This document shows, piece by piece, positions 1-63,143 of a stretch of 63,143 nucleotides of DNA. Every line of letters begins with the position of its first letter. Position 1 is the stretch's first letter. Position numbers and translations under genes: made by a program. Origin of the DNA: a virus; the IMG/VR virus record IMGVR_UViG_3300028800_000100, positions 1-63,143 of that record; one strand, written 5' to 3'. Below the pieces are notes generated by a model. That model saw nothing but the letters and a program-made list of their open reading frames with translations. It was not told where the DNA came from and did not search any database.

Positions 1-2
1 TG

Positions 3-1937
3 CTCTTGGACGAGTGGGCCGGTGGCTACATCCAACTGGATGGTGTTCCAACCAAGCAGTACGCCATCACTGGCAACAGCACGGTTGGTGTCGTTGCGGT
101 GTCTGCTGACGACAACATGTCAGCTGATTTGTCTGGCGGATCTGACCCTACCAATCTTGGCTACACGCTGGTGCTGACCAATTTCATCGACAACAACAAC
201 ACCGAGCGTTGCATGCAAGTTGTGTACGATGATGGCGAGCAAAACCCATCCAGCGAATTCAGCATGGCCTATTACATCGATGGGCAAAAGATGAACCGTT
301 GGCCAGATCTCTCCATGGATCCGACGTCGCCGCGCTATTTCGTGCGCATCATCAACGACGATCAGAGCAACGATGACATTGTTGTTTCTGACCTGTTGTC
401 GCCGTCCAACCCGACGCCATCGGATCGACGCCCGGCCAACGAGCAAAGCTTGATTTCGGCCGTAACTTCCACGACCTTGACCAGCGTTTGCATCCAGCCA
501 CGCAACCTCAGCGTCTCACCGCAGCCCAATCCGGCCTACACGTTGGGAACCACCACGACAAAGCACATCTACAAAGATGTTCTGCGCTTTGAAATCGCTG
601 TGTCTGCTGGCAACGCAACCATCACGATGAAGTCCAAGCGCCTGGCAGGCGGAGCTGTTGTCCATGATGCTTTGACGCATGTCAACACGACGGCCCAGGC
701 TTTCGCATTCACGGCACCTTACAGCCCGTTGTTGCCCCCGATCACGATCACGGTCGGCAGCGTGGTGTTCAAGGATGGCGACGTCATCGAAGTCGATTAC
801 ACACCATTCGAGCCCAACAGCTTGGTTGGCGGGACGTTGTGCGCTGACTTGGTTAACAAGCCGCGGGCGCGCTTCAACATCGTTTCGAACACCCAAAACA
901 CCATCACGGTGCAGTCGGGCGATTTGATCACCGACGGCGGCGGGACCGCTGGTGACCGTTTCATGGTGTTCTACCGGCAACGCATGGGCGGCTCGGACAA
1001 CACCGATGCCACTCCAACCAACGGTTATGACGGCCTGTCTGGCTTGTCCGACACCGATTACACTGCCGTGGCACTCAACAGCCAACTCACCCCGGCGCGT
1101 GAGTTGCTGTCAGAGAATAAGGGCTTGATCAAGTTGGCAACGCCCGACAGGACCAGTACGTCCATCCAGAAAGCTGGATTTGCCCTTGCTGAGGCGTTCA
1201 ACTGGCAATACCGTCCGGAGATCCCGGTGGATGTCGTGGACGAAGCAGGTGCCATCTCCTACATCAACGATACGTTGGGCAGGAGTGATATGGGCAAAGT
1301 CAGCTTCCCGTCTTACGTGGATGTTTCGGATCCTGAGAAGCCTGGACAGCTGAAGCGCACCCCTGCCACGGGCATGATTCATGGCAAGGAGGCGCTGGTT
1401 GCCAAGAATTACGGCGGATACCACAAGCCTGCCGCTGGAACCGATGTCATCTTGGGCCGGGTTGTCCGCTTGCCCTTTACCACGGTCTTGAATGAGGAGA
1501 TGACCAATCCGCAGGGCATCAACCTGATCAAGAAGAACAAGGGCAACTACGTCCTGTGGGGTGACAGGTCAATCTCTGTTGATCCTTCATGGAAGTTTGT
1601 TCACAAGCGCGAGATGATGAGCCACTATGAGAACTGGCTCCGCACGTCGTTTGACTGGATCACCTTCGCGCTCAATGATCCCGACAACTACGCTCTGCTG
1701 AAGAGCAGCATCACAGGCATGTTCTTGCCTGAGTACCAACCCAAGCGAGCATTGAAGGGCAAGACGTTCGATGACGCTTGTTCCATCAAGATTGACAGCG
1801 AGAACAACACCGACGCCACACAGGCTGATGGTGATGCCTATGCTGACATCAGCTTGAAGCTGGCCGACACCATCGAGCGGTTCATCATCCGCATCGGCAA
1901 TGCCGGCATCTTCGAGTCCACATCGTCATCGTCCTAA
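3..1937 (+). CDS. Tail sheath protein (5' partial)
   Basis: This is the contractile tail sheath subunit, which polymerises around the tail tube and contracts at infection. The frame is open to the left edge of the window, so the N-terminus is missing and the apparent TTG start at base 6 is not a real start. The C-terminal part carries the conserved sheath signature: a stretch around VDPSWKFVHKREMMSHYENW, then DWITFALNDPDNY, a GMFLPEYQPKRALKG segment and the final IERFIIRIGNAG strand that donates to neighbouring subunits. The tube gene follows 14 bases later behind a strong GGAGGGG ribosome binding site, the usual sheath-tube order. Confidence 0.9.
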   Translation, partial: LLDEWAGGYIQLDGVPTKQYAITGNSTVGVVAVSADDNMSADLSGGSDPTNLGYTLVLTNFIDNNNTERCMQVVYDDGEQNPSSEFSMAYYIDGQKMNRWPDLSMDPTSPRYFVRIINDDQSNDDIVVSDLLSPSNPTPSDRRPANEQSLISAVTSTTLTSVCIQPRNLSVSPQPNPAYTLGTTTTKHIYKDVLRFEIAVSAGNATITMKSKRLAGGAVVHDALTHVNTTAQAFAFTAPYSPLLPPITITVGSVVFKDGDVIEVDYTPFEPNSLVGGTLCADLVNKPRARFNIVSNTQNTITVQSGDLITDGGGTAGDRFMVFYRQRMGGSDNTDATPTNGYDGLSGLSDTDYTAVALNSQLTPARELLSENKGLIKLATPDRTSTSIQKAGFALAEAFNWQYRPEIPVDVVDEAGAISYINDTLGRSDMGKVSFPSYVDVSDPEKPGQLKRTPATGMIHGKEALVAKNYGGYHKPAAGTDVILGRVVRLPFTTVLNEEMTNPQGINLIKKNKGNYVLWGDRSISVDPSWKFVHKREMMSHYENWLRTSFDWITFALNDPDNYALLKSSITGMFLPEYQPKRALKGKTFDDACSIKIDSENNTDATQADGDAYADISLKLADTIERFIIRIGNAGIFESTSSSS

Positions 1938-1951
1938 TCGGAGGGGTTCAA

Positions 1952-2392
1952 ATGAAAGGCGTTATTCAAGAAAATCACGTTGCTGTCAACAAATACAACC
2001 TGATCGTTGTCGGGATGCCGCCGCTCACCCCTGTGAAGGTGAGCGGACTCGATGAGGTGTTGGAGACTGTGGAACTTCCTGATAGGACACGTGCCAGCGG
2101 CGGCAACACCAAAGCGACCGAGTTCACCATGGAAATTCCCAGCCACCATGCCATCGAAGTTCAGGCCATGGAAACCTGGTTCCAACAGGGCAAGGATCCT
2201 GTTCAACCCGGCTACAAGAAGGCGGCCGTGCTCATCATGAAACGGATCGGCGCTGGTGTGCCACGCCAGTTCCAGCTGATTGGCGTGTTCACATCCGGTC
2301 GCAAGAATTCGGACCTGGAGATGAAGAACGAAGGCGACATGGCGGTTGACACCTGGAAGATGTCGGTTGACGACATCAAGCCGCTGACGTAA
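1952..2392 (+). CDS. Tail tube protein
   Basis: A 146-residue protein of the T4 gp19/contractile tail tube family, forming the inner tube through which DNA passes. Size, all-beta character and position directly after the sheath support this; VNKYNLIVVGMPPLTPVKVS near the N-terminus and the FTMEIPSHHAIEVQAMETWF stretch resemble tube proteins of many myophages. ATG at 1952 lies 6 bases after GGAGGGG. Two hairpins follow the stop codon and may help set high tube expression relative to the genes below. Confidence 0.85.
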   Translation: MKGVIQENHVAVNKYNLIVVGMPPLTPVKVSGLDEVLETVELPDRTRASGGNTKATEFTMEIPSHHAIEVQAMETWFQQGKDPVQPGYKKAAVLIMKRIGAGVPRQFQLIGVFTSGRKNSDLEMKNEGDMAVDTWKMSVDDIKPLT

Positions 2393-2406
2393 CAACAACC
2401 TGTGAT

Positions 2407-2456
2407 GGCGGAGCGGCCGCGCTCCGCCCATCCAACTCACAACACGCTTTTGCGTG
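2407..2456 (+). promoter_or_regulatory. Two adjacent intergenic hairpins after the tube gene
   Basis: A perfect 9-bp stem (GGCGGAGCG, loop GCCG, CGCTCCGCC; 2407-2428) is followed by a second 5-bp stem (CACGC, loop TTTT, GCGTG; 2443-2456). Neither has a downstream U-tract, so they are not typical terminators. They may protect the 3' end of abundant tube mRNA or reduce read-through into the chaperone gene. Confidence 0.5.
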
Positions 2457-2471
2457 AATTGGAGATGGAAG

Positions 2472-3326
2472 ATGGACAGCAAAAAACCAAACCGACTTGA
2501 GATCAAGACCCTGCAAGAGCTGGGTTGCAACCTGCCTATCGGCATTGCAGCAGCCCCAAACACCCCGCGCCAACGCAACTTCAAGCTCCGCCCCTTCAAG
2601 TTCAAGCTGGAGCGTCAAATCAGCGAAGCCAAGGAAAAACTGCGCGGTGCCACGTTCGGCGAATTCGTGACGCGCGCCATGTCCATCATGGCGCACTCCA
2701 TTGGCTCAAAGTCATTTGACAACATGAAGGATGGCGAGCGTGAGTTGTTTCTGACGCAAATGAACATGGCAGACGTGATGTACATGTACGTCATGGCACG
2801 TTACGAGGCCATGGGCCCTGACGAGCCCGTGAAAATGGAGCCATCGTGTCCACGTTGTTCCAATCACATGAAGATCAACGCATTGCTCGGGACCATGGAA
2901 GTCAAAGTCATCCCGGACGCCATCACGGATCTGTCGGCCATGATGCCGTTGCGTGATGGCCTTCAAATCCGTGGTAAAACCCTCAACATCTTCAAGATCA
3001 TGCCCTTGAAATGGGACGTCGCGTCCAATCAGGACTTCGCCTCAACCAATGAGGCTGAGCGCGACAGCTTGGTGATCCGCACGTCCATCGTGAAAGCTGA
3101 AGGCGACCCATCCGAGCCTTTTGTCCTCAACAATGAGGACCTGGATGAGATGTCCAAGTATGACTTGGAGACCTGCAAACGCTGGATCGAAGATGCCGCC
3201 GCAGGCCCGAAGATGTCGCTTGATCTGCAATGCGACAGAAAAGGTTGCAACCACAAGTTCATACAACCAATCAACTGGGTGTATGACCGTTTTTTCTCTC
3301 GTGGTGTCCAGGCGACACCTGGGTGA
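2472..3326 (+). CDS. Baseplate hub/tail assembly chaperone, T4 gp26-like (0-frame product)
   Basis: A 284-residue protein lying between tube and tape measure, the slot of tail assembly chaperones; it resembles the T4-type baseplate protein family (gp26, PF12322 type). Two Cys pairs, CPRC near residue 135 and CDRKGC near residue 253, look like a zinc-binding ribbon. ATG 2472 is chosen because GGAG lies 7 bases upstream; the GTG at 2454 would sit inside a hairpin. Near its 3' end the heptamer T TTT TTC (3290-3296) is in the correct phase for -1 ribosomal slippage into the next small frame, giving a longer minor product. Known of the family: such proteins chaperone the tape measure during tail assembly. 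Confidence 0.65.
   Translation: MDSKKPNRLEIKTLQELGCNLPIGIAAAPNTPRQRNFKLRPFKFKLERQISEAKEKLRGATFGEFVTRAMSIMAHSIGSKSFDNMKDGERELFLTQMNMADVMYMYVMARYEAMGPDEPVKMEPSCPRCSNHMKINALLGTMEVKVIPDAITDLSAMMPLRDGLQIRGKTLNIFKIMPLKWDVASNQDFASTNEAERDSLVIRTSIVKAEGDPSEPFVLNNEDLDEMSKYDLETCKRWIEDAAAGPKMSLDLQCDRKGCNHKFIQPINWVYDRFFSRGVQATPG
3290..3296 (+). promoter_or_regulatory. -1 ribosomal frameshift site (T TTT TTC)
   Basis: The bases are T, TTT, TTC with the zero-frame codons being TTT and TTC, exactly the X XXY YYZ slippery arrangement. The -1 frame is open from 3287 (after a TGA at 3284) to the stop at 3497-3499, so a single slip adds a C-terminal extension that contains the whole 3332-3499 frame. The location, at the end of the gene before the tape measure, is where tail-chaperone frameshifts occur in many tailed phages. 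Confidence 0.75.
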
Positions 3327-3331
3327 GTCTC

Positions 3332-3499
3332 ATGGAGCAAGAATTCGCGCTGTTGTACAGCATTCCAGGCATCACGGATGTGGGCTTGTGGCAACGTACA
3401 CAGCGCGAACGCGTCTGGCTGCTCAAGAAGTTGAACGAGACAAAACGGCAGGAGGCTGAAAAGATAGCCAACGCGCAGACGGCGCCAACAGTGAAATAG
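3332..3499 (+). CDS. Tail assembly chaperone, -1 frame extension (gp51-like)
   Basis: A 55-residue frame in the -1 phase relative to the preceding gene. It reads as a compact helical domain (EFALLYSIPGITDVGLWQRT then RERVWLLKKLNETKRQEAEK), the kind of segment seen in the second half of T4-like gp26/gp51 pairs. It is probably made mostly as a C-terminal extension of the 2472 gene through slippage at 3290-3296. Independent initiation at the ATG 3332 is also possible, with a weak GGTGAG just upstream. The tape measure gene starts 9 bases after its stop. Confidence 0.65.
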   Translation: MEQEFALLYSIPGITDVGLWQRTQRERVWLLKKLNETKRQEAEKIANAQTAPTVK

Positions 3500-3508
3500 G
3501 ACAAGCCA

Positions 3509-5863
3509 ATGGCATTTGAATCCTTGGGACTCGGCGGTGTGTTGAAGTTTGATGCTGATCAAGCAGTCAACAAGATGCGTGTCGCTGAAGAAGGCTTTCA
3601 TCGAGTTGACCATGCTGCGGAGGGGTTAAGCGGACACATCGGGCACCTTCAAGGTTCGATGTCCAAGTTCAGCGCTATGAGTTTGGTCACAGGCCTTGGC
3701 TTGGGTGTTGGCTTGGAGCAATTGGTCCACAAGGGACTCGAAGCCAACGAACAAGTTGCCCAGGCAAAAATGGGCCTTGCCATCGTTTTCAGTGCTGCAT
3801 CCCATCGCTCCTATGATGAGATGTACGAGTTGGCCGACCAAATCATGCCACGCTTGGCCAAAGTCGCAGCTGACACCATGGGCACCACGGAGGATGCGGT
3901 GCGCGTCTTCCAAAAGGTGTCACCCGGATTGATCGGCCTTGGCGCTACGTCAAATCAAATGATCGCTGTGACTAAGGGCGCCATGATCATGGCTGGCGCA
4001 CTGAAGTCAGCCGGGTTGTCCTTTGACGATGTTGCTGGCTCACTCCAGCGCATGGCCCGCGGCATGATGAACAACCGCGATCCGTTTGTTGGCATGATCA
4101 AGAGCATGGGCCTTTTGAAGGAGACCAACCAGGAATGGGCGGCGCTGAAGCCTGAAGACAGGTTGAAACGCGTGCTGGAAATCAGCCAACAGTTTGGCAA
4201 GTACGGCGACAAGGTTGGAGAGTCGTTTGGAGCAACATGGACAACGCTGCAGTCCATCATCATGAAGACACTGCGTGGCGCTTTTGGTGGTTTGTTCGAG
4301 TCCATCGAAAAGACCATCAAGCGTCTGGTGGATGTTGGTTTCTCATGGAGCGATTCTCTTAATGGTGTTTCTGAGACGATCAGCGCAAAGCTTGTTCCTG
4401 TTTGGGATTTTTTGGTCGAACAGGTAATCACATTCTACGGCCACCTCAAGACCGCATATGAATGGTTGAGCGGGGCCATCGACAAGACACGGGCTTGGGC
4501 CGGATCTCTTGGCATCGACTTCGGCAAGGCCGCCGGCACAATCGCATCTATTGCGACCCAAATTGCATTGATTATGACAGTTGCTGTTCCAATTATCGGC
4601 ATCATCACCAGCATCACGTCGAAGATCTGGGCATTGGTCCAAATTGCCATGACCATCGGCAGCGCCCTGATCAGCGCCGCATCATTCTTGATGCCGTTCT
4701 TATTGCCCATCGGCCTTGTTGTTGGCGGTTTGGCGCTTGCATTCCTCGCGTTCCGTGAAGATGGTGAGTCAACATTCGACACCATCAAACGAGCAGCAAT
4801 GATGCTTTGGCAATACATCCAACCCATTTGGGAAGGGTTGAAGCAACTAGGCGCGCCTCTGATGGCGTTGGGCGAAGGCATCTGGACGTTCCTCACGGCT
4901 GTCGGCCGCGGCCTTGTGACGTTCTTCAAGGGTGTCATCTTCCCGCTCATCAGCAAGGTGCTCGAGTGGATTGAGCCCATTGGAAGTTGGTTGCTCAGCA
5001 CTGCGGTATCATGGCTCGGAACCATCATGACGACACTCGGAGCAGTGTTCAAGTGGTTGGGCGGTGCCGTCGATTGGGTCATGGGCTTGGGCAGCACCAT
5101 CGAAGGGTTTTGGAACACAATCATGGGTTACATCATGCCCGTGGCAACATTCATATGGGATTACATCAGCACAGTTGGCGCTGCTCTTGGGGTCATATTC
5201 GGTGCCGCTTGGGGCGTCCTGAAGGCTGTTGGCAGCTGGCTCCTCGATCAACTCATGCCCATATGGGATGTCTTGGTGTGGGAAGTCACGCATTGGTTTG
5301 GAATTCTCAAATCTGTTGGCGCATGGATTTGGGAGCAATTCAAGCCAATGTGGGACGGCATCGTGGTGGTCGCACAAGTCCTCGGCAACGCCATCGAGCA
5401 TTGGGTTGTGGGTGCTATCAGATCCGCGGCTGGCATGCTGGCGACATTGCTTGATGGTTTCAATGCCATCACATCATGGCTCGGCGTCGGAAATGACAAC
5501 CTTATCGCTACTGCCCAAAAGATTCACGATTTTTCCGAGGGCAAAAGCAACCCCAAGATGGCAGACAACGGCGGAGCGTCCGGCACCGGTGACTCAGGCG
5601 GCATGTCGCTCGCACAGCAAGCCACATCGACCAGCGGCGACAACATGTCCCGGATGTCGCCCAAGGACATCTCCGACCTGAAGAAGAACTTGAAAGTTGA
5701 AAACAAGCTGGACATCAAGTTGTCTGCTGCTCTCAACACGGATGGACGAAAGACAGCCGGCGCAACCGCGCGTCACAAGGCAGAGATTGGTGAGCGCGCA
5801 GGATTCACGCAGACGCCTTGGCAGCGTCAGTTCATTGCCATCACTTCGACGGAGCAAACATGA
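3509..5863 (+). CDS. Tail tape measure protein
   Basis: A 784-residue protein that sets tail length and is later ejected to help DNA cross the inner membrane. The N-terminal half is helical and Ala/Met-rich; residues about 345-415 form a series of hydrophobic segments (IASIATQIALIMTVAVPIIG onward), and from about 430 to 650 there is a Trp-rich quasi-repeat (IWEGLKQ, IWTFLTAV, SWLLSTAVSWLG, IWDYISTV, SWLLDQLMPIWDVL, WIWEQFKPMWDG). The C-terminus is hydrophilic and Gly/Ser/Lys rich. Length suggests a tail of ordinary, not giant, size. Its stop overlaps the next start (ATGA). Confidence 0.88.
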   Translation: MAFESLGLGGVLKFDADQAVNKMRVAEEGFHRVDHAAEGLSGHIGHLQGSMSKFSAMSLVTGLGLGVGLEQLVHKGLEANEQVAQAKMGLAIVFSAASHRSYDEMYELADQIMPRLAKVAADTMGTTEDAVRVFQKVSPGLIGLGATSNQMIAVTKGAMIMAGALKSAGLSFDDVAGSLQRMARGMMNNRDPFVGMIKSMGLLKETNQEWAALKPEDRLKRVLEISQQFGKYGDKVGESFGATWTTLQSIIMKTLRGAFGGLFESIEKTIKRLVDVGFSWSDSLNGVSETISAKLVPVWDFLVEQVITFYGHLKTAYEWLSGAIDKTRAWAGSLGIDFGKAAGTIASIATQIALIMTVAVPIIGIITSITSKIWALVQIAMTIGSALISAASFLMPFLLPIGLVVGGLALAFLAFREDGESTFDTIKRAAMMLWQYIQPIWEGLKQLGAPLMALGEGIWTFLTAVGRGLVTFFKGVIFPLISKVLEWIEPIGSWLLSTAVSWLGTIMTTLGAVFKWLGGAVDWVMGLGSTIEGFWNTIMGYIMPVATFIWDYISTVGAALGVIFGAAWGVLKAVGSWLLDQLMPIWDVLVWEVTHWFGILKSVGAWIWEQFKPMWDGIVVVAQVLGNAIEHWVVGAIRSAAGMLATLLDGFNAITSWLGVGNDNLIATAQKIHDFSEGKSNPKMADNGGASGTGDSGGMSLAQQATSTSGDNMSRMSPKDISDLKKNLKVENKLDIKLSAALNTDGRKTAGATARHKAEIGERAGFTQTPWQRQFIAITSTEQT

Positions 5864-6666
5864 GCACCACACGCGTAACACCACAGGCTCCGCTTCCACA
5901 GCTCATCCCGGTTTGGTCTGACCAACGGCGCCTGAAAGGCACCAAGGATGGCGAAACGGTCAAGGCGATCCAATTCCAGTATCTGCCACTTGACATGCAG
6001 GACACAGGTTGGGAAGGTGAATGGACCGAGATCGCCACCATGGGGCAAGACCAACCCGTCATCCAGTACAGCAATGGCAAGGAAAAAGGCTTCAAGTTCA
6101 CCATGAAGCTTTGGGCCGATGACTCCACACAAGACATCCAAGAGTTGTACGACAATCTGAAACGCAGCGTTGTGAAAGACATCGGCCTGGCGCGGCCGCC
6201 TCGCTTCGCGTTCCTTTGGGGCAACACCATCAACGAAACTGTGGTGGTAAAGTCGCTTGGCGAGCCGCGTTGGGATTCGCTGCGTAATGATGGCACGCTA
6301 CGCGGCGTCACTCTCGGCATCGTCCTGGCCATCTATGACCCCGTGAGCTATGGTCTGATAGACCAGCCCAAGCCGCATACCTACTATTACACCACCAAAT
6401 ATGGTGATACGTGGGAGCAAATTGCCCTCACTGAGTACGGCGATCCTATGCTTGGATCGTTGCTCCGTTTTGACAACCCGACGCTACCACATCCAGGGAC
6501 TTCGCCAGGCACCGTGATCCCGTTGGCGCCCTACCAGACCATTGCTGATCGAATCGTTGAACCAATGTCCAGGGTCTTGGTGAGGACGCCGGCAGGCCTT
6601 GCCTTGCGTTCCAAAATGTACCAGCTCCGATCGCAGCCTCGCCAATCGCTGATCCTCACGTCCTAA
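5860..6666 (+). CDS. LysM-domain baseplate/tail protein
   Basis: A 268-residue protein following the tape measure, the position of the tube-end/hub adaptor with a LysM module in many contractile tails. The C-terminal region YTTKYGDTWEQIALTEYGDP, then LLRFDNPTLPHPGTSPGTVI and PLAPYQ, is a recognisable LysM fold that in virions probably packs in the baseplate rather than binding peptidoglycan. ATG 5860 overlaps the tape-measure stop as ATGA and is preferred to the upstream TTG at 5818. The hub gene follows at once. Confidence 0.7.
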   Translation: MSTTRVTPQAPLPQLIPVWSDQRRLKGTKDGETVKAIQFQYLPLDMQDTGWEGEWTEIATMGQDQPVIQYSNGKEKGFKFTMKLWADDSTQDIQELYDNLKRSVVKDIGLARPPRFAFLWGNTINETVVVKSLGEPRWDSLRNDGTLRGVTLGIVLAIYDPVSYGLIDQPKPHTYYYTTKYGDTWEQIALTEYGDPMLGSLLRFDNPTLPHPGTSPGTVIPLAPYQTIADRIVEPMSRVLVRTPAGLALRSKMYQLRSQPRQSLILTS

Positions 6667-6667
6667 C

Positions 6668-8092
6668 ATGCCACCTCTCTCATTCACCCCGATAATGGCC
6701 AACATGTTGGCCGCACGCACATCACTGGACAAACCAGACTTGGGCGCGCCAGGGAATCGTGTTGACGGCGATGACCTGGCGCCCAATTTCCGCTTGGACG
6801 TGAACGGCATAACTGTCAGCCAAGACATCAGCCAATACATTGAATCAGTCGAGTATGAAAGCGCAATCGGCATGGCTGACATGTTGCGCATCAACATCAC
6901 CAACCCAGGGCTGGTGGATCCTGATTGGCCTGATTGGAATACGCACAAGGTATTCCAGCCAAGTTATCAAAATGAGGCCCAACTCAGTGTTGGATATGGA
7001 CAACTTGGCCACAAGTGGAATTTTGTCGGCCGGGTGTGCTGGCAGAAACACTTACCACGCTTTCCACGTGAAGGCATGCCGGTGTTGGAAGTCAAGGGTT
7101 ATGATGCCAGCGTGAAGATGTCGCATGCCACCAGCCCAATCAAGAGCAGCAGGCTAAAGTCCAAGGCGATCGTCTCGCAACCCGTCGGTGGTGCTGATAA
7201 TCTTGGACAAGTCTTCAGCCAAGCCAGGCACAGTGATGTCGTTGTTGCCATCGCCGAGCAACATGCGTTCCATCTTGATATTGATCACACAGACAGACAC
7301 GAGGATGTGATCCTCAAGAAGAACCAAAACCATTGGGAAATCGTCAAGGGCTTGGCCAACCTGAACGACCGTGATGCCTGGGTGGATTACGACACCCAAC
7401 GCAACGTTTGGGTGCTTCATTGGAAAGCTGTCCAGCACGACCAAAAGCCGATGTATGTGTTCAGGTACGGCGTGAATGGTACGGGCACCTTGCTCGATGC
7501 CATGCCTGAGTACGGGTTGCATGAGAACGTCACCGCGGCCACCATTCTAATTTGGGACGGCAAGGCCCAGCAATGGGTGTCAGTTCGGGAATCGCACAGC
7601 ATCGGTGATGAAGACAGCGCTGAAAGCCCATTTTTCACGCGCGGTGGCGGCCTGCTGGCGAAGGCATCTGCCACAGAGAACCCCCCATCAGTGCGTCGCA
7701 ACAGCAACCGGCCACGCAGAGAATCACCCTCGCATGTGCTAAAGCGCAAGGCCAAGGATGCGATGGTCCACGCATTCGAAAATGCAGCACGTTGGCGCAT
7801 TGCGGCCGGCGGCTTCGCCATCGACGTGACGGTGCCTCCCAACCGACGCTTCAACGACCTGGATGAGGCCTCAGCATTCCTTTGGCAATGGTTCAAGAAG
7901 CGCCAAGACAATTTCATCACCGTACAAGGATCCGTCATCGGCACCGAAACCTTGCGAGCGCGCCAAACACACACGCTGCTCGGGCTTGGCGACCAACTTG
8001 ATGGAGAGTATTTCTTCACACGTGTGCGCCACATGGTCGCTCCAGCACCGTACACGTGTGAATTCACAGCCAACAAGGTGATGCGGTTTTGA
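6668..8092 (+). CDS. Baseplate hub protein (gp27 / late control D-like)
   Basis: A 474-residue protein of the hub family (T4 gp27, P2 gpD), a trimeric ring linking the tail tube to the spike. Supporting features are the N-terminal two-layer beta domain (FRLDVNGITVSQDISQYIES, later GRVCWQKHLPRFP and VLEVKGYDASVKM), a central domain with NHWEIVKGLANLNDRDAWVD and a C-terminal strand-rich region with LRARQTHTLLGLGDQLDGEY, typical of this family. It lies between the LysM protein and the spike, and its stop overlaps the spike start (TTGA). Confidence 0.78.
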   Translation: MPPLSFTPIMANMLAARTSLDKPDLGAPGNRVDGDDLAPNFRLDVNGITVSQDISQYIESVEYESAIGMADMLRINITNPGLVDPDWPDWNTHKVFQPSYQNEAQLSVGYGQLGHKWNFVGRVCWQKHLPRFPREGMPVLEVKGYDASVKMSHATSPIKSSRLKSKAIVSQPVGGADNLGQVFSQARHSDVVVAIAEQHAFHLDIDHTDRHEDVILKKNQNHWEIVKGLANLNDRDAWVDYDTQRNVWVLHWKAVQHDQKPMYVFRYGVNGTGTLLDAMPEYGLHENVTAATILIWDGKAQQWVSVRESHSIGDEDSAESPFFTRGGGLLAKASATENPPSVRRNSNRPRRESPSHVLKRKAKDAMVHAFENAARWRIAAGGFAIDVTVPPNRRFNDLDEASAFLWQWFKKRQDNFITVQGSVIGTETLRARQTHTLLGLGDQLDGEYFFTRVRHMVAPAPYTCEFTANKVMRF

Positions 8093-8844
8093 GCGGCACG
8101 ATCACAGAGTCGCATTATGCCATCGTGACCAACATCACGGATCCCGAAAAACGCGGACGGCTCAAAGTGCGTTGCCAATCACTGGTGGGAGCAGCCACGG
8201 AGTTGCCGCATTGGGCTGTGCCCGATTCGAATGCCTTCAGCAGCCTCGGCGGAGCAGCAATGCTCTTCATGCCAGACGTCGGCTCAACCGTTGAAGTCAT
8301 GGTAGATGTGACCGACGTTGGGTTGGATCAGTACAAGGGCGAGCGCTTCATGCTGAATCCAGGGTTGCGATGGCGGCATGCGCCTCCAACAGGCCAGCAG
8401 AACGGGATGCCGCTGCCCAAAGCGCTTCTGACCAACTACCCTCAGCGCCGTGGCTTCGTGTCCAAGGGCGGGTTGATGCTCATCCTCGATGAGAAGGCGC
8501 AGTCCATCACACTCGGGCGCCAAGAATCCAAAGACACCATAACAATCACACCAGACAAAATCAAGTTTGATCTCAACAACACCATCTTGGATGTGATTGA
8601 TGGCAAGATCCGGGTTGGCGGCGACCAGGCTGATCAAAAGATGGTAAAAGGCACGTTATTTTGGGACAAGCTCAGCACGTTGCTTCAGAAACTTTCCATG
8701 GATTTGACGTCCATGCAAGCAGCGGCCCAAGGGCCATTGTCCGGGTTGCAGCCCGGTCTTGCCCAAGCTGTGGTTGATATCAACGAGCTGCTCACAGAGG
8801 GTGCTGATGAGGCATTCCTCTCGCTGCTAGGATGGTTGAAGTAG
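8089..8844 (+). CDS. Baseplate spike protein (gpV / gp5 N-terminal OB-fold type)
   Basis: A 251-residue spike protein. The first about 95 residues form an OB-fold (YAIVTNITDPEKRGRLKVRC, GSTVEVMVDVTD), as in P2 gpV and the N-terminal domain of T4 gp5; residues about 125-175 (GGLMLILDEKAQSITLGRQE, ITITPDKIKFDLNN) look like the triple-stranded beta-helix needle. The start is TTG at 8089, overlapping the hub stop as TTGA. No lysozyme domain is present; a separate GH25 enzyme is encoded at 15979. The C-terminal helical tail is unusual for a spike. Confidence 0.75.
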   Translation: MSGTITESHYAIVTNITDPEKRGRLKVRCQSLVGAATELPHWAVPDSNAFSSLGGAAMLFMPDVGSTVEVMVDVTDVGLDQYKGERFMLNPGLRWRHAPPTGQQNGMPLPKALLTNYPQRRGFVSKGGLMLILDEKAQSITLGRQESKDTITITPDKIKFDLNNTILDVIDGKIRVGGDQADQKMVKGTLFWDKLSTLLQKLSMDLTSMQAAAQGPLSGLQPGLAQAVVDINELLTEGADEAFLSLLGWLK

Positions 8845-8845
8845 C

Positions 8846-9826
8846 ATGGCAGACAACCCAATAGGCAAGCTGATTGGCGATGAGACTTGTGACGCGCAGT
8901 CTGATGCTGGTGTGGCATTTCTGTCTGGATTGCCTGCCGATTACATGCAATTGCCGCTTGAGCAGCAAAAAATCATCACATCCGCTTTCACAAAGCTGGT
9001 GGCCGAGATTGCCGGCTTCAAGATCGCAAAACATGCCTTGGTTTGGGAAGCAATCATCTTTGATCCAACAACCACAGATTCGACCGTAGATCCTCCAAGA
9101 GTTGGCTTGGATCGCCCGATGCCATCTGTTGCTCAGCAATTGGATCCAATTTCCGGATTGCATGTTGCTTTTTGGGGCAAATCAGGGCCAGCCACCACAG
9201 ATTGGATAACATTTTCTGATGGCAGCAATTGGTTGACTGGTGATGGCGTTCCGTCTGGGATGCTTGGCTCTGTTGGAGATTTCTATCTTGACTTGGGAAC
9301 GACAGATCCTGGTGACCGGGTTGCTCCCACCGCATGGTACGAAGGCACCGGCGTTCCCGCCGGCACGCTTGGTGTGCGTGATGATTTCTATCTGGACATG
9401 TCGAATGGTGATGTTTACCAAAAAGGCCCATCGACTTGGGGATCACCGGTTGGGAACATCCAAGGCCCTGCAGGCATGTCTGGATCTGGCGGCGCGGATG
9501 AAGCTTTCACAGCTGTCAGCATTTCAAGTGGCGGCATTTCTGGATTTGCAACAGCCCGAAAACTGAAAGTTTCAGGGACAGGCCCGTTGATTGGCGTCGA
9601 AGTCCCATCTAGTGTCCATGATGGAACAGACATATCTCTGACATTCACTGCTGATATGGCTGTGACAAGTTTGGGGACAACGAGTCTTGCTCCAATCAAA
9701 GGGGCATTTGTTGGAGGAAGTTACCCATCATGGGAAGTCCCGGCCGGTGAGGAGATTCACCTGCGCGCCTTTTTGACAGGAACGGGATCACCTTATTGGA
9801 AGTACATTGGAGGATCTGCAGGATGA
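8846..9826 (+). CDS. Tail fibre/appendage protein with GDFYLD modules
   Basis: A 326-residue structural protein. After a helical N-terminus it carries two or three copies of a module of the type G-VPSGMLGSVGDFYLD and G-VPAGTLGVRDDFYLD, ending in GDVYQKGPSTWG and GNIQGPAG, as found in collagen-like phage fibres and exosporium proteins. The C-terminal about 110 residues (from GGISGFATARKLKVSG) are predicted beta-rich and could be a trimerising tip. The same module recurs in the next three genes, so this is one of a family of related fibre subunits. Receptor binding is an inference from position and architecture. Confidence 0.65.
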   Translation: MADNPIGKLIGDETCDAQSDAGVAFLSGLPADYMQLPLEQQKIITSAFTKLVAEIAGFKIAKHALVWEAIIFDPTTTDSTVDPPRVGLDRPMPSVAQQLDPISGLHVAFWGKSGPATTDWITFSDGSNWLTGDGVPSGMLGSVGDFYLDLGTTDPGDRVAPTAWYEGTGVPAGTLGVRDDFYLDMSNGDVYQKGPSTWGSPVGNIQGPAGMSGSGGADEAFTAVSISSGGISGFATARKLKVSGTGPLIGVEVPSSVHDGTDISLTFTADMAVTSLGTTSLAPIKGAFVGGSYPSWEVPAGEEIHLRAFLTGTGSPYWKYIGGSAG

Positions 9827-11574
9827 AAAAGACGTTTGCCGTATTGGGTGGAGTATTGTTGTCTCTGCTTGTGGATTCATTTTCACACGCCACGTGCTAT
9901 CAGCAATTTGTGCGGACGTCGTGCCCGGCTGGAACCATTGACCCGTCGCTCATCCCTGGTGGGACAGCAAATCACTGGTTCACCGGCAGCGGGGCACCAG
10001 CGGTGAGCGCAAATGATGGTGACCTGTACCTTGATACAGCAACTGGGAATGTTTGGCAGCATGCCAGCGGCACGTGGGGCGGCGGCGCCATAGCCAACAT
10101 CAAAGGGCCATCGGGAACTAACGGCACAAACGGAACCAATGGATCGCCTGGAACCAATGGCACAAACGGGACCAATGGGGCCAATGGAACGAATGGCGCA
10201 CCTGGATCGAAGTGGTGGGAAGCTGCAGGGGTGCCCAGCGGCGTGGGCGGATCGATCTCGGGCGACTACTATCTCAACACCACGACTGGCGATGTCTACA
10301 CGATGACCGGAACGGGCGGAAGTTGGGGCAGCTCCGTCGGCAACATCAAGGGTGCCACAGGGACAACTGGCACAAACGGAACTAACGGAACCAATGGCAC
10401 AAACGGGACGCCTGGCGCGAAGTGGTGGACGGGCGCCAACCCTCCATCGAGCGTTGGTGGTTCTGTCTCTGGTGACTACTATCTCGAAACCAGCGCGGGC
10501 GGTGGAGCCGTTGGGAATGTCTACTCGCTCGGCGCGGGCGGCGCGGGCGGAAGTTGGACGTTGAACGGCAACATCCAGGGCCCAACAGGGCCAGCCGGGC
10601 CTGCTGTGACATTGTACGCTGATGGCAACGTGGCTTGGAGTTCAGGCACCGTCACCACGACAGCAACCAGCGTCTCGACATCAAACAGCCCCAAGGCCGT
10701 ATTGGCCAACGTCCCTGCATCTCTGCTGAGCATCACGACAGCCACGGGCCAAAACATGACGACAAGTCTGCCAGGTTTTGCTCCACAGGGCGACGGCAAC
10801 GCTGCGCACTTTCTGAACGGCTCGGGAGCATGGGCCACGCCCGCGGGAAGCGGGGGTGGTTGCACACCAACAAGGCCAAGTTACAGCAGTGTTCCAATCT
10901 ATTGGGATTTCACCAGCGGTCCACCTTTTGCTAACATCGGTACAGCCGGGACGCTCGCCCTCAGCGTATACAGCACAGCCAACGTTACGCGCCGCAATGG
11001 CGCATACGGCACGGCTGCTGCTCTTGAGGCTGTTTCATCTGACAACAAGGGATTGCTTCGGACAACCACGACGTCTCTTGGCGAATCCAACGATCTCAGC
11101 GTTTTCGCTTGGGTCAAAGTTGTCTTCAGCGCACAGTGGGCGATTCTGCTAGGGAAAGAGCAAAACTCATCTGGAGGTTCTTATGCTTGGTGTATGCGCT
11201 TCAACGGCAACGGCAACAACACCAATCAGTGGTATTTCGACTTTTGGACGCAACCATCAGGAGTTGAAACGGGTGTCAGCCTTGGGGTGACTGAGAATTT
11301 GTTTGTTGGAACTTGGCACCATATCGGATTCACATATAAATACTCAACTGGCGCAATTGTTGGCTACGTCGATGGTTATGCCGTGAGCACAGGCACGACG
11401 GCAGCAAACACAGCGCTCTATTGGAGCACACACGGGGCATACGTCATCGGTGCTGACTACGGAACCACCACCCGTCAATGGTATGGTCTGATTGAGGATG
11501 TGCGCATAGATTCCACAGTGTACTCGGGCGCAACGGTGTCATCATTGGTCACATCTGCTTGCCATTCGCTGTGA
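9823..11574 (+). CDS. Collagen-like fibre protein with signal peptide-like N-terminus and LamG domain
   Basis: A 583-residue protein starting at ATG 9823 (ATGA overlap with the previous stop). The N-terminus, MKKTFAVLGGVLLSLLVDSF then SHA-TC, has the form of a Sec signal peptide with possible cleavage after residue 23, odd for a virion protein made in the cytoplasm. Then come GDLYLD/GDYYLN modules and collagen-like G-T-N-G tracts, another GDYYLE module, and GPTGPAGPA. Residues about 350-583 form a concanavalin/LamG-like jelly roll (SVFAWVKVVFSAQWAILLGK, GTWHHIGFTYKYSTGAIVGY), a common carbohydrate-binding tip. Likely a tail fibre; a secreted protein is the alternative. Confidence 0.65.
   Translation: MKKTFAVLGGVLLSLLVDSFSHATCYQQFVRTSCPAGTIDPSLIPGGTANHWFTGSGAPAVSANDGDLYLDTATGNVWQHASGTWGGGAIANIKGPSGTNGTNGTNGSPGTNGTNGTNGANGTNGAPGSKWWEAAGVPSGVGGSISGDYYLNTTTGDVYTMTGTGGSWGSSVGNIKGATGTTGTNGTNGTNGTNGTPGAKWWTGANPPSSVGGSVSGDYYLETSAGGGAVGNVYSLGAGGAGGSWTLNGNIQGPTGPAGPAVTLYADGNVAWSSGTVTTTATSVSTSNSPKAVLANVPASLLSITTATGQNMTTSLPGFAPQGDGNAAHFLNGSGAWATPAGSGGGCTPTRPSYSSVPIYWDFTSGPPFANIGTAGTLALSVYSTANVTRRNGAYGTAAALEAVSSDNKGLLRTTTTSLGESNDLSVFAWVKVVFSAQWAILLGKEQNSSGGSYAWCMRFNGNGNNTNQWYFDFWTQPSGVETGVSLGVTENLFVGTWHHIGFTYKYSTGAIVGYVDGYAVSTGTTAANTALYWSTHGAYVIGADYGTTTRQWYGLIEDVRIDSTVYSGATVSSLVTSACHSL
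10114..10206 (+). repeat. GTN-G collagen-like tandem codon repeat, first tract
   Basis: Tandem 9-bp units of the GGAACCAAT / GGCACAAAC type encode repeated Gly-Thr-Asn with occasional Gly-Ser-Pro and Gly-Ala-Pro breaks. Such tracts can change length by slippage in 9-bp steps without breaking the frame. Confidence 0.85.
10351..10413 (+). repeat. GTN-G collagen-like tandem codon repeat, second tract
   Basis: A shorter copy of the same Gly-Thr-Asn unit (GGCACAAAC, GGAACTAAC, GGAACCAAT, GGCACAAAC, GGGACGCCT), separated from the first by one GDYYLN module. Homology with the first tract allows recombination between them. Confidence 0.8.
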
Positions 11575-11586
11575 TTAGGTTGCAAG

Positions 11587-12411
11587 ATGCGTGGCGATCT
11601 CTACAGAAAAACGGAGGCTGGATGGGGCAGCCCGTTGGAAAACATTGCCAGCCCTCCGCCTGCCACAATATATGTGCCGCTTTACGGCGCGAACCAGCCG
11701 ACGCCATCAGACAGTGATACGCTTGCGCTTTACTTGTTCAACGAGACATCTGGAAGCTCCTTCCAAAATGCCATCACATCAGCGAACGACTTGCACCAGA
11801 CAGCTGGAACACTCCACTTGGGGTGCGTTGGCCCGTTTGGATACCCATCAAGCCCTTCAAGCCCAAGCGGCGCCATTTTCACCAATGGCTATTTGGAAGA
11901 CGTTGCCATAGTCACAACATCAGTGGGCGCATTCGAGCCTCCAACAAGCATAACGTTGAACTTGTGGGTGTTTTTGCACAACTATCGGCGAGCAACTGGT
12001 GATGGGAATCTGCTCACCAAACCATACCACCCATCAGCATGGGCATCACCATATCGTGTGGTCGCAATCTGGTTTGATTCCACCGGGGTGTTGAAAGCCC
12101 AAATTGGATCGACCGCAGTGTCTGTGAATGAGCGTTTGGTGCCTTTGTTTGAATGGGCCATGTTGTCGCTCACGTACGATGGGGCAAGTGTGAAGCTTTA
12201 CGTGAACGGTCAACAGGTCAGCACAGCCAGCCGCACCGGGGTTATCCCTTGGTCTTCGGGTGTCAATGCTTGCCCATGGGTTATTGGTGAACCCGTTGGT
12301 GTGGCAAGCGCAGGCTTGGATGCACGCATCGGGCCTGTTTGGATCGAACAAGTTGCACGCAGCGTCAGTGATCTTGGGACCTGTTACAAACGGGCCGCGA
12401 AAAGGTTCTGA
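11587..12411 (+). CDS. LamG-like fibre domain protein
   Basis: A 274-residue protein that begins inside what is elsewhere the middle of a fibre module (MRGDLYRKTEAGWGSPLENI compares with GDVYQKGPSTWGSPVGNIQG in the gene at 8846). The rest is a LamG/concanavalin-type domain: SDTLALYLFNETSGSSFQNA, SITLNLWVFLHNY, WAMLSLTYDGASVKLYVNGQ, GPVWIEQVARS. No strong ribosome binding site is seen, so it may depend on coupling with the gene above. It is a close paralogue of the gene at 12411. Probably an interchangeable receptor-binding tip. Confidence 0.6.
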   Translation: MRGDLYRKTEAGWGSPLENIASPPPATIYVPLYGANQPTPSDSDTLALYLFNETSGSSFQNAITSANDLHQTAGTLHLGCVGPFGYPSSPSSPSGAIFTNGYLEDVAIVTTSVGAFEPPTSITLNLWVFLHNYRRATGDGNLLTKPYHPSAWASPYRVVAIWFDSTGVLKAQIGSTAVSVNERLVPLFEWAMLSLTYDGASVKLYVNGQQVSTASRTGVIPWSSGVNACPWVIGEPVGVASAGLDARIGPVWIEQVARSVSDLGTCYKRAAKRF

Positions 12412-13229
12412 TGAAAGGTGATGTTTACAGAAAAGGCTCATCTGCTTGGGGAACATCCATTGGGAGCCTGCGTGGCCCTGGCCCTTCTACGGCGCTTGTG
12501 AAGCTTTACGACATCCCTGCACCGCATGACTCAGACACACTTGCGTTGTTCTTGTTCAAAGAGCCATCAACAGCAACATCTTTCAAAAACGAAATCACAG
12601 GGACCAATGACCTGACGATCAACTTGGGGACGCCGATTCCTGGCGTTGTTGGTCCGTTTGGAGAGCAACAATTCAGCGGCGGCATCTACTCACCAGGAAC
12701 GACGCAGAATTTGCGAATGCTGACAGCTGTTGGGGCATTCGAACCGCCAAACTATTTGACATTATCTGTTTGGGTATTTGTCCAAACGTACTTTCGTCCA
12801 GGCGACAATGATGGGCGCATAATTTCCAAACCGTTTCGTCCGTCAACTTGGGTATCCCCGTATCAAGTTGTGCACATGAGCATCGCCCAACGAGGCGCCA
12901 ACATGACGTTCGATGGGACAGTGGCACCAATATTTGTCAAAGTTGATCACAATCGTGTCCCATTTTGTGAATGGGCGCTTTTGTCACTTACGTACGATGG
13001 ATCGCACATACGGTTGTACGTTAATGGTGTCGAATTGGGCAACAACACGCTTACCGGGGCCATCCCATGGCAAACGGGCGCCAATGCTTGCCCATGGGTT
13101 TTTGGCCTTCCAGATCCGCTTTGGAATGAGGGTATTGATCTGTGCTACGGGCCTGTTTGGATTGAGCAAGTTGCACGCTCGCAAGCATACCTGCAAGAAT
13201 TGTGGAGGATGGGCGCCAAAAGGCACTAG
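12411..13229 (+). CDS. LamG-like fibre domain protein, tandem paralogue
   Basis: A 272-residue paralogue of the gene at 11587: the same order of motifs (MKGDVYRKGSSAWGTSIGSL, SDTLALFLFKEPSTATSFKN, LTLSVWVFVQTYF, WALLSLTYDGSHIRLYVNG, NACPWVFG, GPVWIEQVARSQ). Its ATG shares the last base of the previous stop (TGATG). The pair arose by tandem duplication and has diverged widely at the protein level, as expected for host-recognition domains. Confidence 0.6.
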   Translation: MKGDVYRKGSSAWGTSIGSLRGPGPSTALVKLYDIPAPHDSDTLALFLFKEPSTATSFKNEITGTNDLTINLGTPIPGVVGPFGEQQFSGGIYSPGTTQNLRMLTAVGAFEPPNYLTLSVWVFVQTYFRPGDNDGRIISKPFRPSTWVSPYQVVHMSIAQRGANMTFDGTVAPIFVKVDHNRVPFCEWALLSLTYDGSHIRLYVNGVELGNNTLTGAIPWQTGANACPWVFGLPDPLWNEGIDLCYGPVWIEQVARSQAYLQELWRMGAKRH

Positions 13230-13282
13230 CAGAGATGGAACAAACAACGAAAGACTTAGAATAGGCCAACAGGAGGTTTCCC

Positions 13283-14029
13283 ATGGACGCAGTCAAAACA
13301 TCACAAGGGCCAAAAGCCGCCGCCATCATCCTTGCCATTCTTGGCTACATCATCGACACCTATTCTGCCATGTCAGGCTCCATCTCACCAACCTGGGCAG
13401 GGCTTGCCGGTGCGGGAATTGCCGTGATCTACTTGGCGGCACGGACGTTGACCAAGTATCTGCAAGGCGCGGATCCTAAGAGCGTCTTCAAGACGACTGA
13501 ATTTTGGAGCTGCGTGATGGTCAGCTTTGCCAACTTCGGCCTTGCTGTTGCGGGCCACATACATTGGGCACAAACTGGCGGCATCGTTGTGCTTCTCAGC
13601 ATCTTGATGAAGGTTGGACTTAACATGGGTGGCACCCTGCAGACCGACACAATCACCAAAATAACCACCATGTTGATATTGGGGGTGTCGGTATCGACGC
13701 TTGGCGGGTGTGCTTGGTGGCAAAAGCATGAGGCCCAAATCGCTTGCGCATCAATCACCACAGTCAAGGACTCAGGACAGCTGATCCAAATCGTCAGCCA
13801 ATGCAGCACCATTGCTGCGGCTTGGACCAATGTCTTGCCGTGCATCCACGCGGCCGCTGGTTCGACTTGGCCTGATGACGTGATCACATGCTTCGCTGCA
13901 GCCCAGGCAGGATTGGCAAGTTGTCCCGCCGCGGAACATGCCCAACTTGGTGCCACAGCGCTATCGGCCGATGCGAAAGAAAAATTGCGACAAGCCGTGA
14001 ACGCAGAATACAAGGACAAGCTTCAATAA
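13283..14029 (+). CDS. Holin-like membrane protein fused to a lipoprotein-like C-terminus
   Basis: A 248-residue protein starting at ATG 13283 behind AGGAGG. Four hydrophobic segments lie at about residues 12-30, 37-54, 74-92 and 98-117, followed by a fifth at 129-142 ending in LGGC (Cys143), which has the form of a lipobox. Residues 144-248 are soluble and Cys/Ala-rich. The first part fits a holin; the second looks like an outer-membrane lipoprotein or spanin o-subunit. Internal ATG codons at 13625 and 13670 could start a separate lipoprotein product. It opens a lysis-type cassette that includes a GH25 lysozyme. The holin role is inferred from topology and context. Confidence 0.5.
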   Translation: MDAVKTSQGPKAAAIILAILGYIIDTYSAMSGSISPTWAGLAGAGIAVIYLAARTLTKYLQGADPKSVFKTTEFWSCVMVSFANFGLAVAGHIHWAQTGGIVVLLSILMKVGLNMGGTLQTDTITKITTMLILGVSVSTLGGCAWWQKHEAQIACASITTVKDSGQLIQIVSQCSTIAAAWTNVLPCIHAAAGSTWPDDVITCFAAAQAGLASCPAAEHAQLGATALSADAKEKLRQAVNAEYKDKLQ

Positions 14030-14074
14030 GCTTGGCTTTGATCACAATCAACCAACTGCACAGGAGTCACGAAT

Positions 14075-14902
14075 ATGAGCCCACAAGCAACCCCTCTCAA
14101 AGGTCGAGGCTACATCCCGGATCCAATTGGTCACAAGTACAATGGGTTCCATCTGCTGGCTGCTGCCAGATTGTCGGCTCCTGCTGCAGCGAACCTGCTG
14201 AAGTTTCTGCGGTCGATTTGGGACCAAGATCAAACAGGCTCGTGTACGGGGCACGGGACTGCTGGCGGCGTTGACATCACCATGTCCGCGCACGACAAAC
14301 CGCTTGCCAAGCCTCCTGCTCCACGCATCATCTACGCGCTCGGGCGCGCCATTGACCGCATTAACCCTGACGTCCCGTTGCAAGATGACGGAGCGATGCC
14401 CAACTCAGTCACACGCTCGCTTGGACTTTGGGGCATTGCGCTAGAAGGCGATGTTGATGGCGGCCGGACAGCCGATTCACCTGATTACAGCAGCCATCTT
14501 GACGCACACGTCAACGATGAGCTGAAGTTGGGCGAGTTAGAGTCTTGTCTCAAAATCCCATTGCTCGGTTTCAACGCCATCGATGAGGGGCAAAACAAGC
14601 TCACCCAATACAAGCAAGCGCTTTCGAGTGGTCACACGGTCATGCATGCAGTCGCGGCCAGCGGCAACACGTTCCAAGGATTCTCCGATCCAAATGGATC
14701 CAAAGTCCTTGACTTCTGCGGCACCGACTTCGATCACTGGATTTACAGCCTTGGCTATCGTACCAATGCCAAAGGTGAAGTGGAAGGCCTGGTTGGCAAC
14801 TCATGGAGCAAGCGCTGGGGATGGAACGGCCTGGCTTGGGTTTCGCAGAAGTTCATCTTGCAGGGCACCAGCAACCTGATCGTTGCCAATCTTGGAGTGT
14901 GA
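14075..14902 (+). CDS. Papain-like (C1A) cysteine peptidase
   Basis: A 275-residue papain-fold enzyme. All four active-site elements are visible in order: oxyanion Gln53 and nucleophile Cys57 in DQTGSCTGHG, His221 in FDHWIYSLGY and Asn242 in GNSWSKRWGWNG. This is the classical C1A arrangement with the GNSW..WG ending. No signal peptide or long propeptide is seen. It has a good AGGAG ribosome binding site and lies between the holin-like gene and a lipoprotein gene, so it may act in lysis, in virion maturation or in cleaving a host surface protein; which one cannot be told from sequence. Confidence 0.8.
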   Translation: MSPQATPLKGRGYIPDPIGHKYNGFHLLAAARLSAPAAANLLKFLRSIWDQDQTGSCTGHGTAGGVDITMSAHDKPLAKPPAPRIIYALGRAIDRINPDVPLQDDGAMPNSVTRSLGLWGIALEGDVDGGRTADSPDYSSHLDAHVNDELKLGELESCLKIPLLGFNAIDEGQNKLTQYKQALSSGHTVMHAVAASGNTFQGFSDPNGSKVLDFCGTDFDHWIYSLGYRTNAKGEVEGLVGNSWSKRWGWNGLAWVSQKFILQGTSNLIVANLGV

Positions 14903-14906
14903 CCTC

Positions 14907-15437
14907 ATGTTGAAACCTGCAATCATAGCGCTCGGCATGGCGTTGCTTTTCACGGCCTGCCCGCATCCAATGCCCCCAACGCCGTTCCCACTTCCGGATG
15001 CTGCCGTGACATCCGACGCACCGTCAAAGACGGACGTCCAATCAATCACCTATCAGGCGCTCTGCGACAAGCTATACAAGCTCCATTGCACAGAAGGCGC
15101 GGATCCCGACTGCATTCATGCTTTCGTGTACAACGATGAAAACGGAAGCACTGTGACCGACTTGAAGGTTGGGTGCTTGAACAGCGCTCAGACCGTGGAC
15201 CAAGTTAGGCAGTGCGGCACGGTCGAATGCGCCTTGCTCCCAAGTGCCCAAGCTGATAAGTGCACGGCCGCATGCAACAACGTCAAACGCCTAAAATGCC
15301 GCGAAGCCACTAGTTGTTTGGAAGCTTGCAATAAAAACAAGTCGTCAACAGTCGTAGACATGAAGTTGGACTGTTTGGCGGCTGCAAAAACACAAGTGAG
15401 CATCAGAAAATGCGGCACCGTGGCATGCGCCCCGTGA
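14907..15437 (+). CDS. Cys-rich lipoprotein with duplicated domain
   Basis: A 176-residue protein. The N-terminus MLKPAIIALGMALLFTAC ends in a lipobox-like FTAC (Cys18), followed by a Pro-rich stretch (PHPMPPTPFPLP) reminiscent of Rz1-type outer-membrane spanins. The mature part holds two copies of a roughly 55-60 residue Cys-rich unit, each ending in R(Q/K)CGTV(E/A)CA. ATG 14907 is preferred to TTG 14883 because it gives a clean signal peptide. In this lysis-type cassette an outer-membrane spanin or superinfection-exclusion lipoprotein are both plausible. Confidence 0.6.
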   Translation: MLKPAIIALGMALLFTACPHPMPPTPFPLPDAAVTSDAPSKTDVQSITYQALCDKLYKLHCTEGADPDCIHAFVYNDENGSTVTDLKVGCLNSAQTVDQVRQCGTVECALLPSAQADKCTAACNNVKRLKCREATSCLEACNKNKSSTVVDMKLDCLAAAKTQVSIRKCGTVACAP

Positions 15438-15982
15438 ATGGTGAAAAGCCAAAAACATCCAGATCGCAACAAAGCGATGATGACGCGAATGGTGTTGTCC
15501 AGTCACTCACTGATACCGGAAAGCAGCGGGCGCTGGACGACACCCTTGACAATTTGCAAAATGCTGCAGAAGTCATGAAGGATGCTGCAGATCAAATCGC
15601 AGCAGCGCAACAGATAACTCCACCACCGACATCCGTCTCCAAGGACGCCATGGACATAGCGATACTGGAACATGAACGCGCATGCCCTGCAGCCAAAGGA
15701 TACAAGCAACTCAAAACAGCCATCATCATCTGCACGACGGTGATTGGCTCGTTTTTGGGTCTTTTCCTTTGGTTGGCGCCTGGCTCCTTTGAGAACGCAA
15801 TCACCAAAGCAGTGTCCAACACTATGGACAAGCAAATCCCTCTCCTGCGACGGTACATCGACGAACAAGTCATCATCACGTCTCACCAATATCAATTGAT
15901 CCCGCCACGTTTGCAAAGCGCAAGGCCAAACCTGCCACAAGTGCCATCGCCGTGGGCAACCTATGGGGAGTCACAGCCGTGA
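15434..15982 (+). CDS. Single-pass membrane protein of the lysis cassette
   Basis: A 182-residue protein with a hydrophilic, Gln/Asp-rich N-terminal half that may form a coiled coil (LDDTLDNLQNAAEVMKDAAD), one strong transmembrane segment (TAIIICTTVIGSFLGLFLWL, about residues 96-115) and a soluble C-terminus. GTG 15434 is chosen because it overlaps the previous stop as GTGA, the pattern used throughout this operon; ATG 15410 and 15425 are alternatives. It could be an inner-membrane spanin partner or a lysis regulator; no family is recognised. Confidence 0.5.
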   Translation: MNGEKPKTSRSQQSDDDANGVVQSLTDTGKQRALDDTLDNLQNAAEVMKDAADQIAAAQQITPPPTSVSKDAMDIAILEHERACPAAKGYKQLKTAIIICTTVIGSFLGLFLWLAPGSFENAITKAVSNTMDKQIPLLRRYIDEQVIITSHQYQLIPPRLQSARPNLPQVPSPWATYGESQP

Positions 15983-16671
15983 CCCAAACCAACACCGTCA
16001 CAACAGATGGAAAGATTTGGGGCCCTGACATCTCCAAGTGGGATCCCGTAAAGGATTGGGGTGCTCTGGCAGCTTCAGGCGCGCGCTTTTTCGGCGCTAA
16101 GGCCACGGAAGGCACATCATACACAGATCCCACGTTCAAGGCAAACAAGTTGGGATTTCGACAAAGCCCCAACTTCACGATTGGGGTGTATTACGCATTC
16201 TTGCACATCGAGAAATCGCCCAAAGACCAAGCGGATCTGCTGATCAAAGCAGTGGGCGATTTGGAACCGCGCGAACGTCTATGTGCTGATTTTGAAACCA
16301 AAAGCTATGAGAACGTTGATCCTGATGTCGTGAAGCGCCACGGCCTGGAGTATCTGGATCAGTTCTATGCCCACCTGGACGCTTCCGGGATCCTCAATGG
16401 TTCGCGGCCGCTGTTGTACACCAGCTATCGGCATTGGCTGGTGATTGGCAACCCTACTTGGGAGCGAGCAAAGTTCGTTGACCTTTGGGTTCCCAGATAT
16501 CACATGCCAAATCCGATGCCGCCTGACAAGCTTCCAGCTCCGTGGGCCAATTGGAAGGTGTTCCAGTGGACTGATGGCGGGGAACCACCACGTGGGACCG
16601 GGATCTACCACAATGTTCCTGGAATAGGGTGTTGTGATGTGAACTTCGTAGCGGAGCAACCAATTGCCTAA
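15979..16671 (+). CDS. GH25 lysozyme (endolysin)
   Basis: A 230-residue glycoside hydrolase family 25 muramidase that cuts the glycan backbone of peptidoglycan. The barrel opens with IWGPDISKWDPVKDW (Asp17), then FFGAKATEGTSYTDPTF, GVYYAFLHIE, the catalytic acidic motif LCADFETK, PLLYTSYRHW, LWVPRYH, WKVFQWTDGG and CCDVNF, all in the family order. GTG 15979 overlaps the previous stop and has GGGGAG 8 bases upstream; the longer GTG 15952 start lacks such a site. It has no signal peptide, so release through a holin is expected. Confidence 0.85.
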   Translation: MTQTNTVTTDGKIWGPDISKWDPVKDWGALAASGARFFGAKATEGTSYTDPTFKANKLGFRQSPNFTIGVYYAFLHIEKSPKDQADLLIKAVGDLEPRERLCADFETKSYENVDPDVVKRHGLEYLDQFYAHLDASGILNGSRPLLYTSYRHWLVIGNPTWERAKFVDLWVPRYHMPNPMPPDKLPAPWANWKVFQWTDGGEPPRGTGIYHNVPGIGCCDVNFVAEQPIA

Positions 16672-17074
16672 ATTGCCAACAGGGACAGGCAAGGTTGGCA
16701 TCGACTCGCCGATGGACTCTGACGGCCGTGGCGGTTTGAAGCGGTCCACCGGCTTGGACCAATTGAAAAAGCTGATTCGCAACAACCTTCAGGACTGTGA
16801 CAGTGAAAATCCATTCCAAGACGATCTGGGGTTGGGAAGCCAGCACATTTTTGAGTTGAACAATGAAGATGCGCAATCTGATCTGCGTGTCAGAATCAAG
16901 GCGTTATTCAAACGGTTGTCATTGGAGAATCGAGCATCGCTAGACGGCCCCATCACTTTCACTTCTGTTGATGGCGAGATGACAGCAGATGTGTCATATA
17001 TCAACCTTGAGGAAAACAAGCCAGACAACCTCACCATCTCTCGCTCCGCTGGTGGCTCTTTCACCGTCAGGTAA
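16664..17074 (+). CDS. Baseplate wedge protein, gp25-like
   Basis: A 136-residue protein of the gp25/gpW baseplate wedge family, which starts sheath assembly at the baseplate. The characteristic region is LDQLKKLIRNNLQDCDSENP followed by SDLRVRIKALFKRLSLENRA and a short beta region. TTG 16664 is supported by GGAG 7 bases upstream and overlaps the end of the lysozyme gene. It precedes the J-like wedge gene, the standard order. Confidence 0.75.
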   Translation: MPKLPTGTGKVGIDSPMDSDGRGGLKRSTGLDQLKKLIRNNLQDCDSENPFQDDLGLGSQHIFELNNEDAQSDLRVRIKALFKRLSLENRASLDGPITFTSVDGEMTADVSYINLEENKPDNLTISRSAGGSFTVR

Positions 17075-17077
17075 ATC

Positions 17078-19279
17078 ATGGCAACCACAGTCAACGTCCC
17101 ATCATTGAATTATTCAAGTCATTTTTATCCAGAACTGCTGGAAGACTTGATCGCATACATGCGGGTGAATTGCCCTGAGCTCACGGACGAGGATGCGCTT
17201 GAACCACATATCCAACTGGCACGTGCCAGTGCCGCATCCGGGCACCACAACATGGTCATGTTGGACATGGTTGCCAACGAGATGTTTTTGCCGACGGCCA
17301 AATTGCGGAGCAGCCACGTGGATCTGCTTGCGGCCATTGGCCAGCAACTAGAACAGGCAACCCCGGCCGCTGTTGGTGTGCTTGGCAAATTGACCCAGAT
17401 ATTCGAATCCACAACCACGACGGTTCCGAATGGGTCAAGGTTCTCCACCATGGCTGCTCGTGGGAATCCGTCTGTTGAATACGAAGTCTTGGCAGATGTG
17501 ATCACCGCGCGGACTGATCAGGTTGGCATGGTGGCATCTTGGAACGGCTCGAATTTCACAGATCACACAGCTGATGTCTTGGCAAACAACCCTTGGACGC
17601 CTTGGACTACAACATCGGCAAATAATGCCATATATTTTGGGCACACTGGTGTGATGTGGGATTTGTTGCGCATCATCCTCAGTGCCCGTACCGCTGGTGT
17701 GATGGCGGGTGTTTGGGAATACTACGATGGCAACTTGGATCAAAGTGTCCCAAAGGGCGTGACACTCCAGCAAGTTTCCGGAGCAGCAGCGCTGGTGTTC
17801 GACTTGACCACCATCCTAGGTTCCACAAATATGGCAGGCGCGATTGTTCGCGTGCGTTGCAACCTGACCGGCGCTTTCCAAGACGTGACATCAACGTATC
17901 AAGGTGGAATCAACATCGCTTCAACGTCCGGGTTGACCGCGTTGCTAGGCCAAGCCCAGCCATCGCTTTCCACCAATGACTACACAGTTGGTAGTGCATG
18001 GCGCGCTCTATCCATAACGGCTGATGGCACCAACGGGCTGTCGACCGCCAGCGCGGATCCGGTTGATGTCGCGCTCAACCTTCCTTGGTCTGTCACGGCA
18101 GGTTGGACTCGCACCACGATCGGGATGCCAGCCGGTGGTGACAACATGCATTGGATGCGTTGGCGGGTGGTATCGACCGATGGGACGCCAACTTTCACAT
18201 TTGGCAGCGCATCCATCAGTGACGGGAACCAATACCAGATGTTCACGGCTACCCAAGGCAAATCGTACGAAGATGATCCGTTGGGTTCCAGCGATGGCAC
18301 GCCAAATCAACACTTCCAGTTGTCCAATTTCCCTGTCATAGATGACAGCATTTTGTCCATTTTGGTGACTGAGGGCGGCATCGAATCGACGTGGGTCAAT
18401 GTGCCCAACTTTCTGAATAGCACACCAACCGACAAACACTACACCAAAGCGTTTGACGATGATGGCATTTGCGACATCTACTTTGGAGACGGGAACAACG
18501 GCAAGGTGCCCGATGTTGGCACGGACAGCATACGCTCCTTGTACCGTACATTGGTCGCGGATCAAGATGGGAACGTGGGCGCCAACACGGTCACAGTCAA
18601 CATGTCCGGAATTGCTTGGTTTGCCACCGTAACCAACCCAAGAGCAGCATCTGGTTGGTCGAACATGGAAGGATCCACTGACGCAGACTTGATGCGTTTG
18701 AAGGCTGCTGCTCCCATTGCCTTACGTTCCAATGAGCGCGTGGTGACCGCTGTTGATGCTGAATACTTGGCAACTGCCTACGTGGCCGCAGACGGTTCTC
18801 GGCCTGTTGCTCGTTCGATTGCTGTTGAGGAGTCGTTTGGCCCAAAGACGCTTGAAGTTGTAGTGGTGGGCACCGGTGGCGATCCTGTGGTGTCTGGTGT
18901 TTTGGATGATTTGGACACGCAGTTCAACGCCCGCACCAAGACCAAGATGAACTGCGTGTTCAACAACAAGGTTTATGCCACCAACTTTGTGCCCCGCACG
19001 ATTGATGTTGTTGTGACTGTGGAGAATGGCGAAACGTCTGCGGTGCTAACAGCGTTGGCTGGCTTCTTGCACCCGTTGGCCAAGGATCCGGACGGCAATT
19101 GGCTTTGGTCGTTTGGCAGCAAGGTGGCAACTGCCAAGTTGACCGACATCATCATGGAGAGCATCCCAAGGCCGACTGACATGATCTTGACATCCCCGGC
19201 GTCCAACGTCTTGCTCAGCCCGCGCGAGTTGCCTGTGCTGGGATCCGTCACCATCAACATCACGACAACGGCAAAATGA
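17078..19279 (+). CDS. Baseplate wedge protein J (gp6-like)
   Basis: A 733-residue baseplate J protein, the largest wedge component that forms the inner ring of the baseplate. The N-terminus (YPELLEDLIAYMRVNCPELT) and the ANEMFLPTAKLRSSHVDLLA helix are typical of this family, as is the C-terminal region with LMRLKAAAPIALRSNERVVT, DAEYLA and a late TAKLTDIIMESIPRP segment. It is longer than P2 J because of an inserted beta-rich middle domain (about residues 120-420), as in T4 gp6-type proteins. Confidence 0.82.
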   Translation: MATTVNVPSLNYSSHFYPELLEDLIAYMRVNCPELTDEDALEPHIQLARASAASGHHNMVMLDMVANEMFLPTAKLRSSHVDLLAAIGQQLEQATPAAVGVLGKLTQIFESTTTTVPNGSRFSTMAARGNPSVEYEVLADVITARTDQVGMVASWNGSNFTDHTADVLANNPWTPWTTTSANNAIYFGHTGVMWDLLRIILSARTAGVMAGVWEYYDGNLDQSVPKGVTLQQVSGAAALVFDLTTILGSTNMAGAIVRVRCNLTGAFQDVTSTYQGGINIASTSGLTALLGQAQPSLSTNDYTVGSAWRALSITADGTNGLSTASADPVDVALNLPWSVTAGWTRTTIGMPAGGDNMHWMRWRVVSTDGTPTFTFGSASISDGNQYQMFTATQGKSYEDDPLGSSDGTPNQHFQLSNFPVIDDSILSILVTEGGIESTWVNVPNFLNSTPTDKHYTKAFDDDGICDIYFGDGNNGKVPDVGTDSIRSLYRTLVADQDGNVGANTVTVNMSGIAWFATVTNPRAASGWSNMEGSTDADLMRLKAAAPIALRSNERVVTAVDAEYLATAYVAADGSRPVARSIAVEESFGPKTLEVVVVGTGGDPVVSGVLDDLDTQFNARTKTKMNCVFNNKVYATNFVPRTIDVVVTVENGETSAVLTALAGFLHPLAKDPDGNWLWSFGSKVATAKLTDIIMESIPRPTDMILTSPASNVLLSPRELPVLGSVTINITTTAK

Positions 19280-19291
19280 TAGGCAGCCAAC

Positions 19292-20575
19292 ATGGGAATT
19301 GAATGGCAAGGGCAATTTGACGCATACAGCAATATTGCCAAACCGCTACGTGATGATGATGCCGCAAAGCAGTTGCTAAAGCGCTTCATGCTCGGCAACC
19401 AAGCCCAGCACCAACTGATCGAAGGGAAGATCATCGCCCTGTTTGACCAAATATCACCGGATCGCGTCCGGGATGACTTGCTATGGTATTACAAGGATCT
19501 GGTGGGACTCGGGCCTGACTTGTATGATATTGTGTCAAGGTTGAGCACTGCGAAGTTGCGCCAACTCGTGAAGCTCGCTCCGTCGCTTTGGAAACAGCTT
19601 GGAACACTTCCCGGCTTGTTTTCGGCCATTCGCACACTCACCGGGCGCTCTGCTGTGTATTTGGATTGGTTCAAGTACCGCTGGGTGTGCGGTGAGACCA
19701 GTTTGGAATTAGACAATAGCAGCGACGCATCGCTGCCATACGCAATTGGCGGGCCATACAATGTTGACGTTGCTGGCGATTGCACGTATTTGGCGACTCA
19801 CATCCAACCAATCGACCGTTATGCCAGCACATGGTCACTGCTGAAAATCATGGACACGGGCAACACAGACAAGGAGTTGTTGCTTGACATGATCGCGATC
19901 CAGCGACCAATATGTGAAAAAATCGAAGTGCAATTGTTGGAATTCTTGGATGACATGAGTTTGTCAGGAACAGGCGCGCCTCTTTGGGTTGTGACAGGCC
20001 CCGATCCCGTTGTTGCAAACAACGTCATGACAGTCGCTGCCGGGGTCACGCTGACGCCGCGCATCACATGCACAACCCCGGCCGGCTTGGGGAATGTCGA
20101 GATCTCGACGGATTTCCAATTCAACAGCTCGACATCTGCCATCATCTTCCAATGGTATCTGCCCAACTCAGGCGCCGTCGGAGCTATGCGCTTGGTGCTA
20201 TCAACCAACAGCACACGGGTGATGTTGCAGTCTCATTCCGGCGGCAGCTGGGTCACGGTCGCTCAAGATGACGCCACGCGCATCGAGTTGATGGCCGGAG
20301 TTTGGTTCAACATCCGCATCGAGTCGTTCGTGATCGACGGCTCGAACACTGGCACCCGAATCTACCTCGATGGGAACCTGATATTGCCCACCAGCGGTGA
20401 TCGCGTCACGGTGACCGGGGCCAACCAGCAAGGTGGCATCAACTTCAGCTTCTCTGGTGATTCGGCAATGGTTCGGATGTCTGAAGTCCATATACTACCA
20501 TTGAGGTACGCGGTTGTTCAGCTGAGCAGCGGGACCAGCCGCCGCGGTACGATTGACAAAACAGCCAACTTCTGA
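19292..20575 (+). CDS. Baseplate/tail protein I-like with C-terminal jelly-roll domain
   Basis: A 427-residue protein placed right after J, the position of P2 gpI-type proteins. The N-terminal 225 residues are helical with ELRQLVKLAPSLWKQLGT-like and LFSAIRTLTGRSAVYLDWFK segments that match this class. Residues about 225-415 add a LamG/concanavalin-like domain (ISTDFQFNSSTSAIIFQWYL, GVWFNIRIESFVIDG, TRIYLDGNLILPTSG), so this baseplate protein also carries a possible carbohydrate-binding module. The exact LRQLVKLAPSLWKQLGTLPG text lies near residue 90. Confidence 0.68.
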   Translation: MGIEWQGQFDAYSNIAKPLRDDDAAKQLLKRFMLGNQAQHQLIEGKIIALFDQISPDRVRDDLLWYYKDLVGLGPDLYDIVSRLSTAKLRQLVKLAPSLWKQLGTLPGLFSAIRTLTGRSAVYLDWFKYRWVCGETSLELDNSSDASLPYAIGGPYNVDVAGDCTYLATHIQPIDRYASTWSLLKIMDTGNTDKELLLDMIAIQRPICEKIEVQLLEFLDDMSLSGTGAPLWVVTGPDPVVANNVMTVAAGVTLTPRITCTTPAGLGNVEISTDFQFNSSTSAIIFQWYLPNSGAVGAMRLVLSTNSTRVMLQSHSGGSWVTVAQDDATRIELMAGVWFNIRIESFVIDGSNTGTRIYLDGNLILPTSGDRVTVTGANQQGGINFSFSGDSAMVRMSEVHILPLRYAVVQLSSGTSRRGTIDKTANF

Positions 20576-20586
20576 GGTGTTCGACG

Positions 20587-22851
20587 ATGCCAACCACTGA
20601 TCAATATGCGAGAATCTACAACAAGAAGATCCTGCCGCTTGACACCTTGAAGCAGGGGATTTTGGACTACCTGATCGGATCGCAAAGAGCAGCGACCAAA
20701 AGGTTGTGGAATCGTAGCTGCTTGTTTGTGAATCTGACCAACGGCGGCATCGTTCCGACTGGAAACAACCATGTCAACATCGCAGCCGTCGATGATTTCA
20801 TTGGCACTGATGGCTTGGGCAGAATCATCCAGTCATTGCTTTCCGGTCCGGCTGGTGATCGTTCTCACTCCGACTTGCAAAACGTCCCAATCCCACCAGG
20901 CACGAAGACGTATGACATTGCAACAACCCAAGTAGAAGTGGACAACGGCATCGAGACCAACCCACGAACAGGCGATGCTGAGTACACCAACTACATAGAG
21001 TTGTTGGGTTATTTGGCCAATCCTGACAGCGTAACTGCTGCCGGAACATCGATCAAGATGTACGTCAACACGGCATTCATGATGGCCTCCGCTGATGACC
21101 ATTCAGGTCGCAGTGTTCGAGTTTGGCTGAAGTCGACATCCGATGGCGGTCCCGGTGCTGTCCGTGGCGTCTTGGTTGAGAATGCGTTCCAAATTGGCAC
21201 CATTGCCCATGATGGCGGCGGTAACTATGTCACCATCGCCAACGGGTGTGGTCAAACCGTTCCGTCAACTACGGCCTCAGACTACCAAGTCATGCTCATG
21301 GGCCCGTTGGTCACAGATCACGCAGTCCATCCGTTGCTTGGAGGCTCTGGCATCTTGTTCTTGGGGCATGTTTTGTCTGTGAGCGCCAGCACTCCCATCC
21401 CCACCGGAAACATCGACAACATCGGCCAATCAGTGGCCCCTTACGGGATCGCAGACCAGGCTGCTCTGGTTGAATCGTACACGCACAATTTCATGCGTGA
21501 TAGCGGCAAGCGTTCCAATATTTTGGATGCGAATGGATCCATCATCTCAGGAATGGCCGGAGATTCGACCCCAATACCCGCTTTGCAGAAGGTCCCAGGT
21601 GCAACAGCAGGAACTGGATTGCATGTCATTTACGACGCTGGAAGTGCAAATGCGCCAATTGGTGGCACGGGCCCTGGAATGTCTGATTTCAGCGAAATAG
21701 CATGGGCTGCCGCCACTTTGCTCCACGCTGCTGCGGATGCTATGAACACGCGTTACGACATTGTGGCAGTCAATGCTGCCGCCATGCCCGGAACTTTGTG
21801 CACGTTGTCAATCATCACCGGAACAGCGAGCGGTGCCCCTGTTCTGCCAACCGTTCCAAGCAACAAGATCGGGCTGTTTGCAGTCACCGTCCCTCCAGGC
21901 GGCGGCACCACTGCCTATGATTTTGGATTTGTGCGCTTGCTCCATCGCAGGATCGAAGGTCCATTCAGCAGCTTCCACGGCATTCTGACAGGCTGCACGC
22001 CTGTTTGGTCGCTTGTCAATAGCGCCACGGATTCCGTAATCAAGTTGCCTGCTGGAGTCGAGCACATCCCGTTGATTGATGGCGAGCGCATTGAATACTT
22101 TCCAAATGACCAAGGGATCACGGCAGAGATCTCATCGACGTTGCAACCTGGCACCCCCGCCGGGACTGATGTGCCATTCTACATCTACCTTTGCGGAGGA
22201 AGACACTGCCAACTCGCAAACGCGTACGCAACGCCATACAGAGCCAACTCAGCCCCATTGAAAGTCGTTGCTTGCAGCGTCGCGCCATCACGCGGCCGCG
22301 CCGTAAACGACATCACTGACAGCGGCGGCAACACCATTCCAAGAGCAGCAACGCTGTACATCGGGATTGGGTATCGGGCGGCAGCCACGCTTTCCTACCG
22401 CAGCTGCATCATTGAGGGTGATTGGGTTTATTCTTGCAATGCGCAAAAATTTGGTGGTGGTGTGTCAATATACGGCACGAGTGGCTTTTGCCACACCGCG
22501 GACACAGTTTCAGGCTCGCCAGAAGTCATCCCAATGGTTGGCGCGCCTGCCCCGTCGACCATGATGGAGTTGGATGCTCATTACATCCCGTGCGACACCA
22601 ACCCGCGTCTGGTGCCTGTTTTCGCTTGCAATGTCGCAAGCCAATACGACAGCGCCAACTACATCGTTGGCACATTTGCAAGAGATGGCGCGATTGGCAT
22701 GTCAACGCAAACCAGAATCAACATGCACTTCAGGAAAAGAACATTCATCCCAGCAAACTTCACCTTCAGCCAGCTGAATGCTGTTAGCGGGGACATCATC
22801 TTCATGTCAGCCGAAGGCTTCAACATGAACGTGAAACGCCTATCCATTTGA
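20587..22851 (+). CDS. Large baseplate-distal structural protein (unknown, possible fibre/wedge)
   Basis: A 754-residue beta-rich protein at the end of the baseplate operon. The first about 65 residues are helical (LPLDTLKQGILDYLIGSQRA) and could dock to the I-like protein; the rest is rich in Thr, Gly, Ala and Ile with no motif I can name. Position and composition suggest a tail fibre base, tail spike or peripheral wedge protein. A terminator-like hairpin follows 45 bases after the stop, so it closes the structural operon. Confidence 0.55.
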   Translation: MPTTDQYARIYNKKILPLDTLKQGILDYLIGSQRAATKRLWNRSCLFVNLTNGGIVPTGNNHVNIAAVDDFIGTDGLGRIIQSLLSGPAGDRSHSDLQNVPIPPGTKTYDIATTQVEVDNGIETNPRTGDAEYTNYIELLGYLANPDSVTAAGTSIKMYVNTAFMMASADDHSGRSVRVWLKSTSDGGPGAVRGVLVENAFQIGTIAHDGGGNYVTIANGCGQTVPSTTASDYQVMLMGPLVTDHAVHPLLGGSGILFLGHVLSVSASTPIPTGNIDNIGQSVAPYGIADQAALVESYTHNFMRDSGKRSNILDANGSIISGMAGDSTPIPALQKVPGATAGTGLHVIYDAGSANAPIGGTGPGMSDFSEIAWAAATLLHAAADAMNTRYDIVAVNAAAMPGTLCTLSIITGTASGAPVLPTVPSNKIGLFAVTVPPGGGTTAYDFGFVRLLHRRIEGPFSSFHGILTGCTPVWSLVNSATDSVIKLPAGVEHIPLIDGERIEYFPNDQGITAEISSTLQPGTPAGTDVPFYIYLCGGRHCQLANAYATPYRANSAPLKVVACSVAPSRGRAVNDITDSGGNTIPRAATLYIGIGYRAAATLSYRSCIIEGDWVYSCNAQKFGGGVSIYGTSGFCHTADTVSGSPEVIPMVGAPAPSTMMELDAHYIPCDTNPRLVPVFACNVASQYDSANYIVGTFARDGAIGMSTQTRINMHFRKRTFIPANFTFSQLNAVSGDIIFMSAEGFNMNVKRLSI

Positions 22852-22896
22852 CCAATTAGCATTCGCAGCTTCGCAAATAAGTAATCGGCATTGGGG

Positions 22897-22952
22897 CGCC
22901 GTCCAAGAGAGCACCATCGGGCAACCGGACTCTTGGACGGCGTTTTCTTTTG
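22897..22952 (+). terminator. Strong intrinsic terminator
   Basis: A perfect 13-bp stem (CGCCGTCCAAGAG at 22897-22909 with CTCTTGGACGGCG at 22930-22942), a 20-base loop and a T-rich tail TTTTCTTTT starting at 22943. It separates the structural operon from the replication genes. Confidence 0.85.
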
Positions 22953-22968
22953 GCAAAGAATATCCAAG

Positions 22969-24387
22969 ATGAAAGTCGAAGTAACCAACACGTTGAGCCG
23001 TGTTTGGGGCACCGAAGATGAGATGAAACAGGTTGACGATCTGACATCGTATCCTGTTGCCGGTGCTGAATTCAGTGACGCATATCGCAACGGATATTGG
23101 GACGGGCGAGAGCATTTGTTGCGAAAATCACGCAAGGGCGATTATCACATCGCTCCGACGGGTGTGATGTCCGAGGTGTGCGCTGAGTTTCCCGGCGCCG
23201 AAATGGTTGACATGCGGCGCAAGCCAACCTTGGGACTTTGGACGGCACCTTGGCTCGTCCAACCACTGCGTGACTACCAATCAGCCGCGGTGAAGGCTGC
23301 TCTCAAGAATCGTGGGGTGTTTTCAGGCAAAGGCATTCTCAACCTGCCGATCCGCTCGGGCAAAACACGCACCGCGGCCGCGCTCGCTCGGGCTTTGGGT
23401 TGCCGCACATTGTTCGTGGTTCCATCTGATTTGTTGCTCGGGCAGACCATCAATGCATTCAAGGAGTGCTTTGGCCAAGAATTCCAAATTGGGATGGTTG
23501 GTGAAGGTGAATACGACACGAAAGAGATGGTGACCGTGGCCACCATCCAATCGCTCTTGGCAGGCCTGGGTTCATCCAAGCACAAGTCCGATATCATTTG
23601 GCTATTGGCCAACGTTGACTTGCTATTCGTGGATGAAAATCACCACATGGAAGGGCCCGCTTGGCGCAACATCGCCATGCAATGTGATGCCTGGTTCAAG
23701 ATCGGCCTATCTGCCACGGTGTTCGTGTCTCGCTTGCGTGAGAATCAGAGCGCCAACATCTGGATGAAGGCGGTTACCGGCGGGATCTTGTACCGTGTAT
23801 CGATGGGCCGCCTGATCAAGGCCGGGATGATCATGGCGCCCAATATCACATTCCTACGCTTTCAGCACCCTCAAAGCGTAAAAGGGTGGTCATGGCAGCG
23901 TGTCGTACGTGACTGCGTTGCCACGTGCAGGCCACGCAACAAGCTCTTGGCTGATGTCGCCGTGAAACATGCCAGGGAAGGCACGCGGGTGCTAATAGAC
24001 ACCGGCCGCTTGGACCAGATGAAGGAGCTGTACGGATACATCAGCGCGATGGGCGTGGAAGCCGAAGTTGTTCACGGCAAAACACCATCTGCAAAGAGAT
24101 GGAAGTTGATTGAAGCATTCCAGGCAGGTGATATCCAAGTGTTGATTGGCACCGTGTTCGGCGAAGGCATTGACATCCCCGAGATTGAAGTTGTTATCAA
24201 CGCAGAAGGCCAGAAAAGTGAGGTTGCGGCCATCCAGCGCATGCGCAACCTTACCCCACATCATGGCAAGACTAGTGTGAAATTCTATGATGTGATGGAC
24301 ATCGGGCAACGTCATCTTGCGGCACACTCGTTGAACAAGCTGCGATTATACAAAGGATTACGAGGCTTTACAGTCAACGTGATCTGA
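22969..24387 (+). CDS. SF2 DEAD/DEAH-type helicase (UvsW-like)
   Basis: A 472-residue superfamily 2 helicase, most like phage UvsW/ResIII-type enzymes that remodel forks and D-loops. Motifs in order: PLRDYQSAAV (about 99-108), Walker A PIRSGKT (127-133), Walker B LFVDENHH (DENH box), motif III GLSAT, motif V-like GTVFGEGIDIPEIE and motif VI AAIQRMRN. ATG 22969 lies just after the terminator tail and gives a normal N-terminus; the frame upstream of it runs through the hairpin and is not coding. It heads the replication block. Confidence 0.82.
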   Translation: MKVEVTNTLSRVWGTEDEMKQVDDLTSYPVAGAEFSDAYRNGYWDGREHLLRKSRKGDYHIAPTGVMSEVCAEFPGAEMVDMRRKPTLGLWTAPWLVQPLRDYQSAAVKAALKNRGVFSGKGILNLPIRSGKTRTAAALARALGCRTLFVVPSDLLLGQTINAFKECFGQEFQIGMVGEGEYDTKEMVTVATIQSLLAGLGSSKHKSDIIWLLANVDLLFVDENHHMEGPAWRNIAMQCDAWFKIGLSATVFVSRLRENQSANIWMKAVTGGILYRVSMGRLIKAGMIMAPNITFLRFQHPQSVKGWSWQRVVRDCVATCRPRNKLLADVAVKHAREGTRVLIDTGRLDQMKELYGYISAMGVEAEVVHGKTPSAKRWKLIEAFQAGDIQVLIGTVFGEGIDIPEIEVVINAEGQKSEVAAIQRMRNLTPHHGKTSVKFYDVMDIGQRHLAAHSLNKLRLYKGLRGFTVNVI

Positions 24388-24582
24388 ATATCTTGCCCTC
24401 ATCGCCGTCGCAGCCGCAAAATAGATACCCCGCATGACGATTCACCTGCCCACGATTTTACATAGCAGCGACAACTTTCCAGGGGAGTGTGACTTTGTGG
24501 AATCGATAAACAGCTCTGTCATGCGGAGGCGAGCTGCCACAGATGGGGGTTGAGTCACACTCCCCGCTTTTACCTCAATGCC
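24388..24582 (+). promoter_or_regulatory. Structured intergenic element with nested stems
   Basis: The gap between the helicase gene and the 24583 gene contains a nested fold: outer 12-bp perfect stem GGGGAGTGTGAC (24482-24493) with GTCACACTCCCC (24554-24565), inner TGTGG (24496-24500) with CCACA (24537-24541) and apical CAGCTC (24511-24516) with GAGCTG (24531-24536). The apical loop contains GGAGG. GCTTTTA follows the outer stem. It could be a complex terminator or a leader RNA controlling the replication genes. No clear sigma70 promoter is seen in the upstream 90 bases. Confidence 0.55.
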
Positions 24583-24984
24583 ATGAGACGACGCAAAACC
24601 AGGACACCGAAGGACAAGGACAACCACGGATGGTTCCATGCCTACATGTTCCTGGACCATGCCCGGTTGAACCAGCTTGAGCAAGCCCATGCCTTGCGCA
24701 TCTCGCTCCACCATCTCGCCAAGCTCGTATCTGGATGGAAGCGCCGCGGGCTCATCAAGATGGTCGAGGGGATCCCTCACCTCCATCTAACGCGGGTTGT
24801 CGCTGAGTTCCCGAATTTCGGCGAATTGCTTTACATCAACATCGGCCTGATGGAGGATCTTCGCAGCCCTGAGACTCGACATCGCGAGATGCAAAGAGCA
24901 GCAAGGCAGTCAGCCCAGTACAATGCTGAGAAGATGAAACGTTGGCGCCAAGAAGAGAAAAAGTTGGGCTTGTACTGGAATTGA
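24583..24984 (+). CDS. Small winged-helix-like DNA-binding protein
   Basis: A 133-residue basic protein. The segment LEQAHALRISLHHLAKLVSG followed by WKRRGLIKMVEGIPHLHL has the form of a winged helix, and the C-terminus is a charged helix. ATG 24583 is chosen because the upstream TTG 24550 lies inside the stem-loop; no clear ribosome binding site is present for either. It sits immediately before the initiator gene, whose N-terminus has a similar helix-turn-helix pattern, so a replication or regulatory role is likely. Confidence 0.5.
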   Translation: MRRRKTRTPKDKDNHGWFHAYMFLDHARLNQLEQAHALRISLHHLAKLVSGWKRRGLIKMVEGIPHLHLTRVVAEFPNFGELLYINIGLMEDLRSPETRHREMQRAARQSAQYNAEKMKRWRQEEKKLGLYWN

Positions 24985-24998
24985 GAGCCACACAATTT

Positions 24999-26396
24999 AT
25001 GGAAAACGACCACATGACGAAGCGCGGACCAAAACCCATCAATGATGTGCCTATTATTCGCAAGTGGATGCGGATGAATCACAAGGAAACCACCCAAGAG
25101 CAGCAAGCGTCAGCGCTCGGGATCAGCCATGTGACTTTACGTAAACTCATGGACAAATGGACAGATGCTGGCGCTGTGAGCATCAAAGCCGTGCGCCCAA
25201 CAGGATTCCAAAAAAGCTGGACGATGTCAGTCACGGCCGGGGTTGTCTTTAGGACGTACATTCTCCAACAATTTCCAGTGACGAAAGAGTTTCCAGTGAC
25301 GAAAGAGTTTCCAAGTCGCATTCTCCAACAATTTCCAGTGACGAAAGAGTTTCCAAGTCACATTCTCCAACAAAGCCAAGTGACGAAAGAGTTTCCAGTG
25401 ACGAAAGAGTTTCCAAGTCACATTCTCCAACAAAGCCAAGTGACGAAAGAGTTTCCAGTGACGAAAGAGTTTCCAAGTCACATTCGCCAACAAAGCCAAG
25501 TGACGAAAGAGTTTCGTCCCAGTGACGAAAGAGTTTCCAGTGACGAAAGAGTTTCCAAGCCGCAATTGCCAACAAAGCCAAGTGACGAAAGAGTTTCTTT
25601 CACGCCGCGCCGCGCTGTTTCCCCGACGCTAAGTAAAGCTAACTCTGCAGAAAGTAAGAAAAAGCAGAAAGATCCTTCAAGCCTTCCTCTTGTTCCTCGA
25701 TCCTCGCTTCGCTCGGATCTCGTCAGCGCAGCGGCAGCAGCGCCGAAGTCGGATGCACACACACTGGCTGAAGCAGTCGAACGCAAGACCAAGGCAGAGC
25801 GCGGCCGCATCCAACGCACAACAAGGCACCCCGGACTCGTCACCGGCTCGCTTCCTCCGCCGGAAGACGGCGAAGGCAAGATCACGGCCCGGCTGAGCGA
25901 CGGCACAATCGCGAACACCATGCACATCTCCGCCAAAGCGATGCTCCTACCGCCGGAAGACGTGCGCAAGCTACTCCGGACGCCGATGTACAAGCGCCTG
26001 AAAGAGGCGATGTTTTCCACCATGGCCAAGAGCTTCATGGCTGCTTACCGCAAGCTGTGGTCTGAGACTACCGGCAAGACAACGTCTGAATACGACTTGG
26101 CCAACAACACATCAACCACCGAGCATGCCAAACTAGCTGTGAAAAATTGGCTGGCATGCTGGCTTGAAGATCAGGCTGTGACGCAAGAGGAATTCATCCA
26201 CAGAGCCAATGAGTCCAAGCCGAAACATCTGAAATTCATTCAGCTTTCAAGTTTGGCTGGCGCCTTTGGGGTGGCAGTGCGCGATTACGTCCACCCCAAA
26301 GACCGTCCCAACCCCAACATGCCGACAGGGCTGTGGAAAGATGCTAACGGGCAGGAGTGGTGCATGTGGGAAGGTGAAGCTGTCAGGATTTTTTAG
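24999..26396 (+). CDS. Replication initiator containing the iteron array (lambda O-like arrangement)
   Basis: A 465-residue protein. The N-terminus carries a helix-turn-helix (TTQEQQASALGISHVTLRKL, about 28-47 from ATG 24999). Residues about 87-200 are encoded by the iterons and read as repeated VTKEFPS units that change to SDERVS after a 22-bp spacing shifts the repeat phase. The C-terminal 200 residues (from about KITARLSDGTIANTMHIS) are a folded domain that may contact the helicase. It is followed directly by DnaB-like helicase and primase genes, the lambda O-P or P22 18-12 logic. ATG 25014 is an alternative start. Function is inferred from this architecture. Confidence 0.68.
   Translation: MENDHMTKRGPKPINDVPIIRKWMRMNHKETTQEQQASALGISHVTLRKLMDKWTDAGAVSIKAVRPTGFQKSWTMSVTAGVVFRTYILQQFPVTKEFPVTKEFPSRILQQFPVTKEFPSHILQQSQVTKEFPVTKEFPSHILQQSQVTKEFPVTKEFPSHIRQQSQVTKEFRPSDERVSSDERVSKPQLPTKPSDERVSFTPRRAVSPTLSKANSAESKKKQKDPSSLPLVPRSSLRSDLVSAAAAAPKSDAHTLAEAVERKTKAERGRIQRTTRHPGLVTGSLPPPEDGEGKITARLSDGTIANTMHISAKAMLLPPEDVRKLLRTPMYKRLKEAMFSTMAKSFMAAYRKLWSETTGKTTSEYDLANNTSTTEHAKLAVKNWLACWLEDQAVTQEEFIHRANESKPKHLKFIQLSSLAGAFGVAVRDYVHPKDRPNPNMPTGLWKDANGQEWCMWEGEAVRIF
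25277..25597 (+). other. Iteron array, probable replication origin
   Basis: Eleven copies of the 17-bp unit AGTGACGAAAGAGTTTC start at 25277, 25295, 25337, 25379, 25397, 25439, 25457, 25499, 25521, 25539 and 25581. Spacings are 18 or 42 bp (one of 22), and two 60-bp higher-order units (25379-25438 and 25439-25498) differ at one base. The array lies inside the initiator gene, and a purine/A-rich stretch follows (about 25629-25675), a possible unwinding region. Confidence 0.75.
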
Positions 26397-26405
26397 CCCC
26401 AAGCC

Positions 26406-27743
26406 ATGGATATCACACAAATTGACAATCCTCAACGTGCTGTTGAGGTGAAAGTTCTCGCTGCGGCGAAGCAGAGCCGAGATGCGTTGGTGGATGCGGT
26501 GTCATGGCTCGACACGTACCAATGGACAGATGAAAGCTTGACATGGATATGGGAAAAGTTCAAATCATTCCATGAAAAGGCAGAGACTCCATCAGTCTCA
26601 ACGCTGGTGGGAATGATCCGCATGCAACCTGTGAAGCAGCAGGCTCCGCTGGCTGATGTGTTGCGGGTTGTATACAACATTGAGCCATCGGAATCACTCA
26701 AAACTGACTGTGAATTCCTGCTGCGCTGTTTCCATCATGACGTGGTGATTACGGGCATCGAGCATGCCAACAAGCACCTGGAAAAGGGCAACCTGGAGGG
26801 CGCCGTCCAAGTCATGAACCGGGCCACGGCCGAGTCCGTGTCTAACTCACCGCGGATCCGCTCAAAGAGCTTGATTGACTGGGATGATTGGCAAAAGGGC
26901 CCTGAGATGGTGCGCGGCATCCCCACCGGATTCGAGTTGCTGGATGAAGAGCTTCAAGGCGGTGGATCCAAGGGTGAGATGTGCCTCATCATGGGCAACA
27001 CCAACATGGGTAAGTCCATTTTGGCAGTGAACTTCGGTCATGCGGCTGTGAAGCATGGGCACCGCGTTCTGCACATCGACAGTGAAAACGGTGAGGACGC
27101 AACCCGCTGGCGCTATGTTGCCCGCTTCAGCGGCAAGCCGACCAAATCCTTGCAGCGGCGACGTCTCCAACCCGGCATGGAAAGTTGGGCAATGCGCCGC
27201 AAGACTGACCTGGACAAACACCTGCGCATCCTCCATGTCGGCGTATCCAGCACGACGTTGCCAGAAATACAAAAGGAAGTGGAGCGATTGAAGCGCGAAG
27301 GGTTTGTGCCCGATGAAATCGTGTTTGATTCGCCCGACCAATTGGCAGTGCCATCCAACATGGACAACATTGCGCTGTACAACAAGATGCTGTACGAGCA
27401 GTTGAAGGGTTGGATCGATCCCAAAAATGCCAATGTGTTCCTCGTGGCCGTGATCCAAGCCGGCAAGGAGTCAGAAGGCAAGATCGCGACGTCCAAAAAT
27501 GCAGCTTGGGGCTATGACAAGGCACGTATCGCAGACACCATCATTTCCATAAATCCACCGCTGAACGACCGCGGCCAACCGGTGGCTGAGGTGAAGATGG
27601 GCAACAAGCGCAGCCTATTTGTGGCCAAGGCACGCTCATCAGCAAGCCGCTTCATGGTTCGTGTTGCCACCAACTTCACCGTGGCCAAAATCACACAAGA
27701 AACATCACCGGAAGCGGACGAATCACAAGCAGAGGCATCATGA
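26406..27743 (+). CDS. Replicative DNA helicase, DnaB-like
   Basis: A 445-residue hexameric helicase of the DnaB/gp41 type that would unwind the phage fork 5'-3'. The N-terminal about 150 residues are the helical primase-interacting domain; the RecA-like motor starts at IPTGFELLDEELQGGG with Walker A GNTNMGKS (197-204), HIDSENGEDATRWRYVAR, Walker B-like IVFDSPDQLAVP and a C-terminal KMGNKRSLFVAKARSS segment. The end overlaps the primase start (ATGA), suggesting coupled synthesis. Confidence 0.85.
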   Translation: MDITQIDNPQRAVEVKVLAAAKQSRDALVDAVSWLDTYQWTDESLTWIWEKFKSFHEKAETPSVSTLVGMIRMQPVKQQAPLADVLRVVYNIEPSESLKTDCEFLLRCFHHDVVITGIEHANKHLEKGNLEGAVQVMNRATAESVSNSPRIRSKSLIDWDDWQKGPEMVRGIPTGFELLDEELQGGGSKGEMCLIMGNTNMGKSILAVNFGHAAVKHGHRVLHIDSENGEDATRWRYVARFSGKPTKSLQRRRLQPGMESWAMRRKTDLDKHLRILHVGVSSTTLPEIQKEVERLKREGFVPDEIVFDSPDQLAVPSNMDNIALYNKMLYEQLKGWIDPKNANVFLVAVIQAGKESEGKIATSKNAAWGYDKARIADTIISINPPLNDRGQPVAEVKMGNKRSLFVAKARSSASRFMVRVATNFTVAKITQETSPEADESQAEAS

Positions 27744-28762
27744 GCGAAGGCATGGTTGATTGGCTGGAAGGTGCGGGCGCCCGCCGCAGCTCGGGATCAG
27801 AGTACATCATGAAATGCCCATGGTGTATGAAACGTCAACATTTGTACATCAATTCTGAACCTGGTGTTGATTCTGATGGCAATGACCTTCCAGCTGGAAG
27901 GTTCATCTGTTTTTCCTGCGATGAAAAGTCGCTGTCCATCCTGAAGCTGGTGGTCGAGGTTGACGGCATCGAGTGGCATGAGGCGCGCAAACTGCTCTGG
28001 GCTTGGCGCGTCGGCCACATCGAGTTCAAGCGCATCAACCCGAGCGCGACGAAAGCCACGGTTGCCGAGACGAAACCCGAGCGCGACGGAACGTTGCCAC
28101 CCGAATTCGAACCGCTATGGGACGGAACGAAATGGCTGTGGCCCAAGTACCTGACGCGCCGTGGGCTTGACCGGGATCTTGCGTGCCGCATGGGCCTTGG
28201 AGTCTGCCGCTCGGGTGAGTACGTGGACCGAGTCATCATGCCAATCGTCTGCCCCAATGGGAGCAGCTTCACAGCGCGCTCGATCAAACCTGATGCCTAC
28301 TTGCGCTACAAGGCCGGGCCCAATGCCGGCAGGTTGTTGTACGGGTGGCAAGGGCTCGACGGGACCAAGGATGGCTTGATCGTCGAAGGCCCATTTGACT
28401 GCCTTGCGGCATACCAAGCCGGGATCCCGTCCGTTGCCTTGATGGGCCTCCGCCTGCGTGACGAGCAACTTGATATGCTGGCGAGCAGCAAGACCAAATG
28501 GACCGTCATGTTGGACGGATCCGCCGACGCACTGACGTCCGCGGCTCGCATCGCTCGCAAGCTGCCTGGCACCCGCGTTGCTTACTGCCCCGCCGGCCGC
28601 AAGGATCCGGGTGAGAGTACGGCCGAGGAGTTGCGTGCGTCCTATGCCAACTCGGTTCCGGCCGATGAGGCGCGCTTGGCGGCCTTGGCAGCCGTAGAAG
28701 AGGAACGATCCCAACGCCCGATCTGCACGCTCGGCATGCGTATGCGGGCCATTGCTTGGTGA
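27740..28762 (+). CDS. DNA primase, DnaG-type
   Basis: A 340-residue primase. An N-terminal zinc ribbon has Cys26, Cys29 (CPWC) and Cys57, Cys60 (CFSC) for template recognition; the catalytic core has a TOPRIM domain with Glu216 in DGLIVEGPFDCLAAYQAG and an acidic motif around VMLDGSADAL (Asp259). It makes RNA primers for lagging-strand synthesis together with the adjacent helicase. The C-terminus is short. Its TGA stop is the first codon of the 201-bp repeat. Confidence 0.85.
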   Translation: MSEGMVDWLEGAGARRSSGSEYIMKCPWCMKRQHLYINSEPGVDSDGNDLPAGRFICFSCDEKSLSILKLVVEVDGIEWHEARKLLWAWRVGHIEFKRINPSATKATVAETKPERDGTLPPEFEPLWDGTKWLWPKYLTRRGLDRDLACRMGLGVCRSGEYVDRVIMPIVCPNGSSFTARSIKPDAYLRYKAGPNAGRLLYGWQGLDGTKDGLIVEGPFDCLAAYQAGIPSVALMGLRLRDEQLDMLASSKTKWTVMLDGSADALTSAARIARKLPGTRVAYCPAGRKDPGESTAEELRASYANSVPADEARLAALAAVEEERSQRPICTLGMRMRAIAW

Positions 28763-28960
28763 CCGCCGTTTTTCGTCGCTTTGACGAGATGGCGACGTTT
28801 TACGGCGCTTTGCCAATTCCTTTGGCATTTCATGCGCGAAGCGCATCTTTGCCAACACTGATGGCAAACAGCCACGTAAAGTTTTCGTAGCTGATAGCAT
28901 TATTGCCATGCTAAGTGCCATAAATCCCATTTCACCATTTCGGCCTGATTCTCGCATAAG
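28760..28960 (+). repeat. 201-bp hairpin-rich direct repeat, copy 1
   Basis: Copy 1 of a 201-bp element repeated at 30761 with only two differences. It starts at the TGA stop of the primase gene and ends just before the ribosome binding site of the next gene. Stems: CGCCGT-TTTT-CGTCGC with GCGACG-TTTT-ACGGCG (28764-28807); TGCCAA with TTGGCA (28811-28827); ATGCGC-GAA-GCGCAT (28832-28846); TTTGCCA with TGGCAAA (28848-28868); TAGCAT with ATGCTA (28895-28913). TTGGCA (28822-28827) can instead pair with TGCCAA at 28850-28855, so several stems exclude each other. Confidence 0.9.
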
Positions 28961-29007
28961 CCCTTAGTCAGGAGGACATGATGGGCACATTTCACAAAGG
29001 AGATTCC

Positions 29008-29373
29008 ATGGCAACCAAGTCCGCACCCGCCAACTTCGAATCCAACTTTGATGCGTTCGCGGATCGCAGGATTGAAGCATTCAAAGTGCGTCTTAATGCT
29101 TTCGTTGAGCGTTTCGCCAACAATCCTGCTGATGCGCTGGAGTGGTCAGAGGATGTGTTTGCTGCTGCGGCCTACATGGAATCATTCAAGCGTATCAAGG
29201 AGCAAATCAAGCGCGGCCTCGCATTCGAGGACATAAGAGCTGGTTGGCTTGGTGAGCTGAAGCGCCAGGCATCCAGCAGCTCCAGCTCCACGTCACGGTC
29301 GGCCAACCATATCCGGCAATGCCGTCTTGTAGCGATTGCCGAAATGGTTGAAGAGCTTGACAATTTCGAGTAA
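29008..29373 (+). CDS. Hypothetical protein (helical)
   Basis: A 121-residue mostly helical protein with a Ser-rich linker (QASSSSSSTSRSANHI) near the C-terminus. ATG 29008 is preferred since AAAGGAG lies 5-6 bases upstream; ATG 28978 or 28981, just after AGGAGG, are alternatives giving ten more residues. No family is recognised. It is the first gene after repeat copy 1, so the repeat forms its leader. Confidence 0.6.
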   Translation: MATKSAPANFESNFDAFADRRIEAFKVRLNAFVERFANNPADALEWSEDVFAAAAYMESFKRIKEQIKRGLAFEDIRAGWLGELKRQASSSSSSTSRSANHIRQCRLVAIAEMVEELDNFE

Positions 29374-29377
29374 TGGT

Positions 29378-29602
29378 ATGAAAAATCACACAATCAAGCC
29401 ACGGCGCCATGGAGCCAAGCCGGCAGATCGTTGGACTGCTGAAGGTGAATTCAACAAGGCGCTGTTGTTCGACGGCCGGGCCGTTTTGGTGCTTCACGAA
29501 GGCGTGCAGTTGAACGCTGTCAACATGCCAAGATTGCTGGAAGCTTTGAACACAGCAAAGATCACCTTGGAGAAAGTCAGCAATGGAATCCAAGATTGTT
29601 GA
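29378..29602 (+). CDS. Hypothetical small protein
   Basis: A 74-residue protein starting at ATG 29378, 4 bases after the preceding stop, and overlapping the next gene by 20 bases. It has a basic N-terminus (MKNHTIKPRRHGAKPADRW) and a short alpha/beta remainder with no recognised motif. Tight spacing with both neighbours supports it as real. Confidence 0.5.
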   Translation: MKNHTIKPRRHGAKPADRWTAEGEFNKALLFDGRAVLVLHEGVQLNAVNMPRLLEALNTAKITLEKVSNGIQDC

Positions 29603-30344
29603 CCGCATCAAGAAACTGTTGGCGCTTTCGAAGTCTAACAATGTCAACGAGGCTGCCAATGCCGCAAGTGCGGCCGCTCGTCTCATGGAAGAGCACGAGT
29701 TGTCCATGGCAGACGTCGAAAGCGTGGATGGCAAGCAAGGACTCGGTGAGATCCTTCAAGGTGAGGACACCCAATTCAGCTACAAGCAAGCATCAGCCTG
29801 GCGTGGTCGGCTTGCCGTCGGAGTTGGGGACGGGTTTGGTTGTTACTCTTGGTGGCAGCAAGAGCTTGACATGGCGTCCGGGCAACGCGTTGTGCGCTTG
29901 ATTGTGCTCGGTCGCAGAGCCAACGTTGACACTTTCCGCTACATGTTTGCGTATTTGGAGCGCGAGGTTCAGCGCTTGGCAATGGAGGGTTGGGCCGTCG
30001 AGATACCGCGGCCGCTGGCAGCCGCCGCCACGCGCTGGCGCAACAGCTTCATGCTCGGGGCCGGCCGCGTGATCTCTGACCGCTTGCGGGAGCAACGCAC
30101 CGATTTCATCGCCCACGGCTTGGAGGGCGCTGGGAATTCGACAGCCTTGATCCGCGTCCAGCAAGGCCAAACGGAGGTGGACAATTTGTTCACGAACGTG
30201 TCCAAGAAACTCGGCTTGCGATCATCTGCATCATCGCACCCCAAATGGCACGCAGATGCCTACGAAAAGGGCAAGGAGGCCGGAAGCCAGGTCAATTTGG
30301 GAGGCAACCAGGCGCTCGGAACAGCAGCAAAACAGCTCAGGTGA
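29583..30344 (+). CDS. DUF2786-like protein
   Basis: A 253-residue protein. The N-terminal 40 residues match the DUF2786 pattern, a helical hairpin (VDRIKKLLALSKSNNVNEAA then AARLMEEHELSM). The central part is Trp and Arg rich (AWRGRLAVGVGDGFGCYSWW, VIVLGRRANVDTFRYMFAYL), usual for the longer members found in phages and plasmids. The function of this family is unknown. Confidence 0.7.
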   Translation: MESKIVDRIKKLLALSKSNNVNEAANAASAAARLMEEHELSMADVESVDGKQGLGEILQGEDTQFSYKQASAWRGRLAVGVGDGFGCYSWWQQELDMASGQRVVRLIVLGRRANVDTFRYMFAYLEREVQRLAMEGWAVEIPRPLAAAATRWRNSFMLGAGRVISDRLREQRTDFIAHGLEGAGNSTALIRVQQGQTEVDNLFTNVSKKLGLRSSASSHPKWHADAYEKGKEAGSQVNLGGNQALGTAAKQLR

Positions 30345-30364
30345 TGATCGCATAGATCACGTTG

Positions 30365-30763
30365 ATGGATGCTCCGAAAAAGGTGAAGCTCAGTGAAGAG
30401 CGCGAGTCGTTGTGCAAGTTGTTGAAAATACACACAACTGGTGGCGTGATGCGTTGTTACGTCCACACATCAGGGTTTCCTGATAATCCAAAACGGTTGG
30501 CTGAAGTGTTCTTGCGGTGCGACTCGGTTGGGTCAACGCTGCGTGGGACACTTGACGCGCTCGGGATAACCATGAGCGTTTCACTTCAACACGGGGTGCC
30601 GCTTTACGAGCTTGCAAGGCACTTGCTCAACATGAAGTTTGAGCCGAGTGGCATGACCGGCAATCCGGATCACCCCATTGCCAAGTCGATCCTCGACTAC
30701 TTGTCACGTTACCTGATCAGCAGGTATCCAGATGGGGCAGACGCTCCGCCGCAATCGCCTTGA
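30365..30763 (+). CDS. TSCPD-domain protein (ribonucleotide-reductase associated)
   Basis: A 132-residue stand-alone TSCPD-type domain, normally found at the C-terminus of class II ribonucleotide reductases or as a small neighbour protein. The pattern of GGVMRCYVHTSG, then AEVFLRCDSVGSTLRGTLDA, ITMSVSLQHGVPLYELARHL and PIAKSILDYLSRYLISRY follows this family, although the Cys-Pro-Asp core is changed to HPIA. No reductase gene is visible in the window. A role in dNTP supply is possible. Its TGA stop is the first codon of repeat copy 2. Confidence 0.6.
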   Translation: MDAPKKVKLSEERESLCKLLKIHTTGGVMRCYVHTSGFPDNPKRLAEVFLRCDSVGSTLRGTLDALGITMSVSLQHGVPLYELARHLLNMKFEPSGMTGNPDHPIAKSILDYLSRYLISRYPDGADAPPQSP

Positions 30764-30961
30764 CCGCCGTTTTTCGTCGCTTTGACGAGATGGCGACGTT
30801 TTACGGCGCTTTGCCAATTCCTTTGGCATTTCATGCGCGAAGCGCATCTTTGCCAACACTGATGGCAAACAGCCACGTAAAGTTTTCGTAGCTGATAGCA
30901 TTATTGCCATGCTAAGTGCCATAAATCCCACTTCATCATTTCGGCCTGATTCTCGCATAAG
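30761..30961 (+). repeat. 201-bp hairpin-rich direct repeat, copy 2
   Basis: Copy 2 of the element at 28760, exactly 2001 bases downstream. The only differences are in the segment ATTTCACCATTT versus ACTTCATCATTT near the 3' end, outside every stem listed for copy 1. It again starts at the stop codon of the preceding gene and ends 10 bases before the next start. Confidence 0.9.
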
Positions 30962-30970
30962 AGTCTCTAC

Positions 30971-31159
30971 ATGGCAACGCAAACGGAACAACTTCAGGCT
31001 GTTGAAAGCGCATTGACGTCTCTCGGGCAAGCTCGCACCGAGTTGTTCGCGGCACAGACCCGCGGGCAGTTCGAGGAGGCTTTCAGGGAAGCGCGCACCC
31101 ACGCACTCGCGTTGGCGGTTGAATTGGAAACGCTTCGGGAACGCTTGTTGCACGGGTGA
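30971..31159 (+). CDS. Hypothetical small helical protein
   Basis: A 62-residue protein that appears fully helical with a coiled-coil look (EEAFREARTHALALAVELET). ATG 30971 lies 10 bases after repeat copy 2, and its stop overlaps the next GTG start. No family is recognised. Confidence 0.5.
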   Translation: MATQTEQLQAVESALTSLGQARTELFAAQTRGQFEEAFREARTHALALAVELETLRERLLHG

Positions 31160-31587
31160 GCAATAACATGGCAACGACATCGCAATCCAAGAAATCAGTC
31201 AAGGTTTACACCATGCTCTACTCCGACTTGTCGCAAGGGTGCAAAGAGCTTGGTTTCATCCCGCGCAAGCACCCCTTGGACTCGGATCGCGAGGATGCGG
31301 ATTACATCCGTTTTCTCAAGGGCAAGGGCATCACGGCGCGCATGAACTACCGCGAAAGCAAGGTCATTGTCGAAGAACCGGCATCCACCAAAGTTGAACT
31401 CAGCATCCAGGCGCTTCGTTTGGCATTGGACGAGGCCATGGGCGCCATTGAGAATATTGACACGGCGCTCATCCAGGATGCGCCGATCAAGGAGCTTCAT
31501 CGCATCGCCGACGTTGGCGATGTGCAATCAGGCATCCAGGCTGCCCGCAGGGCCATGGGCCGATTGATCGACCGTTTGATCGATTAG
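31156..31587 (+). CDS. Hypothetical protein
   Basis: A 143-residue protein starting at GTG 31156 (GTGA overlap); ATG 31168 is an alternative. The N-terminal part is alpha/beta (VYTMLYSDLSQGCKELGFIP, GITARMNYRESKVIVEE), the C-terminal part helical. It is not recognised. It is the last gene before the hairpin and promoter at 31597-31704. Confidence 0.5.
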   Translation: MSNNMATTSQSKKSVKVYTMLYSDLSQGCKELGFIPRKHPLDSDREDADYIRFLKGKGITARMNYRESKVIVEEPASTKVELSIQALRLALDEAMGAIENIDTALIQDAPIKELHRIADVGDVQSGIQAARRAMGRLIDRLID

Positions 31588-31596
31588 GAGCAAGGT

Positions 31597-31622
31597 CTTG
31601 GGTTTCCAACTGGTAACCCAAG
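31597..31622 (+). terminator. Hairpin after the 31156 gene
   Basis: CTTGGGTT (31597-31604) pairs with AACCCAAG (31615-31622) and the stem can extend inward through CC/GG. There is no T-tract, so it may be a weak or factor-dependent terminator, or an RNA end-protecting hairpin. Confidence 0.45.
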
Positions 31623-31673
31623 GTAGGTTGATATAGGTGGATATACGTAAATACGCGCCGCAATAAAAGTTAC

Positions 31674-31702
31674 TTGCCGGGAACGTTTCACACCCCGATA
31701 AT
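31674..31702 (+). promoter_or_regulatory. Putative sigma70-type promoter
   Basis: TTGCCG (31674-31679), a 17-base spacer and GATAAT (31697-31702) match the -35 and -10 consensus at four and five of six bases with ideal spacing. It lies in a 150-base gene-free gap upstream of ATG 31739, which has GGAGAG before it. Confidence 0.55.
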
Positions 31703-31738
31703 ACGAAACCCCAACACACAACTGAACTGGAGAGTGCC

Positions 31739-32497
31739 ATGGATAGCGCGGTAAACCCCAAGCCCGCTGGTCAAGTTGCTCTGAATCAACAGGAATTTGC
31801 CTTTGAAAGGGTGGCCGTTGTTGACTACCTGATCTTCATCGGGTCGAATTTCTACCCAACGCCGCAAGACTTCATCGATGAGGCAGCGCGACTCGGGATC
31901 AGCCGTCGCATGCCATCGCACCAAGTTCCGGTTGGCCTGGTGACGGGCAAGTCGCGGGTGTTTTTGGCGCACAGCGGAACGAAGGGCGGCGACTCGGCAT
32001 CACCGGTTTTTGGCTACTTTGTACCGTCACGCATCGAATACATCGTGCCACCAGGGACTGCTGAATTCCAGGCTGATTTGCTGGCAGAATTGGAGTTGCG
32101 TCCTGATACCAAGGCCGTCGGATCCGTGGCAGGCGAGGGGCAACGCGGTTGCGGCTATCGCAAGGCGGGTGGCACCTATATCGTAGTGGACAAGGCCGAG
32201 TCTCCATTGGTGCTTACCCCAAAGGGCGCAGGCTACGTTGGGCGCCATTTTCGCGGCATGAAAGCGCTCACAGCCGAGGAGTCACAAGCATTCACGGCTG
32301 GCAACCCGATCGGTGGTTTGTTTGAGACGTTCTGCGACGGGTGCAAGACTTCGATGAAATGCGCTCGGGACGGTTACGAGCGCCAGCTGCGTGAGCACCG
32401 CCGCTTCGCCAAGACTGGTGAGGTGAAATGGCGCAACCTTTGTTCGAAATGCAAATCAGACACCCGCAAGGCGGCTGCAAAACCGCAAGGAGAATAG
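31739..32497 (+). CDS. Hypothetical protein with C-terminal zinc ribbon
   Basis: A 252-residue protein with an N-terminal alpha/beta part (YPTPQDFIDEAARLGISRRM), a central beta part (VFLAHSGTKGGD, PVFGYFVPSRIEYIVPPG) and a C-terminal Cys-x2-Cys pair set (FCDGCKTSMKC and LCSKCKSD) that probably binds zinc. It is the first gene after a good promoter candidate, but no function is recognised. Confidence 0.6.
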   Translation: MDSAVNPKPAGQVALNQQEFAFERVAVVDYLIFIGSNFYPTPQDFIDEAARLGISRRMPSHQVPVGLVTGKSRVFLAHSGTKGGDSASPVFGYFVPSRIEYIVPPGTAEFQADLLAELELRPDTKAVGSVAGEGQRGCGYRKAGGTYIVVDKAESPLVLTPKGAGYVGRHFRGMKALTAEESQAFTAGNPIGGLFETFCDGCKTSMKCARDGYERQLREHRRFAKTGEVKWRNLCSKCKSDTRKAAAKPQGE

Positions 32498-32506
32498 CAG
32501 GCAATC

Positions 32507-33265
32507 ATGGCAAATTACATCCCACAGGGTTGGCAATCATCGCCGCAAGGCAAGCTTTTGTACTCACAAAAAGTGGCAGAAATTGAGGTTGTGGTCCAGC
32601 GTCACGTGCGCAAGTTCAGACTGCAATCGATGCCGCCGGATGACTTAGCACAGGAGGCCCGGCTGGCTGCTGCTTACGCGGTGGATACTTACAACAGCGG
32701 CCGCGGTAGTCTCATGGGATACGTGCACCACTTGGTGTACAACGCGTTGGCGATGGTTGCGGCCGAATGTTTGGCCCAGCGTCGCACCCCGCACATCGAA
32801 GTCATTGAGAAAGTTGCTCAATACGATTGCGGCAAGATTACGCACATTAATGAACGGTGGGTGAAACGACCGTGCATGCATGTGGAAATGGACAACCGTG
32901 TGGAGGAGTCCACCAGTTGGGAGAACGAGAATCCAGAAATTGCCATGCTGGAGGCTGAGGACGGAACACACAGAGGCTCACAGCTGTCTGAGATCGCGAT
33001 GCGTCGTGCCATGAATAAGGCCACGCTTTCCCCGGATGGCAAAGTTGTTGCGCAGCTGATGCTTTCCAAGCCGCCGCAACTGGCTGTGCTTGCGCGCAAT
33101 CTCACAGGCCAATGGGGAAGGATTACCCACACAGCCATAGCTCGACACCAAGAATGGACAAATAAGCGGGCCAACGCGGCATTGCTTGAGCTGAAGCAAT
33201 TCACCAAAACGCAAAACGCAAATAAATCCGCTGAAGACACCCATGGTATACAGCAACCCGAATGA
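32507..33265 (+). CDS. Sigma-factor-like protein
   Basis: A 252-residue protein whose first about 85 residues resemble sigma70 region 2: VQRHVRKFRLQSMPPDDLAQ, then EARLAAAYAVDTYNSGRGSL and MGYVHHLVYNAL, like the DLxQEgxxaLxxAvxxyd pattern. The remainder is charged and helical and could hold a diverged region 4 (VLARNLTGQWGRITHTAIAR). Phage late-gene sigma factors such as T4 gp55 are similarly reduced. This assignment rests on pattern only. Confidence 0.5.
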   Translation: MANYIPQGWQSSPQGKLLYSQKVAEIEVVVQRHVRKFRLQSMPPDDLAQEARLAAAYAVDTYNSGRGSLMGYVHHLVYNALAMVAAECLAQRRTPHIEVIEKVAQYDCGKITHINERWVKRPCMHVEMDNRVEESTSWENENPEIAMLEAEDGTHRGSQLSEIAMRRAMNKATLSPDGKVVAQLMLSKPPQLAVLARNLTGQWGRITHTAIARHQEWTNKRANAALLELKQFTKTQNANKSAEDTHGIQQPE

Positions 33266-34283
33266 GATGGATGCGGCGTTTGTCCGCAATGTGATAGCGC
33301 AACACAGCTTGGATCCTTCTCCAAAACACGGGTTTCATGCCAGCCCGTTGTATTGGCAGCAGTCCATCGAATGGCGCAGATGCATTGAGGAGTACGATTG
33401 GGGAAGTGTTGTGTTTTTGTCGGATTTGAAGCGTGGCCAGCACTTCACAGTCGTGATCTTGGGGCAATTCGACGCAACGACTGGCAAGCTAAAGCAAAGC
33501 ACGTCATCCGTGGGGCATCTATCCAAGATCGTTCCTTGGTACCTGGATTTGGTTGCCGGGTTGTCTGAGGCGCAACAGCCTAGCAACGTTGATATTCCGC
33601 CTTGCCTCGGGTTCAACGAGCCTGATCATGTTTGCATCGGCGGGGTGAATCCGACTACGAAATTGACGGAGCCTGCTTGCGCTTGGCTTTCACGCTGCTC
33701 GGCTTTGCGAATGGTCGCAGAGGCAACCAATCGCAACCAACAAGACATGTTGAAGAGCAAGTCACCCGAGCAAATCGTTCAACTCACAGAGCGCTTATTG
33801 GCGCAAAAGACGGCCAAGCAAACGCCAAAGACGAAGGCCAAAGCAGTGCCGGTGACACTGAAAGTCGAGCACACATCAGGCCGCTTCCCGGATGCCGTGA
33901 AACAAGTCGCAACAATCATGGTCGAGGTGGCCAAGCTCTGCGACGTTGGGGTTGCGCATGATGCAAACTCAGCATCGCCCGGTGAGTTGTACATGATTGA
34001 TCGCACCACCAAGTCCGATTACGTGACTGTGTATCAATCCATCGCCGCGGGCGCCAAGCGTCGCCCGCTTGCATCCTGGCGCATCAGGACTCGGGATCCG
34101 GGATTTCGTGTGCAATTGCCGATGCTGAAGGAAGATCCTTTGCTGCAAAGCATTGTCAAGGCAGACATCGTCGTTTGGAACGACGGGGCATTCAAGTGTT
34201 GCGTCAACGATGTCATTCCGGGGCAACTTCGCATGGACAACATTCGCGCCATCATGTGTCATTTGGCAAAGGCGCCACGATGA
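33243..34283 (+). CDS. Hypothetical protein upstream of the nucleotide cluster
   Basis: A 346-residue protein overlapping the previous gene by 23 bases and the next by 4 (ATGA). It has an N-terminal alpha/beta domain (SVVFLSDLKRGQHFTVVILG), a Lys/Thr-rich linker near residues 190-205 and a C-terminal domain with VKQVATIMVEVAKLCDVGVA and DNIRAIMCHLAK. No motif I can name. The overlap with the FAD enzyme gene suggests it belongs to the same operon. Confidence 0.6.
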   Translation: MVYSNPNEMDAAFVRNVIAQHSLDPSPKHGFHASPLYWQQSIEWRRCIEEYDWGSVVFLSDLKRGQHFTVVILGQFDATTGKLKQSTSSVGHLSKIVPWYLDLVAGLSEAQQPSNVDIPPCLGFNEPDHVCIGGVNPTTKLTEPACAWLSRCSALRMVAEATNRNQQDMLKSKSPEQIVQLTERLLAQKTAKQTPKTKAKAVPVTLKVEHTSGRFPDAVKQVATIMVEVAKLCDVGVAHDANSASPGELYMIDRTTKSDYVTVYQSIAAGAKRRPLASWRIRTRDPGFRVQLPMLKEDPLLQSIVKADIVVWNDGAFKCCVNDVIPGQLRMDNIRAIMCHLAKAPR

Positions 34284-35281
34284 GAGTTGTAATTTTGGGT
34301 GGCGGGATCTCGGGCTTGATTGCGGCCCATGTCTTGAAAAACAAGGGCGGAGTCGATGTCACGCTGATTGAGGCCGGCGACAAATTGGGCGGAACGTTCG
34401 CGGCTGGTGGTCTGAAGTACCTGCGGGCGACCAAGGACGCGTCAGACATGTTGGACGCTTTGGGGATCCATTACAGTTTCCATCTGCCGCGTGGGGCCAT
34501 TTACATTGACGGAGTTGCAAAGAGCCATCCGGAGTGTCTCATGGGGATGAGCACCTTGGATCGGTTGCAGATTCAGACGGCACACTGGAAGAAAACGAGG
34601 AAATCACTGGAAGGGTTTCGTGCCGACTGCATGAATGATCCTGGGTCGAAGCACAATTGGTCGGCTCGGTGTGATAATGCGGTCGTGGTTGCTGCTCTGG
34701 CAAAACAAGCCGAGGAGTCTTGCAAGGTTCACACCTTCGCTCGGGTGCGACGGGTTGATGCCAAAAGCGTCACGGTCCATGATCGAAATGTGCCTTATGA
34801 TTTCTTGATCAACACGCTGCCGCTGCCCGTTCTCAGGAAGATTGTGCCTTTCACCGTCCAATCGGGCATCCCGGACACGTCTTGCAACAAGCTCAGCATT
34901 GTGGACGTTAGCGGCATCCAAACCGACATGTGGTGGGATTACCTGTACACGCCGCTGGCTTCGACCGTGTCACGGATCACCAAGACGAGTCCGACCACGG
35001 CCCAACTTGAGATCCCTTGGGGCAAGCCCGATGCGCCCAAGCCACTCGACACCGATGATTTGATGCCGCTGCTTTCGCATCGTTCCGATCGCGACATGTT
35101 TGTACAGGAGACATTGTCAGAGCCAAGGGTGTTGAATGGGCACCTCAAACCGTTGCCCGGCCCATTGGTGTTGCCGAAGAACTGGCTCATGCTTGGACGC
35201 TTCGCCGAATGGGATCCGCGCTCCACTGCCGAAAAGTCATTGACAAAGATGATTCAGTGGGCACATGATCAACGCTTCTGA
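34280..35281 (+). CDS. FAD-dependent amine oxidase/mutase-like enzyme
   Basis: A 333-residue flavoprotein. The N-terminus MRVVILGGGISGLIAAHVLK is a clear FAD-binding Rossmann motif (GGGISG at 7-12), followed by VDVTLIEAGDKLGGTFAAGG, which positions the ribose of FAD. The C-terminus NWLMLGRFAEWDPRSTAEKS is the second FAD contact seen in UDP-galactopyranose mutase and amine-oxidase relatives. It begins as ATGA overlap at 34280. It lies first in a run of nucleotide-related genes, so a role in tailoring a modified base or sugar is inferred; the substrate is unknown. Confidence 0.72.
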   Translation: MRVVILGGGISGLIAAHVLKNKGGVDVTLIEAGDKLGGTFAAGGLKYLRATKDASDMLDALGIHYSFHLPRGAIYIDGVAKSHPECLMGMSTLDRLQIQTAHWKKTRKSLEGFRADCMNDPGSKHNWSARCDNAVVVAALAKQAEESCKVHTFARVRRVDAKSVTVHDRNVPYDFLINTLPLPVLRKIVPFTVQSGIPDTSCNKLSIVDVSGIQTDMWWDYLYTPLASTVSRITKTSPTTAQLEIPWGKPDAPKPLDTDDLMPLLSHRSDRDMFVQETLSEPRVLNGHLKPLPGPLVLPKNWLMLGRFAEWDPRSTAEKSLTKMIQWAHDQRF

Positions 35282-35390
35282 CAAGTTCTATGATGAGCAC
35301 CGTCGAGCGCTAAGTGACGCGTTGAAAGGCAATAGAAATGGAGTCGTAAGACGTGGGAGACTTGGAAAAAATATGGCGGCGGCAAATTGA
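35265..35390 (+). CDS. Possible 41-residue overlapping ORF
   Basis: A short basic frame (MINASDKFYDEHRRALSDAL at the N-terminus) starting inside the end of the FAD gene and overlapping the next gene by 38 bases. It fills the 71-base gap but has no recognised motif and only weak start signals, so it may be chance. Confidence 0.25.
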   Translation: MINASDKFYDEHRRALSDALKGNRNGVVRRGRLGKNMAAAN

Positions 35391-36282
35391 GCAGCAATCT
35401 CTCTGGCATTCATGGGAAGGATTGTCAGACGATGATAAGAGCGCGCTGACCAAGGAACTGATCCTTGGGATGTATGAGGAGCTTGGCGAGCTTCAAAAGC
35501 GCTTGGACATCGACAAGTATCACATCATCATGAAGGCTGTCAAGCGTCACCCTGCCGCCGTTGCGGAAGACGGCATTGACGTGATGAAATACCTCGTTGC
35601 GCTGATGGCATTGCACGGGGTGACACCCGAGATGATGTTGGTTGAGTTCAATCGCAAGACCATGGTGGTTGACGCCAAATGGAAGGCGCAATGTGACAGC
35701 TTGCGCGATGTTGACGTGTTGCTCTGCGACTTGGACGATTGCGTGGCTGATTGGGCGCATGGCTTTCCGGCTTGGACTGCTGCTCGCGGCATCGACATCA
35801 ACGGCGCGCCCGAAGGCTCCTTGGAACAAGAAAAGGCCAAAGAGCGCTTCTATGCTGAGGGTGGATTCCTGACGCTTGGGACCATTTCTGGTGCCGTCAA
35901 CACGCTTTCGAGATGGCGCGGCCGAACTCATGAATATTGCGCCCATGCTGTTAGGGATCGGCGCCTCATCATGGTGACGTCAAGACCGTACCGCCGGCAC
36001 ACCCGCGTGTACGCAGACACCATGGAATGGTGTGACAAGGTAGGATTGGGTCAAGATCATATCATTTTCACCAACGACAAGGCCGATGCCGTCCGTCAGA
36101 TGCAACCTGCTCGAATCATCGCGATGATCGAGGATCGGCACAAATATGCATCCGAATTGGCAGCCATCGGTGTGAAGGTGTTGAAACTGCCGGGGTGGGA
36201 TGACATAGAGAACTTCAAACATGCCAACGTACTTGGGTGTCGCAATTGGGACGACATCAAAGCAGCGTTGGCAAATATATGA
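35353..36282 (+). CDS. MazG-like pyrophosphatase fused to 5'(3')-deoxyribonucleotidase (HAD)
   Basis: A 309-residue two-domain enzyme. Residues about 30-110 form an all-alpha NTP-pyrophosphatase (MazG/dUTPase-2-like) with EELGE (Glu42, Glu43, Glu46) and EDGIDV (Glu72, Asp73, Asp76) as the metal-binding pairs. Residues about 120-309 form a HAD phosphatase of the NT5C type: nucleophile motif LLCDLDDCVADW (Asp126, Asp128, Asp133), LIMVTSRP and IAMIEDRHKYA. Together they could convert a dNTP to dNMP and then to nucleoside. The start is GTG 35353 with GGAG upstream. It lies beside ThyX, fitting removal of an unwanted canonical dNTP. Confidence 0.7.
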   Translation: MGDLEKIWRRQIEQQSLWHSWEGLSDDDKSALTKELILGMYEELGELQKRLDIDKYHIIMKAVKRHPAAVAEDGIDVMKYLVALMALHGVTPEMMLVEFNRKTMVVDAKWKAQCDSLRDVDVLLCDLDDCVADWAHGFPAWTAARGIDINGAPEGSLEQEKAKERFYAEGGFLTLGTISGAVNTLSRWRGRTHEYCAHAVRDRRLIMVTSRPYRRHTRVYADTMEWCDKVGLGQDHIIFTNDKADAVRQMQPARIIAMIEDRHKYASELAAIGVKVLKLPGWDDIENFKHANVLGCRNWDDIKAALANI

Positions 36283-36300
36283 ACTGAAAGGTCCAATGCC

Positions 36301-37287
36301 ATGAAACCGAAAGTCACGCTTGTTTCGTCTACGCCCGATCCGTTGGCAACCGTCTGGCTGCTCTGGGAAGCCAGCAAAGTTGACGGCCCGGTGCCGTTGT
36401 CCATCAAGGAAGTCCGCGACACCGTGCCGCATTCCAAGCTGGAAGAGCTGTTTTGGCAAGTCATCCGGCAGCAAATCCCCGTGGGAGAAGACATTGAGTT
36501 CACCTTCATGCTGGAGGGCGTCAGTGTCTCGTTCCGGGAGCAAATGGTACGACATCGAATTGGCGCCCGCGCTGGCGACAACTATGGCGTGGATACCATT
36601 CCGGACATTGCCACGTCAACCTGGTGGTCGCAATCGATGCGCATCCAGGACATGAGCACGTTTGCGGATCGCGGGATGTATCGCGTGCCCGAGACGCTGA
36701 AGGGGAAAACATGCAAGCGTCCGGATGGTGATTCATTCCTTGCTGTGAATCGATTCGTGTCAACCATGCACCTTATCCAAGATGCCTACAAGGATTTGGT
36801 GGCAGCCGGGGTGCCCATGGAAGATGCGCGTGACCTCATCCCGCTCGGCGCCCAACACCGCATCAGCTGGAAGTTGACGCTTCAAGCCTTGCTCCACATC
36901 TTGGGGAAGCGCGGTTGCTACATCCTTCAGATGGGGCTTTGGGGCCCGATCATTACCGGCATCGTGAACGAGCTTGCCGAAAAGGTGCACCCGATGTTTC
37001 GCAAAATCGTTCACCCGCCTTGCGTGGGGAATGATGGAAAATTCAGCAGTTGCCTTTACCGACTGGAGAATTCCAGGCGCGTGGACGGATCCGACGCACA
37101 CAGCCCTTGCCCCTTGTATCTGTGCTCCGATGAAGAAGGTTCGAAGCATGTGCCTGGTGCGACTCCTGATGATCGGCTTGTTGCGCTTCGCAAGACTCGC
37201 AACATCATCCCTCGTCAGGATGAGATGTTGGAAAGAGCTGAAGAGTATCGTGCGTTGTGGGGCTGTGATCCGTATCTGTGGAAGTGA
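36301..37287 (+). CDS. Divergent flavin-dependent thymidylate synthase (ThyX-like)
   Basis: A 328-residue ThyX homologue. The fold signature EFTFMLEGVSVSFREQMVRH R (RHR at 84-86) and the second half LIPLGAQHRISWKLTLQALL followed by HILGKRGCYILQ match the family. However, the ThyX motif RHRxxSxNxxSxRY reads RHRIGARAGDNYG here, so the conserved Ser residues are missing. The C-terminus adds about 80 residues with several Cys (SSCLYRLENSRR, PCPLYLCSDEEG). ThyX makes dTMP from dUMP; the changed motif leaves open a different one-carbon transfer such as hydroxymethylation. Confidence 0.72.
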   Translation: MKPKVTLVSSTPDPLATVWLLWEASKVDGPVPLSIKEVRDTVPHSKLEELFWQVIRQQIPVGEDIEFTFMLEGVSVSFREQMVRHRIGARAGDNYGVDTIPDIATSTWWSQSMRIQDMSTFADRGMYRVPETLKGKTCKRPDGDSFLAVNRFVSTMHLIQDAYKDLVAAGVPMEDARDLIPLGAQHRISWKLTLQALLHILGKRGCYILQMGLWGPIITGIVNELAEKVHPMFRKIVHPPCVGNDGKFSSCLYRLENSRRVDGSDAHSPCPLYLCSDEEGSKHVPGATPDDRLVALRKTRNIIPRQDEMLERAEEYRALWGCDPYLWK

Positions 37288-37490
37288 TGCTTCGGACGTA
37301 CGATTCATCAGAGATGGCTAGACGTGGCAGGCTGACCGCTGCTGGCGGGAGTCTGTCCCATCCACCATCCGAACGAGAACACAGAGAGACGACAGGCGGA
37401 TGCAAAACATGATCAGCGCGCCATCACTGCTGGCTGGGGTGTTGTTCGCATTTGGGAACATGATTTGAAGGAAGCGCAAAGAGGGTAACA
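37288..37490 (+). other. 203-base gap with two tiny overlapping ORFs
   Basis: No known element is visible. Two short frames are present: 37314-37412 (32 residues, starting MARRGRLTAAGG) and 37409-37468 (19 residues, MISAPSLLAGVLFAFGNMI, hydrophobic), joined by an ATGA overlap like true genes here. Coding is uncertain. The aminotransferase ribosome binding site AGAGGG lies at the right end. Confidence 0.4.
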
Positions 37491-38687
37491 ATGACGGCCA
37501 ACCATCTAATGGATACAGTTGAGTTCAGAAATTTCAACATCGTTGGGGCTGATGGGCCGTACTTGGTACGCGCAGACGGCCGTAAGCTGCTCGACTTGTT
37601 CACGGATACAGGCACAGCATCTTTGGGAACGTCTTGGGCAAGCATCAACGAAGCCATGTCATGTCTGGCCGATTTCCATTTTGGTGCCCATGCTCCAAAC
37701 TTGTACACCAACCCATTGCGCAATTATGTCAGCGAGCGGGTCTGCAAGCTCATGGGCGCGAGTCGTGTGTTTTGGTGCAATAGCGGAACCGAGGCCGTGG
37801 AAGCTGCCATCAAGATGGCGCGCTTGTACCATTACAAGCAGGCAAAGTTGTCAAACCCGCCAAGGAACAACATTTTGTCCGTGTCGGGCGGCTTTCACGG
37901 CCGGACGTACGGTGCCATTGCTGCGGGTGATGGGCCATCTTATCACTATGAAGGCATGGGCCCCTATCCAGGCGGCTTCATCCACGCGCCCATCGAGCGC
38001 ATGTGTGACATGATCATCAGCCTTGGACCATCGTTGGCCGCGGTGATCATGGCACCTGTGATGGGTAACAATGATGTCGTGCCGTACGAAACCGAAGTGT
38101 TGCAGAGCATCCAAGCCATGGCCCACAGCGTTGGCAGCTTGCTCATCTTCGATGAGGTTCAGACGGGCTCGGGACGCACTGGCGCACCGACTTACGCACA
38201 ACGCGTTGGGCTTGAGCCCGACATCACCTGTCTGGCCAAGGGCATCGGCATGGGCTTCCCTGTGGGGCTGGCCTTGGCGCGTGGCAACGCGGGCAACGCG
38301 TTCACGCCCGGCACCCATTTCAGCACATTCGGAGGCAACCCAATGTCCAATGCGTTCGTGAACGTGATGTGCTCTTGGTTGGAGAATCAAAGCAACTTGG
38401 ACAGCGTGATCTCGGTCGGATCCTTCACCAAGTTTGCATTGGAAACTCGCGACTCATTCCCAGACATGGGGCAAGTGCGAGCAGTCGGCATGATGATTGC
38501 TTGTGATGTGCCTGTTGACCGTCGCATGTTGGAGCGCGAGGCATTGGCCGAGGGCCTGCTGCTCCCAACGTTCAGAGATGGGCCGGGCACCATCAAAATC
38601 ACGCCGCCGTTGAATATCGGCATGCCAACCATGGCCATGGCCATGGAATCATTGTCGCGCGCCTACAAACGTTGCTTGGAGTTTTAG
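37491..38687 (+). CDS. Class III (PLP-dependent) aminotransferase
   Basis: A 398-residue fold-type I, class III aminotransferase of the acetylornithine/GABA type, unusual in a phage. Residues needed for PLP are all visible: NSGTEAVEAA (97-106), GGFHGRT (133-139), LLIFDEVQTGSGRTG (Asp221) and the Schiff-base Lys250 in CLAKGIGMGFP. Length equals cellular enzymes, so it is likely active. It could transfer an amino group to a small precursor or to a modified nucleotide. It stands between ThyX and a nucleotide kinase and starts at ATG 37491 behind AGAGGG. Confidence 0.8.
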   Translation: MTANHLMDTVEFRNFNIVGADGPYLVRADGRKLLDLFTDTGTASLGTSWASINEAMSCLADFHFGAHAPNLYTNPLRNYVSERVCKLMGASRVFWCNSGTEAVEAAIKMARLYHYKQAKLSNPPRNNILSVSGGFHGRTYGAIAAGDGPSYHYEGMGPYPGGFIHAPIERMCDMIISLGPSLAAVIMAPVMGNNDVVPYETEVLQSIQAMAHSVGSLLIFDEVQTGSGRTGAPTYAQRVGLEPDITCLAKGIGMGFPVGLALARGNAGNAFTPGTHFSTFGGNPMSNAFVNVMCSWLENQSNLDSVISVGSFTKFALETRDSFPDMGQVRAVGMMIACDVPVDRRMLEREALAEGLLLPTFRDGPGTIKITPPLNIGMPTMAMAMESLSRAYKRCLEF

Positions 38688-38691
38688 CCCA

Positions 38692-39294
38692 ATGGCAGTG
38701 GTGATTTTCGAAGGCGCATCAGGCGTTGGCAAGGGAACAGTCGCCAAGAGTTTGGCGAATTTCATCCATGCGCCCGTGTACCGCCCATTCAGGCGCGCAC
38801 CCGACAGCCACCAGCCCGGCGACGCATACCCCGAGTTGAAAGACATCCCCATGCGGGTCAATACCTGGCGCGAGGATCTTGTTGTTGCCGATTTGCTGGG
38901 GGCAACTCATTGCACCGACGTCATCCTTGACAGGTCGCTGATCTCAGGGTTGGCTTACGATGATGATATGTGGGACGGGATGCCGCCAAGCTCCTACGGC
39001 AACGAGCCATGGTTGAGCACGACAAGGCTGAGCAAGAATGGCTTGGCTGCTCTGCGACTTTGGGTGAAGCTGTTGTCCGGGAACCATACCATTTTGGTGT
39101 TGATGCGACAACCATACGAGGTGCGCAGGGCACGCGGTGGACGCGTCGGTGATTGGGAGGCTAAAGCCATTGATCATGTCGTTTGCCACATCCCCACGGG
39201 CAACATCCGGGTGATTATTGCGAATGGGCAAAGCCCTGAAGAGATAATCGAACGGGTGATGATTCATGGCGAAACACGTGCAGCCAGTTTCTGA
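38692..39294 (+). CDS. P-loop deoxynucleotide kinase-like protein
   Basis: A 200-residue P-loop kinase. Walker A is GASGVGKGT (8-16); the DVILDRSLISGLAYDDDMW segment resembles the DRS/lid-proximal region of thymidylate and deoxynucleoside kinases, and VLMRQPYEVRRARGG supplies Arg residues for the lid. It could phosphorylate a dNMP made by the neighbouring ThyX-like enzyme. A 5-hydroxymethyluracil DNA kinase, also P-loop, is the alternative. It overlaps the next gene by 29 bases. Confidence 0.68.
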   Translation: MAVVIFEGASGVGKGTVAKSLANFIHAPVYRPFRRAPDSHQPGDAYPELKDIPMRVNTWREDLVVADLLGATHCTDVILDRSLISGLAYDDDMWDGMPPSSYGNEPWLSTTRLSKNGLAALRLWVKLLSGNHTILVLMRQPYEVRRARGGRVGDWEAKAIDHVVCHIPTGNIRVIIANGQSPEEIIERVMIHGETRAASF

Positions 39295-39727
39295 TTCGGA
39301 TGACAGCGGCATCTCGACGTTCGGCGGTGTCGGGCTTGATTTCGAATTCGGCCACAATGAAAAAACCAAGCCAAAGCGTGATCACAAGCTCCATTGGAGA
39401 AGGCGGAAACATCGTGTTTACTTGCAGGCTTGTGAGCGCCGCGATCGATTGCGTGCTGAGCTTGGGAATGAATGTGGCGAGTGCGGTGCCAGGATTGGTG
39501 ACATGGACAGCAAGGGCGCACCTGTGCTGCTCTGTTTCGATCATGGCGATAACGTTCGTGATTGGGAGCCGCGCAAGATGAACATGATGCACCGCATGCG
39601 CATGTACGAACGTGACCACAAGCGTGGTCTGATCAAGTTGAGCTGCAACGAATGCAACGGCTTTGATGGGGCTTGGCACGGTAAGGCGCGAGCCCGGCGC
39701 CATCGAAGGGCAATGTCAAGACGATGA
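39266..39727 (+). CDS. HNH/endonuclease VII-like protein
   Basis: A 153-residue basic protein with a zinc-bound betabetaalpha-metal nuclease pattern: CGECGARIG, LCFDHGDNVRDW (the D-H pair), then LIKLSCNECNG. Spacing matches phage HNH and T4 endonuclease VII-type proteins. It could be a structure-specific resolvase, a free-standing homing endonuclease or a packaging nicking enzyme. The stop overlaps the polymerase start (ATGA), which speaks for an operon member rather than a recent intron-type invader. Confidence 0.62.
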   Translation: MAKHVQPVSDSDDSGISTFGGVGLDFEFGHNEKTKPKRDHKLHWRRRKHRVYLQACERRDRLRAELGNECGECGARIGDMDSKGAPVLLCFDHGDNVRDWEPRKMNMMHRMRMYERDHKRGLIKLSCNECNGFDGAWHGKARARRHRRAMSRR

Positions 39728-42700
39728 GCGATGTCAAATCTGATGACTTTTGTCATTTCCATACGCATAGCGAATATTCCACGCTAGACGGCTGTGGAAA
39801 GATGCATGATTTCATGACGGCTGCCAAAGCCATGGGGCAACCAGCCATTGCTTTCACGGAGCACGGGACTGTTCGACAGCTCACAAGGTTGCACAAGGAA
39901 ATCGAAGAAAACCCGGATGATGTTGTGCGACCCATCTACGGGGTTGAGCTGTATTTGTGTAAGGATATGGCGCGCCGCGGCATGACGCCGGAAGAGAAGG
40001 CCCGTGTCACAGACAACCTTCCCAAGTCGCTTCACAAGGAGGCCATCAAGAAATTCGAGCATGACGAGGGCATCACCGGCCGTTATCACTTGACCGTCTT
40101 GGCCAAAGATTCTGTGGGTTTGAAGAACCTGATGCGCGTCACAACGCTGGGATGGGTCAAGGGGTTTTATCGGCGGCCACGCGTGGATCTCGATTGCTTG
40201 CTCGCAAATCACGAGGGATTGGTGGTGTTGTCGGGTTGCCAGATCGGCTCAATTGGCAGTGATTACCTTGATGGCAAGCCTGGCGGTGCCATCGACAAGG
40301 TTACGCGTTTGCGTGAAACATTTGGCGATGATTTTTATGGCGAGGTGATGCCTCACAACATGCCAGACCAAGTCAGAGTCAACAAGGCGACGATTGCGTT
40401 GTCCAAGCGCTTCGGCATGTCACTGATCGCAACTCAGGATGCACACTACATCGCAGAGGATGATTGGAAATACCAAGAGGCAATGCTGTGCCTCCACAGC
40501 CACACGACCTTGAGCGATCCGAACCGTTGGACGTTCACCACGCACGACTTTTGGCTCAAGCCAAGAGCAGCAATGGCCGAAAGCTTCCGGCAGTTCCACC
40601 CCTATATGACCGACGCGCAGGTCCAAGGCGCGCTCGACACCACCATGGAGTTGGAATCCAAGCTCCAAGCCAAGTTGGAAGTCGATAGGTTCAAGGCGCT
40701 GGTTCCCAAGGTGTCCATCCCGCCTGAATTCTCGGATGATGAGAACAAGTACATTCGCTCGCTTTGCCTTCGTGGGTGGAAAGAGCGCGACATTGACAGG
40801 TTGATTGTGGCTGAGGCTGCTCGCCGCAGGATCTCCATTGGTGATTGTCGCAAGATCTACATGGACCGGCTGCGTTATGAGCTTGAACGCATGGAGGCGC
40901 AGAAGGTAACGCGTTACATGTTGGTGGTGTGGGACGTTTACAAATGGGCCCGCGCGGCCAAAATCGAGTGCGGCCCAGCTCGTGGGTCCGCTGGTGGTAG
41001 TTTGGTCTCATTCTTGCTCGGCATCACGGACTTGGATCCAATCATGTTTGGCTTGTTGTTTGAACGTTTTCTCAGCCCTGACCGCATTGATCTTCCTGAC
41101 GTTGACATGGATTTCGAGGATGCCCGCCGGGATGAGGTGATCACGTTTCTGCACAAGCGCTATGGTGAAGACAACGCATCGCAGATAGGCACCAACAACA
41201 AGTTGACGGGCAAGGGGTGTTTGCGTGATATTGCTCGAATCATGGACATCCCACTGCGTGAGATCCAACCTGTGGTGGATGCCGTTGTTGAGCGAAGCAG
41301 CGGTGATGAACGCGCCAGCATGACCATCGAGGACTCGTTCAAGGAATTCCCAGTGTGCCAGCGTTTCAACGAGCGTTATCCAGAGGTTTTGGAGTACGCC
41401 AAGAAGTTGGAGGGCCAGGTCAAAGCACTCGGGGTTCACGCCGCGGGCGTTGTGGTGAGCCCAGTGCCGCTCATCGATGTCGTGCCGCTGGAGATTCGCA
41501 GCCAGAAAGGGGATGGCACTCCCAAAGTGGTGACTGCGGTCGACATGTATGGCGTGTCCGACCTTGGCCTGGTGAAGATGGACATACTAGGCATTCGCAA
41601 CCTGTCAGCGATGCGTTTTTGCCGTGAGGCTGTGGCAGAGAGACATGGGGTTGAAATTGATTGGCTTAAACTGCCACTCGATGACAAGCCAACTTTGGCC
41701 AACTTCACCAACCACCACTACATCGGCATCTTCCAATTCGACACGGTGTCAGCAGACAAGATTTGTGATGGTGTTGAGTTCACCAGTTTTGATGACGTGT
41801 CTGCCATGGTCGCCTTGGATCGCCCTGGGACTGCTCGCTCAGGTCTTGCCACAGAATACCTGAAGCGCAAGAAGGATCCCAAGAAGATTGTGTCAATCCA
41901 CCCGCTCGTGGATGAAATATGCAAGGACACGTTGGGGGTCATCGTCTACCAAGAGCACGTGATGAAGATTTTCACGGACGTCGCAGGTTTCAGCCCGGCA
42001 ACGTCTGATAGCTTGCGCCGCAAGATTGCCAAAAAGTACGGTGATGACGCAATAGCCAAGGAGCGCGAGAACTTCGTCAAGGGTGCCATCGAACATGGGC
42101 TGACGCCCGAGTTGGCATCCAAGCTGATCGAACAAATCAAGTTCTTCGGCTCATACGGATTCAACAAGGCCCACAGCGTCGCATACGGCTTGATTGCCTA
42201 TCGCGAGATGTACTTGAAGACCCATTATCCAATGGAGTTCATGTGGGCTCTGTTGAAAGTCGAGCCCGATACCGACAAGGTCATCCGGATGGTGCGCGCC
42301 TGCAAGCGTATGGGCATCGATGTTCTCATGCCTGACATCAATTCCAAGGATCCATGCAACTGGACCATCGAAGGCGGGGCCATCGTCGGAGCAGTATCCA
42401 ACATCAAGGGCGTTGGCGAGGCCGCAGTGCGAGCCATCGCAGCAGCCGGCCCATACAAGGACTTCGTTGATTTTGCAGAGCGCGTCGATCGCCGCCGTTG
42501 CCATAAGGGCGTGGTCAACGCCCTCATCCAGGGTGGCGCATTCGATCGCATGGTCCCCAACACCAAATGGCTCTATGAGAACCTGGAAAAGTTGTGGGTC
42601 CATGTCGGCAAAGCCAACAAAGGTTGGCAAGACAAGTTGCGTGCCATCATTCGAGCATCTGCGGCTGCTCCGAAGTGGCCTGCTGACGTAGCGGAAGACA

Positions 42701-43497
42701 TTGCCAAGCGCATCAACCCGATGGCATGCGGCGAGGATCCGCTGGCCCCGTATGTGCCCATGATCGAAGGCATGCGCACCGTTTGGATGAAGATGGACGA
42801 TGAGGCGATTTGGGACAACCCGGACGCTTGGATGTGGGGCAGGATCATCGAGGTGCGTCAAAATCAGGTTGGCGATTTCCATTCTGGTGAGGAACCAAGC
42901 GATGAAGACAAAGCCAAGATGGGGTGGGGCAAGCGTTATGCCAACATAAATGTTGAAGACATGTCCGGGCGTAACCAGCGTGTGAAGATTGATGTGAGTG
43001 ATTATGAAATCTACAGGCCGTTGCTGGAGCGCGGCGCTGGCACCGTTGTTGCTGGACACGTCGTGATCAACAAGCAGTACCACTCCATGCGTGCCAGCTT
43101 TCTTGTGGACCTTGACGAGTTGAAGGCCAAGATTGGTGCCGAGGATCAAGGCGCAACCAGCCCAGGTTTTGATCCGCTTGAGTTATGCTTGTGGGACGGA
43201 TGGCGTCCGGGCGGGAAGCATGTGTTGCCCATTTGCGAAGACAGGATATGGAAGATGTCAGCGCTTGTGGTTCGGGTGATGCAAAAAACTGACAAGAAGG
43301 GCAATGAAATGGGGTTTTTGGGGTTGATCGGATCAGACGGGCTGCACCGCGAATGTTTGTGTTTTGCCAGCAGCTGGGAGTCCTTTCAACAAATACTACA
43401 TCGTGGTGTCATTGCCAAGTTCAAGTTGACCAAGGAAAAACGCACATATTTCCTGGACAACAAGATCGAAGCGGCTGTGACCGTGATCGAACCGTAG
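39724..43497 (+). CDS. dnaE: DNA polymerase III alpha subunit (C-family), with PHP domain
   Basis: A 1257-residue replicative polymerase. The N-terminal PHP domain (about 8-260) keeps His residues in FCHFHTHSEYS, TEHGT and TQDAHY, so proofreading or pyrophosphatase activity is possible. The catalytic palm has GSAGGSLVSFLLG (421-433), LPDVDMDFED (Asp461 and Asp463 the likely metal ligands) and VKMDILGIRNL (Asp620). The FGSYGFNKAHSVAYGLIAYR stretch is typical of the fingers region. The C-terminal OB-fold portion is shorter than in E. coli. The gene overlaps an HNH gene and ends the nucleotide cluster, so the phage brings its own polymerase, perhaps able to use a modified dNTP. Confidence 0.92.
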   Translation: MSDVKSDDFCHFHTHSEYSTLDGCGKMHDFMTAAKAMGQPAIAFTEHGTVRQLTRLHKEIEENPDDVVRPIYGVELYLCKDMARRGMTPEEKARVTDNLPKSLHKEAIKKFEHDEGITGRYHLTVLAKDSVGLKNLMRVTTLGWVKGFYRRPRVDLDCLLANHEGLVVLSGCQIGSIGSDYLDGKPGGAIDKVTRLRETFGDDFYGEVMPHNMPDQVRVNKATIALSKRFGMSLIATQDAHYIAEDDWKYQEAMLCLHSHTTLSDPNRWTFTTHDFWLKPRAAMAESFRQFHPYMTDAQVQGALDTTMELESKLQAKLEVDRFKALVPKVSIPPEFSDDENKYIRSLCLRGWKERDIDRLIVAEAARRRISIGDCRKIYMDRLRYELERMEAQKVTRYMLVVWDVYKWARAAKIECGPARGSAGGSLVSFLLGITDLDPIMFGLLFERFLSPDRIDLPDVDMDFEDARRDEVITFLHKRYGEDNASQIGTNNKLTGKGCLRDIARIMDIPLREIQPVVDAVVERSSGDERASMTIEDSFKEFPVCQRFNERYPEVLEYAKKLEGQVKALGVHAAGVVVSPVPLIDVVPLEIRSQKGDGTPKVVTAVDMYGVSDLGLVKMDILGIRNLSAMRFCREAVAERHGVEIDWLKLPLDDKPTLANFTNHHYIGIFQFDTVSADKICDGVEFTSFDDVSAMVALDRPGTARSGLATEYLKRKKDPKKIVSIHPLVDEICKDTLGVIVYQEHVMKIFTDVAGFSPATSDSLRRKIAKKYGDDAIAKERENFVKGAIEHGLTPELASKLIEQIKFFGSYGFNKAHSVAYGLIAYREMYLKTHYPMEFMWALLKVEPDTDKVIRMVRACKRMGIDVLMPDINSKDPCNWTIEGGAIVGAVSNIKGVGEAAVRAIAAAGPYKDFVDFAERVDRRRCHKGVVNALIQGGAFDRMVPNTKWLYENLEKLWVHVGKANKGWQDKLRAIIRASAAAPKWPADVAEDIAKRINPMACGEDPLAPYVPMIEGMRTVWMKMDDEAIWDNPDAWMWGRIIEVRQNQVGDFHSGEEPSDEDKAKMGWGKRYANINVEDMSGRNQRVKIDVSDYEIYRPLLERGAGTVVAGHVVINKQYHSMRASFLVDLDELKAKIGAEDQGATSPGFDPLELCLWDGWRPGGKHVLPICEDRIWKMSALVVRVMQKTDKKGNEMGFLGLIGSDGLHRECLCFASSWESFQQILHRGVIAKFKLTKEKRTYFLDNKIEAAVTVIEP

Positions 43498-43524
43498 CAA
43501 CCAATCAAAGCAGGAGATTCCAAC

Positions 43525-43971
43525 ATGGCAGGTATTCACAAAGCAGCACGAGCGGCCGGCATCAACGACATGCAGGCAAAGTCAATGTTCGCAGCCATCT
43601 TGTCGAGCGTAGCAGATGGCGAACCCGTGATGGTCAAGGACTTCGGCACCTTCAGGCTGAAGCATGCGGCTGCTCGTTCCATCACCAGCCCGCAGATTCC
43701 AGGCGGCAAGATGGACATCCCAGCACGCGTGATGCTGAAGTTCCAACCGGCACCCTACGTGAAACGCTTCCTCAATGGCGGCGTGGCTGAGGGCGAAGTC
43801 ACGGAGGGCGAAGAAAACGAAGAAGAGGAAGCCGTTGTTGAGACGGAAGCCGCGGCCGAAGTCACCAAGCCTGAGAAGGTCACCAAGCCGACATCGCCAG
43901 CCAAGGCAACTGCGCCTGCCAAGAATGCGGTCAAGCTTGCTGCCGCAAAGAAGGCGCCAACCAAGGAGTAA
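43525..43971 (+). CDS. HU/IHF-like DNA-binding protein with histone-H1-like tail
   Basis: A 148-residue protein. The first about 88 residues follow the HU fold, including VKDFGTFRLKHAAARSITSP and IPARVMLKFQPAPYVKRFLN, the beta-arm and C-terminal helix that bend DNA. Then follows an acidic stretch (EGEENEEEEAVVETE) and a Lys/Ala/Pro-rich tail (TKPTSPAKATAPAKNAVKLA) like histone H1-type or H-NS-like tails of some bacteria. A strong AGGAG site lies before ATG 43525. It probably organises phage DNA during replication or packaging. Confidence 0.75.
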   Translation: MAGIHKAARAAGINDMQAKSMFAAILSSVADGEPVMVKDFGTFRLKHAAARSITSPQIPGGKMDIPARVMLKFQPAPYVKRFLNGGVAEGEVTEGEENEEEEAVVETEAAAEVTKPEKVTKPTSPAKATAPAKNAVKLAAAKKAPTKE

Positions 43972-43977
43972 GAGCAC

Positions 43978-44481
43978 ATGCCGCAAATCGTAACATTCTG
44001 TGTCAATGGTGAAAATTTCACATTTGATTTCTCTGAACTGGACATCATTGACACAGACGATTTGCGCTCCAAATCAGCGTCCAACATCGCCTATTGGTCG
44101 ACCGTTGTCGCCAATGCCGAGGAAGAGATGGACATCATGGAGGCTGAAAAGTCCAATTGGAACGGCAGGGCTGTCTCCATCATATTGAAGTCGCCCGATT
44201 CCGGATCTGCCGAATGGAAGATCAAGGCCGCCATCGCTGCTCAGGCCGATTGCCTGTCTTGGGACAAAAAGCTTGCGAAGCAACGCAACACCGTCGCCAA
44301 AGCCAAGGCCGTGCTGCTCGGATTTCAAAAGCAACATGATATGTTGAAGGCGATGACGAATTCAGCAGGAATCGACGGAGCGCGGGCTGCAGATCTCGGC
44401 AGGACCGATGACAATCGGATGGAAAAGTTCAGGCACGCGCGCCAACAACGCCGCAATCAATCAACTGAAACTGGAGAGTAA
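43978..44481 (+). CDS. Hypothetical coiled-coil protein, possible recombination mediator
   Basis: A 167-residue protein with a short beta N-terminus (MPQIVTFCVNGENFTFDFSE) and a long helical remainder. Size, charge and position directly before a gp32-like SSB and RecA invite comparison with T4 UvsY, the mediator that loads the recombinase, but no diagnostic motif is present. AAGGAG precedes ATG 43978. Confidence 0.5.
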   Translation: MPQIVTFCVNGENFTFDFSELDIIDTDDLRSKSASNIAYWSTVVANAEEEMDIMEAEKSNWNGRAVSIILKSPDSGSAEWKIKAAIAAQADCLSWDKKLAKQRNTVAKAKAVLLGFQKQHDMLKAMTNSAGIDGARAADLGRTDDNRMEKFRHARQQRRNQSTETGE

Positions 44482-44487
44482 AGCACC

Positions 44488-45963
44488 ATGGGTATCAATC
44501 TGGACAGAATGGCGCAAGATCGCGCCAAGGCACAGAAAAGTGCAGACGAGTTCAAGGCGCCAGTCGGCGACACAGCGGTGTACATCGCACCGCCGGCACG
44601 TGATGATGATGATCTTCCTTACCTGGAAGTGATGTGCCACTGGGGTCTCGGCAAGAGCGGACAGATGGCCATCTGCCAGGATCCGTTGAACCAGCCGCTC
44701 ATGTATAACAAGTATCTCGTGGCTTTGGCAAAGGAACGCGGTTTGGCCATCGAAAAGGTCAAGATCGGAAAGGATTCCAAGGACGCAGTTGCTGGCGGTT
44801 GCGCTGTCTGCAGAAAACTCGATGAGGGCGCGCTGTCGGATCGCCAGAAGGCAAAGCGTCAGTGGCTCTGGATCGTCGTGCCGTTGCTCACGCGTGCGGA
44901 TGCTCGCAAGCCATTCTCGCCATGGCCTGATGTTAACGCCATCATGCCCTATTTCAGCAGTTTCACGGTTTGGACCGGATTTGTCGATCAATTCGCGGCC
45001 GGCGGAGACATCACCAACCCGGATGGCGCTAGCCTGGTGCGCATCATGCGTGAGGGCAAGGGCCAGACTGATACCAAGTACAACATCCAGCCGCACATGG
45101 AAAGCTTCAAGACGCCGATTGCCTTGTCGCAATCTTTGCGGGATGCGCTTGCATCCGACATGGCGCCTGGTGAGAAGTGCGATCCTTACAAGGTGATCGC
45201 GACCAAATTGCGTACGCCTGAAGATGTCGAAAAGATGATGGCCGGGACGCCTGAAGGTGACGACTATGAGCAGGATCCTGGTCAAAGCGTGGCATCTGAG
45301 CCTGCTGCTGGGACTCATGCTGCTCCTGGGGCGAAGGCTGCGACCGCGGCTAAGCCAGCTGCCAAAGCACCGCCGACCAACTCCAAACCCGCGGCCGCAC
45401 CTGCGAAGCCTGCCCCTGCATCCAAGCCTGCGCCTGCCAAGGTTGCTCTCAAGTCCTTGCCCAAGGCAGAGCTGGAAAAACCCGCATGTTTCGGGTTGGA
45501 CCCGGACGCTGGCGAGAAAATCTGCCAGGACTGCCCGGTGAACAAGGAATGCTTCGACAAGTGCGGCGTGGATCTTCCCGGTGCCGGGGCTGCCGCTGCG
45601 GAGGCATCCGAGGTGAGTGTCAGCGATGAAACGGTGGCCGATGAAGTCGCTCACCTCAGCGCGTCTGAATGCACTGCCGGTCAGGTTTACCTGGTCACCG
45701 TTGGCGCCGATGACGTCGAAGCCACCTACAAGGGCCCGGCCAAGGGCAAGCACTTGTTCGTGCAGAACAACACCAACACCCTGCTGAAGCTGGAAGCGGC
45801 CGATGCGGTGAAGCAGATGGTCACGGCTGAAGAGGCCGCGGTAGAACCGGACGGCGCTGCTGCCGATGCAACCAGCGCCGAAGCGGATGATGAGCTGAGG
45901 AAACTGGAGGCCGAACTGCTGAAGACCAGTCCCAAGCCTGCTCCTGCGAAGAAAACGAAGTAG
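44488..45963 (+). CDS. gp32-like single-stranded DNA-binding protein with long Ala/Pro/Lys linker
   Basis: A 491-residue protein. Residues about 40-240 resemble the gp32-type OB core of myophages (YLEVMCHWGLGKSGQMAICQ, AGGCAVCRKLDEG, QWLWIVVPLLTR). A low-complexity Ala/Pro/Lys linker (about 275-320) leads to a compact Cys cluster (ACFGLDPDAGEKICQDCPVN then KECFDKCG), probably metal- or FeS-binding, and an acidic C-terminal tail that ends in Lys. The acidic tail is the usual partner-binding element of SSBs. The extra Cys cluster and length are unusual. It is adjacent to RecA. Confidence 0.6.
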   Translation: MGINLDRMAQDRAKAQKSADEFKAPVGDTAVYIAPPARDDDDLPYLEVMCHWGLGKSGQMAICQDPLNQPLMYNKYLVALAKERGLAIEKVKIGKDSKDAVAGGCAVCRKLDEGALSDRQKAKRQWLWIVVPLLTRADARKPFSPWPDVNAIMPYFSSFTVWTGFVDQFAAGGDITNPDGASLVRIMREGKGQTDTKYNIQPHMESFKTPIALSQSLRDALASDMAPGEKCDPYKVIATKLRTPEDVEKMMAGTPEGDDYEQDPGQSVASEPAAGTHAAPGAKAATAAKPAAKAPPTNSKPAAAPAKPAPASKPAPAKVALKSLPKAELEKPACFGLDPDAGEKICQDCPVNKECFDKCGVDLPGAGAAAAEASEVSVSDETVADEVAHLSASECTAGQVYLVTVGADDVEATYKGPAKGKHLFVQNNTNTLLKLEAADAVKQMVTAEEAAVEPDGAAADATSAEADDELRKLEAELLKTSPKPAPAKKTK

Positions 45964-45966
45964 CAC

Positions 45967-47160
45967 ATGGCAACGGCAGCCACAATAGCGGCGGGCAAAA
46001 CCGCCGCAACGCCGAAGTCGCCAATACCGCAAAAGAGTGTGGCGGTTCCGAAAGTGGCGAAGCCAGTGGTTGCCGTTGCCAAATCTCACAATCCAATCAG
46101 CAAAGCGCCGCCGGTCCCGAAAGTCAAAGCCGTTGTTGCTTTCAACTTGACGGATCATCTTGCTGATGAGTTGTCAAAATTGTCTCCGACCGATGTCAGC
46201 ACATCGCCCAAGCTACGGGTGAAATTGCCTGGGGTGATTCCGTCGCGTGTTCCAACGTTGGATGCTGCTCTTGGTCGTGGCGGTTGGCCGATGGCAAGGT
46301 TGGTCATCGTCACGGGCCCGGAAGGCGGAGGCAAGACCACAATCGCCCTCCACGCATGCCTTTCAGTCCAAGAAATGGGAGGCAAGATCGTTTATCTGGA
46401 TCAGGAGCACAAGCTTGATCTCGATTACGCCAAATCGATTGGTGTGAATCTCGATGACATGTTGCTCTCTCAGCCTTTTGGCTTGGAGAATTGCTTTCCG
46501 TTGATGGAGAGCGCCGTGAAGATCATGACCGCGAAAGCGCCGGACAAGCCGCTGCTTATCGTCTTGGACAGCATGAATGCTGCTCGTACCATTGCTGAAT
46601 TTGAAGAAGAAGATCCAACCAAACTGTTTGTTGGCCCTCAAGCCCGCGTTATGTCATCAAAGTTGCCTAAGTTGGTGCGCGCTATCGCTGGCACGAAGGT
46701 GACGATCATGTTCATCAGCCAACCCCGGACGTCAATGGGCGGCACAGCGAGTTGGACTGAATTGGTTGCTTGTGGGAAGGCGCCAAAGATGTACGCCGCG
46801 GTCATCGTATCGTTGGAGCGTGACGGCTTCCTGAAGCGCGGTGACACAGACATCGGCTCTAAAGTGAAGGCCAAGGTCATCAAGAACCAGGTTGCGCCGC
46901 CTTTCAAGGTTGGCAAGTTTTCGATGGTTTGGGGACAAGGGATCGACTTGGTTGACGCCCAACTCCAACGCGGCTGCGACTTGGGGATGATGTCTTACTC
47001 GAAGGGCATCTATGAGTGCCCGTATCCCTTCGATGCTCCAACAGGAGAACCATTGAAATGGCAAGGGACAAAGGGGATTCAGAGGATCATGAAGGATCAT
47101 CCTGAATTCATGGCACGTTTGATCGAAATCGATCGCGAGACGTACAAACTACCACCATAA
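45967..47160 (+). CDS. RecA/UvsX-like recombinase
   Basis: A 397-residue recombinase. The first about 55 residues are a disordered Ala/Pro/Lys/Val tail absent from classical RecA. The ATPase core begins at IPSRVPTLDAALGRGGWPMA with Walker A GPEGGGKT (117-124), KIVYLDQEHKLDLDYAKSIG, Walker B LLIVLDSMNA and TIMFISQPRT (the RecA/UvsX switch region). It promotes strand exchange for recombination-dependent replication and repair, working with the SSB above and the SbcCD pair below. Confidence 0.82.
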   Translation: MATAATIAAGKTAATPKSPIPQKSVAVPKVAKPVVAVAKSHNPISKAPPVPKVKAVVAFNLTDHLADELSKLSPTDVSTSPKLRVKLPGVIPSRVPTLDAALGRGGWPMARLVIVTGPEGGGKTTIALHACLSVQEMGGKIVYLDQEHKLDLDYAKSIGVNLDDMLLSQPFGLENCFPLMESAVKIMTAKAPDKPLLIVLDSMNAARTIAEFEEEDPTKLFVGPQARVMSSKLPKLVRAIAGTKVTIMFISQPRTSMGGTASWTELVACGKAPKMYAAVIVSLERDGFLKRGDTDIGSKVKAKVIKNQVAPPFKVGKFSMVWGQGIDLVDAQLQRGCDLGMMSYSKGIYECPYPFDAPTGEPLKWQGTKGIQRIMKDHPEFMARLIEIDRETYKLPP

Positions 47161-47164
47161 AACC

Positions 47165-47368
47165 ATGAGCGGCCGCGTCCAAATCCCATGCAACGAGTGC
47201 GCAGCGCTGATCAGCCACTGGCACCAGTGCCACGTTTGCGCGCTTGACATAGGATACTGCAAGGACCACGGCAACTTGGATAGGGCGCGTGAAGAGATGC
47301 GATCCCACATCCTCGACCAGCACACAGGAACTGGACTGAACAATGTACCGAGCGATCCTCATATCTGA
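47165..47368 (+). CDS. Small zinc-finger protein
   Basis: A 67-residue protein with CNEC, CHVC and a further Cys and His (GYCKDHGN), spaced for one or two zinc sites. It begins 4 bases after the RecA stop and overlaps the SbcD start by 26 bases. No family is recognised. Confidence 0.55.
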   Translation: MSGRVQIPCNECAALISHWHQCHVCALDIGYCKDHGNLDRAREEMRSHILDQHTGTGLNNVPSDPHI

Positions 47369-48470
47369 CATCCATTGCAGCAACGCGCTGCCGCATTCCA
47401 AGCGCAACCCGGATACCATGTACACTGATCGGCTTTTGGACACCATCAGTGTCTTGGATCAGGCGCGTGAGTACGCCAACAAGCAAGAGATTCCAGACAT
47501 TTGGATACTTGGGGATCTCCTCGACAAGCGGCTTGCCGACGCCATCACATTGAAAGCGGTATCGTCGGCGCTCCGCCGCATGTTCGCATCGCAAGGGACG
47601 TTCCGCCGGGTGTTGCTCGTTCCCGGCAATCACGAAGCCGCGGACGGCGCAGGCAAGCACTTCATTTTGGATGCCTTCACCGACATCGGTTGCTGGGTTG
47701 CTGGGGTGTCTGCTCCGCTCGGTGAACCATTCACGACAGGCGCCTCAACCGGTGATCCAGTGTTCTTGCCGCTGCCCTATCAACCCGAGAAACGTGCCAC
47801 GGAAATCATCGAAAGTTGGTTGCCAGCATGGAAGGGCAAGGGCATCCCGCTGATCCACCAGTCCATCACCGGTGGTAAGATGGGAAATTGGGTTTGCCCG
47901 GACGGCGTGTCATCCGAACTGCTGGCCCAATTCAGGTTCACACTTTCAGGTCATTTTCACACGCGCCAAACGCTCGGTCCCAAGAACAACATCATGTACA
48001 TTGGCGCACCGCTACAACACAACTTCGGTGATGAGGGTGAGGTTCGCGGATGGACGCTCTTGGGATGCGACTACAAGAACGTCAAGGCCGCGCTATGCCC
48101 CGCCAAGGCGCCGAAGTTCCACACAATAACGCTGGATTCACAGCAACGGCCGGATTACGCCGACTATTGGTCAACGGGAAGCGCTGGTGACTACGTCACC
48201 GTCAGATCTGCCAATCTGGAAGACGCCAAAAAATTGTGTGAATCGTTGATCGATGACGGAAAAGCCGCCATGGCTAAGCCAGTCCTGATTCCGAAGGAAC
48301 AACAGGCCAAGAACAGACTGGTTGACGACTCGGGTGTTGCCCCGTCCGCCATGACATGGAATGTGGCGCTTGATGGCTACACCAAGATGGTGACGACGGA
48401 GCTTGACCGTGCTGCTCTGCTTCAGAAGGGGTTGGACTTCATCGCCGCGGCGGAAGGCGGTGTGAAATGA
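47343..48470 (+). CDS. SbcD/Mre11-like nuclease subunit (gp47-like)
   Basis: A 375-residue metallophosphoesterase. The phosphodiesterase motifs appear in order: ILISDIHCS (residues 5-13), WILGDLLDKR, LVPGNHEAAD and TLSGHFHTRQ, which bind two metal ions. With the downstream SbcC-like ATPase it forms a DNA end-processing complex, as T4 gp47-gp46. The stop overlaps the next start (ATGA). Confidence 0.85.
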   Translation: MYRAILISDIHCSNALPHSKRNPDTMYTDRLLDTISVLDQAREYANKQEIPDIWILGDLLDKRLADAITLKAVSSALRRMFASQGTFRRVLLVPGNHEAADGAGKHFILDAFTDIGCWVAGVSAPLGEPFTTGASTGDPVFLPLPYQPEKRATEIIESWLPAWKGKGIPLIHQSITGGKMGNWVCPDGVSSELLAQFRFTLSGHFHTRQTLGPKNNIMYIGAPLQHNFGDEGEVRGWTLLGCDYKNVKAALCPAKAPKFHTITLDSQQRPDYADYWSTGSAGDYVTVRSANLEDAKKLCESLIDDGKAAMAKPVLIPKEQQAKNRLVDDSGVAPSAMTWNVALDGYTKMVTTELDRAALLQKGLDFIAAAEGGVK

Positions 48471-48721
48471 ATGTTCGTCATTTCAGGCGAGCAGCGTTTG
48501 CTTTGGCTGATTTTGCAGAGCGCCCAATGGTGAACATCAGGTTTCATTGTCAGGCTCACGGTCTGTCTTATTCGCTGACAGAGGAACTGTGTGATATGAT
48601 TTTGGATGAAGTGGTTTTCGTGTTGGGTGAGCGTTTGCCCACAACGCCGGAATCGCGATCAAGCGCATGCTGGAATTTGGCATCCCAGTTTCTTGGCGAG
48701 AAAGCGGTGGTGCGAAGATGA
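48467..48721 (+). CDS. Hypothetical small protein between SbcD and SbcC genes
   Basis: An 84-residue mixed alpha/beta protein with no recognised motif (IRFHCQAHGLSYSLTEELCD is the most distinctive part). Both ends overlap neighbours by ATGA, so it is surely translated with them; T4 has a comparable small gene between 47 and 46. Confidence 0.6.
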   Translation: MNVRHFRRAAFALADFAERPMVNIRFHCQAHGLSYSLTEELCDMILDEVVFVLGERLPTTPESRSSACWNLASQFLGEKAVVRR

Positions 48722-50523
48722 TCAAGTTCAACAGCATAGGCATCAAGGACTTTGGGCCGCTCGGCATGATCAACTTGGTGTTTGAGAACGGCCTGTGGTT
48801 GATCAAGGGTGACAACCGCGATACGGACGCAGCCGACTCCAACGGATCCGGGAAAAGCCACTTGTTCGATGCCATCCAGTGGGGCCTGTTTGGTGAGACC
48901 AATGATGGCGCTCGTGGTGATGAGCTCATTCGTATCGGCCAACCCGAGATGGACGTGCTGATCGAATGGAGTGATGATGGCCATGCCTACAAGTTAGAGC
49001 GGCAAAAACGTCGAGGCAAGGCTGTTGGGCTTCAGCTGGCATGCGATGAACAAGCAATCTCTATGGCCACTCCGGAGTTGACTCAAGCTGAAGTCGAGCG
49101 CATCCTTGCCATGGACGTGAAGACCTGGCGCAATACGGTGGTCTATGGCCAAGGCGATCTCGCACGCTTCGCGGATCCAAAGACCACAGATGGCGAGCGC
49201 AAATCCATCCTGAAGCGCATCCTGCGCTTGGACGTGCTGGATGCTGCTCTGAAGCTCGCACGCAAGGAAGTCGAAACCGCGGACAAGGCCATCGCAGCAA
49301 CACAAGCCAACATCGGCAAGGGCGAAGCGTTCATTGCTGGCCTTGGGACCACAGATGGGCTGGATGCGGAACTTGCCCGCATCGATGCAGACTTGGCGAC
49401 TCAGAGAGTCGAGGTTGCCAAAGCACCCAAGATCAAGCATGTGCTCGACTTGCTGAACCAGCGCATCAAAGATTTCGAGGCGCTTAATGTGCAGATGGCC
49501 AAGGCGCGTGCCGACATCCGCACGCTGGAACAACACGTTTCCTCGTGCGACCGCAACGGCGCCGTGGCCGCATCAGCGGCTAAAAGCTTGGACAAGCAAA
49601 TCCAACAGCTGGAGCGCGGGATCTGCCCGACTTGCGGTGCCAAGACAAGCAACACGCCGGAGGCCAAAAAGCGCGTCACAGCGATGAAGCAAGAGCTTGC
49701 TGGCTATGCTGAAAAGGTAAACACCCTGTTGGAATCGCGTGAGCAGTACGTCCAAACCATCACCGAGGCACAGGCCGGCATCGAGACACTGGAAGCGCAA
49801 CTGGAGCAAGACCGGGCTTGGCGCGAGAAACGCGGCCAACTGCAATCCGAGCTTCAACGCGCGGAATCCGCTGGTGATGAGATGGATCGCTTGAAAGCCG
49901 ATAGGAACGGCGTTGTTGCTCGCAAGGCTGAGCATGCCATCAAGTTGGGCGCATATCGCGACAGGCTGGGTGTCTTGCGACAGGATTTGTCCGAGCAAGA
50001 GCGAGCAGCAGAGCTGTCACGCTATTGGGTGAAGGGATTCGGCAACGCTGGCTTGCCCTCGTTGATGATGGACGCCATCGTGCCGCAGATCTCGACCAGT
50101 GCCAACAAGTACCTGGAGACGTTGGCTGACGGTGATATCAAGGTCACCTTCGACACTCAGTCCAAGCTGAAGTCGGGTGAATCCAGGGACAAATTGGCCA
50201 TGGAACTTTGCATCGAAGGTGTTCAAGGTTCCCGGCCGAGTGGCGGCCAGAAGCGCAAAATCAGCATCGCGGTTGATCTCGCGTTGATGGACTTGGTGGC
50301 GTCGCGTGAGCATTCGGCCATCGACTTCTTGGGGATGGATGAAGTCCTGGATGGGCTTGACGCCGCGGGGAAGTCTCGGGTTATGGACTTGTTGCGCAAG
50401 CTGCGCGAGACAAAATCATCAATATATGTGGTTTCACACGATTCAGGGTTGGCGGAATTATTTGAGAGCCAGATCACAATTGTCAAAGAGGGTGGTGTTG
50501 CGCGCGTGGAGGTTGATGGTTGA
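48718..50523 (+). CDS. SbcC/Rad50-like ATPase subunit (gp46-like)
   Basis: A 601-residue ABC-type ATPase. Walker A SNGSGKSHLFDAIQ is in the N-terminal lobe; two coiled-coil arms flank a zinc hook CPTC (Cys303 to Cys306) that dimerises the arms; the C-terminal lobe has signature RPSGGQKRKISIAV, Walker B IDFLGMDEVLDGLD and the H-loop VVSHDSG. It partners the SbcD-like nuclease to resect double-strand ends. ATG 48718 overlaps the previous stop. Confidence 0.88.
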   Translation: MIKFNSIGIKDFGPLGMINLVFENGLWLIKGDNRDTDAADSNGSGKSHLFDAIQWGLFGETNDGARGDELIRIGQPEMDVLIEWSDDGHAYKLERQKRRGKAVGLQLACDEQAISMATPELTQAEVERILAMDVKTWRNTVVYGQGDLARFADPKTTDGERKSILKRILRLDVLDAALKLARKEVETADKAIAATQANIGKGEAFIAGLGTTDGLDAELARIDADLATQRVEVAKAPKIKHVLDLLNQRIKDFEALNVQMAKARADIRTLEQHVSSCDRNGAVAASAAKSLDKQIQQLERGICPTCGAKTSNTPEAKKRVTAMKQELAGYAEKVNTLLESREQYVQTITEAQAGIETLEAQLEQDRAWREKRGQLQSELQRAESAGDEMDRLKADRNGVVARKAEHAIKLGAYRDRLGVLRQDLSEQERAAELSRYWVKGFGNAGLPSLMMDAIVPQISTSANKYLETLADGDIKVTFDTQSKLKSGESRDKLAMELCIEGVQGSRPSGGQKRKISIAVDLALMDLVASREHSAIDFLGMDEVLDGLDAAGKSRVMDLLRKLRETKSSIYVVSHDSGLAELFESQITIVKEGGVARVEVDG

Positions 50524-51029
50524 CGGACGCAGAGCGCTTTTGGTCTAAGGTCAACAAGAACGGCCCAATTCATCCGGTCTTAGGCACATGCTGTTGGCTT
50601 TGTGCTGCTGGGGCAGATCCGCATTATGGTGTATTTTCGTATCACGGGGTGAATGTTGGCGCGCACCGCTTCGCATTCTTTCTGAAACACGGCCGGTGGC
50701 CCAAACCTTGTTGCTGTCACAAGTGTGATGCTCAATTGTGTGTGAATGATGATCATTTGTTCGAAGGGACGTATGCAGACAACACACAGGATGCCATGTC
50801 CAAAGGGCGGTGGGCGCCAAATTGGAACAAAGGAAAGAAGATGGCAGAGTCTTGGAGGCTGAAGGTGATCGCATCAAAAACCGGAGTTCCGCGGCCAAGA
50901 TGTGCTGTCGAGGCATCAGCCGCTAAACGCAGAGGCATAAAACACCCAATCGGATGCTCACATTGCTCTGCCATTAAGGGCAACAAATACAGAAGCATGG
51001 CGGCCTTGAAGACGGAGAAACGACAATGA
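50520..51029 (+). CDS. HNH homing endonuclease-like protein
   Basis: A 169-residue protein of the HNH_3 homing type: AHRFAFFLKHGRWPKPCCCH then CDAQLCVNDDHLFEGTYADN and TQDAMSKGR form the nuclease core with the second His and Asn in the usual places; the C-terminus has a small GCSHC Cys pair and basic helices for DNA binding. The start is TTG at 50520, overlapping the SbcC stop as TTGA. Free-standing homing endonucleases of this type are mobile and often sit next to replication genes. Confidence 0.72.
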   Translation: MTDAERFWSKVNKNGPIHPVLGTCCWLCAAGADPHYGVFSYHGVNVGAHRFAFFLKHGRWPKPCCCHKCDAQLCVNDDHLFEGTYADNTQDAMSKGRWAPNWNKGKKMAESWRLKVIASKTGVPRPRCAVEASAAKRRGIKHPIGCSHCSAIKGNKYRSMAALKTEKRQ

Positions 51030-51526
51030 AACTGACATGCGCATGGACAGGGAAGTATCTGAAGATTGTTCAAGATGCCAGGTTTGATGCACCTGTTTGG
51101 GCCAAGACCATCGACCTGATTCGCAATGTGTTGCGCCAAGTAGGGCTGGAGCCGCTGGATGAGGACTTGGAGAACGGCGAGGCGCACTATGTTAGATGTG
51201 AGGAGTTGACACAAGCAGTCGCCATGGTCAATTTGCTGATTCAGAAACGTCGCTCGATCAGCGATGACATGGAAATTTGCGGCACGACAGCCATGAGCAT
51301 TGAGTTGTTGGACGACCACACCAACGACTTCCAGCGCGCGGATCCTTGGCGCAGGCTCATCGACTCCGGCTTGCTGCCGATCATCAATCAGATGATGGTT
51401 GATACCGGGTGGCAGCTGGTCGAGGCCGGCAAAGAAGAGTCAGGAGACACGATCGTTCAGCCTGTTGTGTGCAACGAAAACGTTTGGAGCCACTACCAGG
51501 CTATCATGAAGGAATTCGACGATTGA
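51026..51526 (+). CDS. Hypothetical protein
   Basis: A 166-residue acidic protein with alpha/beta composition and no recognised motif (IDLIRNVLRQVGLEPLDEDL, then NLLIQKRRSISDDMEICGTT). The start overlaps the HNH gene stop as ATGA and its own stop overlaps the next TTG start. Confidence 0.5.
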   Translation: MKLTCAWTGKYLKIVQDARFDAPVWAKTIDLIRNVLRQVGLEPLDEDLENGEAHYVRCEELTQAVAMVNLLIQKRRSISDDMEICGTTAMSIELLDDHTNDFQRADPWRRLIDSGLLPIINQMMVDTGWQLVEAGKEESGDTIVQPVVCNENVWSHYQAIMKEFDD

Positions 51527-51909
51527 GTATCACCACGCACAGAATTTGGCAAGATGTTGTACCGTTCATCAGGGTCAACATGCGATACAACAATGGCAAG
51601 TACGGACCTGTGTGCGATGCAGTTTATGTTAATGGTGCTCCTGATTGGTTGGTGGCAAAGTTAATTGCAGTTAGGATGCCTTGCGTTAGATGCCGCAGCG
51701 TTATCAGCCCATTCCGCGCTCGCACCAAAGACTCGGATGACAATCGTGAGCACCCCCATTACATCTACTTGTCATCGACTTGCCAGATGGCCGAGCCTGG
51801 CAGAGAAGGTTGTTGTAGAAGCAAGGCATCAAGTCAAGAAAAGCAAGCAATATTGGCCAAATTGGCTGCCGACAACCCAACTGCCATCAATACATCGAGG
51901 GCGCGATGA
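51523..51909 (+). CDS. Hypothetical Cys-containing protein
   Basis: A 128-residue protein that starts at TTG 51523 (TTGA overlap). It contains VRMPCVRCRSVISPFRARTK and STCQMAEPGREGCC, so a small zinc ribbon is possible. No family is recognised. It ends as ATGA overlap with the resolvase-like gene. Confidence 0.5.
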   Translation: MSITTHRIWQDVVPFIRVNMRYNNGKYGPVCDAVYVNGAPDWLVAKLIAVRMPCVRCRSVISPFRARTKDSDDNREHPHYIYLSSTCQMAEPGREGCCRSKASSQEKQAILAKLAADNPTAINTSRAR

Positions 51910-52586
51910 ATCACCCGATTCGTATTCACGGTTGGGATCTTGCATTGAACCATTCCGGACTGGTTGAAATGGACGGTGAAGGCCGGGTGACATGGTTCAA
52001 GTACGTCACAAGCAAACCCACGCAAGCCAAAGCAGCATGGGGCGGCGTCCATCTCAGCATCAAACCCAAGAACAAGACCGATCGTCACCAACACATGATT
52101 GATCGCTTGCTCTGGTGGTCGCACTACCTGTTAAATGTGATCGCGGAACGCAATCCCACGCATATATGCATAGAAGACTACGCATTATCGGGCAAAGGCA
52201 TGGTCCACCACATTGGTGAGTTGGGCGGGGTGGCGCGGATCGCGTCGGTGATGAGTGGCGCTAAACTTCGGCTCCACGACCCGGTGACTTTGAAGATGTA
52301 TGTGGCGCACAACGGAGCAGCGAAGCCAGAAGAGATGGAAGAGTCAGTGTACAAACGGTGGCCAAAGACCAAGATCTGGTCCCAACTTCCGACCGAGGCA
52401 CGTTTGGATTTGGTTGTTGGGTACGCGTTGTGTCGCGTGCTGCTGGACGAAATCAACCTGCGTTCAGGCAAGCTGCGTTTGGATACCCTTGACCCCAAAG
52501 AAATACAGGCATTCATGCGCGTCACAAAATCCAACCCGGTCAACTTGCTCGGAAGGGAATTCATCAACTATGAAGCCCAACAATGA
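51906..52586 (+). CDS. RuvC-like Holliday junction resolvase
   Basis: A 226-residue RNase H-fold nuclease. HGWDLALNHSGLVEMD supplies the first acidic residue (Asp11) on a beta strand, THICIEDYAL the second (Glu90), and LPTEARLDLVVGYALCRVLL the helical acidic third motif; the order is that of RuvC and phage resolvases. It would cut branched intermediates before packaging. It lies after the recombination genes and overlaps the NYN gene by 17 bases. Confidence 0.72.
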   Translation: MNHPIRIHGWDLALNHSGLVEMDGEGRVTWFKYVTSKPTQAKAAWGGVHLSIKPKNKTDRHQHMIDRLLWWSHYLLNVIAERNPTHICIEDYALSGKGMVHHIGELGGVARIASVMSGAKLRLHDPVTLKMYVAHNGAAKPEEMEESVYKRWPKTKIWSQLPTEARLDLVVGYALCRVLLDEINLRSGKLRLDTLDPKEIQAFMRVTKSNPVNLLGREFINYEAQQ

Positions 52587-53061
52587 ACGCGTCGCCATAT
52601 TCGTTGACGCTGCGTCCATGTGGATTGATGCGCGTCGCTACGGCGAAGCACACGAGATGCAAGGGTCACGCATCAACTACAACCACCTGCGCAAGCTGCT
52701 GATCGGCAACCGCCGTTGTGCCATGTCCATGGTGTACTTGCGCCAAGTCAACGACCTGGCCAAGTTTGAGACGGCCTTGCTCCACATGGGCTACACAACC
52801 CGCAGCCTGCCCGGCGATGCTCACACAGCCATCAAGGAGGACATGGAGCGCACCGCAGACAGCTATGACGTGGCTTGCTTGGTGTCACGTGAGGGTGACT
52901 ACACAGACCTATTGTCCAGATTGGTGGCCATGGGAAAGCGCATTGAAGTTCACAACTTTGATCAAAATGATGCGTCCATATTGATTCCCAAAGAGCCCGG
53001 CGTCAACATAGTCAACCTCAAAGATGACGTGTTGATGACGCACAACAGATCTTGGCAATGA
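52570..53061 (+). CDS. NYN-domain (PIN-like) ribonuclease
   Basis: A 163-residue NYN/DUF88-type protein. VAIFVDAASMWIDAR contains the first conserved Asp, then MVYLRQVNDLAKFETALLHM, and YDVACLVSREGDYTDLLSRL followed by VAMGKRIEVHNF is the second half with the Asp of the S-x-D-x-D motif (SREGDYTD). These enzymes cut RNA in some bacteria. The role in the phage cycle is unknown; tRNA or mRNA turnover or a counter-defence activity are possible. Confidence 0.68.
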   Translation: MKPNNERVAIFVDAASMWIDARRYGEAHEMQGSRINYNHLRKLLIGNRRCAMSMVYLRQVNDLAKFETALLHMGYTTRSLPGDAHTAIKEDMERTADSYDVACLVSREGDYTDLLSRLVAMGKRIEVHNFDQNDASILIPKEPGVNIVNLKDDVLMTHNRSWQ

Positions 53062-53243
53062 TGAAAATCAGAAAAAGCACATGGATTCGCCCGCTGCGCT
53101 TGGAAGTGAAAAACCTTGCTTGGCGTAGGATGGTCTGCCTTTTCTTCCCGCATTCCGGGGTTGCTCACAAAACACTGAAAAACGTGAAGATCTGCTCAAG
53201 GTGCTATTCCATTTTTGATGGGGCATCTAGGGATGGAGGCTGA
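53058..53243 (+). CDS. Hypothetical small protein
   Basis: A 61-residue basic protein starting by ATGA overlap, with one Cys pair (ICSRCYSIFDG) near the C-terminus. It overlaps the next start by 11 bases. No family is recognised. Confidence 0.4.
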   Translation: MMKIRKSTWIRPLRLEVKNLAWRRMVCLFFPHSGVAHKTLKNVKICSRCYSIFDGASRDGG

Positions 53244-54219
53244 GCGCTTCGATTTGTTGATCGTTGACGCTCGCCACCTGCTGTGGCGCTCCACAAGCGT
53301 TCTGGCTGCCCCGTCCGCGAAGGTTCGCAACAACGGCAAGCCCTTCGAACCGTTGTCTGCTACGATGCCTGATGGATCAAAGGTGATGACGGGCGGGGTG
53401 TACGGTTTTCTCTGCATCCTTCACGCCACATGGAAACAGTTTGGCGGCGTGCCTTTCATCGCGTGGGATGGTCGTCAAGGACCAACCGAACGTTTCAAGA
53501 TCTTCGACAACTACAAGCACCATGCTGAGCGCCTTGCTGCTCCCCAAGACGGTGGGGACGCATCCCAGCGCCGTGAGATGATGAAAATGATCTTCGATGG
53601 CCAACGGGTGCTGCAAGAGTTATTCGTCCACCTGGGGATCCGACAAGCCGAGGCACCTGGCTGGGAGGCTGATGACGTCGTTGCCACACTGACGCAGTAT
53701 TACAGAAATGGCAACAGCATTGGGATATTGAGCGGCGACCGCGATCTGATGCGCTTGGTCGGCTGCAATGTCAAGTTGATCCGGCCGCTGAAGGAGGGCA
53801 AATTTGACGTTGTTGACGATGCTGGCGTCATGGCTGCTTACGGGGTTGCGCCGGACCACGTGTGCGACTTCAAGGCCTTGGCCGGCGATACAGGCGACAA
53901 CATCCCAGGTGCCATGGGCATCGGTCCTAAGACAGCGGCGAAGCTGCTGGCGCAACACGGCCGATGGCAAGATGTTTTGGATTGGGCGATTGCGAACGAG
54001 CCGACAAAGGCCTGGCACCACGCGCTGATCGACTGCTACAACGACGTCGTGATGTCAGCCAAGCTGGCAGCGTTGAATTGCCATGCGCCACTTCAGTTCA
54101 TCCCGGCGAAGGCAGACAGCCAAGCAGCATTCTTGCAGATGGCCAAGTATCAGTTCAAATCACTGTTGGCCGATGGGCGATTCAGGGAGTTGTTGAACAT
54201 GGGGTGCCAAAATGCTTGA
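53233..54219 (+). CDS. 5'-3' exonuclease / flap endonuclease (FEN-like)
   Basis: A 328-residue structure-specific nuclease like T5 D15, T4 RNase H and the Pol I 5' nuclease domain. Key features are RFDLLIVDARHLLWRS (first Asp), PFIAWDGRQGPTERFK, WEADDVVATL (the E-A-D-D cluster), ILSGDRDLMRLV and the helix-hairpin-helix region FKALAGDTGDNIPGAMGIGP. It removes RNA primers, needed because the phage polymerase has no such domain. ATG 53233 gives a normal N-terminus; TTG 53215 and ATG 53218 are alternatives. Confidence 0.85.
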   Translation: MEAERFDLLIVDARHLLWRSTSVLAAPSAKVRNNGKPFEPLSATMPDGSKVMTGGVYGFLCILHATWKQFGGVPFIAWDGRQGPTERFKIFDNYKHHAERLAAPQDGGDASQRREMMKMIFDGQRVLQELFVHLGIRQAEAPGWEADDVVATLTQYYRNGNSIGILSGDRDLMRLVGCNVKLIRPLKEGKFDVVDDAGVMAAYGVAPDHVCDFKALAGDTGDNIPGAMGIGPKTAAKLLAQHGRWQDVLDWAIANEPTKAWHHALIDCYNDVVMSAKLAALNCHAPLQFIPAKADSQAAFLQMAKYQFKSLLADGRFRELLNMGCQNA

Positions 54220-54454
54220 AAATCCTGTAATCATCAGGATCAAATCGACATTTTGCCCACATATTTGCTTGGATTGCTACTGGGAACATCGTTACAAGAG
54301 TCTGCTGGTGCAACACAAGTTGTTGCGCATGAAGTTCTTTCCCAAGTCAAACAACCATAAGGTGGTGCGCCAGCTCATGCGTGCTGAACGTCAAGATGCG
54401 GGCGATGAGTACGATGGGTTGCCGCCTGATGTTTTTGACGTCATGGATCGGTGA
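54212..54454 (+). CDS. Hypothetical small protein with Cys pair
   Basis: An 80-residue protein with STFCPHICLDCYWEHR near the N-terminus, perhaps a metal site, and a charged C-terminus. It overlaps both neighbours by a few bases, as genes here do. Confidence 0.5.
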   Translation: MLENPVIIRIKSTFCPHICLDCYWEHRYKSLLVQHKLLRMKFFPKSNNHKVVRQLMRAERQDAGDEYDGLPPDVFDVMDR

Positions 54455-55053
54455 TGATTGAACGTATCGAATCACTTTGGGCTGATTGCCAACGTTGCCC
54501 GCTCCACGCACTTCGCCAACGTGTTGTGATCGGCACCGGGCCCGTGCCTTGTGACCTGATGCTCATCGGCGAAGCACCTGGTGCTGAAGAAGACGAGCGC
54601 GGGATCCCGTTCATCGGGAAGGCTGGCCGCCTCATGCGCGAGCTTGGCACTGAGGCAGGCTTGGACATGTCCATGGACGCCTACATCACGAACGTCTGCG
54701 GCTGCCGCCCGCCGCAGAACCGGCAGCCGCATGACAGCGAGATGGTTGCATGCTCGCCGCGGCTCGATGCGCTGCTACAAGCCGTACAACCCAAAGCGGT
54801 GTTGCTGCTCGGCTCGACAGCCTTTCGGGCTTTGACGGGCGGCAATGCTCCCATCACTCGAATGCGCGGGACCGAGATGGAAACTGGTTGGACGTGGAAG
54901 GGTAAAAGATCAATCATTCCAGCCATTCCCACCTATCATCCGGCATACCTTTTACGCGTCGCTGACCCAAAGCGCAAAGAAGAGTTCATCAAGGACATGA
55001 AACTAGCATCTGAACTCGCGCATGGATCAAGAGCAAACACCCACTCCGACTGA
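54454..55053 (+). CDS. Uracil-DNA glycosylase, family 4 type
   Basis: A 199-residue glycosylase of the FeS-containing family 4. Motif 1 is IGEAPGAEEDERGIPFIGKA, the FeS ligands include CQRC at the N-terminus and the CGC of TNVCGCRPPQNR, followed by VLLLGSTAFRAL and the IPTYHPAYLLR motif with the conserved His. It removes uracil from DNA. In a phage with possible unusual pyrimidine metabolism it may clear misincorporated dU or related bases. The start shares a base with the previous stop (TGATG). Confidence 0.82.
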   Translation: MIERIESLWADCQRCPLHALRQRVVIGTGPVPCDLMLIGEAPGAEEDERGIPFIGKAGRLMRELGTEAGLDMSMDAYITNVCGCRPPQNRQPHDSEMVACSPRLDALLQAVQPKAVLLLGSTAFRALTGGNAPITRMRGTEMETGWTWKGKRSIIPAIPTYHPAYLLRVADPKRKEEFIKDMKLASELAHGSRANTHSD

Positions 55054-55255
55054 GAACGCTGCCGTCACATTGGCTGTCATTGGGAATCATGTTGACGGTT
55101 GGAAGATCTCGTTCAGCGTCGCGGACGCCATCACGATTCTGAGCAATCGCAAGTATCCCGAGCGCGCCGACGCCATCCAGGCGGCTGAACATCTCGCCAA
55201 GGCCATCCGCGACACCCTGTGCGTCAACCCAGACATTGCTAAGGTGGCCAACTGA
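55022..55255 (+). CDS. Hypothetical small protein
   Basis: A 77-residue alpha/beta protein (AVTLAVIGNHVDGWKISFSV). It overlaps the glycosylase gene by 32 bases and shares one base with the next start. No family is recognised. Confidence 0.45.
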   Translation: MDQEQTPTPTENAAVTLAVIGNHVDGWKISFSVADAITILSNRKYPERADAIQAAEHLAKAIRDTLCVNPDIAKVAN

Positions 55256-55902
55256 TGAGCGACGTGCTGGAAGACGATGAGGATATCATCCCGGATCCGC
55301 CGGCCGGTGGTTATCCTGACAAGATCATGCTGGAGGAATTCAGACTCCAGCGAAAGATTGGCAGCGTGACATGGTTCCGCTGTGCCACATGCCCCGTCTG
55401 CAAAAACGTGATGCCCAAGGGCTTTGAAATCTGCAGCGCTTCTTGCCACAAGGCACAAGCAACAGCGGCGGCGAAAACGGCGTCACAAAATAGCGTTACA
55501 ATCGGAGGAACGTCACATGGCAATTCGTTGGACAATCAACCTGGAAGATTTGAAACACGGCACCCACGTGGTGGAAACCAAGGAGGGCGCGCGCCGCGAA
55601 GGCAAAATCACGGAAGTGACGTTCACCACCCAGCTGTTGTATGGTCAAGAGGTGAGGACACCGGCGACTCTGATCATCAACAACGATCAGTCGGACTTCA
55701 TCCAGTGGGAGTTGATCAAGAGCATCAGCCGGAAGCACGGGGCGGCGGAGTAAGCGATGGCAAAGCAACTGTCATCCAACCAGATCCGACGCCGCAAGCG
55801 CAAGGCAAAGCAAGCCGAACTGATCAAGCTGGGGCGCGAAGCAAAAGCCTTGGTGGAGTCAGCAAAAGCAAAGGCGGAAAGCGCGGCCGCGGCCGCGGAT
55901 GA
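55255..55902 (+). CDS. Cys-pair protein with anomalous out-of-frame extension
   Basis: The first about 75 residues look real (VTWFRCATCPVCKNVMPKGF then EICSASCHKAQ, a zinc ribbon). Past about residue 80 the frame runs for 135 codons through the next two genes in another phase and has the Gly/Arg/His-rich look of shadow translation. A TAG at 55491 in the -1 phase, ten bases before the next ribosome binding site, is where the gene would naturally end. An A-run at CAAAATAG could be the site of a slip or sequence error. Confidence 0.5.
   Translation: MSDVLEDDEDIIPDPPAGGYPDKIMLEEFRLQRKIGSVTWFRCATCPVCKNVMPKGFEICSASCHKAQATAAAKTASQNSVTIGGTSHGNSLDNQPGRFETRHPRGGNQGGRAPRRQNHGSDVHHPAVVWSRGEDTGDSDHQQRSVGLHPVGVDQEHQPEARGGGVSDGKATVIQPDPTPQAQGKASRTDQAGARSKSLGGVSKSKGGKRGRGRG
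55517..55753 (+). CDS. Hypothetical small protein
   Basis: A 78-residue beta-rich protein (MAIRWTINLEDLKHGTHVVE; PATLIINNDQSDFIQWELIK) with CGGAGGA 7 bases upstream of ATG 55517. No family is recognised. The gene above reads through it in another frame. Confidence 0.55.
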   Translation: MAIRWTINLEDLKHGTHVVETKEGARREGKITEVTFTTQLLYGQEVRTPATLIINNDQSDFIQWELIKSISRKHGAAE

Positions 55903-56554
55903 CGCTCAAGCTGACAAGGCAGAGCTGCTGGAACGCCTGAACGGCGCACGTGAAGTCTGCAAAGGCCTTGAAGACAAGGTGGGAGATCTGATAGCGTCCA
56001 ACCACGGCCTTGACGGCTTGTTGACCAAGCGCAACGCGACCATCGATGATTTGCGTCAAACGTTGGAGCAATCCACAATTCACGCCAGGCAGCTTGAAGG
56101 TGCCATGGCCGAGTTGCGCACGCAACTGGAGCGGGCCAACACAGACACAGACCGCAAGGCCAAGATCAAGGCGACGCAGATGGTGCGCGAGATGCATCCG
56201 GAATGGCGCAAGCGCATGTTGGACAAGAACAACGAGATCGCGCGCTTGCGGATTGTGGCCCAGATGGAACGTTCAATGCGCAATCCTGAGAAAGAGGAAA
56301 GCGTGCTGAAGGCCATCAAGCAGCGTGACCAGATCATCGTCGGCATTTACTCCGGCTTGGTTTGGTGCGAGCAACGCCAGGAATTCCAGAGCGGTGAAGG
56401 CAAGGTTGCTTGGGATGCTAAACTTGGCACGCTGATGACGAAGTTGCGTGCCATGATCGAAGTGAAAGAGACACCCGAAGTTGCTCAAGCTCCCATGGAG
56501 AGAGCAGCAGAACAGGCACCGCCAGTTGCCACTCAAAGTGAAACCGCAGGATAG
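55757..56554 (+). CDS. Coiled-coil protein
   Basis: A 265-residue protein with a basic N-terminus (RRRKRKAKQAELIKLGREAK) and long heptad-like helices to about residue 200 (AELLERLNGAREVCKGLEDK, AMAELRTQLERANTDTDRKA). The C-terminus is Pro/Ala/Glu rich. A structural or DNA-associated role is possible but not shown. Confidence 0.55.
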   Translation: MAKQLSSNQIRRRKRKAKQAELIKLGREAKALVESAKAKAESAAAAADDAQADKAELLERLNGAREVCKGLEDKVGDLIASNHGLDGLLTKRNATIDDLRQTLEQSTIHARQLEGAMAELRTQLERANTDTDRKAKIKATQMVREMHPEWRKRMLDKNNEIARLRIVAQMERSMRNPEKEESVLKAIKQRDQIIVGIYSGLVWCEQRQEFQSGEGKVAWDAKLGTLMTKLRAMIEVKETPEVAQAPMERAAEQAPPVATQSETAG

Positions 56555-56702
56555 GAAGGGCGATCCATACGGGGATGGCTATTCTGCCCGTGAAAAGGGC
56601 AAGCCGATCACATCCAATCCGCACAAGACGAACACATGGCACCGGCGGCGATGGTCTGCCGGTTGGCGCCAGGCAGGATTGGACTCAGCAACAATCATGT
56701 AG
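56538..56702 (+). CDS. Rmf/CrpP-like small protein
   Basis: A 54-residue protein with the ribosome modulation factor-like pattern: GYSAREKGKPITSNPHKTNT followed by WHRRRWSAGWRQAG, compare G..A..kG....NPY....r..W..GW..A. Rmf dimerises idle ribosomes; CrpP and phage relatives have other or unknown roles. GTG 56538 is a guess for the start, overlapping the gene above by 17 bases; TTG 56526 is possible. Confidence 0.5.
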   Translation: MKPQDRKGDPYGDGYSAREKGKPITSNPHKTNTWHRRRWSAGWRQAGLDSATIM

Positions 56703-56711
56703 GAGGTGTCC

Positions 56712-57104
56712 ATGAGTCGCATGCTGGCATGGTTGAAGGGGAAATTCAGGGAAGCTGATGAAACGCGCGAAGAGCTCACCAGCGGCGTGATGAAAGTTGC
56801 TGGCATGTTGTGTTTTCATTCTGATCCTTGCCCTCACCATCGTTCTGTGGCCGTTGAAATCAACAACATCTTGACGCGTGAGTTGCCGTTTCGTTCTGGA
56901 AGTTATGCTGCCCTGACGGAGCTGTGGAAGTTGATCGATGATTACCGCCTTGATGGCGATAACGCGGGAACAGTCAGGAAGATCAACGACTTGGTGGTTG
57001 GTGTCGAGGCTGGAGCCTATCACAACGGCTTCGAGTCCGGCCGGAAGATGTCAGACAAGCCCAACAAGGCCGGACTGGATACACCGCTCAATACTGTGTC
57101 CTGA
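56712..57104 (+). CDS. Hypothetical protein
   Basis: A 130-residue helical protein starting at ATG 56712, 5 bases after AGGAGG. It contains a Cys/His segment (MLCFHSDPCPHHRSVAVEIN). No family is recognised. The stop shares a base with the next start. Confidence 0.55.
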   Translation: MSRMLAWLKGKFREADETREELTSGVMKVAGMLCFHSDPCPHHRSVAVEINNILTRELPFRSGSYAALTELWKLIDDYRLDGDNAGTVRKINDLVVGVEAGAYHNGFESGRKMSDKPNKAGLDTPLNTVS

Positions 57105-57583
57105 TGCGTTTCTTGTTGCTCATGTTGTTGGCCAGCGCAACGGCCGGACACCACCACCGCACAAAGCCAAAGCCGATCAAACAAGGCCACGTGCTTTGGC
57201 CCATCATCGCAGCAGCGAAGCATGCAGGCAAGCGCATCGAGACTTGCTTGGCTGGGGTGTATGCGACGCCCGATGACGTCAACTCCAAGACCAAGACCGC
57301 TACGGGCGCAGATCCGACGCTCACACCAGGCATCGCTCATCGCACGCTGAAGCTCAACACTCCGGTTCAAGTGTGCGTTCACAGCAATGGTGTCTGCCTC
57401 GATGCGAGCGTGATTGATCGTGGCCCCTACGGCAAGTTGGCGGCTGATGGTACGTGGTTCAATGGAGCGAAGGAACTTGGCAGGCCGGGCAAATGGCGTG
57501 GCTGCGCAGACATCTCCGCACCGTTGGCTGTCTTGCTCGGCATCAGCACGTTATCAGCTGTCACCCTGATCAGCGAAAGGTAA
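57104..57583 (+). CDS. Secreted RlpA-like double-psi beta-barrel protein
   Basis: A 159-residue protein with an N-terminal signal peptide (MRFLLLMLLASATA) and an RlpA-like domain: LAGVYATPDDVNSKTKTATG, LKLNTPVQVCVHSNGVCLDA, VIDRGPYGK and ADISAPLAVLLGI. RlpA enzymes are lytic transglycosylases that act on peptidoglycan lacking stem peptides. The catalytic Asp of RlpA-type barrels may be the D of DRGPY. A periplasmic cell-wall role, such as helping lysis or blocking superinfection, is inferred; location among early genes is odd for lysis. Confidence 0.68.
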   Translation: MRFLLLMLLASATAGHHHRTKPKPIKQGHVLWPIIAAAKHAGKRIETCLAGVYATPDDVNSKTKTATGADPTLTPGIAHRTLKLNTPVQVCVHSNGVCLDASVIDRGPYGKLAADGTWFNGAKELGRPGKWRGCADISAPLAVLLGISTLSAVTLISER

Positions 57584-57585
57584 GC

Positions 57586-58512
57586 ATGAAGAACGAAACG
57601 ATTGTCATCTATCACGGCGGCTGTCGTGACGGCTTTTGCGCGGCGTGGATCGTCAACAGGTTCATGAAGCGAAAGAAGCAAGAGTGCGATTTCTTTGCTG
57701 GTTACTATGGACAATCACCGCCAGATTGCTGGGATCTTGACGTCATCATGGTGGACTTTTCATATCCGCTGGCTGAGATGGAACGGATCATACGCCAATG
57801 CCGGACCTTGCTTGTCTTGGATCATCACAAGACAGCCATGGAAGCTTTGAGGCCTCTGCAGAGCGTCTTGGATCCAGCATTGAGTCGTGTGCGCATCATC
57901 TTCGACATGGACAAGAGCGGCGCCCAAATGGCCTGGGATGCTTTCGCATGCAACACAGTTTCCCCGTACTTGGTGCCGTACATCGAAGATCGCGATCTGT
58001 GGCGCCACCGGTTGCCCGAGTCCAAAACGATCAATGCCTACATCGGATCGCTCCCATTCACATTCAAAGCTTGGGATGATGAATATGAGAGATACTTGGA
58101 CGAGGAGCATAGGCTGCCGTTGCGTGAGGGTGCGGCCGTGCTGGCGAAGGTCGATCAGTACGTCGCTGTGGTGCGCAAGAACGCGTTGATCTGCCGTTTC
58201 ATGGGGCATTCGGTCCCGGTTGTCAATGCGTCGCAAGTCGACATCTCTGAATTGCTGGAAGACTTGTTGGTGAACCCGCTTCCAGGTCATCAATGCCCAT
58301 TTTCGGTTGGTTGGTGGCAGCGCCAAGATGGGATGTTGGTGTACAGCATGCGCTCCGTCGGTGATTTTGACGTGTCTGATTTGGCTAAGAAGATGGGCGG
58401 AGGCGGGCACAAGAACGCAGCCGGATTTGAGTCACCCGTTCCGGTCCATGTTTGGGGTGCTGGGTTGGCGTGGGAAGATGAAAAGGTGTTGCAATGTCGT
58501 ATCCACGATTAG
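57586..58512 (+). CDS. DHH-family phosphoesterase
   Basis: A 308-residue DHH/DHHA1 enzyme. N-terminal YHGGCRDGFCAAWIVNRF, VIMVDFSYP, LLVLDHHKTAME (Asp79-His80-His81), VRIIFDMDKSGAQMAWDAFA and EDRDLW give the DHH domain; the C-terminal GGGGHKNAAGFE motif is DHHA1. Relatives degrade nanoRNAs, pAp or cyclic dinucleotides. In a phage, cleavage of cyclic signal molecules made by host CBASS-type defences would be useful, but that is inference. The start ATG 57586 follows the previous stop by 2 bases. Confidence 0.78.
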   Translation: MKNETIVIYHGGCRDGFCAAWIVNRFMKRKKQECDFFAGYYGQSPPDCWDLDVIMVDFSYPLAEMERIIRQCRTLLVLDHHKTAMEALRPLQSVLDPALSRVRIIFDMDKSGAQMAWDAFACNTVSPYLVPYIEDRDLWRHRLPESKTINAYIGSLPFTFKAWDDEYERYLDEEHRLPLREGAAVLAKVDQYVAVVRKNALICRFMGHSVPVVNASQVDISELLEDLLVNPLPGHQCPFSVGWWQRQDGMLVYSMRSVGDFDVSDLAKKMGGGGHKNAAGFESPVPVHVWGAGLAWEDEKVLQCRIHD

Positions 58513-58748
58513 ACGAACCCAAGTTGACCGTTTTCATCTGCGGGCGGAACCACGACGCTGTGCCGTTGTGCAAGACGCCAGGTTGCGGGATAATCGCCCG
58601 CAAGCGTTGTGACTTTCCTGTTTTGAGGGGCGGGAAGGCTGCAACATGCGGGCGTGAGATCTGCGCTCGTTGCGCCACCAACCAAGGTCCGGAATTCCCC
58701 AACTTGGACTTTTGCCCACCGCACGAGAAAAACAAGCCAAAACGGTGA
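58494..58748 (+). CDS. Small zinc-binding protein
   Basis: An 84-residue protein rich in Cys and His (LCKTPGCGIIARKRCDFPVL, ATCGREICARCAT, FCPPHEKNK), spaced for two zinc sites. It overlaps the DHH gene by 19 bases. No function is recognised. Confidence 0.6.
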   Translation: MSYPRLDEPKLTVFICGRNHDAVPLCKTPGCGIIARKRCDFPVLRGGKAATCGREICARCATNQGPEFPNLDFCPPHEKNKPKR

Positions 58749-58768
58749 ATCACAAAGAGGCCATTGCC

Positions 58769-59026
58769 ATGGGAATATCAGAATTTGTTGGTCATTGTGA
58801 TGAATATGACAGGTTGAGCAGAGCCTACAAGGCCACATCTGACTTGATGTCATGCAACGATCTTTGCAAAAAGATAAGCGCGGAATCAAAAGAGATCCGC
58901 GTTGCTGTTGAGATGACGATGGGCATGGTTCGTTCGCCGCATTTGCAGGCAGCACACCCGGATTGCTCGGTGTTGCTGACGTACTTCAACGCTTGGCTCA
59001 CCCTGCGTGGTGGGTGGTCTGCGTAA
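58769..59026 (+). CDS. Hypothetical protein
   Basis: An 85-residue helical protein with ATG 58769 preceded by AAAGAGG; GTG 58745 would overlap the stop before it. No family is recognised. Confidence 0.5.
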   Translation: MGISEFVGHCDEYDRLSRAYKATSDLMSCNDLCKKISAESKEIRVAVEMTMGMVRSPHLQAAHPDCSVLLTYFNAWLTLRGGWSA

Positions 59027-59042
59027 CTGGACAGGAGTTGTG

Positions 59043-59522
59043 ATGGAAACTTGGAAGATAGTTGGATATGTGTTGCGCATAACAGCGCTCATCGTTGCAG
59101 TGCTTTGGATCAGGCTGAGCTATGCGCGCGTCATTGCGGAGTGCGCCAACCATGTCAAGTCTGCACGGAAAGAAGCAGCAAAGCGCGCTGCAGCCCTTGC
59201 CGATTGGCTGCGCGCTGGTGGGAATGGCGGTTTGGATGTTTTGTTGTACCATCCCGGCATTGGCGTTTTGTTGAACGAACGGCCGTTCACGGGCTCCAGC
59301 GTGACGTTGTCGTTGGTCGGAAAATGCTGCCATCCAAAGGCGAAGCGGTTCTGCAACCAAACGTGCATGGTTTACTCGGCTGTGACGTTTCGCTTTTTCC
59401 CAATCAAAATCCACAACGATGATCACGAGTATTTTGCCATGGTCATTGATGAGGAATACGGCCTTGAGGCCATGGTCAGGGCCATCAACGGAGCTCAAGA
59501 AAACTCCGTTGGCGTTGTCTAG
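59043..59522 (+). CDS. Membrane-anchored hypothetical protein
   Basis: A 159-residue protein with one N-terminal transmembrane segment (IVGYVLRITALIVAVLWIRL) and a soluble domain containing CCHPKAKRFCNQTC. AGGAG lies before ATG 59043. The topology suggests a cytoplasmic or periplasmic domain tied to the inner membrane. Function unknown. Confidence 0.55.
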   Translation: METWKIVGYVLRITALIVAVLWIRLSYARVIAECANHVKSARKEAAKRAAALADWLRAGGNGGLDVLLYHPGIGVLLNERPFTGSSVTLSLVGKCCHPKAKRFCNQTCMVYSAVTFRFFPIKIHNDDHEYFAMVIDEEYGLEAMVRAINGAQENSVGVV

Positions 59523-59526
59523 CCTC

Positions 59527-59739
59527 ATGGCGTCGGATTCGCAACTTCAATCCGAGTTGGAGCACGCCATCACCGACGGCGACATTCAAGTGAGCATGGC
59601 GAAGAACATCGACTCGGAAGGCACCACAGCCATGCTGATCATGGTGAAGGATCGTGCGCTCCGTTTGGCGATTGAGTCCGCGGTCCAACGTTGTGGATTT
59701 TGCATTTTGGATTGGCCAATTGGAAAGATGGTTAAGTGA
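59527..59739 (+). CDS. Hypothetical small protein
   Basis: A 70-residue alpha/beta protein (TTAMLIMVKDRALRLAIESA). ATG 59527 follows the previous stop by 4 bases, and its stop shares a base with the next ATG. No family is recognised. Confidence 0.45.
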   Translation: MASDSQLQSELEHAITDGDIQVSMAKNIDSEGTTAMLIMVKDRALRLAIESAVQRCGFCILDWPIGKMVK

Positions 59740-59963
59740 TGGCTGGGCTGCCGAGGTTGTTAGACGGTTGGAGATGGTTCGCAAAGGAATCGCGTGATGA
59801 GTCCGGGAGAACGCGGTTGCGCCACGCGGCCGGGGTGTTGACGACCGACATCGATTGCTTTGTGTACATCGACCATGGGAGCGTCACGATTTCAACAGGC
59901 ATCGCGCCTTACGAGGTTGTGATCGCTGTCTTGCAGGCCAATGGGTTGTTGGGGCAAAGATGA
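59739..59963 (+). CDS. Hypothetical small protein
   Basis: A 74-residue protein (VLTTDIDCFVYIDHGSVTIS is its beta core) that starts at ATG 59739 (TGATG overlap) and ends with an ATGA overlap. No family is recognised. Confidence 0.45.
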   Translation: MAGLPRLLDGWRWFAKESRDESGRTRLRHAAGVLTTDIDCFVYIDHGSVTISTGIAPYEVVIAVLQANGLLGQR

Positions 59964-60343
59964 AAATCACATGCGACCTTGGGATCGAACAAACTGTTTG
60001 CTGTGCGTTTGAGCGCTTGGCTGATGGGAGCATTCGCGTCATCGCTGAAGCGTACGGTGACGACATCCAAGAATTTCTGAAACACTTGGAGGAATACAAG
60101 GCCAAGCACCAGTCGCCCGGTCAGGCTGTTGCCTTGACCACCACCCTCGACTGTGACCATTGCGGCAGCTCGGCCATCGAGAGTAAAACCGGCATGTTTT
60201 GGGATGGTGATGGCGGCCATTGTGCGAATTGCGGCCACCCCGGACACGTCATGTGTGATGGAGAAGAAATACCATATTGGCACACGGATGATGGCGAGGA
60301 TGATGTTTGTTGCGATCCCGATTGCGAGGAGTGCAACGTGTGA
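59960..60343 (+). CDS. Cys-rich zinc-ribbon protein
   Basis: A 127-residue protein with an alpha/beta N-terminus (SIRVIAEAYGDDIQEFLKHL) and an acidic, Cys-rich C-terminus with LDCDHCGSSAIE, HCANCGHPGHVMCD and CCDPDCEECNV, consistent with two zinc ribbons. ATG 59960 overlaps the stop before it. Function unknown. Confidence 0.55.
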   Translation: MKITCDLGIEQTVCCAFERLADGSIRVIAEAYGDDIQEFLKHLEEYKAKHQSPGQAVALTTTLDCDHCGSSAIESKTGMFWDGDGGHCANCGHPGHVMCDGEEIPYWHTDDGEDDVCCDPDCEECNV

Positions 60344-60591
60344 TGCCACCCGCAACCAACAATCGCATCATCAACCAGTTGCGTCGACTTTTCCCGGCCG
60401 GACGATGGGTGTGGAAATGGGAGGAATATCGCTGGTTCAATGAAGTCAATGGCGATGCCGTCACAGCCGTTTCTGTTCATTCGCCGATCTACGATGGCGA
60501 TGAAGATAGATTCACCACAAGATACATGTTGAATTGGCCAAATGGCAAATGGGTGGATGGCATCCTTGACGGTCGCACGCACCGTGGGTGA
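60343..60591 (+). CDS. Hypothetical small protein
   Basis: An 82-residue Trp- and Arg-rich protein (FPAGRWVWKWEEYRWFNEVN). ATG 60343 shares a base with the previous stop. No family is recognised. Confidence 0.45.
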   Translation: MPPATNNRIINQLRRLFPAGRWVWKWEEYRWFNEVNGDAVTAVSVHSPIYDGDEDRFTTRYMLNWPNGKWVDGILDGRTHRG

Positions 60592-60594
60592 ATC

Positions 60595-60807
60595 ATGGAT
60601 TCCTTCATCAAGTCAATCGCGCTGGAAGAACTCAGGGCTGCGGGCCCGGCTCGCGTCCGGCGGCGCTTGGAAGCGCTTGTCAACAATGATGTGTTGGGAT
60701 TCACAGGAGCCCAACAGCTGTGGACAGAAGCTTTCGGCGGGACGTTGATCGCGATCCCTGATAGGCCAAAGAAGAAGACGCATTGGTGGTTTGGATTCAA
60801 GAGGTGA
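60595..60807 (+). CDS. Hypothetical small protein
   Basis: A 70-residue protein with a helical N-terminus (IALEELRAAGPARVRRRLEA) and a basic, Trp-containing end (KKKTHWWFGFKR). No family is recognised. Confidence 0.4.
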   Translation: MDSFIKSIALEELRAAGPARVRRRLEALVNNDVLGFTGAQQLWTEAFGGTLIAIPDRPKKKTHWWFGFKR

Positions 60808-60813
60808 TGGATC

Positions 60814-61011
60814 ATGAAACGCAAGCCAAAACATGGCATCTGCAGCGTGTGTGGCGCAGCAGTCCCAACCACCCAAAGCCACTTAGCCGTTGACTTGGAC
60901 TACAAGTGTATTGACGGGCATTACTACAAGCTTGGCAAGCTCGAAACCGTGAGATGCTCCCAGCACATGGATGAGAAGGATCCGCGGTCACCAGGATACG
61001 GGTGGAGTTGA
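60814..61011 (+). CDS. Small Cys-containing protein
   Basis: A 65-residue protein with CSVCG near the N-terminus and single Cys and His residues later (YKCIDGHYY, VRCSQHMD), fitting a zinc site. It is the last + strand gene before the convergent minus-strand gene, which ends 7 bases away. Confidence 0.5.
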   Translation: MKRKPKHGICSVCGAAVPTTQSHLAVDLDYKCIDGHYYKLGKLETVRCSQHMDEKDPRSPGYGWS

Positions 61012-61018
61012 ATCAAAG

Positions 61019-61309
61019 CTACGCAGGAACCCAGCGGCCGTTCTGAATGAACCCGTGATTACCGCAGGCACGGCAGAGAATCGAGGGCGCCAGGGTTAGC
61101 GGGTCACGGTTGATCACTTCCCATGAAGCGATTGAGCTGTTGAAATCCCGATCCCAAGCACCACCCCGGAATGGGACGAAGCCGCGGCACTTTTGCCCGC
61201 TTGGTTTGAGATGGGTCTCATGGATGGCGCAGCGCTCACCCTTGTACTCAGCATAGCGGATCCGGACGCCGTGCCCGATGTCTTCACCATCCTCATTCTC
61301 GTCAGCCAT
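61019..61309 (-). CDS. DUF6527-like protein (minus strand)
   Basis: A 96-residue protein on the minus strand, the only convincing one in that direction. The pattern RCAIHETHLK, SIASWEVINRDPLTLAPSIL then CRACGNHGFIQNGRW follows the DUF6527 family with a W-x(8-12)-PSI core and a C-terminal Cys/His set. The frame is open further upstream to 61531, with a hydrophobic stretch, but that part overlaps repeated non-coding DNA, so the ATG at 61309 is preferred. The family has no known function and is often seen near mobile or phage genes. Confidence 0.55.
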   Translation of the reverse strand: MADENEDGEDIGHGVRIRYAEYKGERCAIHETHLKPSGQKCRGFVPFRGGAWDRDFNSSIASWEVINRDPLTLAPSILCRACGNHGFIQNGRWVPA

Positions 61310-61435
61310 GTCCCGGATCGTAGCGCCAATCACAGATGGAAAAGCGCGGTAACCAAAAGCCACACCAGTTACCGCCGCACAGCAACACCACATCAAAATT
61401 GGCCATTCCCACCACAAACCAGCGGTAACCATTTC

Positions 61436-61797
61436 CAACCCCACGTGTGCCCGACTCCGAAACACCCTAGGCGAGCTAGTAAGAACAAGCACAAAGCGGT
61501 GTGATGACGAGATGTAAAGTGAATCACCCACAGAAACCAGCCATCAATAAGTGGTGTGTTGAATCCACCATCAATCTTGGCAGAAAAACACACCAACCCT
61601 GAACAGCCAGAAAGTGGGATCACAGCCCACGAATCAGTGGGCCAATCCGCATCACCAACCAGCCCGGAAATGCCATGGTGAAGTGGCCTCCTTAGACCAC
61701 AGCCACGAATCACATGGCCCTTGGACACCACAAACCCACACCCTGTTGGCCATGTGCTCCCAACCCACGTGTGTCCCGCATCCGACAGCCCTAGAGG
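61436..61797 (+). repeat. Diverged two-copy repeat (ACGTGTG...CCCTAG)
   Basis: The segment CCAACCCCACGTGTGCCCGA (from about 61437) up to ACACCCTAGG resembles CCCAACCCACGTGTGTCCCG (from about 61756) up to CAGCCCTAGA. The left copy lies upstream of the minus-strand gene's likely start. Confidence 0.6.
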
Positions 61798-61870
61798 AGA
61801 CCCTAGAAACACCCCTAGTAGACTTCACCCCATGTTTGCCCGAGAAGCGCCCACCCCTATTAGGGACCAT

Positions 61871-62019
61871 GGCCAAACCCGCAAAGACACCCCATAAGGC
61901 GGAACCCAACCCGGTGAAAGCCCAATGCCTGCCTAGGTGAATGTTGGTTGCTGTATAGGACTGAATGTGTGGCCAAACCCACAAGACACCCCATAAGGTG
62001 GAACCCAACCCGGTGAATG
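61871..62019 (+). repeat. Two-copy direct repeat of about 50 bp, period 100 bp
   Basis: A roughly 50-bp unit at 61871-61920 (GGCCAAACCCGCAAAGACAC at its start) recurs at 61971-62019 with a few changes and one missing base. Confidence 0.85.
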
Positions 62020-62049
62020 TTGGTTGCCTGCCTAGGTGAATGTTGGTTG
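61926..62049 (+). repeat. Interleaved 25-bp and 15-bp direct repeats
   Basis: A 25-bp unit beginning TGCCTGCCTAGGTGAATG occurs at 61926-61950 and 62025-62049. Its core GGTGAATGTTGGTTG is also present at 62012-62026, so three copies lie within 114 bases, interleaved with the 50-bp repeat. Confidence 0.85.
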
Positions 62050-62646
62050 TTTTGCCATATCCACAATGGATGTGGTCAAACCCGCAAGCATATACCCCCG
62101 GAAGTAGTGATGGCAACATGCCCGGTGTGTGTGGTGTGTTGGTGGAGAAAACGGCTGTGGTGATTGGTGGTGTTCGGCACACACAATGCCAGCAAATCCA
62201 CATCGGCGCGCATCGCATGGGACGCCAGGCATTAAAATTAACTACACTATTCAACGATTACCAGTAGTTACTAGACCACCACCTAGCATAGTGTTGAGAT
62301 TGATGGACTTTGGTATGCTGCCGCCGCCACCCACGATTGATGGGCCAACAGGCGCTCGGAAACACCGGCCATTTCCATCAAATCAAAAAGCGTGGATGGT
62401 TGAGATGGGCACAATGCCTGGCTATTATTGCCACGTGGATGGCTGGTGATGGGGCGCTCGGGATCCCCCACTGGCTGGCAAACCTGCGTGTGGCCTGGTG
62501 GCAGTTGGGTCCCTTGGAACACCCAGCCACAGCACACATCCCACCACCGTCAACCCACGGAATTTCATTTCATATGCGCAAACGCCACCAACTCCATGGC
62601 TTCACACCCACCACACCATCCACCAAATCTCATTTGAGCCACCCAT

Positions 62647-62670
62647 CCACAGGCCCATCCACAGGCACCA
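62647..62670 (+). repeat. 12-bp tandem repeat
   Basis: CCATCCACAGGC occurs twice in tandem just upstream of the last gene. Confidence 0.7.
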
Positions 62671-62738
62671 CCATTCCTCCCCGGTGGACGTGATTGGGTG
62701 ATGGAGTACGCGCTTTTTCATTTGACAAAGAGGGTTGC

Positions 62739-63113
62739 ATGAGGATGAGGAAGACCAAACCAGCCAAGGGGTGCGAGAGTTGTTCGATGCCATGGGTGAA
62801 CGGGAAGCAAGGCCCGAAGTTTGAGGCCTACCTGTTTCTTGGCAACATGAGTGTGCGTGTAGAGTCCAAATCAAGATTCAACGGGACCGGGGCCAGGAGC
62901 TGGCCGCGCAGTTGGGTCGCCAGGGTGGATTGCTCGCACGTTCCAAACCAAGCACCATTCGACAGGGTGCACTTCACAACGTTGCAAATTCCAGGCATCG
63001 CAGGCTTTGAGTTCATATCACGTTTGAAATGCATGGAGAATGTGGAGCGCGTTCTCAACCAAACATGCTTCATTGCCTCGCTCATCCTCGCTGGGCGGCC
63101 GTGTCGGCGTTGA
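62739..63113 (+). CDS. Hypothetical protein
   Basis: A 124-residue basic protein with GCESCSMPW near the N-terminus and a later beta segment (FEAYLFLGNMSVRVESKSRF). ATG 62739 is preceded by AGAGGG with 4-5 bases spacing, and TTGACA stands at 62720, though no matching -10 is clear. It follows the repeat-rich region, so it may begin a new operon. Coding is likely but not certain. Confidence 0.45.
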   Translation: MRMRKTKPAKGCESCSMPWVNGKQGPKFEAYLFLGNMSVRVESKSRFNGTGARSWPRSWVARVDCSHVPNQAPFDRVHFTTLQIPGIAGFEFISRLKCMENVERVLNQTCFIASLILAGRPCRR

Positions 63114-63143
63114 AAAGTGGTTTGTGCTTCATTGGTAAGGTGT

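Follow-up and report, generated by a model that had tools for sequence, protein, structure and literature searches.

A divergent ThyX-like enzyme in a conserved phage gene module: a candidate route to amine-bearing pyrimidine nucleotides

Do five enzyme genes standing in a row ahead of a replicative DNA polymerase form a pathway for a non-standard DNA base? The question is raised by a viral stretch of 63,143 nucleotides, referred to here as the window, in which a sequence-only reading had proposed a cluster that makes a modified pyrimidine nucleotide, deletes its canonical competitor, and feeds the phage polymerase. The genes concerned are the following:

34280..35281, + strand: FAD-dependent oxidoreductase of the amine-oxidase/NAD_binding_8 type (Pfam Amino_oxidase, 6e-10)
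35353..36282, + strand: fusion of a MazG pyrophosphatase with a HAD 5'(3')-deoxyribonucleotidase (PDB profile matches, conserved motifs)
36301..37287, + strand: divergent ThyX-like enzyme (Thy1, 1e-17)
37491..38687, + strand: class III PLP aminotransferase (5e-67)
38692..39294, + strand: thymidylate-kinase-like P-loop kinase (Thymidylate_kin, 0.004, weak alone; profile matches)
39266..39727, + strand: ORF named HNH in the sequence-only reading, without a family match
39724..43497, + strand: DNA polymerase III alpha subunit (PHROG, 1e-288)

Gene content and conservation of the module

The row of five enzymes was borne out by gene coordinates, family matches, and profiles, as was the full-length polymerase III alpha subunit. 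The FAD gene stands at the head of the cassette, as it does in the relatives. The MazG-HAD protein taken singly had no match in Pfam, and the profile of its family matched a 5'(3')-deoxyribonucleotidase (1e-7) and the MazG-type protein 2q73 (6e-5) in PDB; the MazG and HAD motifs are conserved in nearly all of the 15 fusion sequences. The kinase profile matched thymidylate-kinase-type enzymes in PDB, and the P-loop and the DR-x3-S-x3-Y motif are retained in 16 of 16 sequences. In PDB, the aminotransferase was matched best by acetylornithine aminotransferase, an enzyme that acts on an amino-acid aldehyde.

A co-occurrence search of the five families, suggested in the sequence-only reading, found all five genes in 21 distinct uncultured phages, on one strand, within a span of 4.3 to 5.9 kb, and in four gene orders, with pairwise identities of the ThyX-like proteins ranging from 31 to 84%. 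Because 21 distinct phages keep these genes together, the arrangement is beyond chance, and the five-gene row is a real module. The number 21 was obtained by merging near-identical contigs by eye, from identical match values, and these phages would be non-independent if the clade has one origin. The gene-calling profiles were iterated from the same loci, so that weak calls would be circular; an E value of 1e-15 was passed by the calls on which the 21 cassettes rest. Loci were collected with ThyX and FAD queries, the latter yielding 28 loci, 18 of them on contigs already found and 10 new (6 complete, 2 cut, and 2 spurious). All cassette-type loci from these two queries that lack a member (L024, L088, and L075) end at a contig edge.

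The polymerase III alpha gene adjoins the cassette in 20 of the 21 phages, and its product is the probable user of the modified dNTP. However, no such gene was found beside the cassette or elsewhere on the contigs of L009 (16.8 kb) and L010 (25.1 kb), and it was therefore rejected as an obligate partner. The putative HNH ORF, which had no match in Pfam, PHROG, or NCBIfam, was seen among the surveyed loci solely on the window phage's own contigs and is incidental to the module. Of the cluster as originally proposed, a conserved nucleotide-level set is supported, consisting of a synthase, two tailoring enzymes, a TMPK-like kinase, and an enzyme that removes dNTPs; its tie to the polymerase is not strict, and the HNH ORF falls away.

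No description of the five-gene module was found in a literature search, and none of 80 pattern matches in bacterial genomes was a relative of the module genes. Isolate phages gave no match with megablast, nor with tblastn using the FAD and kinase proteins. In the aminotransferase tree, a 100/100 split sets the cassette enzymes apart as a phage branch of their own; the 7-deazaguanine-linked phage aminotransferases, considered as close kin, fall on the other side of this split and were not adopted as such. Aminotransferase matches were found in 64 of 50,697 phage records; five of these were inspected, of which two are entries declared as Salmonella contigs, and bacterial genes neighbor the match in the other three. 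One weak ThyX match was seen in plasmids.

The ThyX-like enzyme and its relatives

The predicted model of the ThyX-like protein, built from 28 sequences (pLDDT 86.8) in place of a poor 6-sequence model (pLDDT 60.7), has the ThyX fold, with a Z score of 13.7 and an rmsd of 2.8 over 198 aligned residues against 5ior and Z scores of 11.2 to 13.7 against canonical ThyX and PolB structures. It shares with the canonical enzymes of T. maritima and M. tuberculosis and with PolB (a UMP/dUMP methylase) not only the fold but also the flavin- and dUMP-binding residues: the equivalents of E58, R78-H79-R80, S88, R90, R147, and R174 are retained in all 21 cassette phages. In contrast to canonical ThyX, the motif RHRxxSxNxxSxR is broken by an extra loop between RHR and the Ser motif, the Asn position (85) is occupied by Trp in 21 of 21 proteins, and the C-terminal tail carries an invariant Cys. 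The folate/acid residues are lost: the Y91 equivalent is Ile or Leu in all 21 (Ile in the window protein) and never Tyr, and the H53 equivalent is His in a single protein and lost in the other 20 (Gln in the window protein), these columns being assigned by alignment and that of H53 by its spacing from E58, with T. maritima residues 53 to 57 not displayed. Strict conservation in ThyX and a critical role have been described for Y91 and S88 (PMC8316439), and mutation of Y91 slows flavin oxidation ∼1000-fold (PMC11940539). Since H53 and Y91 are also absent in the ThyX proteins of phages PB1, PVA7, and LIS04, and a Corynebacterium ThyX in PDB has Phe at the Y91 position, a changed chemistry is not proved by these losses taken by themselves.

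In a 16-row ThyX tree, a branch with 100/99 support separates the cassette proteins from a second set of relatives, group B, and LIS04 ThyX groups within the cassette clade, its own branch being very long. The same split is weaker in a 23-row tree (48/98, with one change in 98% of the bootstrap trees), its bootstrap value being 48, or 72 with LIS04. A canonical ThyX is additionally encoded in 1 of the 16 cassette phages searched (record G017). On the 102.5-kb contig of the window phage, the ThyX-like gene is the sole Thy1 match.

Related ThyX-like genes were found in 14 other loci where the surrounding DNA examined shows no FAD, MazG-HAD, aminotransferase, or kinase partner. A ThyX homologue that makes plain dTMP, with the other genes absent from relatives that keep it, had been named in advance as grounds against a modified base; the second half of this does occur, although many of these loci carry other tailoring and pool-cleaning genes. 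Group B loci have a nucleoside deoxyribosyltransferase and HD-type genes nearby, as well as radical SAM and DatZ-like genes. Two loci count against the pathway proposed below: L120 combines MazG-HAD, aminotransferase, kinase, polymerase III, and an FAD-like ORF (recognized by eye) with a ThyX of the canonical type, and the 18-kb contig of L123 has a short-chain dehydrogenase and no ThyX. Some relatives encode an extra methyltransferase-like protein that had no match in Pfam or PHROG.

Comparison with known base-modifying phages

Phages are known that hypermodify thymine with amines once it has been incorporated into DNA. Phages M6, ViI, and phiW-14 reportedly make amino-bearing thymine derivatives by means of a synthase homologue, a kinase, and FAD, PLP, and radical SAM tailoring enzymes, so that they have in common with the module, as interpreted here, the amino-bearing thymine theme, the synthase homologue, the kinase, and the tailoring types (the M6 gene list was checked). 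However, in 12 records, possibly incomplete, that comprise two records of the window phage, 9 further cassette phages (10 in all), and one group B phage, neither the helical domain of the 5-hmdU DNA kinase (PF18723; M6 control positive at 1e-57) nor a ThyA-type dUMP hydroxymethylase (PF00303; controls positive) was found, which argues against the known post-replicative route and agrees with the earlier preference for a nucleotide-level one. The M6 proteins among gp48 to gp59 that were tried by phmmer gave no match. For the alpha-glutamyl/putrescinyl thymine pyrophosphorylase, which the sequence-only reading had not seen in the window, the search consisted of this phmmer trial of M6 proteins.

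In Z-genome phages (PurZ, DatZ, MazZ, DmtZ, and DpoZ), the base is changed at the nucleotide level and the competing nucleotide is removed (PMC12884076). The module resembles them in its predicted nucleotide-level change and its removal enzymes and differs in acting, as we infer, on a pyrimidine instead of a purine, in the fusion of MazG to a HAD deoxyribonucleotidase, and in its synthase. Judged by family membership and linkage, the joint presence of a dedicated synthase, a kinase, and a competing-dNTP remover would place it in the general class of nucleotide-level base replacement.

Bacillus phage SP-15 (5-dihydroxypentyluracil) and Listeria phage LIS04 likewise encode a divergent Thy1 protein. 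Two Thy1 proteins are present in SP-15, whose hypermodified uracil is reported as made at the triphosphate level (PMC5977210). In the stretches read from these phages (12.8 kb for LIS04), no FAD-MazG/HAD-aminotransferase-kinase set is annotated; similarly to the group B loci, they have a nucleoside deoxyribosyltransferase nearby and annotated HD-type genes. The ThyX of LIS04 had the best E value (7e-20, 27.7%) among the best 40 of 274 isolate records, and SP-15 gp130 was too distant to be adopted as a member of the ThyX-like family.

A possible pathway and its alternatives

The preferred reading, with a probability of roughly 0.55, is that the module makes an amine-bearing pyrimidine at the nucleotide level; 5-aminomethyl-dU in particular is proposed more tentatively. 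All reactions, the sequence in which they run, their end product, and its occurrence in DNA are predictions. The ThyX-like flavoenzyme would transfer a one-carbon unit via flavin N5 to C5 of dUMP and release it as 5-hydroxymethyl-dUMP, not plain dTMP; stopping ThyX turnover by acid quench yields hydroxymethyl-dUMP (PMC4913046). The FAD enzyme, which might convert either an alcohol or an amine to an aldehyde, would oxidize this product to 5-formyl-dUMP. Amine-oxidase-type flavoproteins more commonly target C-N or C-C bonds than alcohols, and this step is weakened because the FAD protein is of that type by sequence. The aminotransferase would then convert 5-formyl-dUMP to 5-aminomethyl-dUMP; its FHGRT arginine is retained, so an amino-acid substrate also fits, and it might alternatively make an aldehyde donor. 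In some relatives, the methyltransferase-like protein could N-methylate 5-aminomethyl-dUMP. The TMPK-like kinase, together with a host kinase, would produce the triphosphate, the MazG-deoxyribonucleotidase fusion would degrade the competing dTTP/dUTP to the nucleoside, and the phage polymerase would incorporate the modified nucleotide. 5-Aminomethyluracil, methylated or not, has been listed as a natural phage base (PMC11550810); the same source describes amine-bearing dNTPs as moderate to poor polymerase substrates, which counts against the pathway.

At its widest, the proposal is tentative: an uncultured phage clade may replace thymine with an amine-bearing uracil, e.g., 5-aminomethyluracil, before replication by means of a repurposed ThyX, an FAD oxidase, a transaminase, and a dedicated MazG-nucleotidase that destroys dTTP, and other bases may be made likewise in the wider ThyX-like family (group B). 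If so, making the amine-bearing nucleotide first would be a second solution beside post-replicative modification and a new catalytic outcome for ThyX, and would provide enzymes for amino-dU nucleotides of use in DNA labeling. The ThyX-like signature could serve as a sequence marker for unseen DNA bases in viral metagenomes.

The aminotransferase could instead make an aldehyde from an amino acid or a diamine, which the ThyX-like enzyme would couple to C5 of dUMP and reduce, giving a larger side chain, as SP-15 must do in some form. The best aminotransferase match, an amino-acid-aldehyde enzyme, and the loss of the folate-stacking H53 are consistent with such a longer-chain alkylation, as are the direct acceptance of free formaldehyde by ThyX as a flavin carbinolamine (PMC8316439) and the two Thy1 proteins of SP-15, whose side-chain base is, per the title of a paper cited there, made as a nucleoside triphosphate (PMC5977210). 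Nevertheless, it appears unlikely: SP-15 gp130 is only distantly similar (E value of 0.0014 against a six-protein set; fold match, 6e-6), and the FAD enzyme is left without an evident role.

That the product is a small nucleoside directed against the host or its defenses, and not a DNA base, would suit the L009 cassette, which has no adjoining polymerase, but is improbable given the TMPK-like kinase, the dNTP remover, and the replicative polymerase that adjoins nearly all cassettes. Action on dCMP, leading to a C5-modified cytosine, is more doubtful still: base specificity cannot be read from sequence and the surroundings of the active site have diverged, but known Thy1-family enzymes use dUMP or UMP (for PolB, per the title of its structure), the dUMP-activating R174 equivalent is invariant, and the kinase is TMPK-like. 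A dCMP deaminase, which also argues against dCMP as the substrate, is encoded in 7 of 16 records, the window phage not being among them. Ordinary thymidylate supply, with the neighbors as unrelated helpers, was rejected as the main reading and seems very improbable: the enzyme is a Thy1 family member and the only one on the window phage's contig, and the PB1 and PVA7 proteins have several of the same losses, but it is linked to an aminotransferase and an FAD enzyme in 21 phages, has lost Y91 in all and H53 in all but one, and in G017 accompanies a canonical ThyX.

A conserved gene row in uncultured phages

The five enzymes, the extra open reading frame (39266-39727, initially taken for an HNH protein), and the polymerase noted in the sequence-only reading are all present in the window:

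34280-35281, + strand, FAD oxidoreductase
35353-36282, + strand, MazG-HAD fusion protein
36301-37287, + strand, ThyX-like protein
37491-38687, + strand, class III aminotransferase
38692-39294, + strand, thymidylate kinase-like protein
39724-43497, + strand, DNA polymerase III (Pol III) alpha subunit

From these coordinates, the gaps separating the first five genes (the cassette) are 71, 18, 203, and 4 bases, an operon-like arrangement. Over 62,591 bases, the window, a virus record of 63,143 bases, is identical to part of the 102.5-kb contig G001, which has 40 kb more and carries a terminase large subunit gene, so the window represents a fragment of a tailed phage.

Searches with the ThyX-like protein as a single query retrieved 11 loci, and a profile built from 6 retrieved 36; cassette partners accompany it in 22 of these and are absent from the available DNA (some flanks being short) in 14. 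Once copies from the same phage were merged, this search gave 15 complete cassettes; a further one, in L024, is cut off by the contig end. The FAD query yielded 28 loci, 18 of them on contigs already found; among the 10 new ones, 6 were complete, two were truncated by the contig end (L088 to four genes, L075 to two), and the other two, L095 and L097, were spurious. Each of the 21 complete cassettes occupies a single strand and spans 4.3 to 5.9 kb, and 20 of them are followed by Pol III. The order FAD-MazG/HAD-ThyX-aminotransferase-kinase is found in 15; other orders have the aminotransferase preceding ThyX (4 of 21), ThyX last (1 of 21), or, in L096 (1 of 21; L096:9922-12747), ThyX last and two different aminotransferase genes. 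Linked in 21 phages whose ThyX-like proteins share 31 to 84% identity (210 pairs), the module is a conserved unit and not a chance row. The aminotransferase query identified 37 loci. All five genes occur in 24 of them and only the aminotransferase in 11; the remaining two are variants, listed here with a methyltransferase-like protein recognized by eye in 5 of the 21 cassettes (its L006 copy had no match in Pfam or PHROG):

L120:5677-13507, variant with a canonical-type ThyX located after Pol III
L123:4648-9017, variant in which a short-chain dehydrogenase gene separates MazG-HAD from the aminotransferase, also encoding an uncharacterized 280-residue protein; ThyX not found on the contig
L005:9180-9983, methyltransferase-like protein
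L006:9186-9998, methyltransferase-like protein
L008:6430-7200, methyltransferase-like protein
L022:11136-11888, methyltransferase-like protein
L038:6665-7456, methyltransferase-like protein

The Pol III alpha gene of L006 (L006:12863-17734) contains an in-frame insertion of about 900 bases without a stop, possibly an intein; similarly long frames occur in L016, L017, L020, L022, and L028.

In a 39-row ThyX tree, 16 cassette-type (group A) proteins, 15 of the 21 plus that of L024, are separated by a 100/99 branch from 13 relatives encoded without cassette partners (group B) and 5 paralogues; the phage LIS04 protein falls among the cassette-type ones on a very long branch. A second tree added the other six and L088 (23 cassette-type rows) and left out LIS04 and the paralogues. 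There, 98% of the 200 bootstrap trees still separated group A from group B by a single change, but the branch support was only 48/98; with LIS04 included, the respective values were 84% and 72/99. In a 35-row aminotransferase tree, a 100/100 branch parts 22 cassette copies, together with the L120 and L123 enzymes, from the bacterial and 7-deazaguanine-linked ones. On both trees, the cassette looks old and retained as a unit. Given one clade, and perhaps a single origin, the 21 phages do not amount to 21 independent events; they show cassette retention across wide divergence and rearrangement.

The encoded enzymes

By family match, mostly across the nucleotide-binding end, the FAD protein is a flavoprotein of the amine-oxidase/NAD_binding_8 type. 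In the fusion protein, profile comparison with PDB matched 5'(3')-deoxyribonucleotidases (1e-7; HAD half) and a MazG-type protein (6e-5), and the main motif residues are retained in 13 to 15 of 15 sequences. The kinase profile matches YorR, a prophage protein, as well as thymidylate kinases. For the aminotransferase profile, the matches are class III enzymes of the acetylornithine type (8e-104 to 2eh6). Its PLP lysine, aspartate, and FHGRT arginine are unchanged in 15 of 15 sequences, and the second carboxylate arginine position is occupied by K or R in 7 sequences each and by I in the remaining one.

A model of the ThyX-like protein from 28 sequences (pLDDT 86.8) has the ThyX fold (Z 13.7 to Thermotoga maritima ThyX), residues 87 to 105, an insert following RHRIG, being the sole stretch of three or more with pLDDT below 50. 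Columns were assigned by alignment, and position 53 by its spacing from E58. Equivalents of E58, R78-H79-R80, S88, R90, R147, and R174 are present in all 21 proteins, which without exception carry Trp at 85 and either Ile or Leu at 91; at position 53, R occurs in 10, G in 4, Q and N in 2 each, and K, D, and H in 1 each. Published work on ThyX calls Tyr91 and Ser88 strictly conserved and critical, and has His53 stacking against folate or flavin and bonding with Tyr91 and Asn85 (PMC8316439, PMC11940539). However, position 85 is S or A in other ThyX proteins, a Corynebacterium ThyX has F at position 91, and both His53 and Tyr91 are missing from the ThyX of phages PB1, PVA7, and LIS04, so these traits mark a broader phage branch. 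Taken alone, the residue losses do not prove altered chemistry. Four Cys residues (206, 241, 251, and 270 in the window protein) are invariant in all 21 proteins and possibly form a metal site; PB1- and WFH-type phage ThyX have a similar Cys-containing tail.

The clearest sign that the cassette protein is not the dTMP maker comes from G017. Besides the cassette, this record encodes a canonical ThyX (RHRLASYAQESTRY) 20 kb away, and a dCMP deaminase gene lies about 1 kb from that second ThyX. The Thy1 search covered 16 distinct cassette phages, most with probably incomplete records, and G017 was the one in which a canonical ThyX was found.

A possible nucleotide-level route

ThyX is described as passing a carbon from folate or formaldehyde via flavin N5 onto dUMP C5 (PMC8316439), and trapping of its intermediate by water in acid gives hydroxymethyl-dUMP (PMC4913046). 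A ThyX-like enzyme admitting water during normal turnover would produce 5-hydroxymethyl-dUMP, which could be oxidized to the aldehyde and transaminated to 5-aminomethyl-dUMP. In nucleoside antibiotic pathways, an FAD-oxidase and PLP-transaminase pair converts CH2OH to CHO to CH2NH2. The short-chain dehydrogenase of L123 fits the alcohol-to-aldehyde step. As 5-aminomethyluracil, methylated or not, is already listed among phage bases (PMC11550810), the product would not be new; if the proposal is true, a known base is reached by a new route.

This pathway does not appear to be the known postreplicative thymidine route. Neither the 5-hmdU DNA kinase domain nor ThyA was detected in 12 records, which comprise 10 cassette phages (the window phage being counted twice) and 1 phage of group B; the kinase domain, for which phage M6 as a positive control matched at 1e-57, was also absent from phages LIS04 and SP-15 and another 12 group B records. 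Among fourteen M6 proteins compared with the loci by phmmer (duplicates excluded), only gp44, gp62 (polymerase), and gp65 (deaminase) had matches. The original suggestion of a modified pyrimidine is strengthened but unproven: the module may represent nucleotide-level pyrimidine modification in a previously undescribed form. Full-text literature searches for the module or close variants were incomplete in coverage; among the papers listed, no title or opening of an abstract describes it.

The window also encodes a member of the uracil-DNA-glycosylase superfamily (54451-55053), present in 8 of 12 related records (window phage counted twice), which may police unmodified uracil.

Related loci

The 14 ThyX-like loci without cassette partners, a second type of locus, are L023, L025, L026, L029-L037, L039, and L040. 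Gene families were set by clustering, with one member of each named by Pfam. Genes shared among 13 group B loci encode DNA polymerase A (11 loci), a YfbR-like nucleotidase (8 loci; nearest PHROG, dATP triphosphohydrolase), a radical SAM/SPASM protein (8 loci), a nucleoside deoxyribosyltransferase (7 loci), and a DUF6378 protein (5 loci); a second Thy1 paralogue is found in 5 of the 14 loci. In Z-genome phages, DatZ (YfbR-like) and DmtZ (deoxyribosyltransferase-like) are described as pool enzymes (PMC12884076). In SP-15, a gene for a deoxyribosyltransferase lies three genes ahead of gp130, and an HD 5'-nucleotidase is annotated 27 kb away. The ThyX-like family thus accompanies two different tailoring sets and two polymerase types, and both types of loci come with probable dNTP- or dNMP-removing enzymes.

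Class III aminotransferase genes also occur beside LuxE-like and LuxC-like genes in the phage clusters L126 (same as L127-L129), L132, and L125, whose neighbors encode QueD-like and QueE-like proteins, GTP cyclohydrolase I, and dCTP deaminase. These assignments were made with Pfam on L126, by eye on L132, and only in part on L125; QueC was not found in any of the three records. The L126-type cluster looks like a pathway in which 7-carboxy-7-deazaguanine would be converted, through an aldehyde, to an aminomethyl base.
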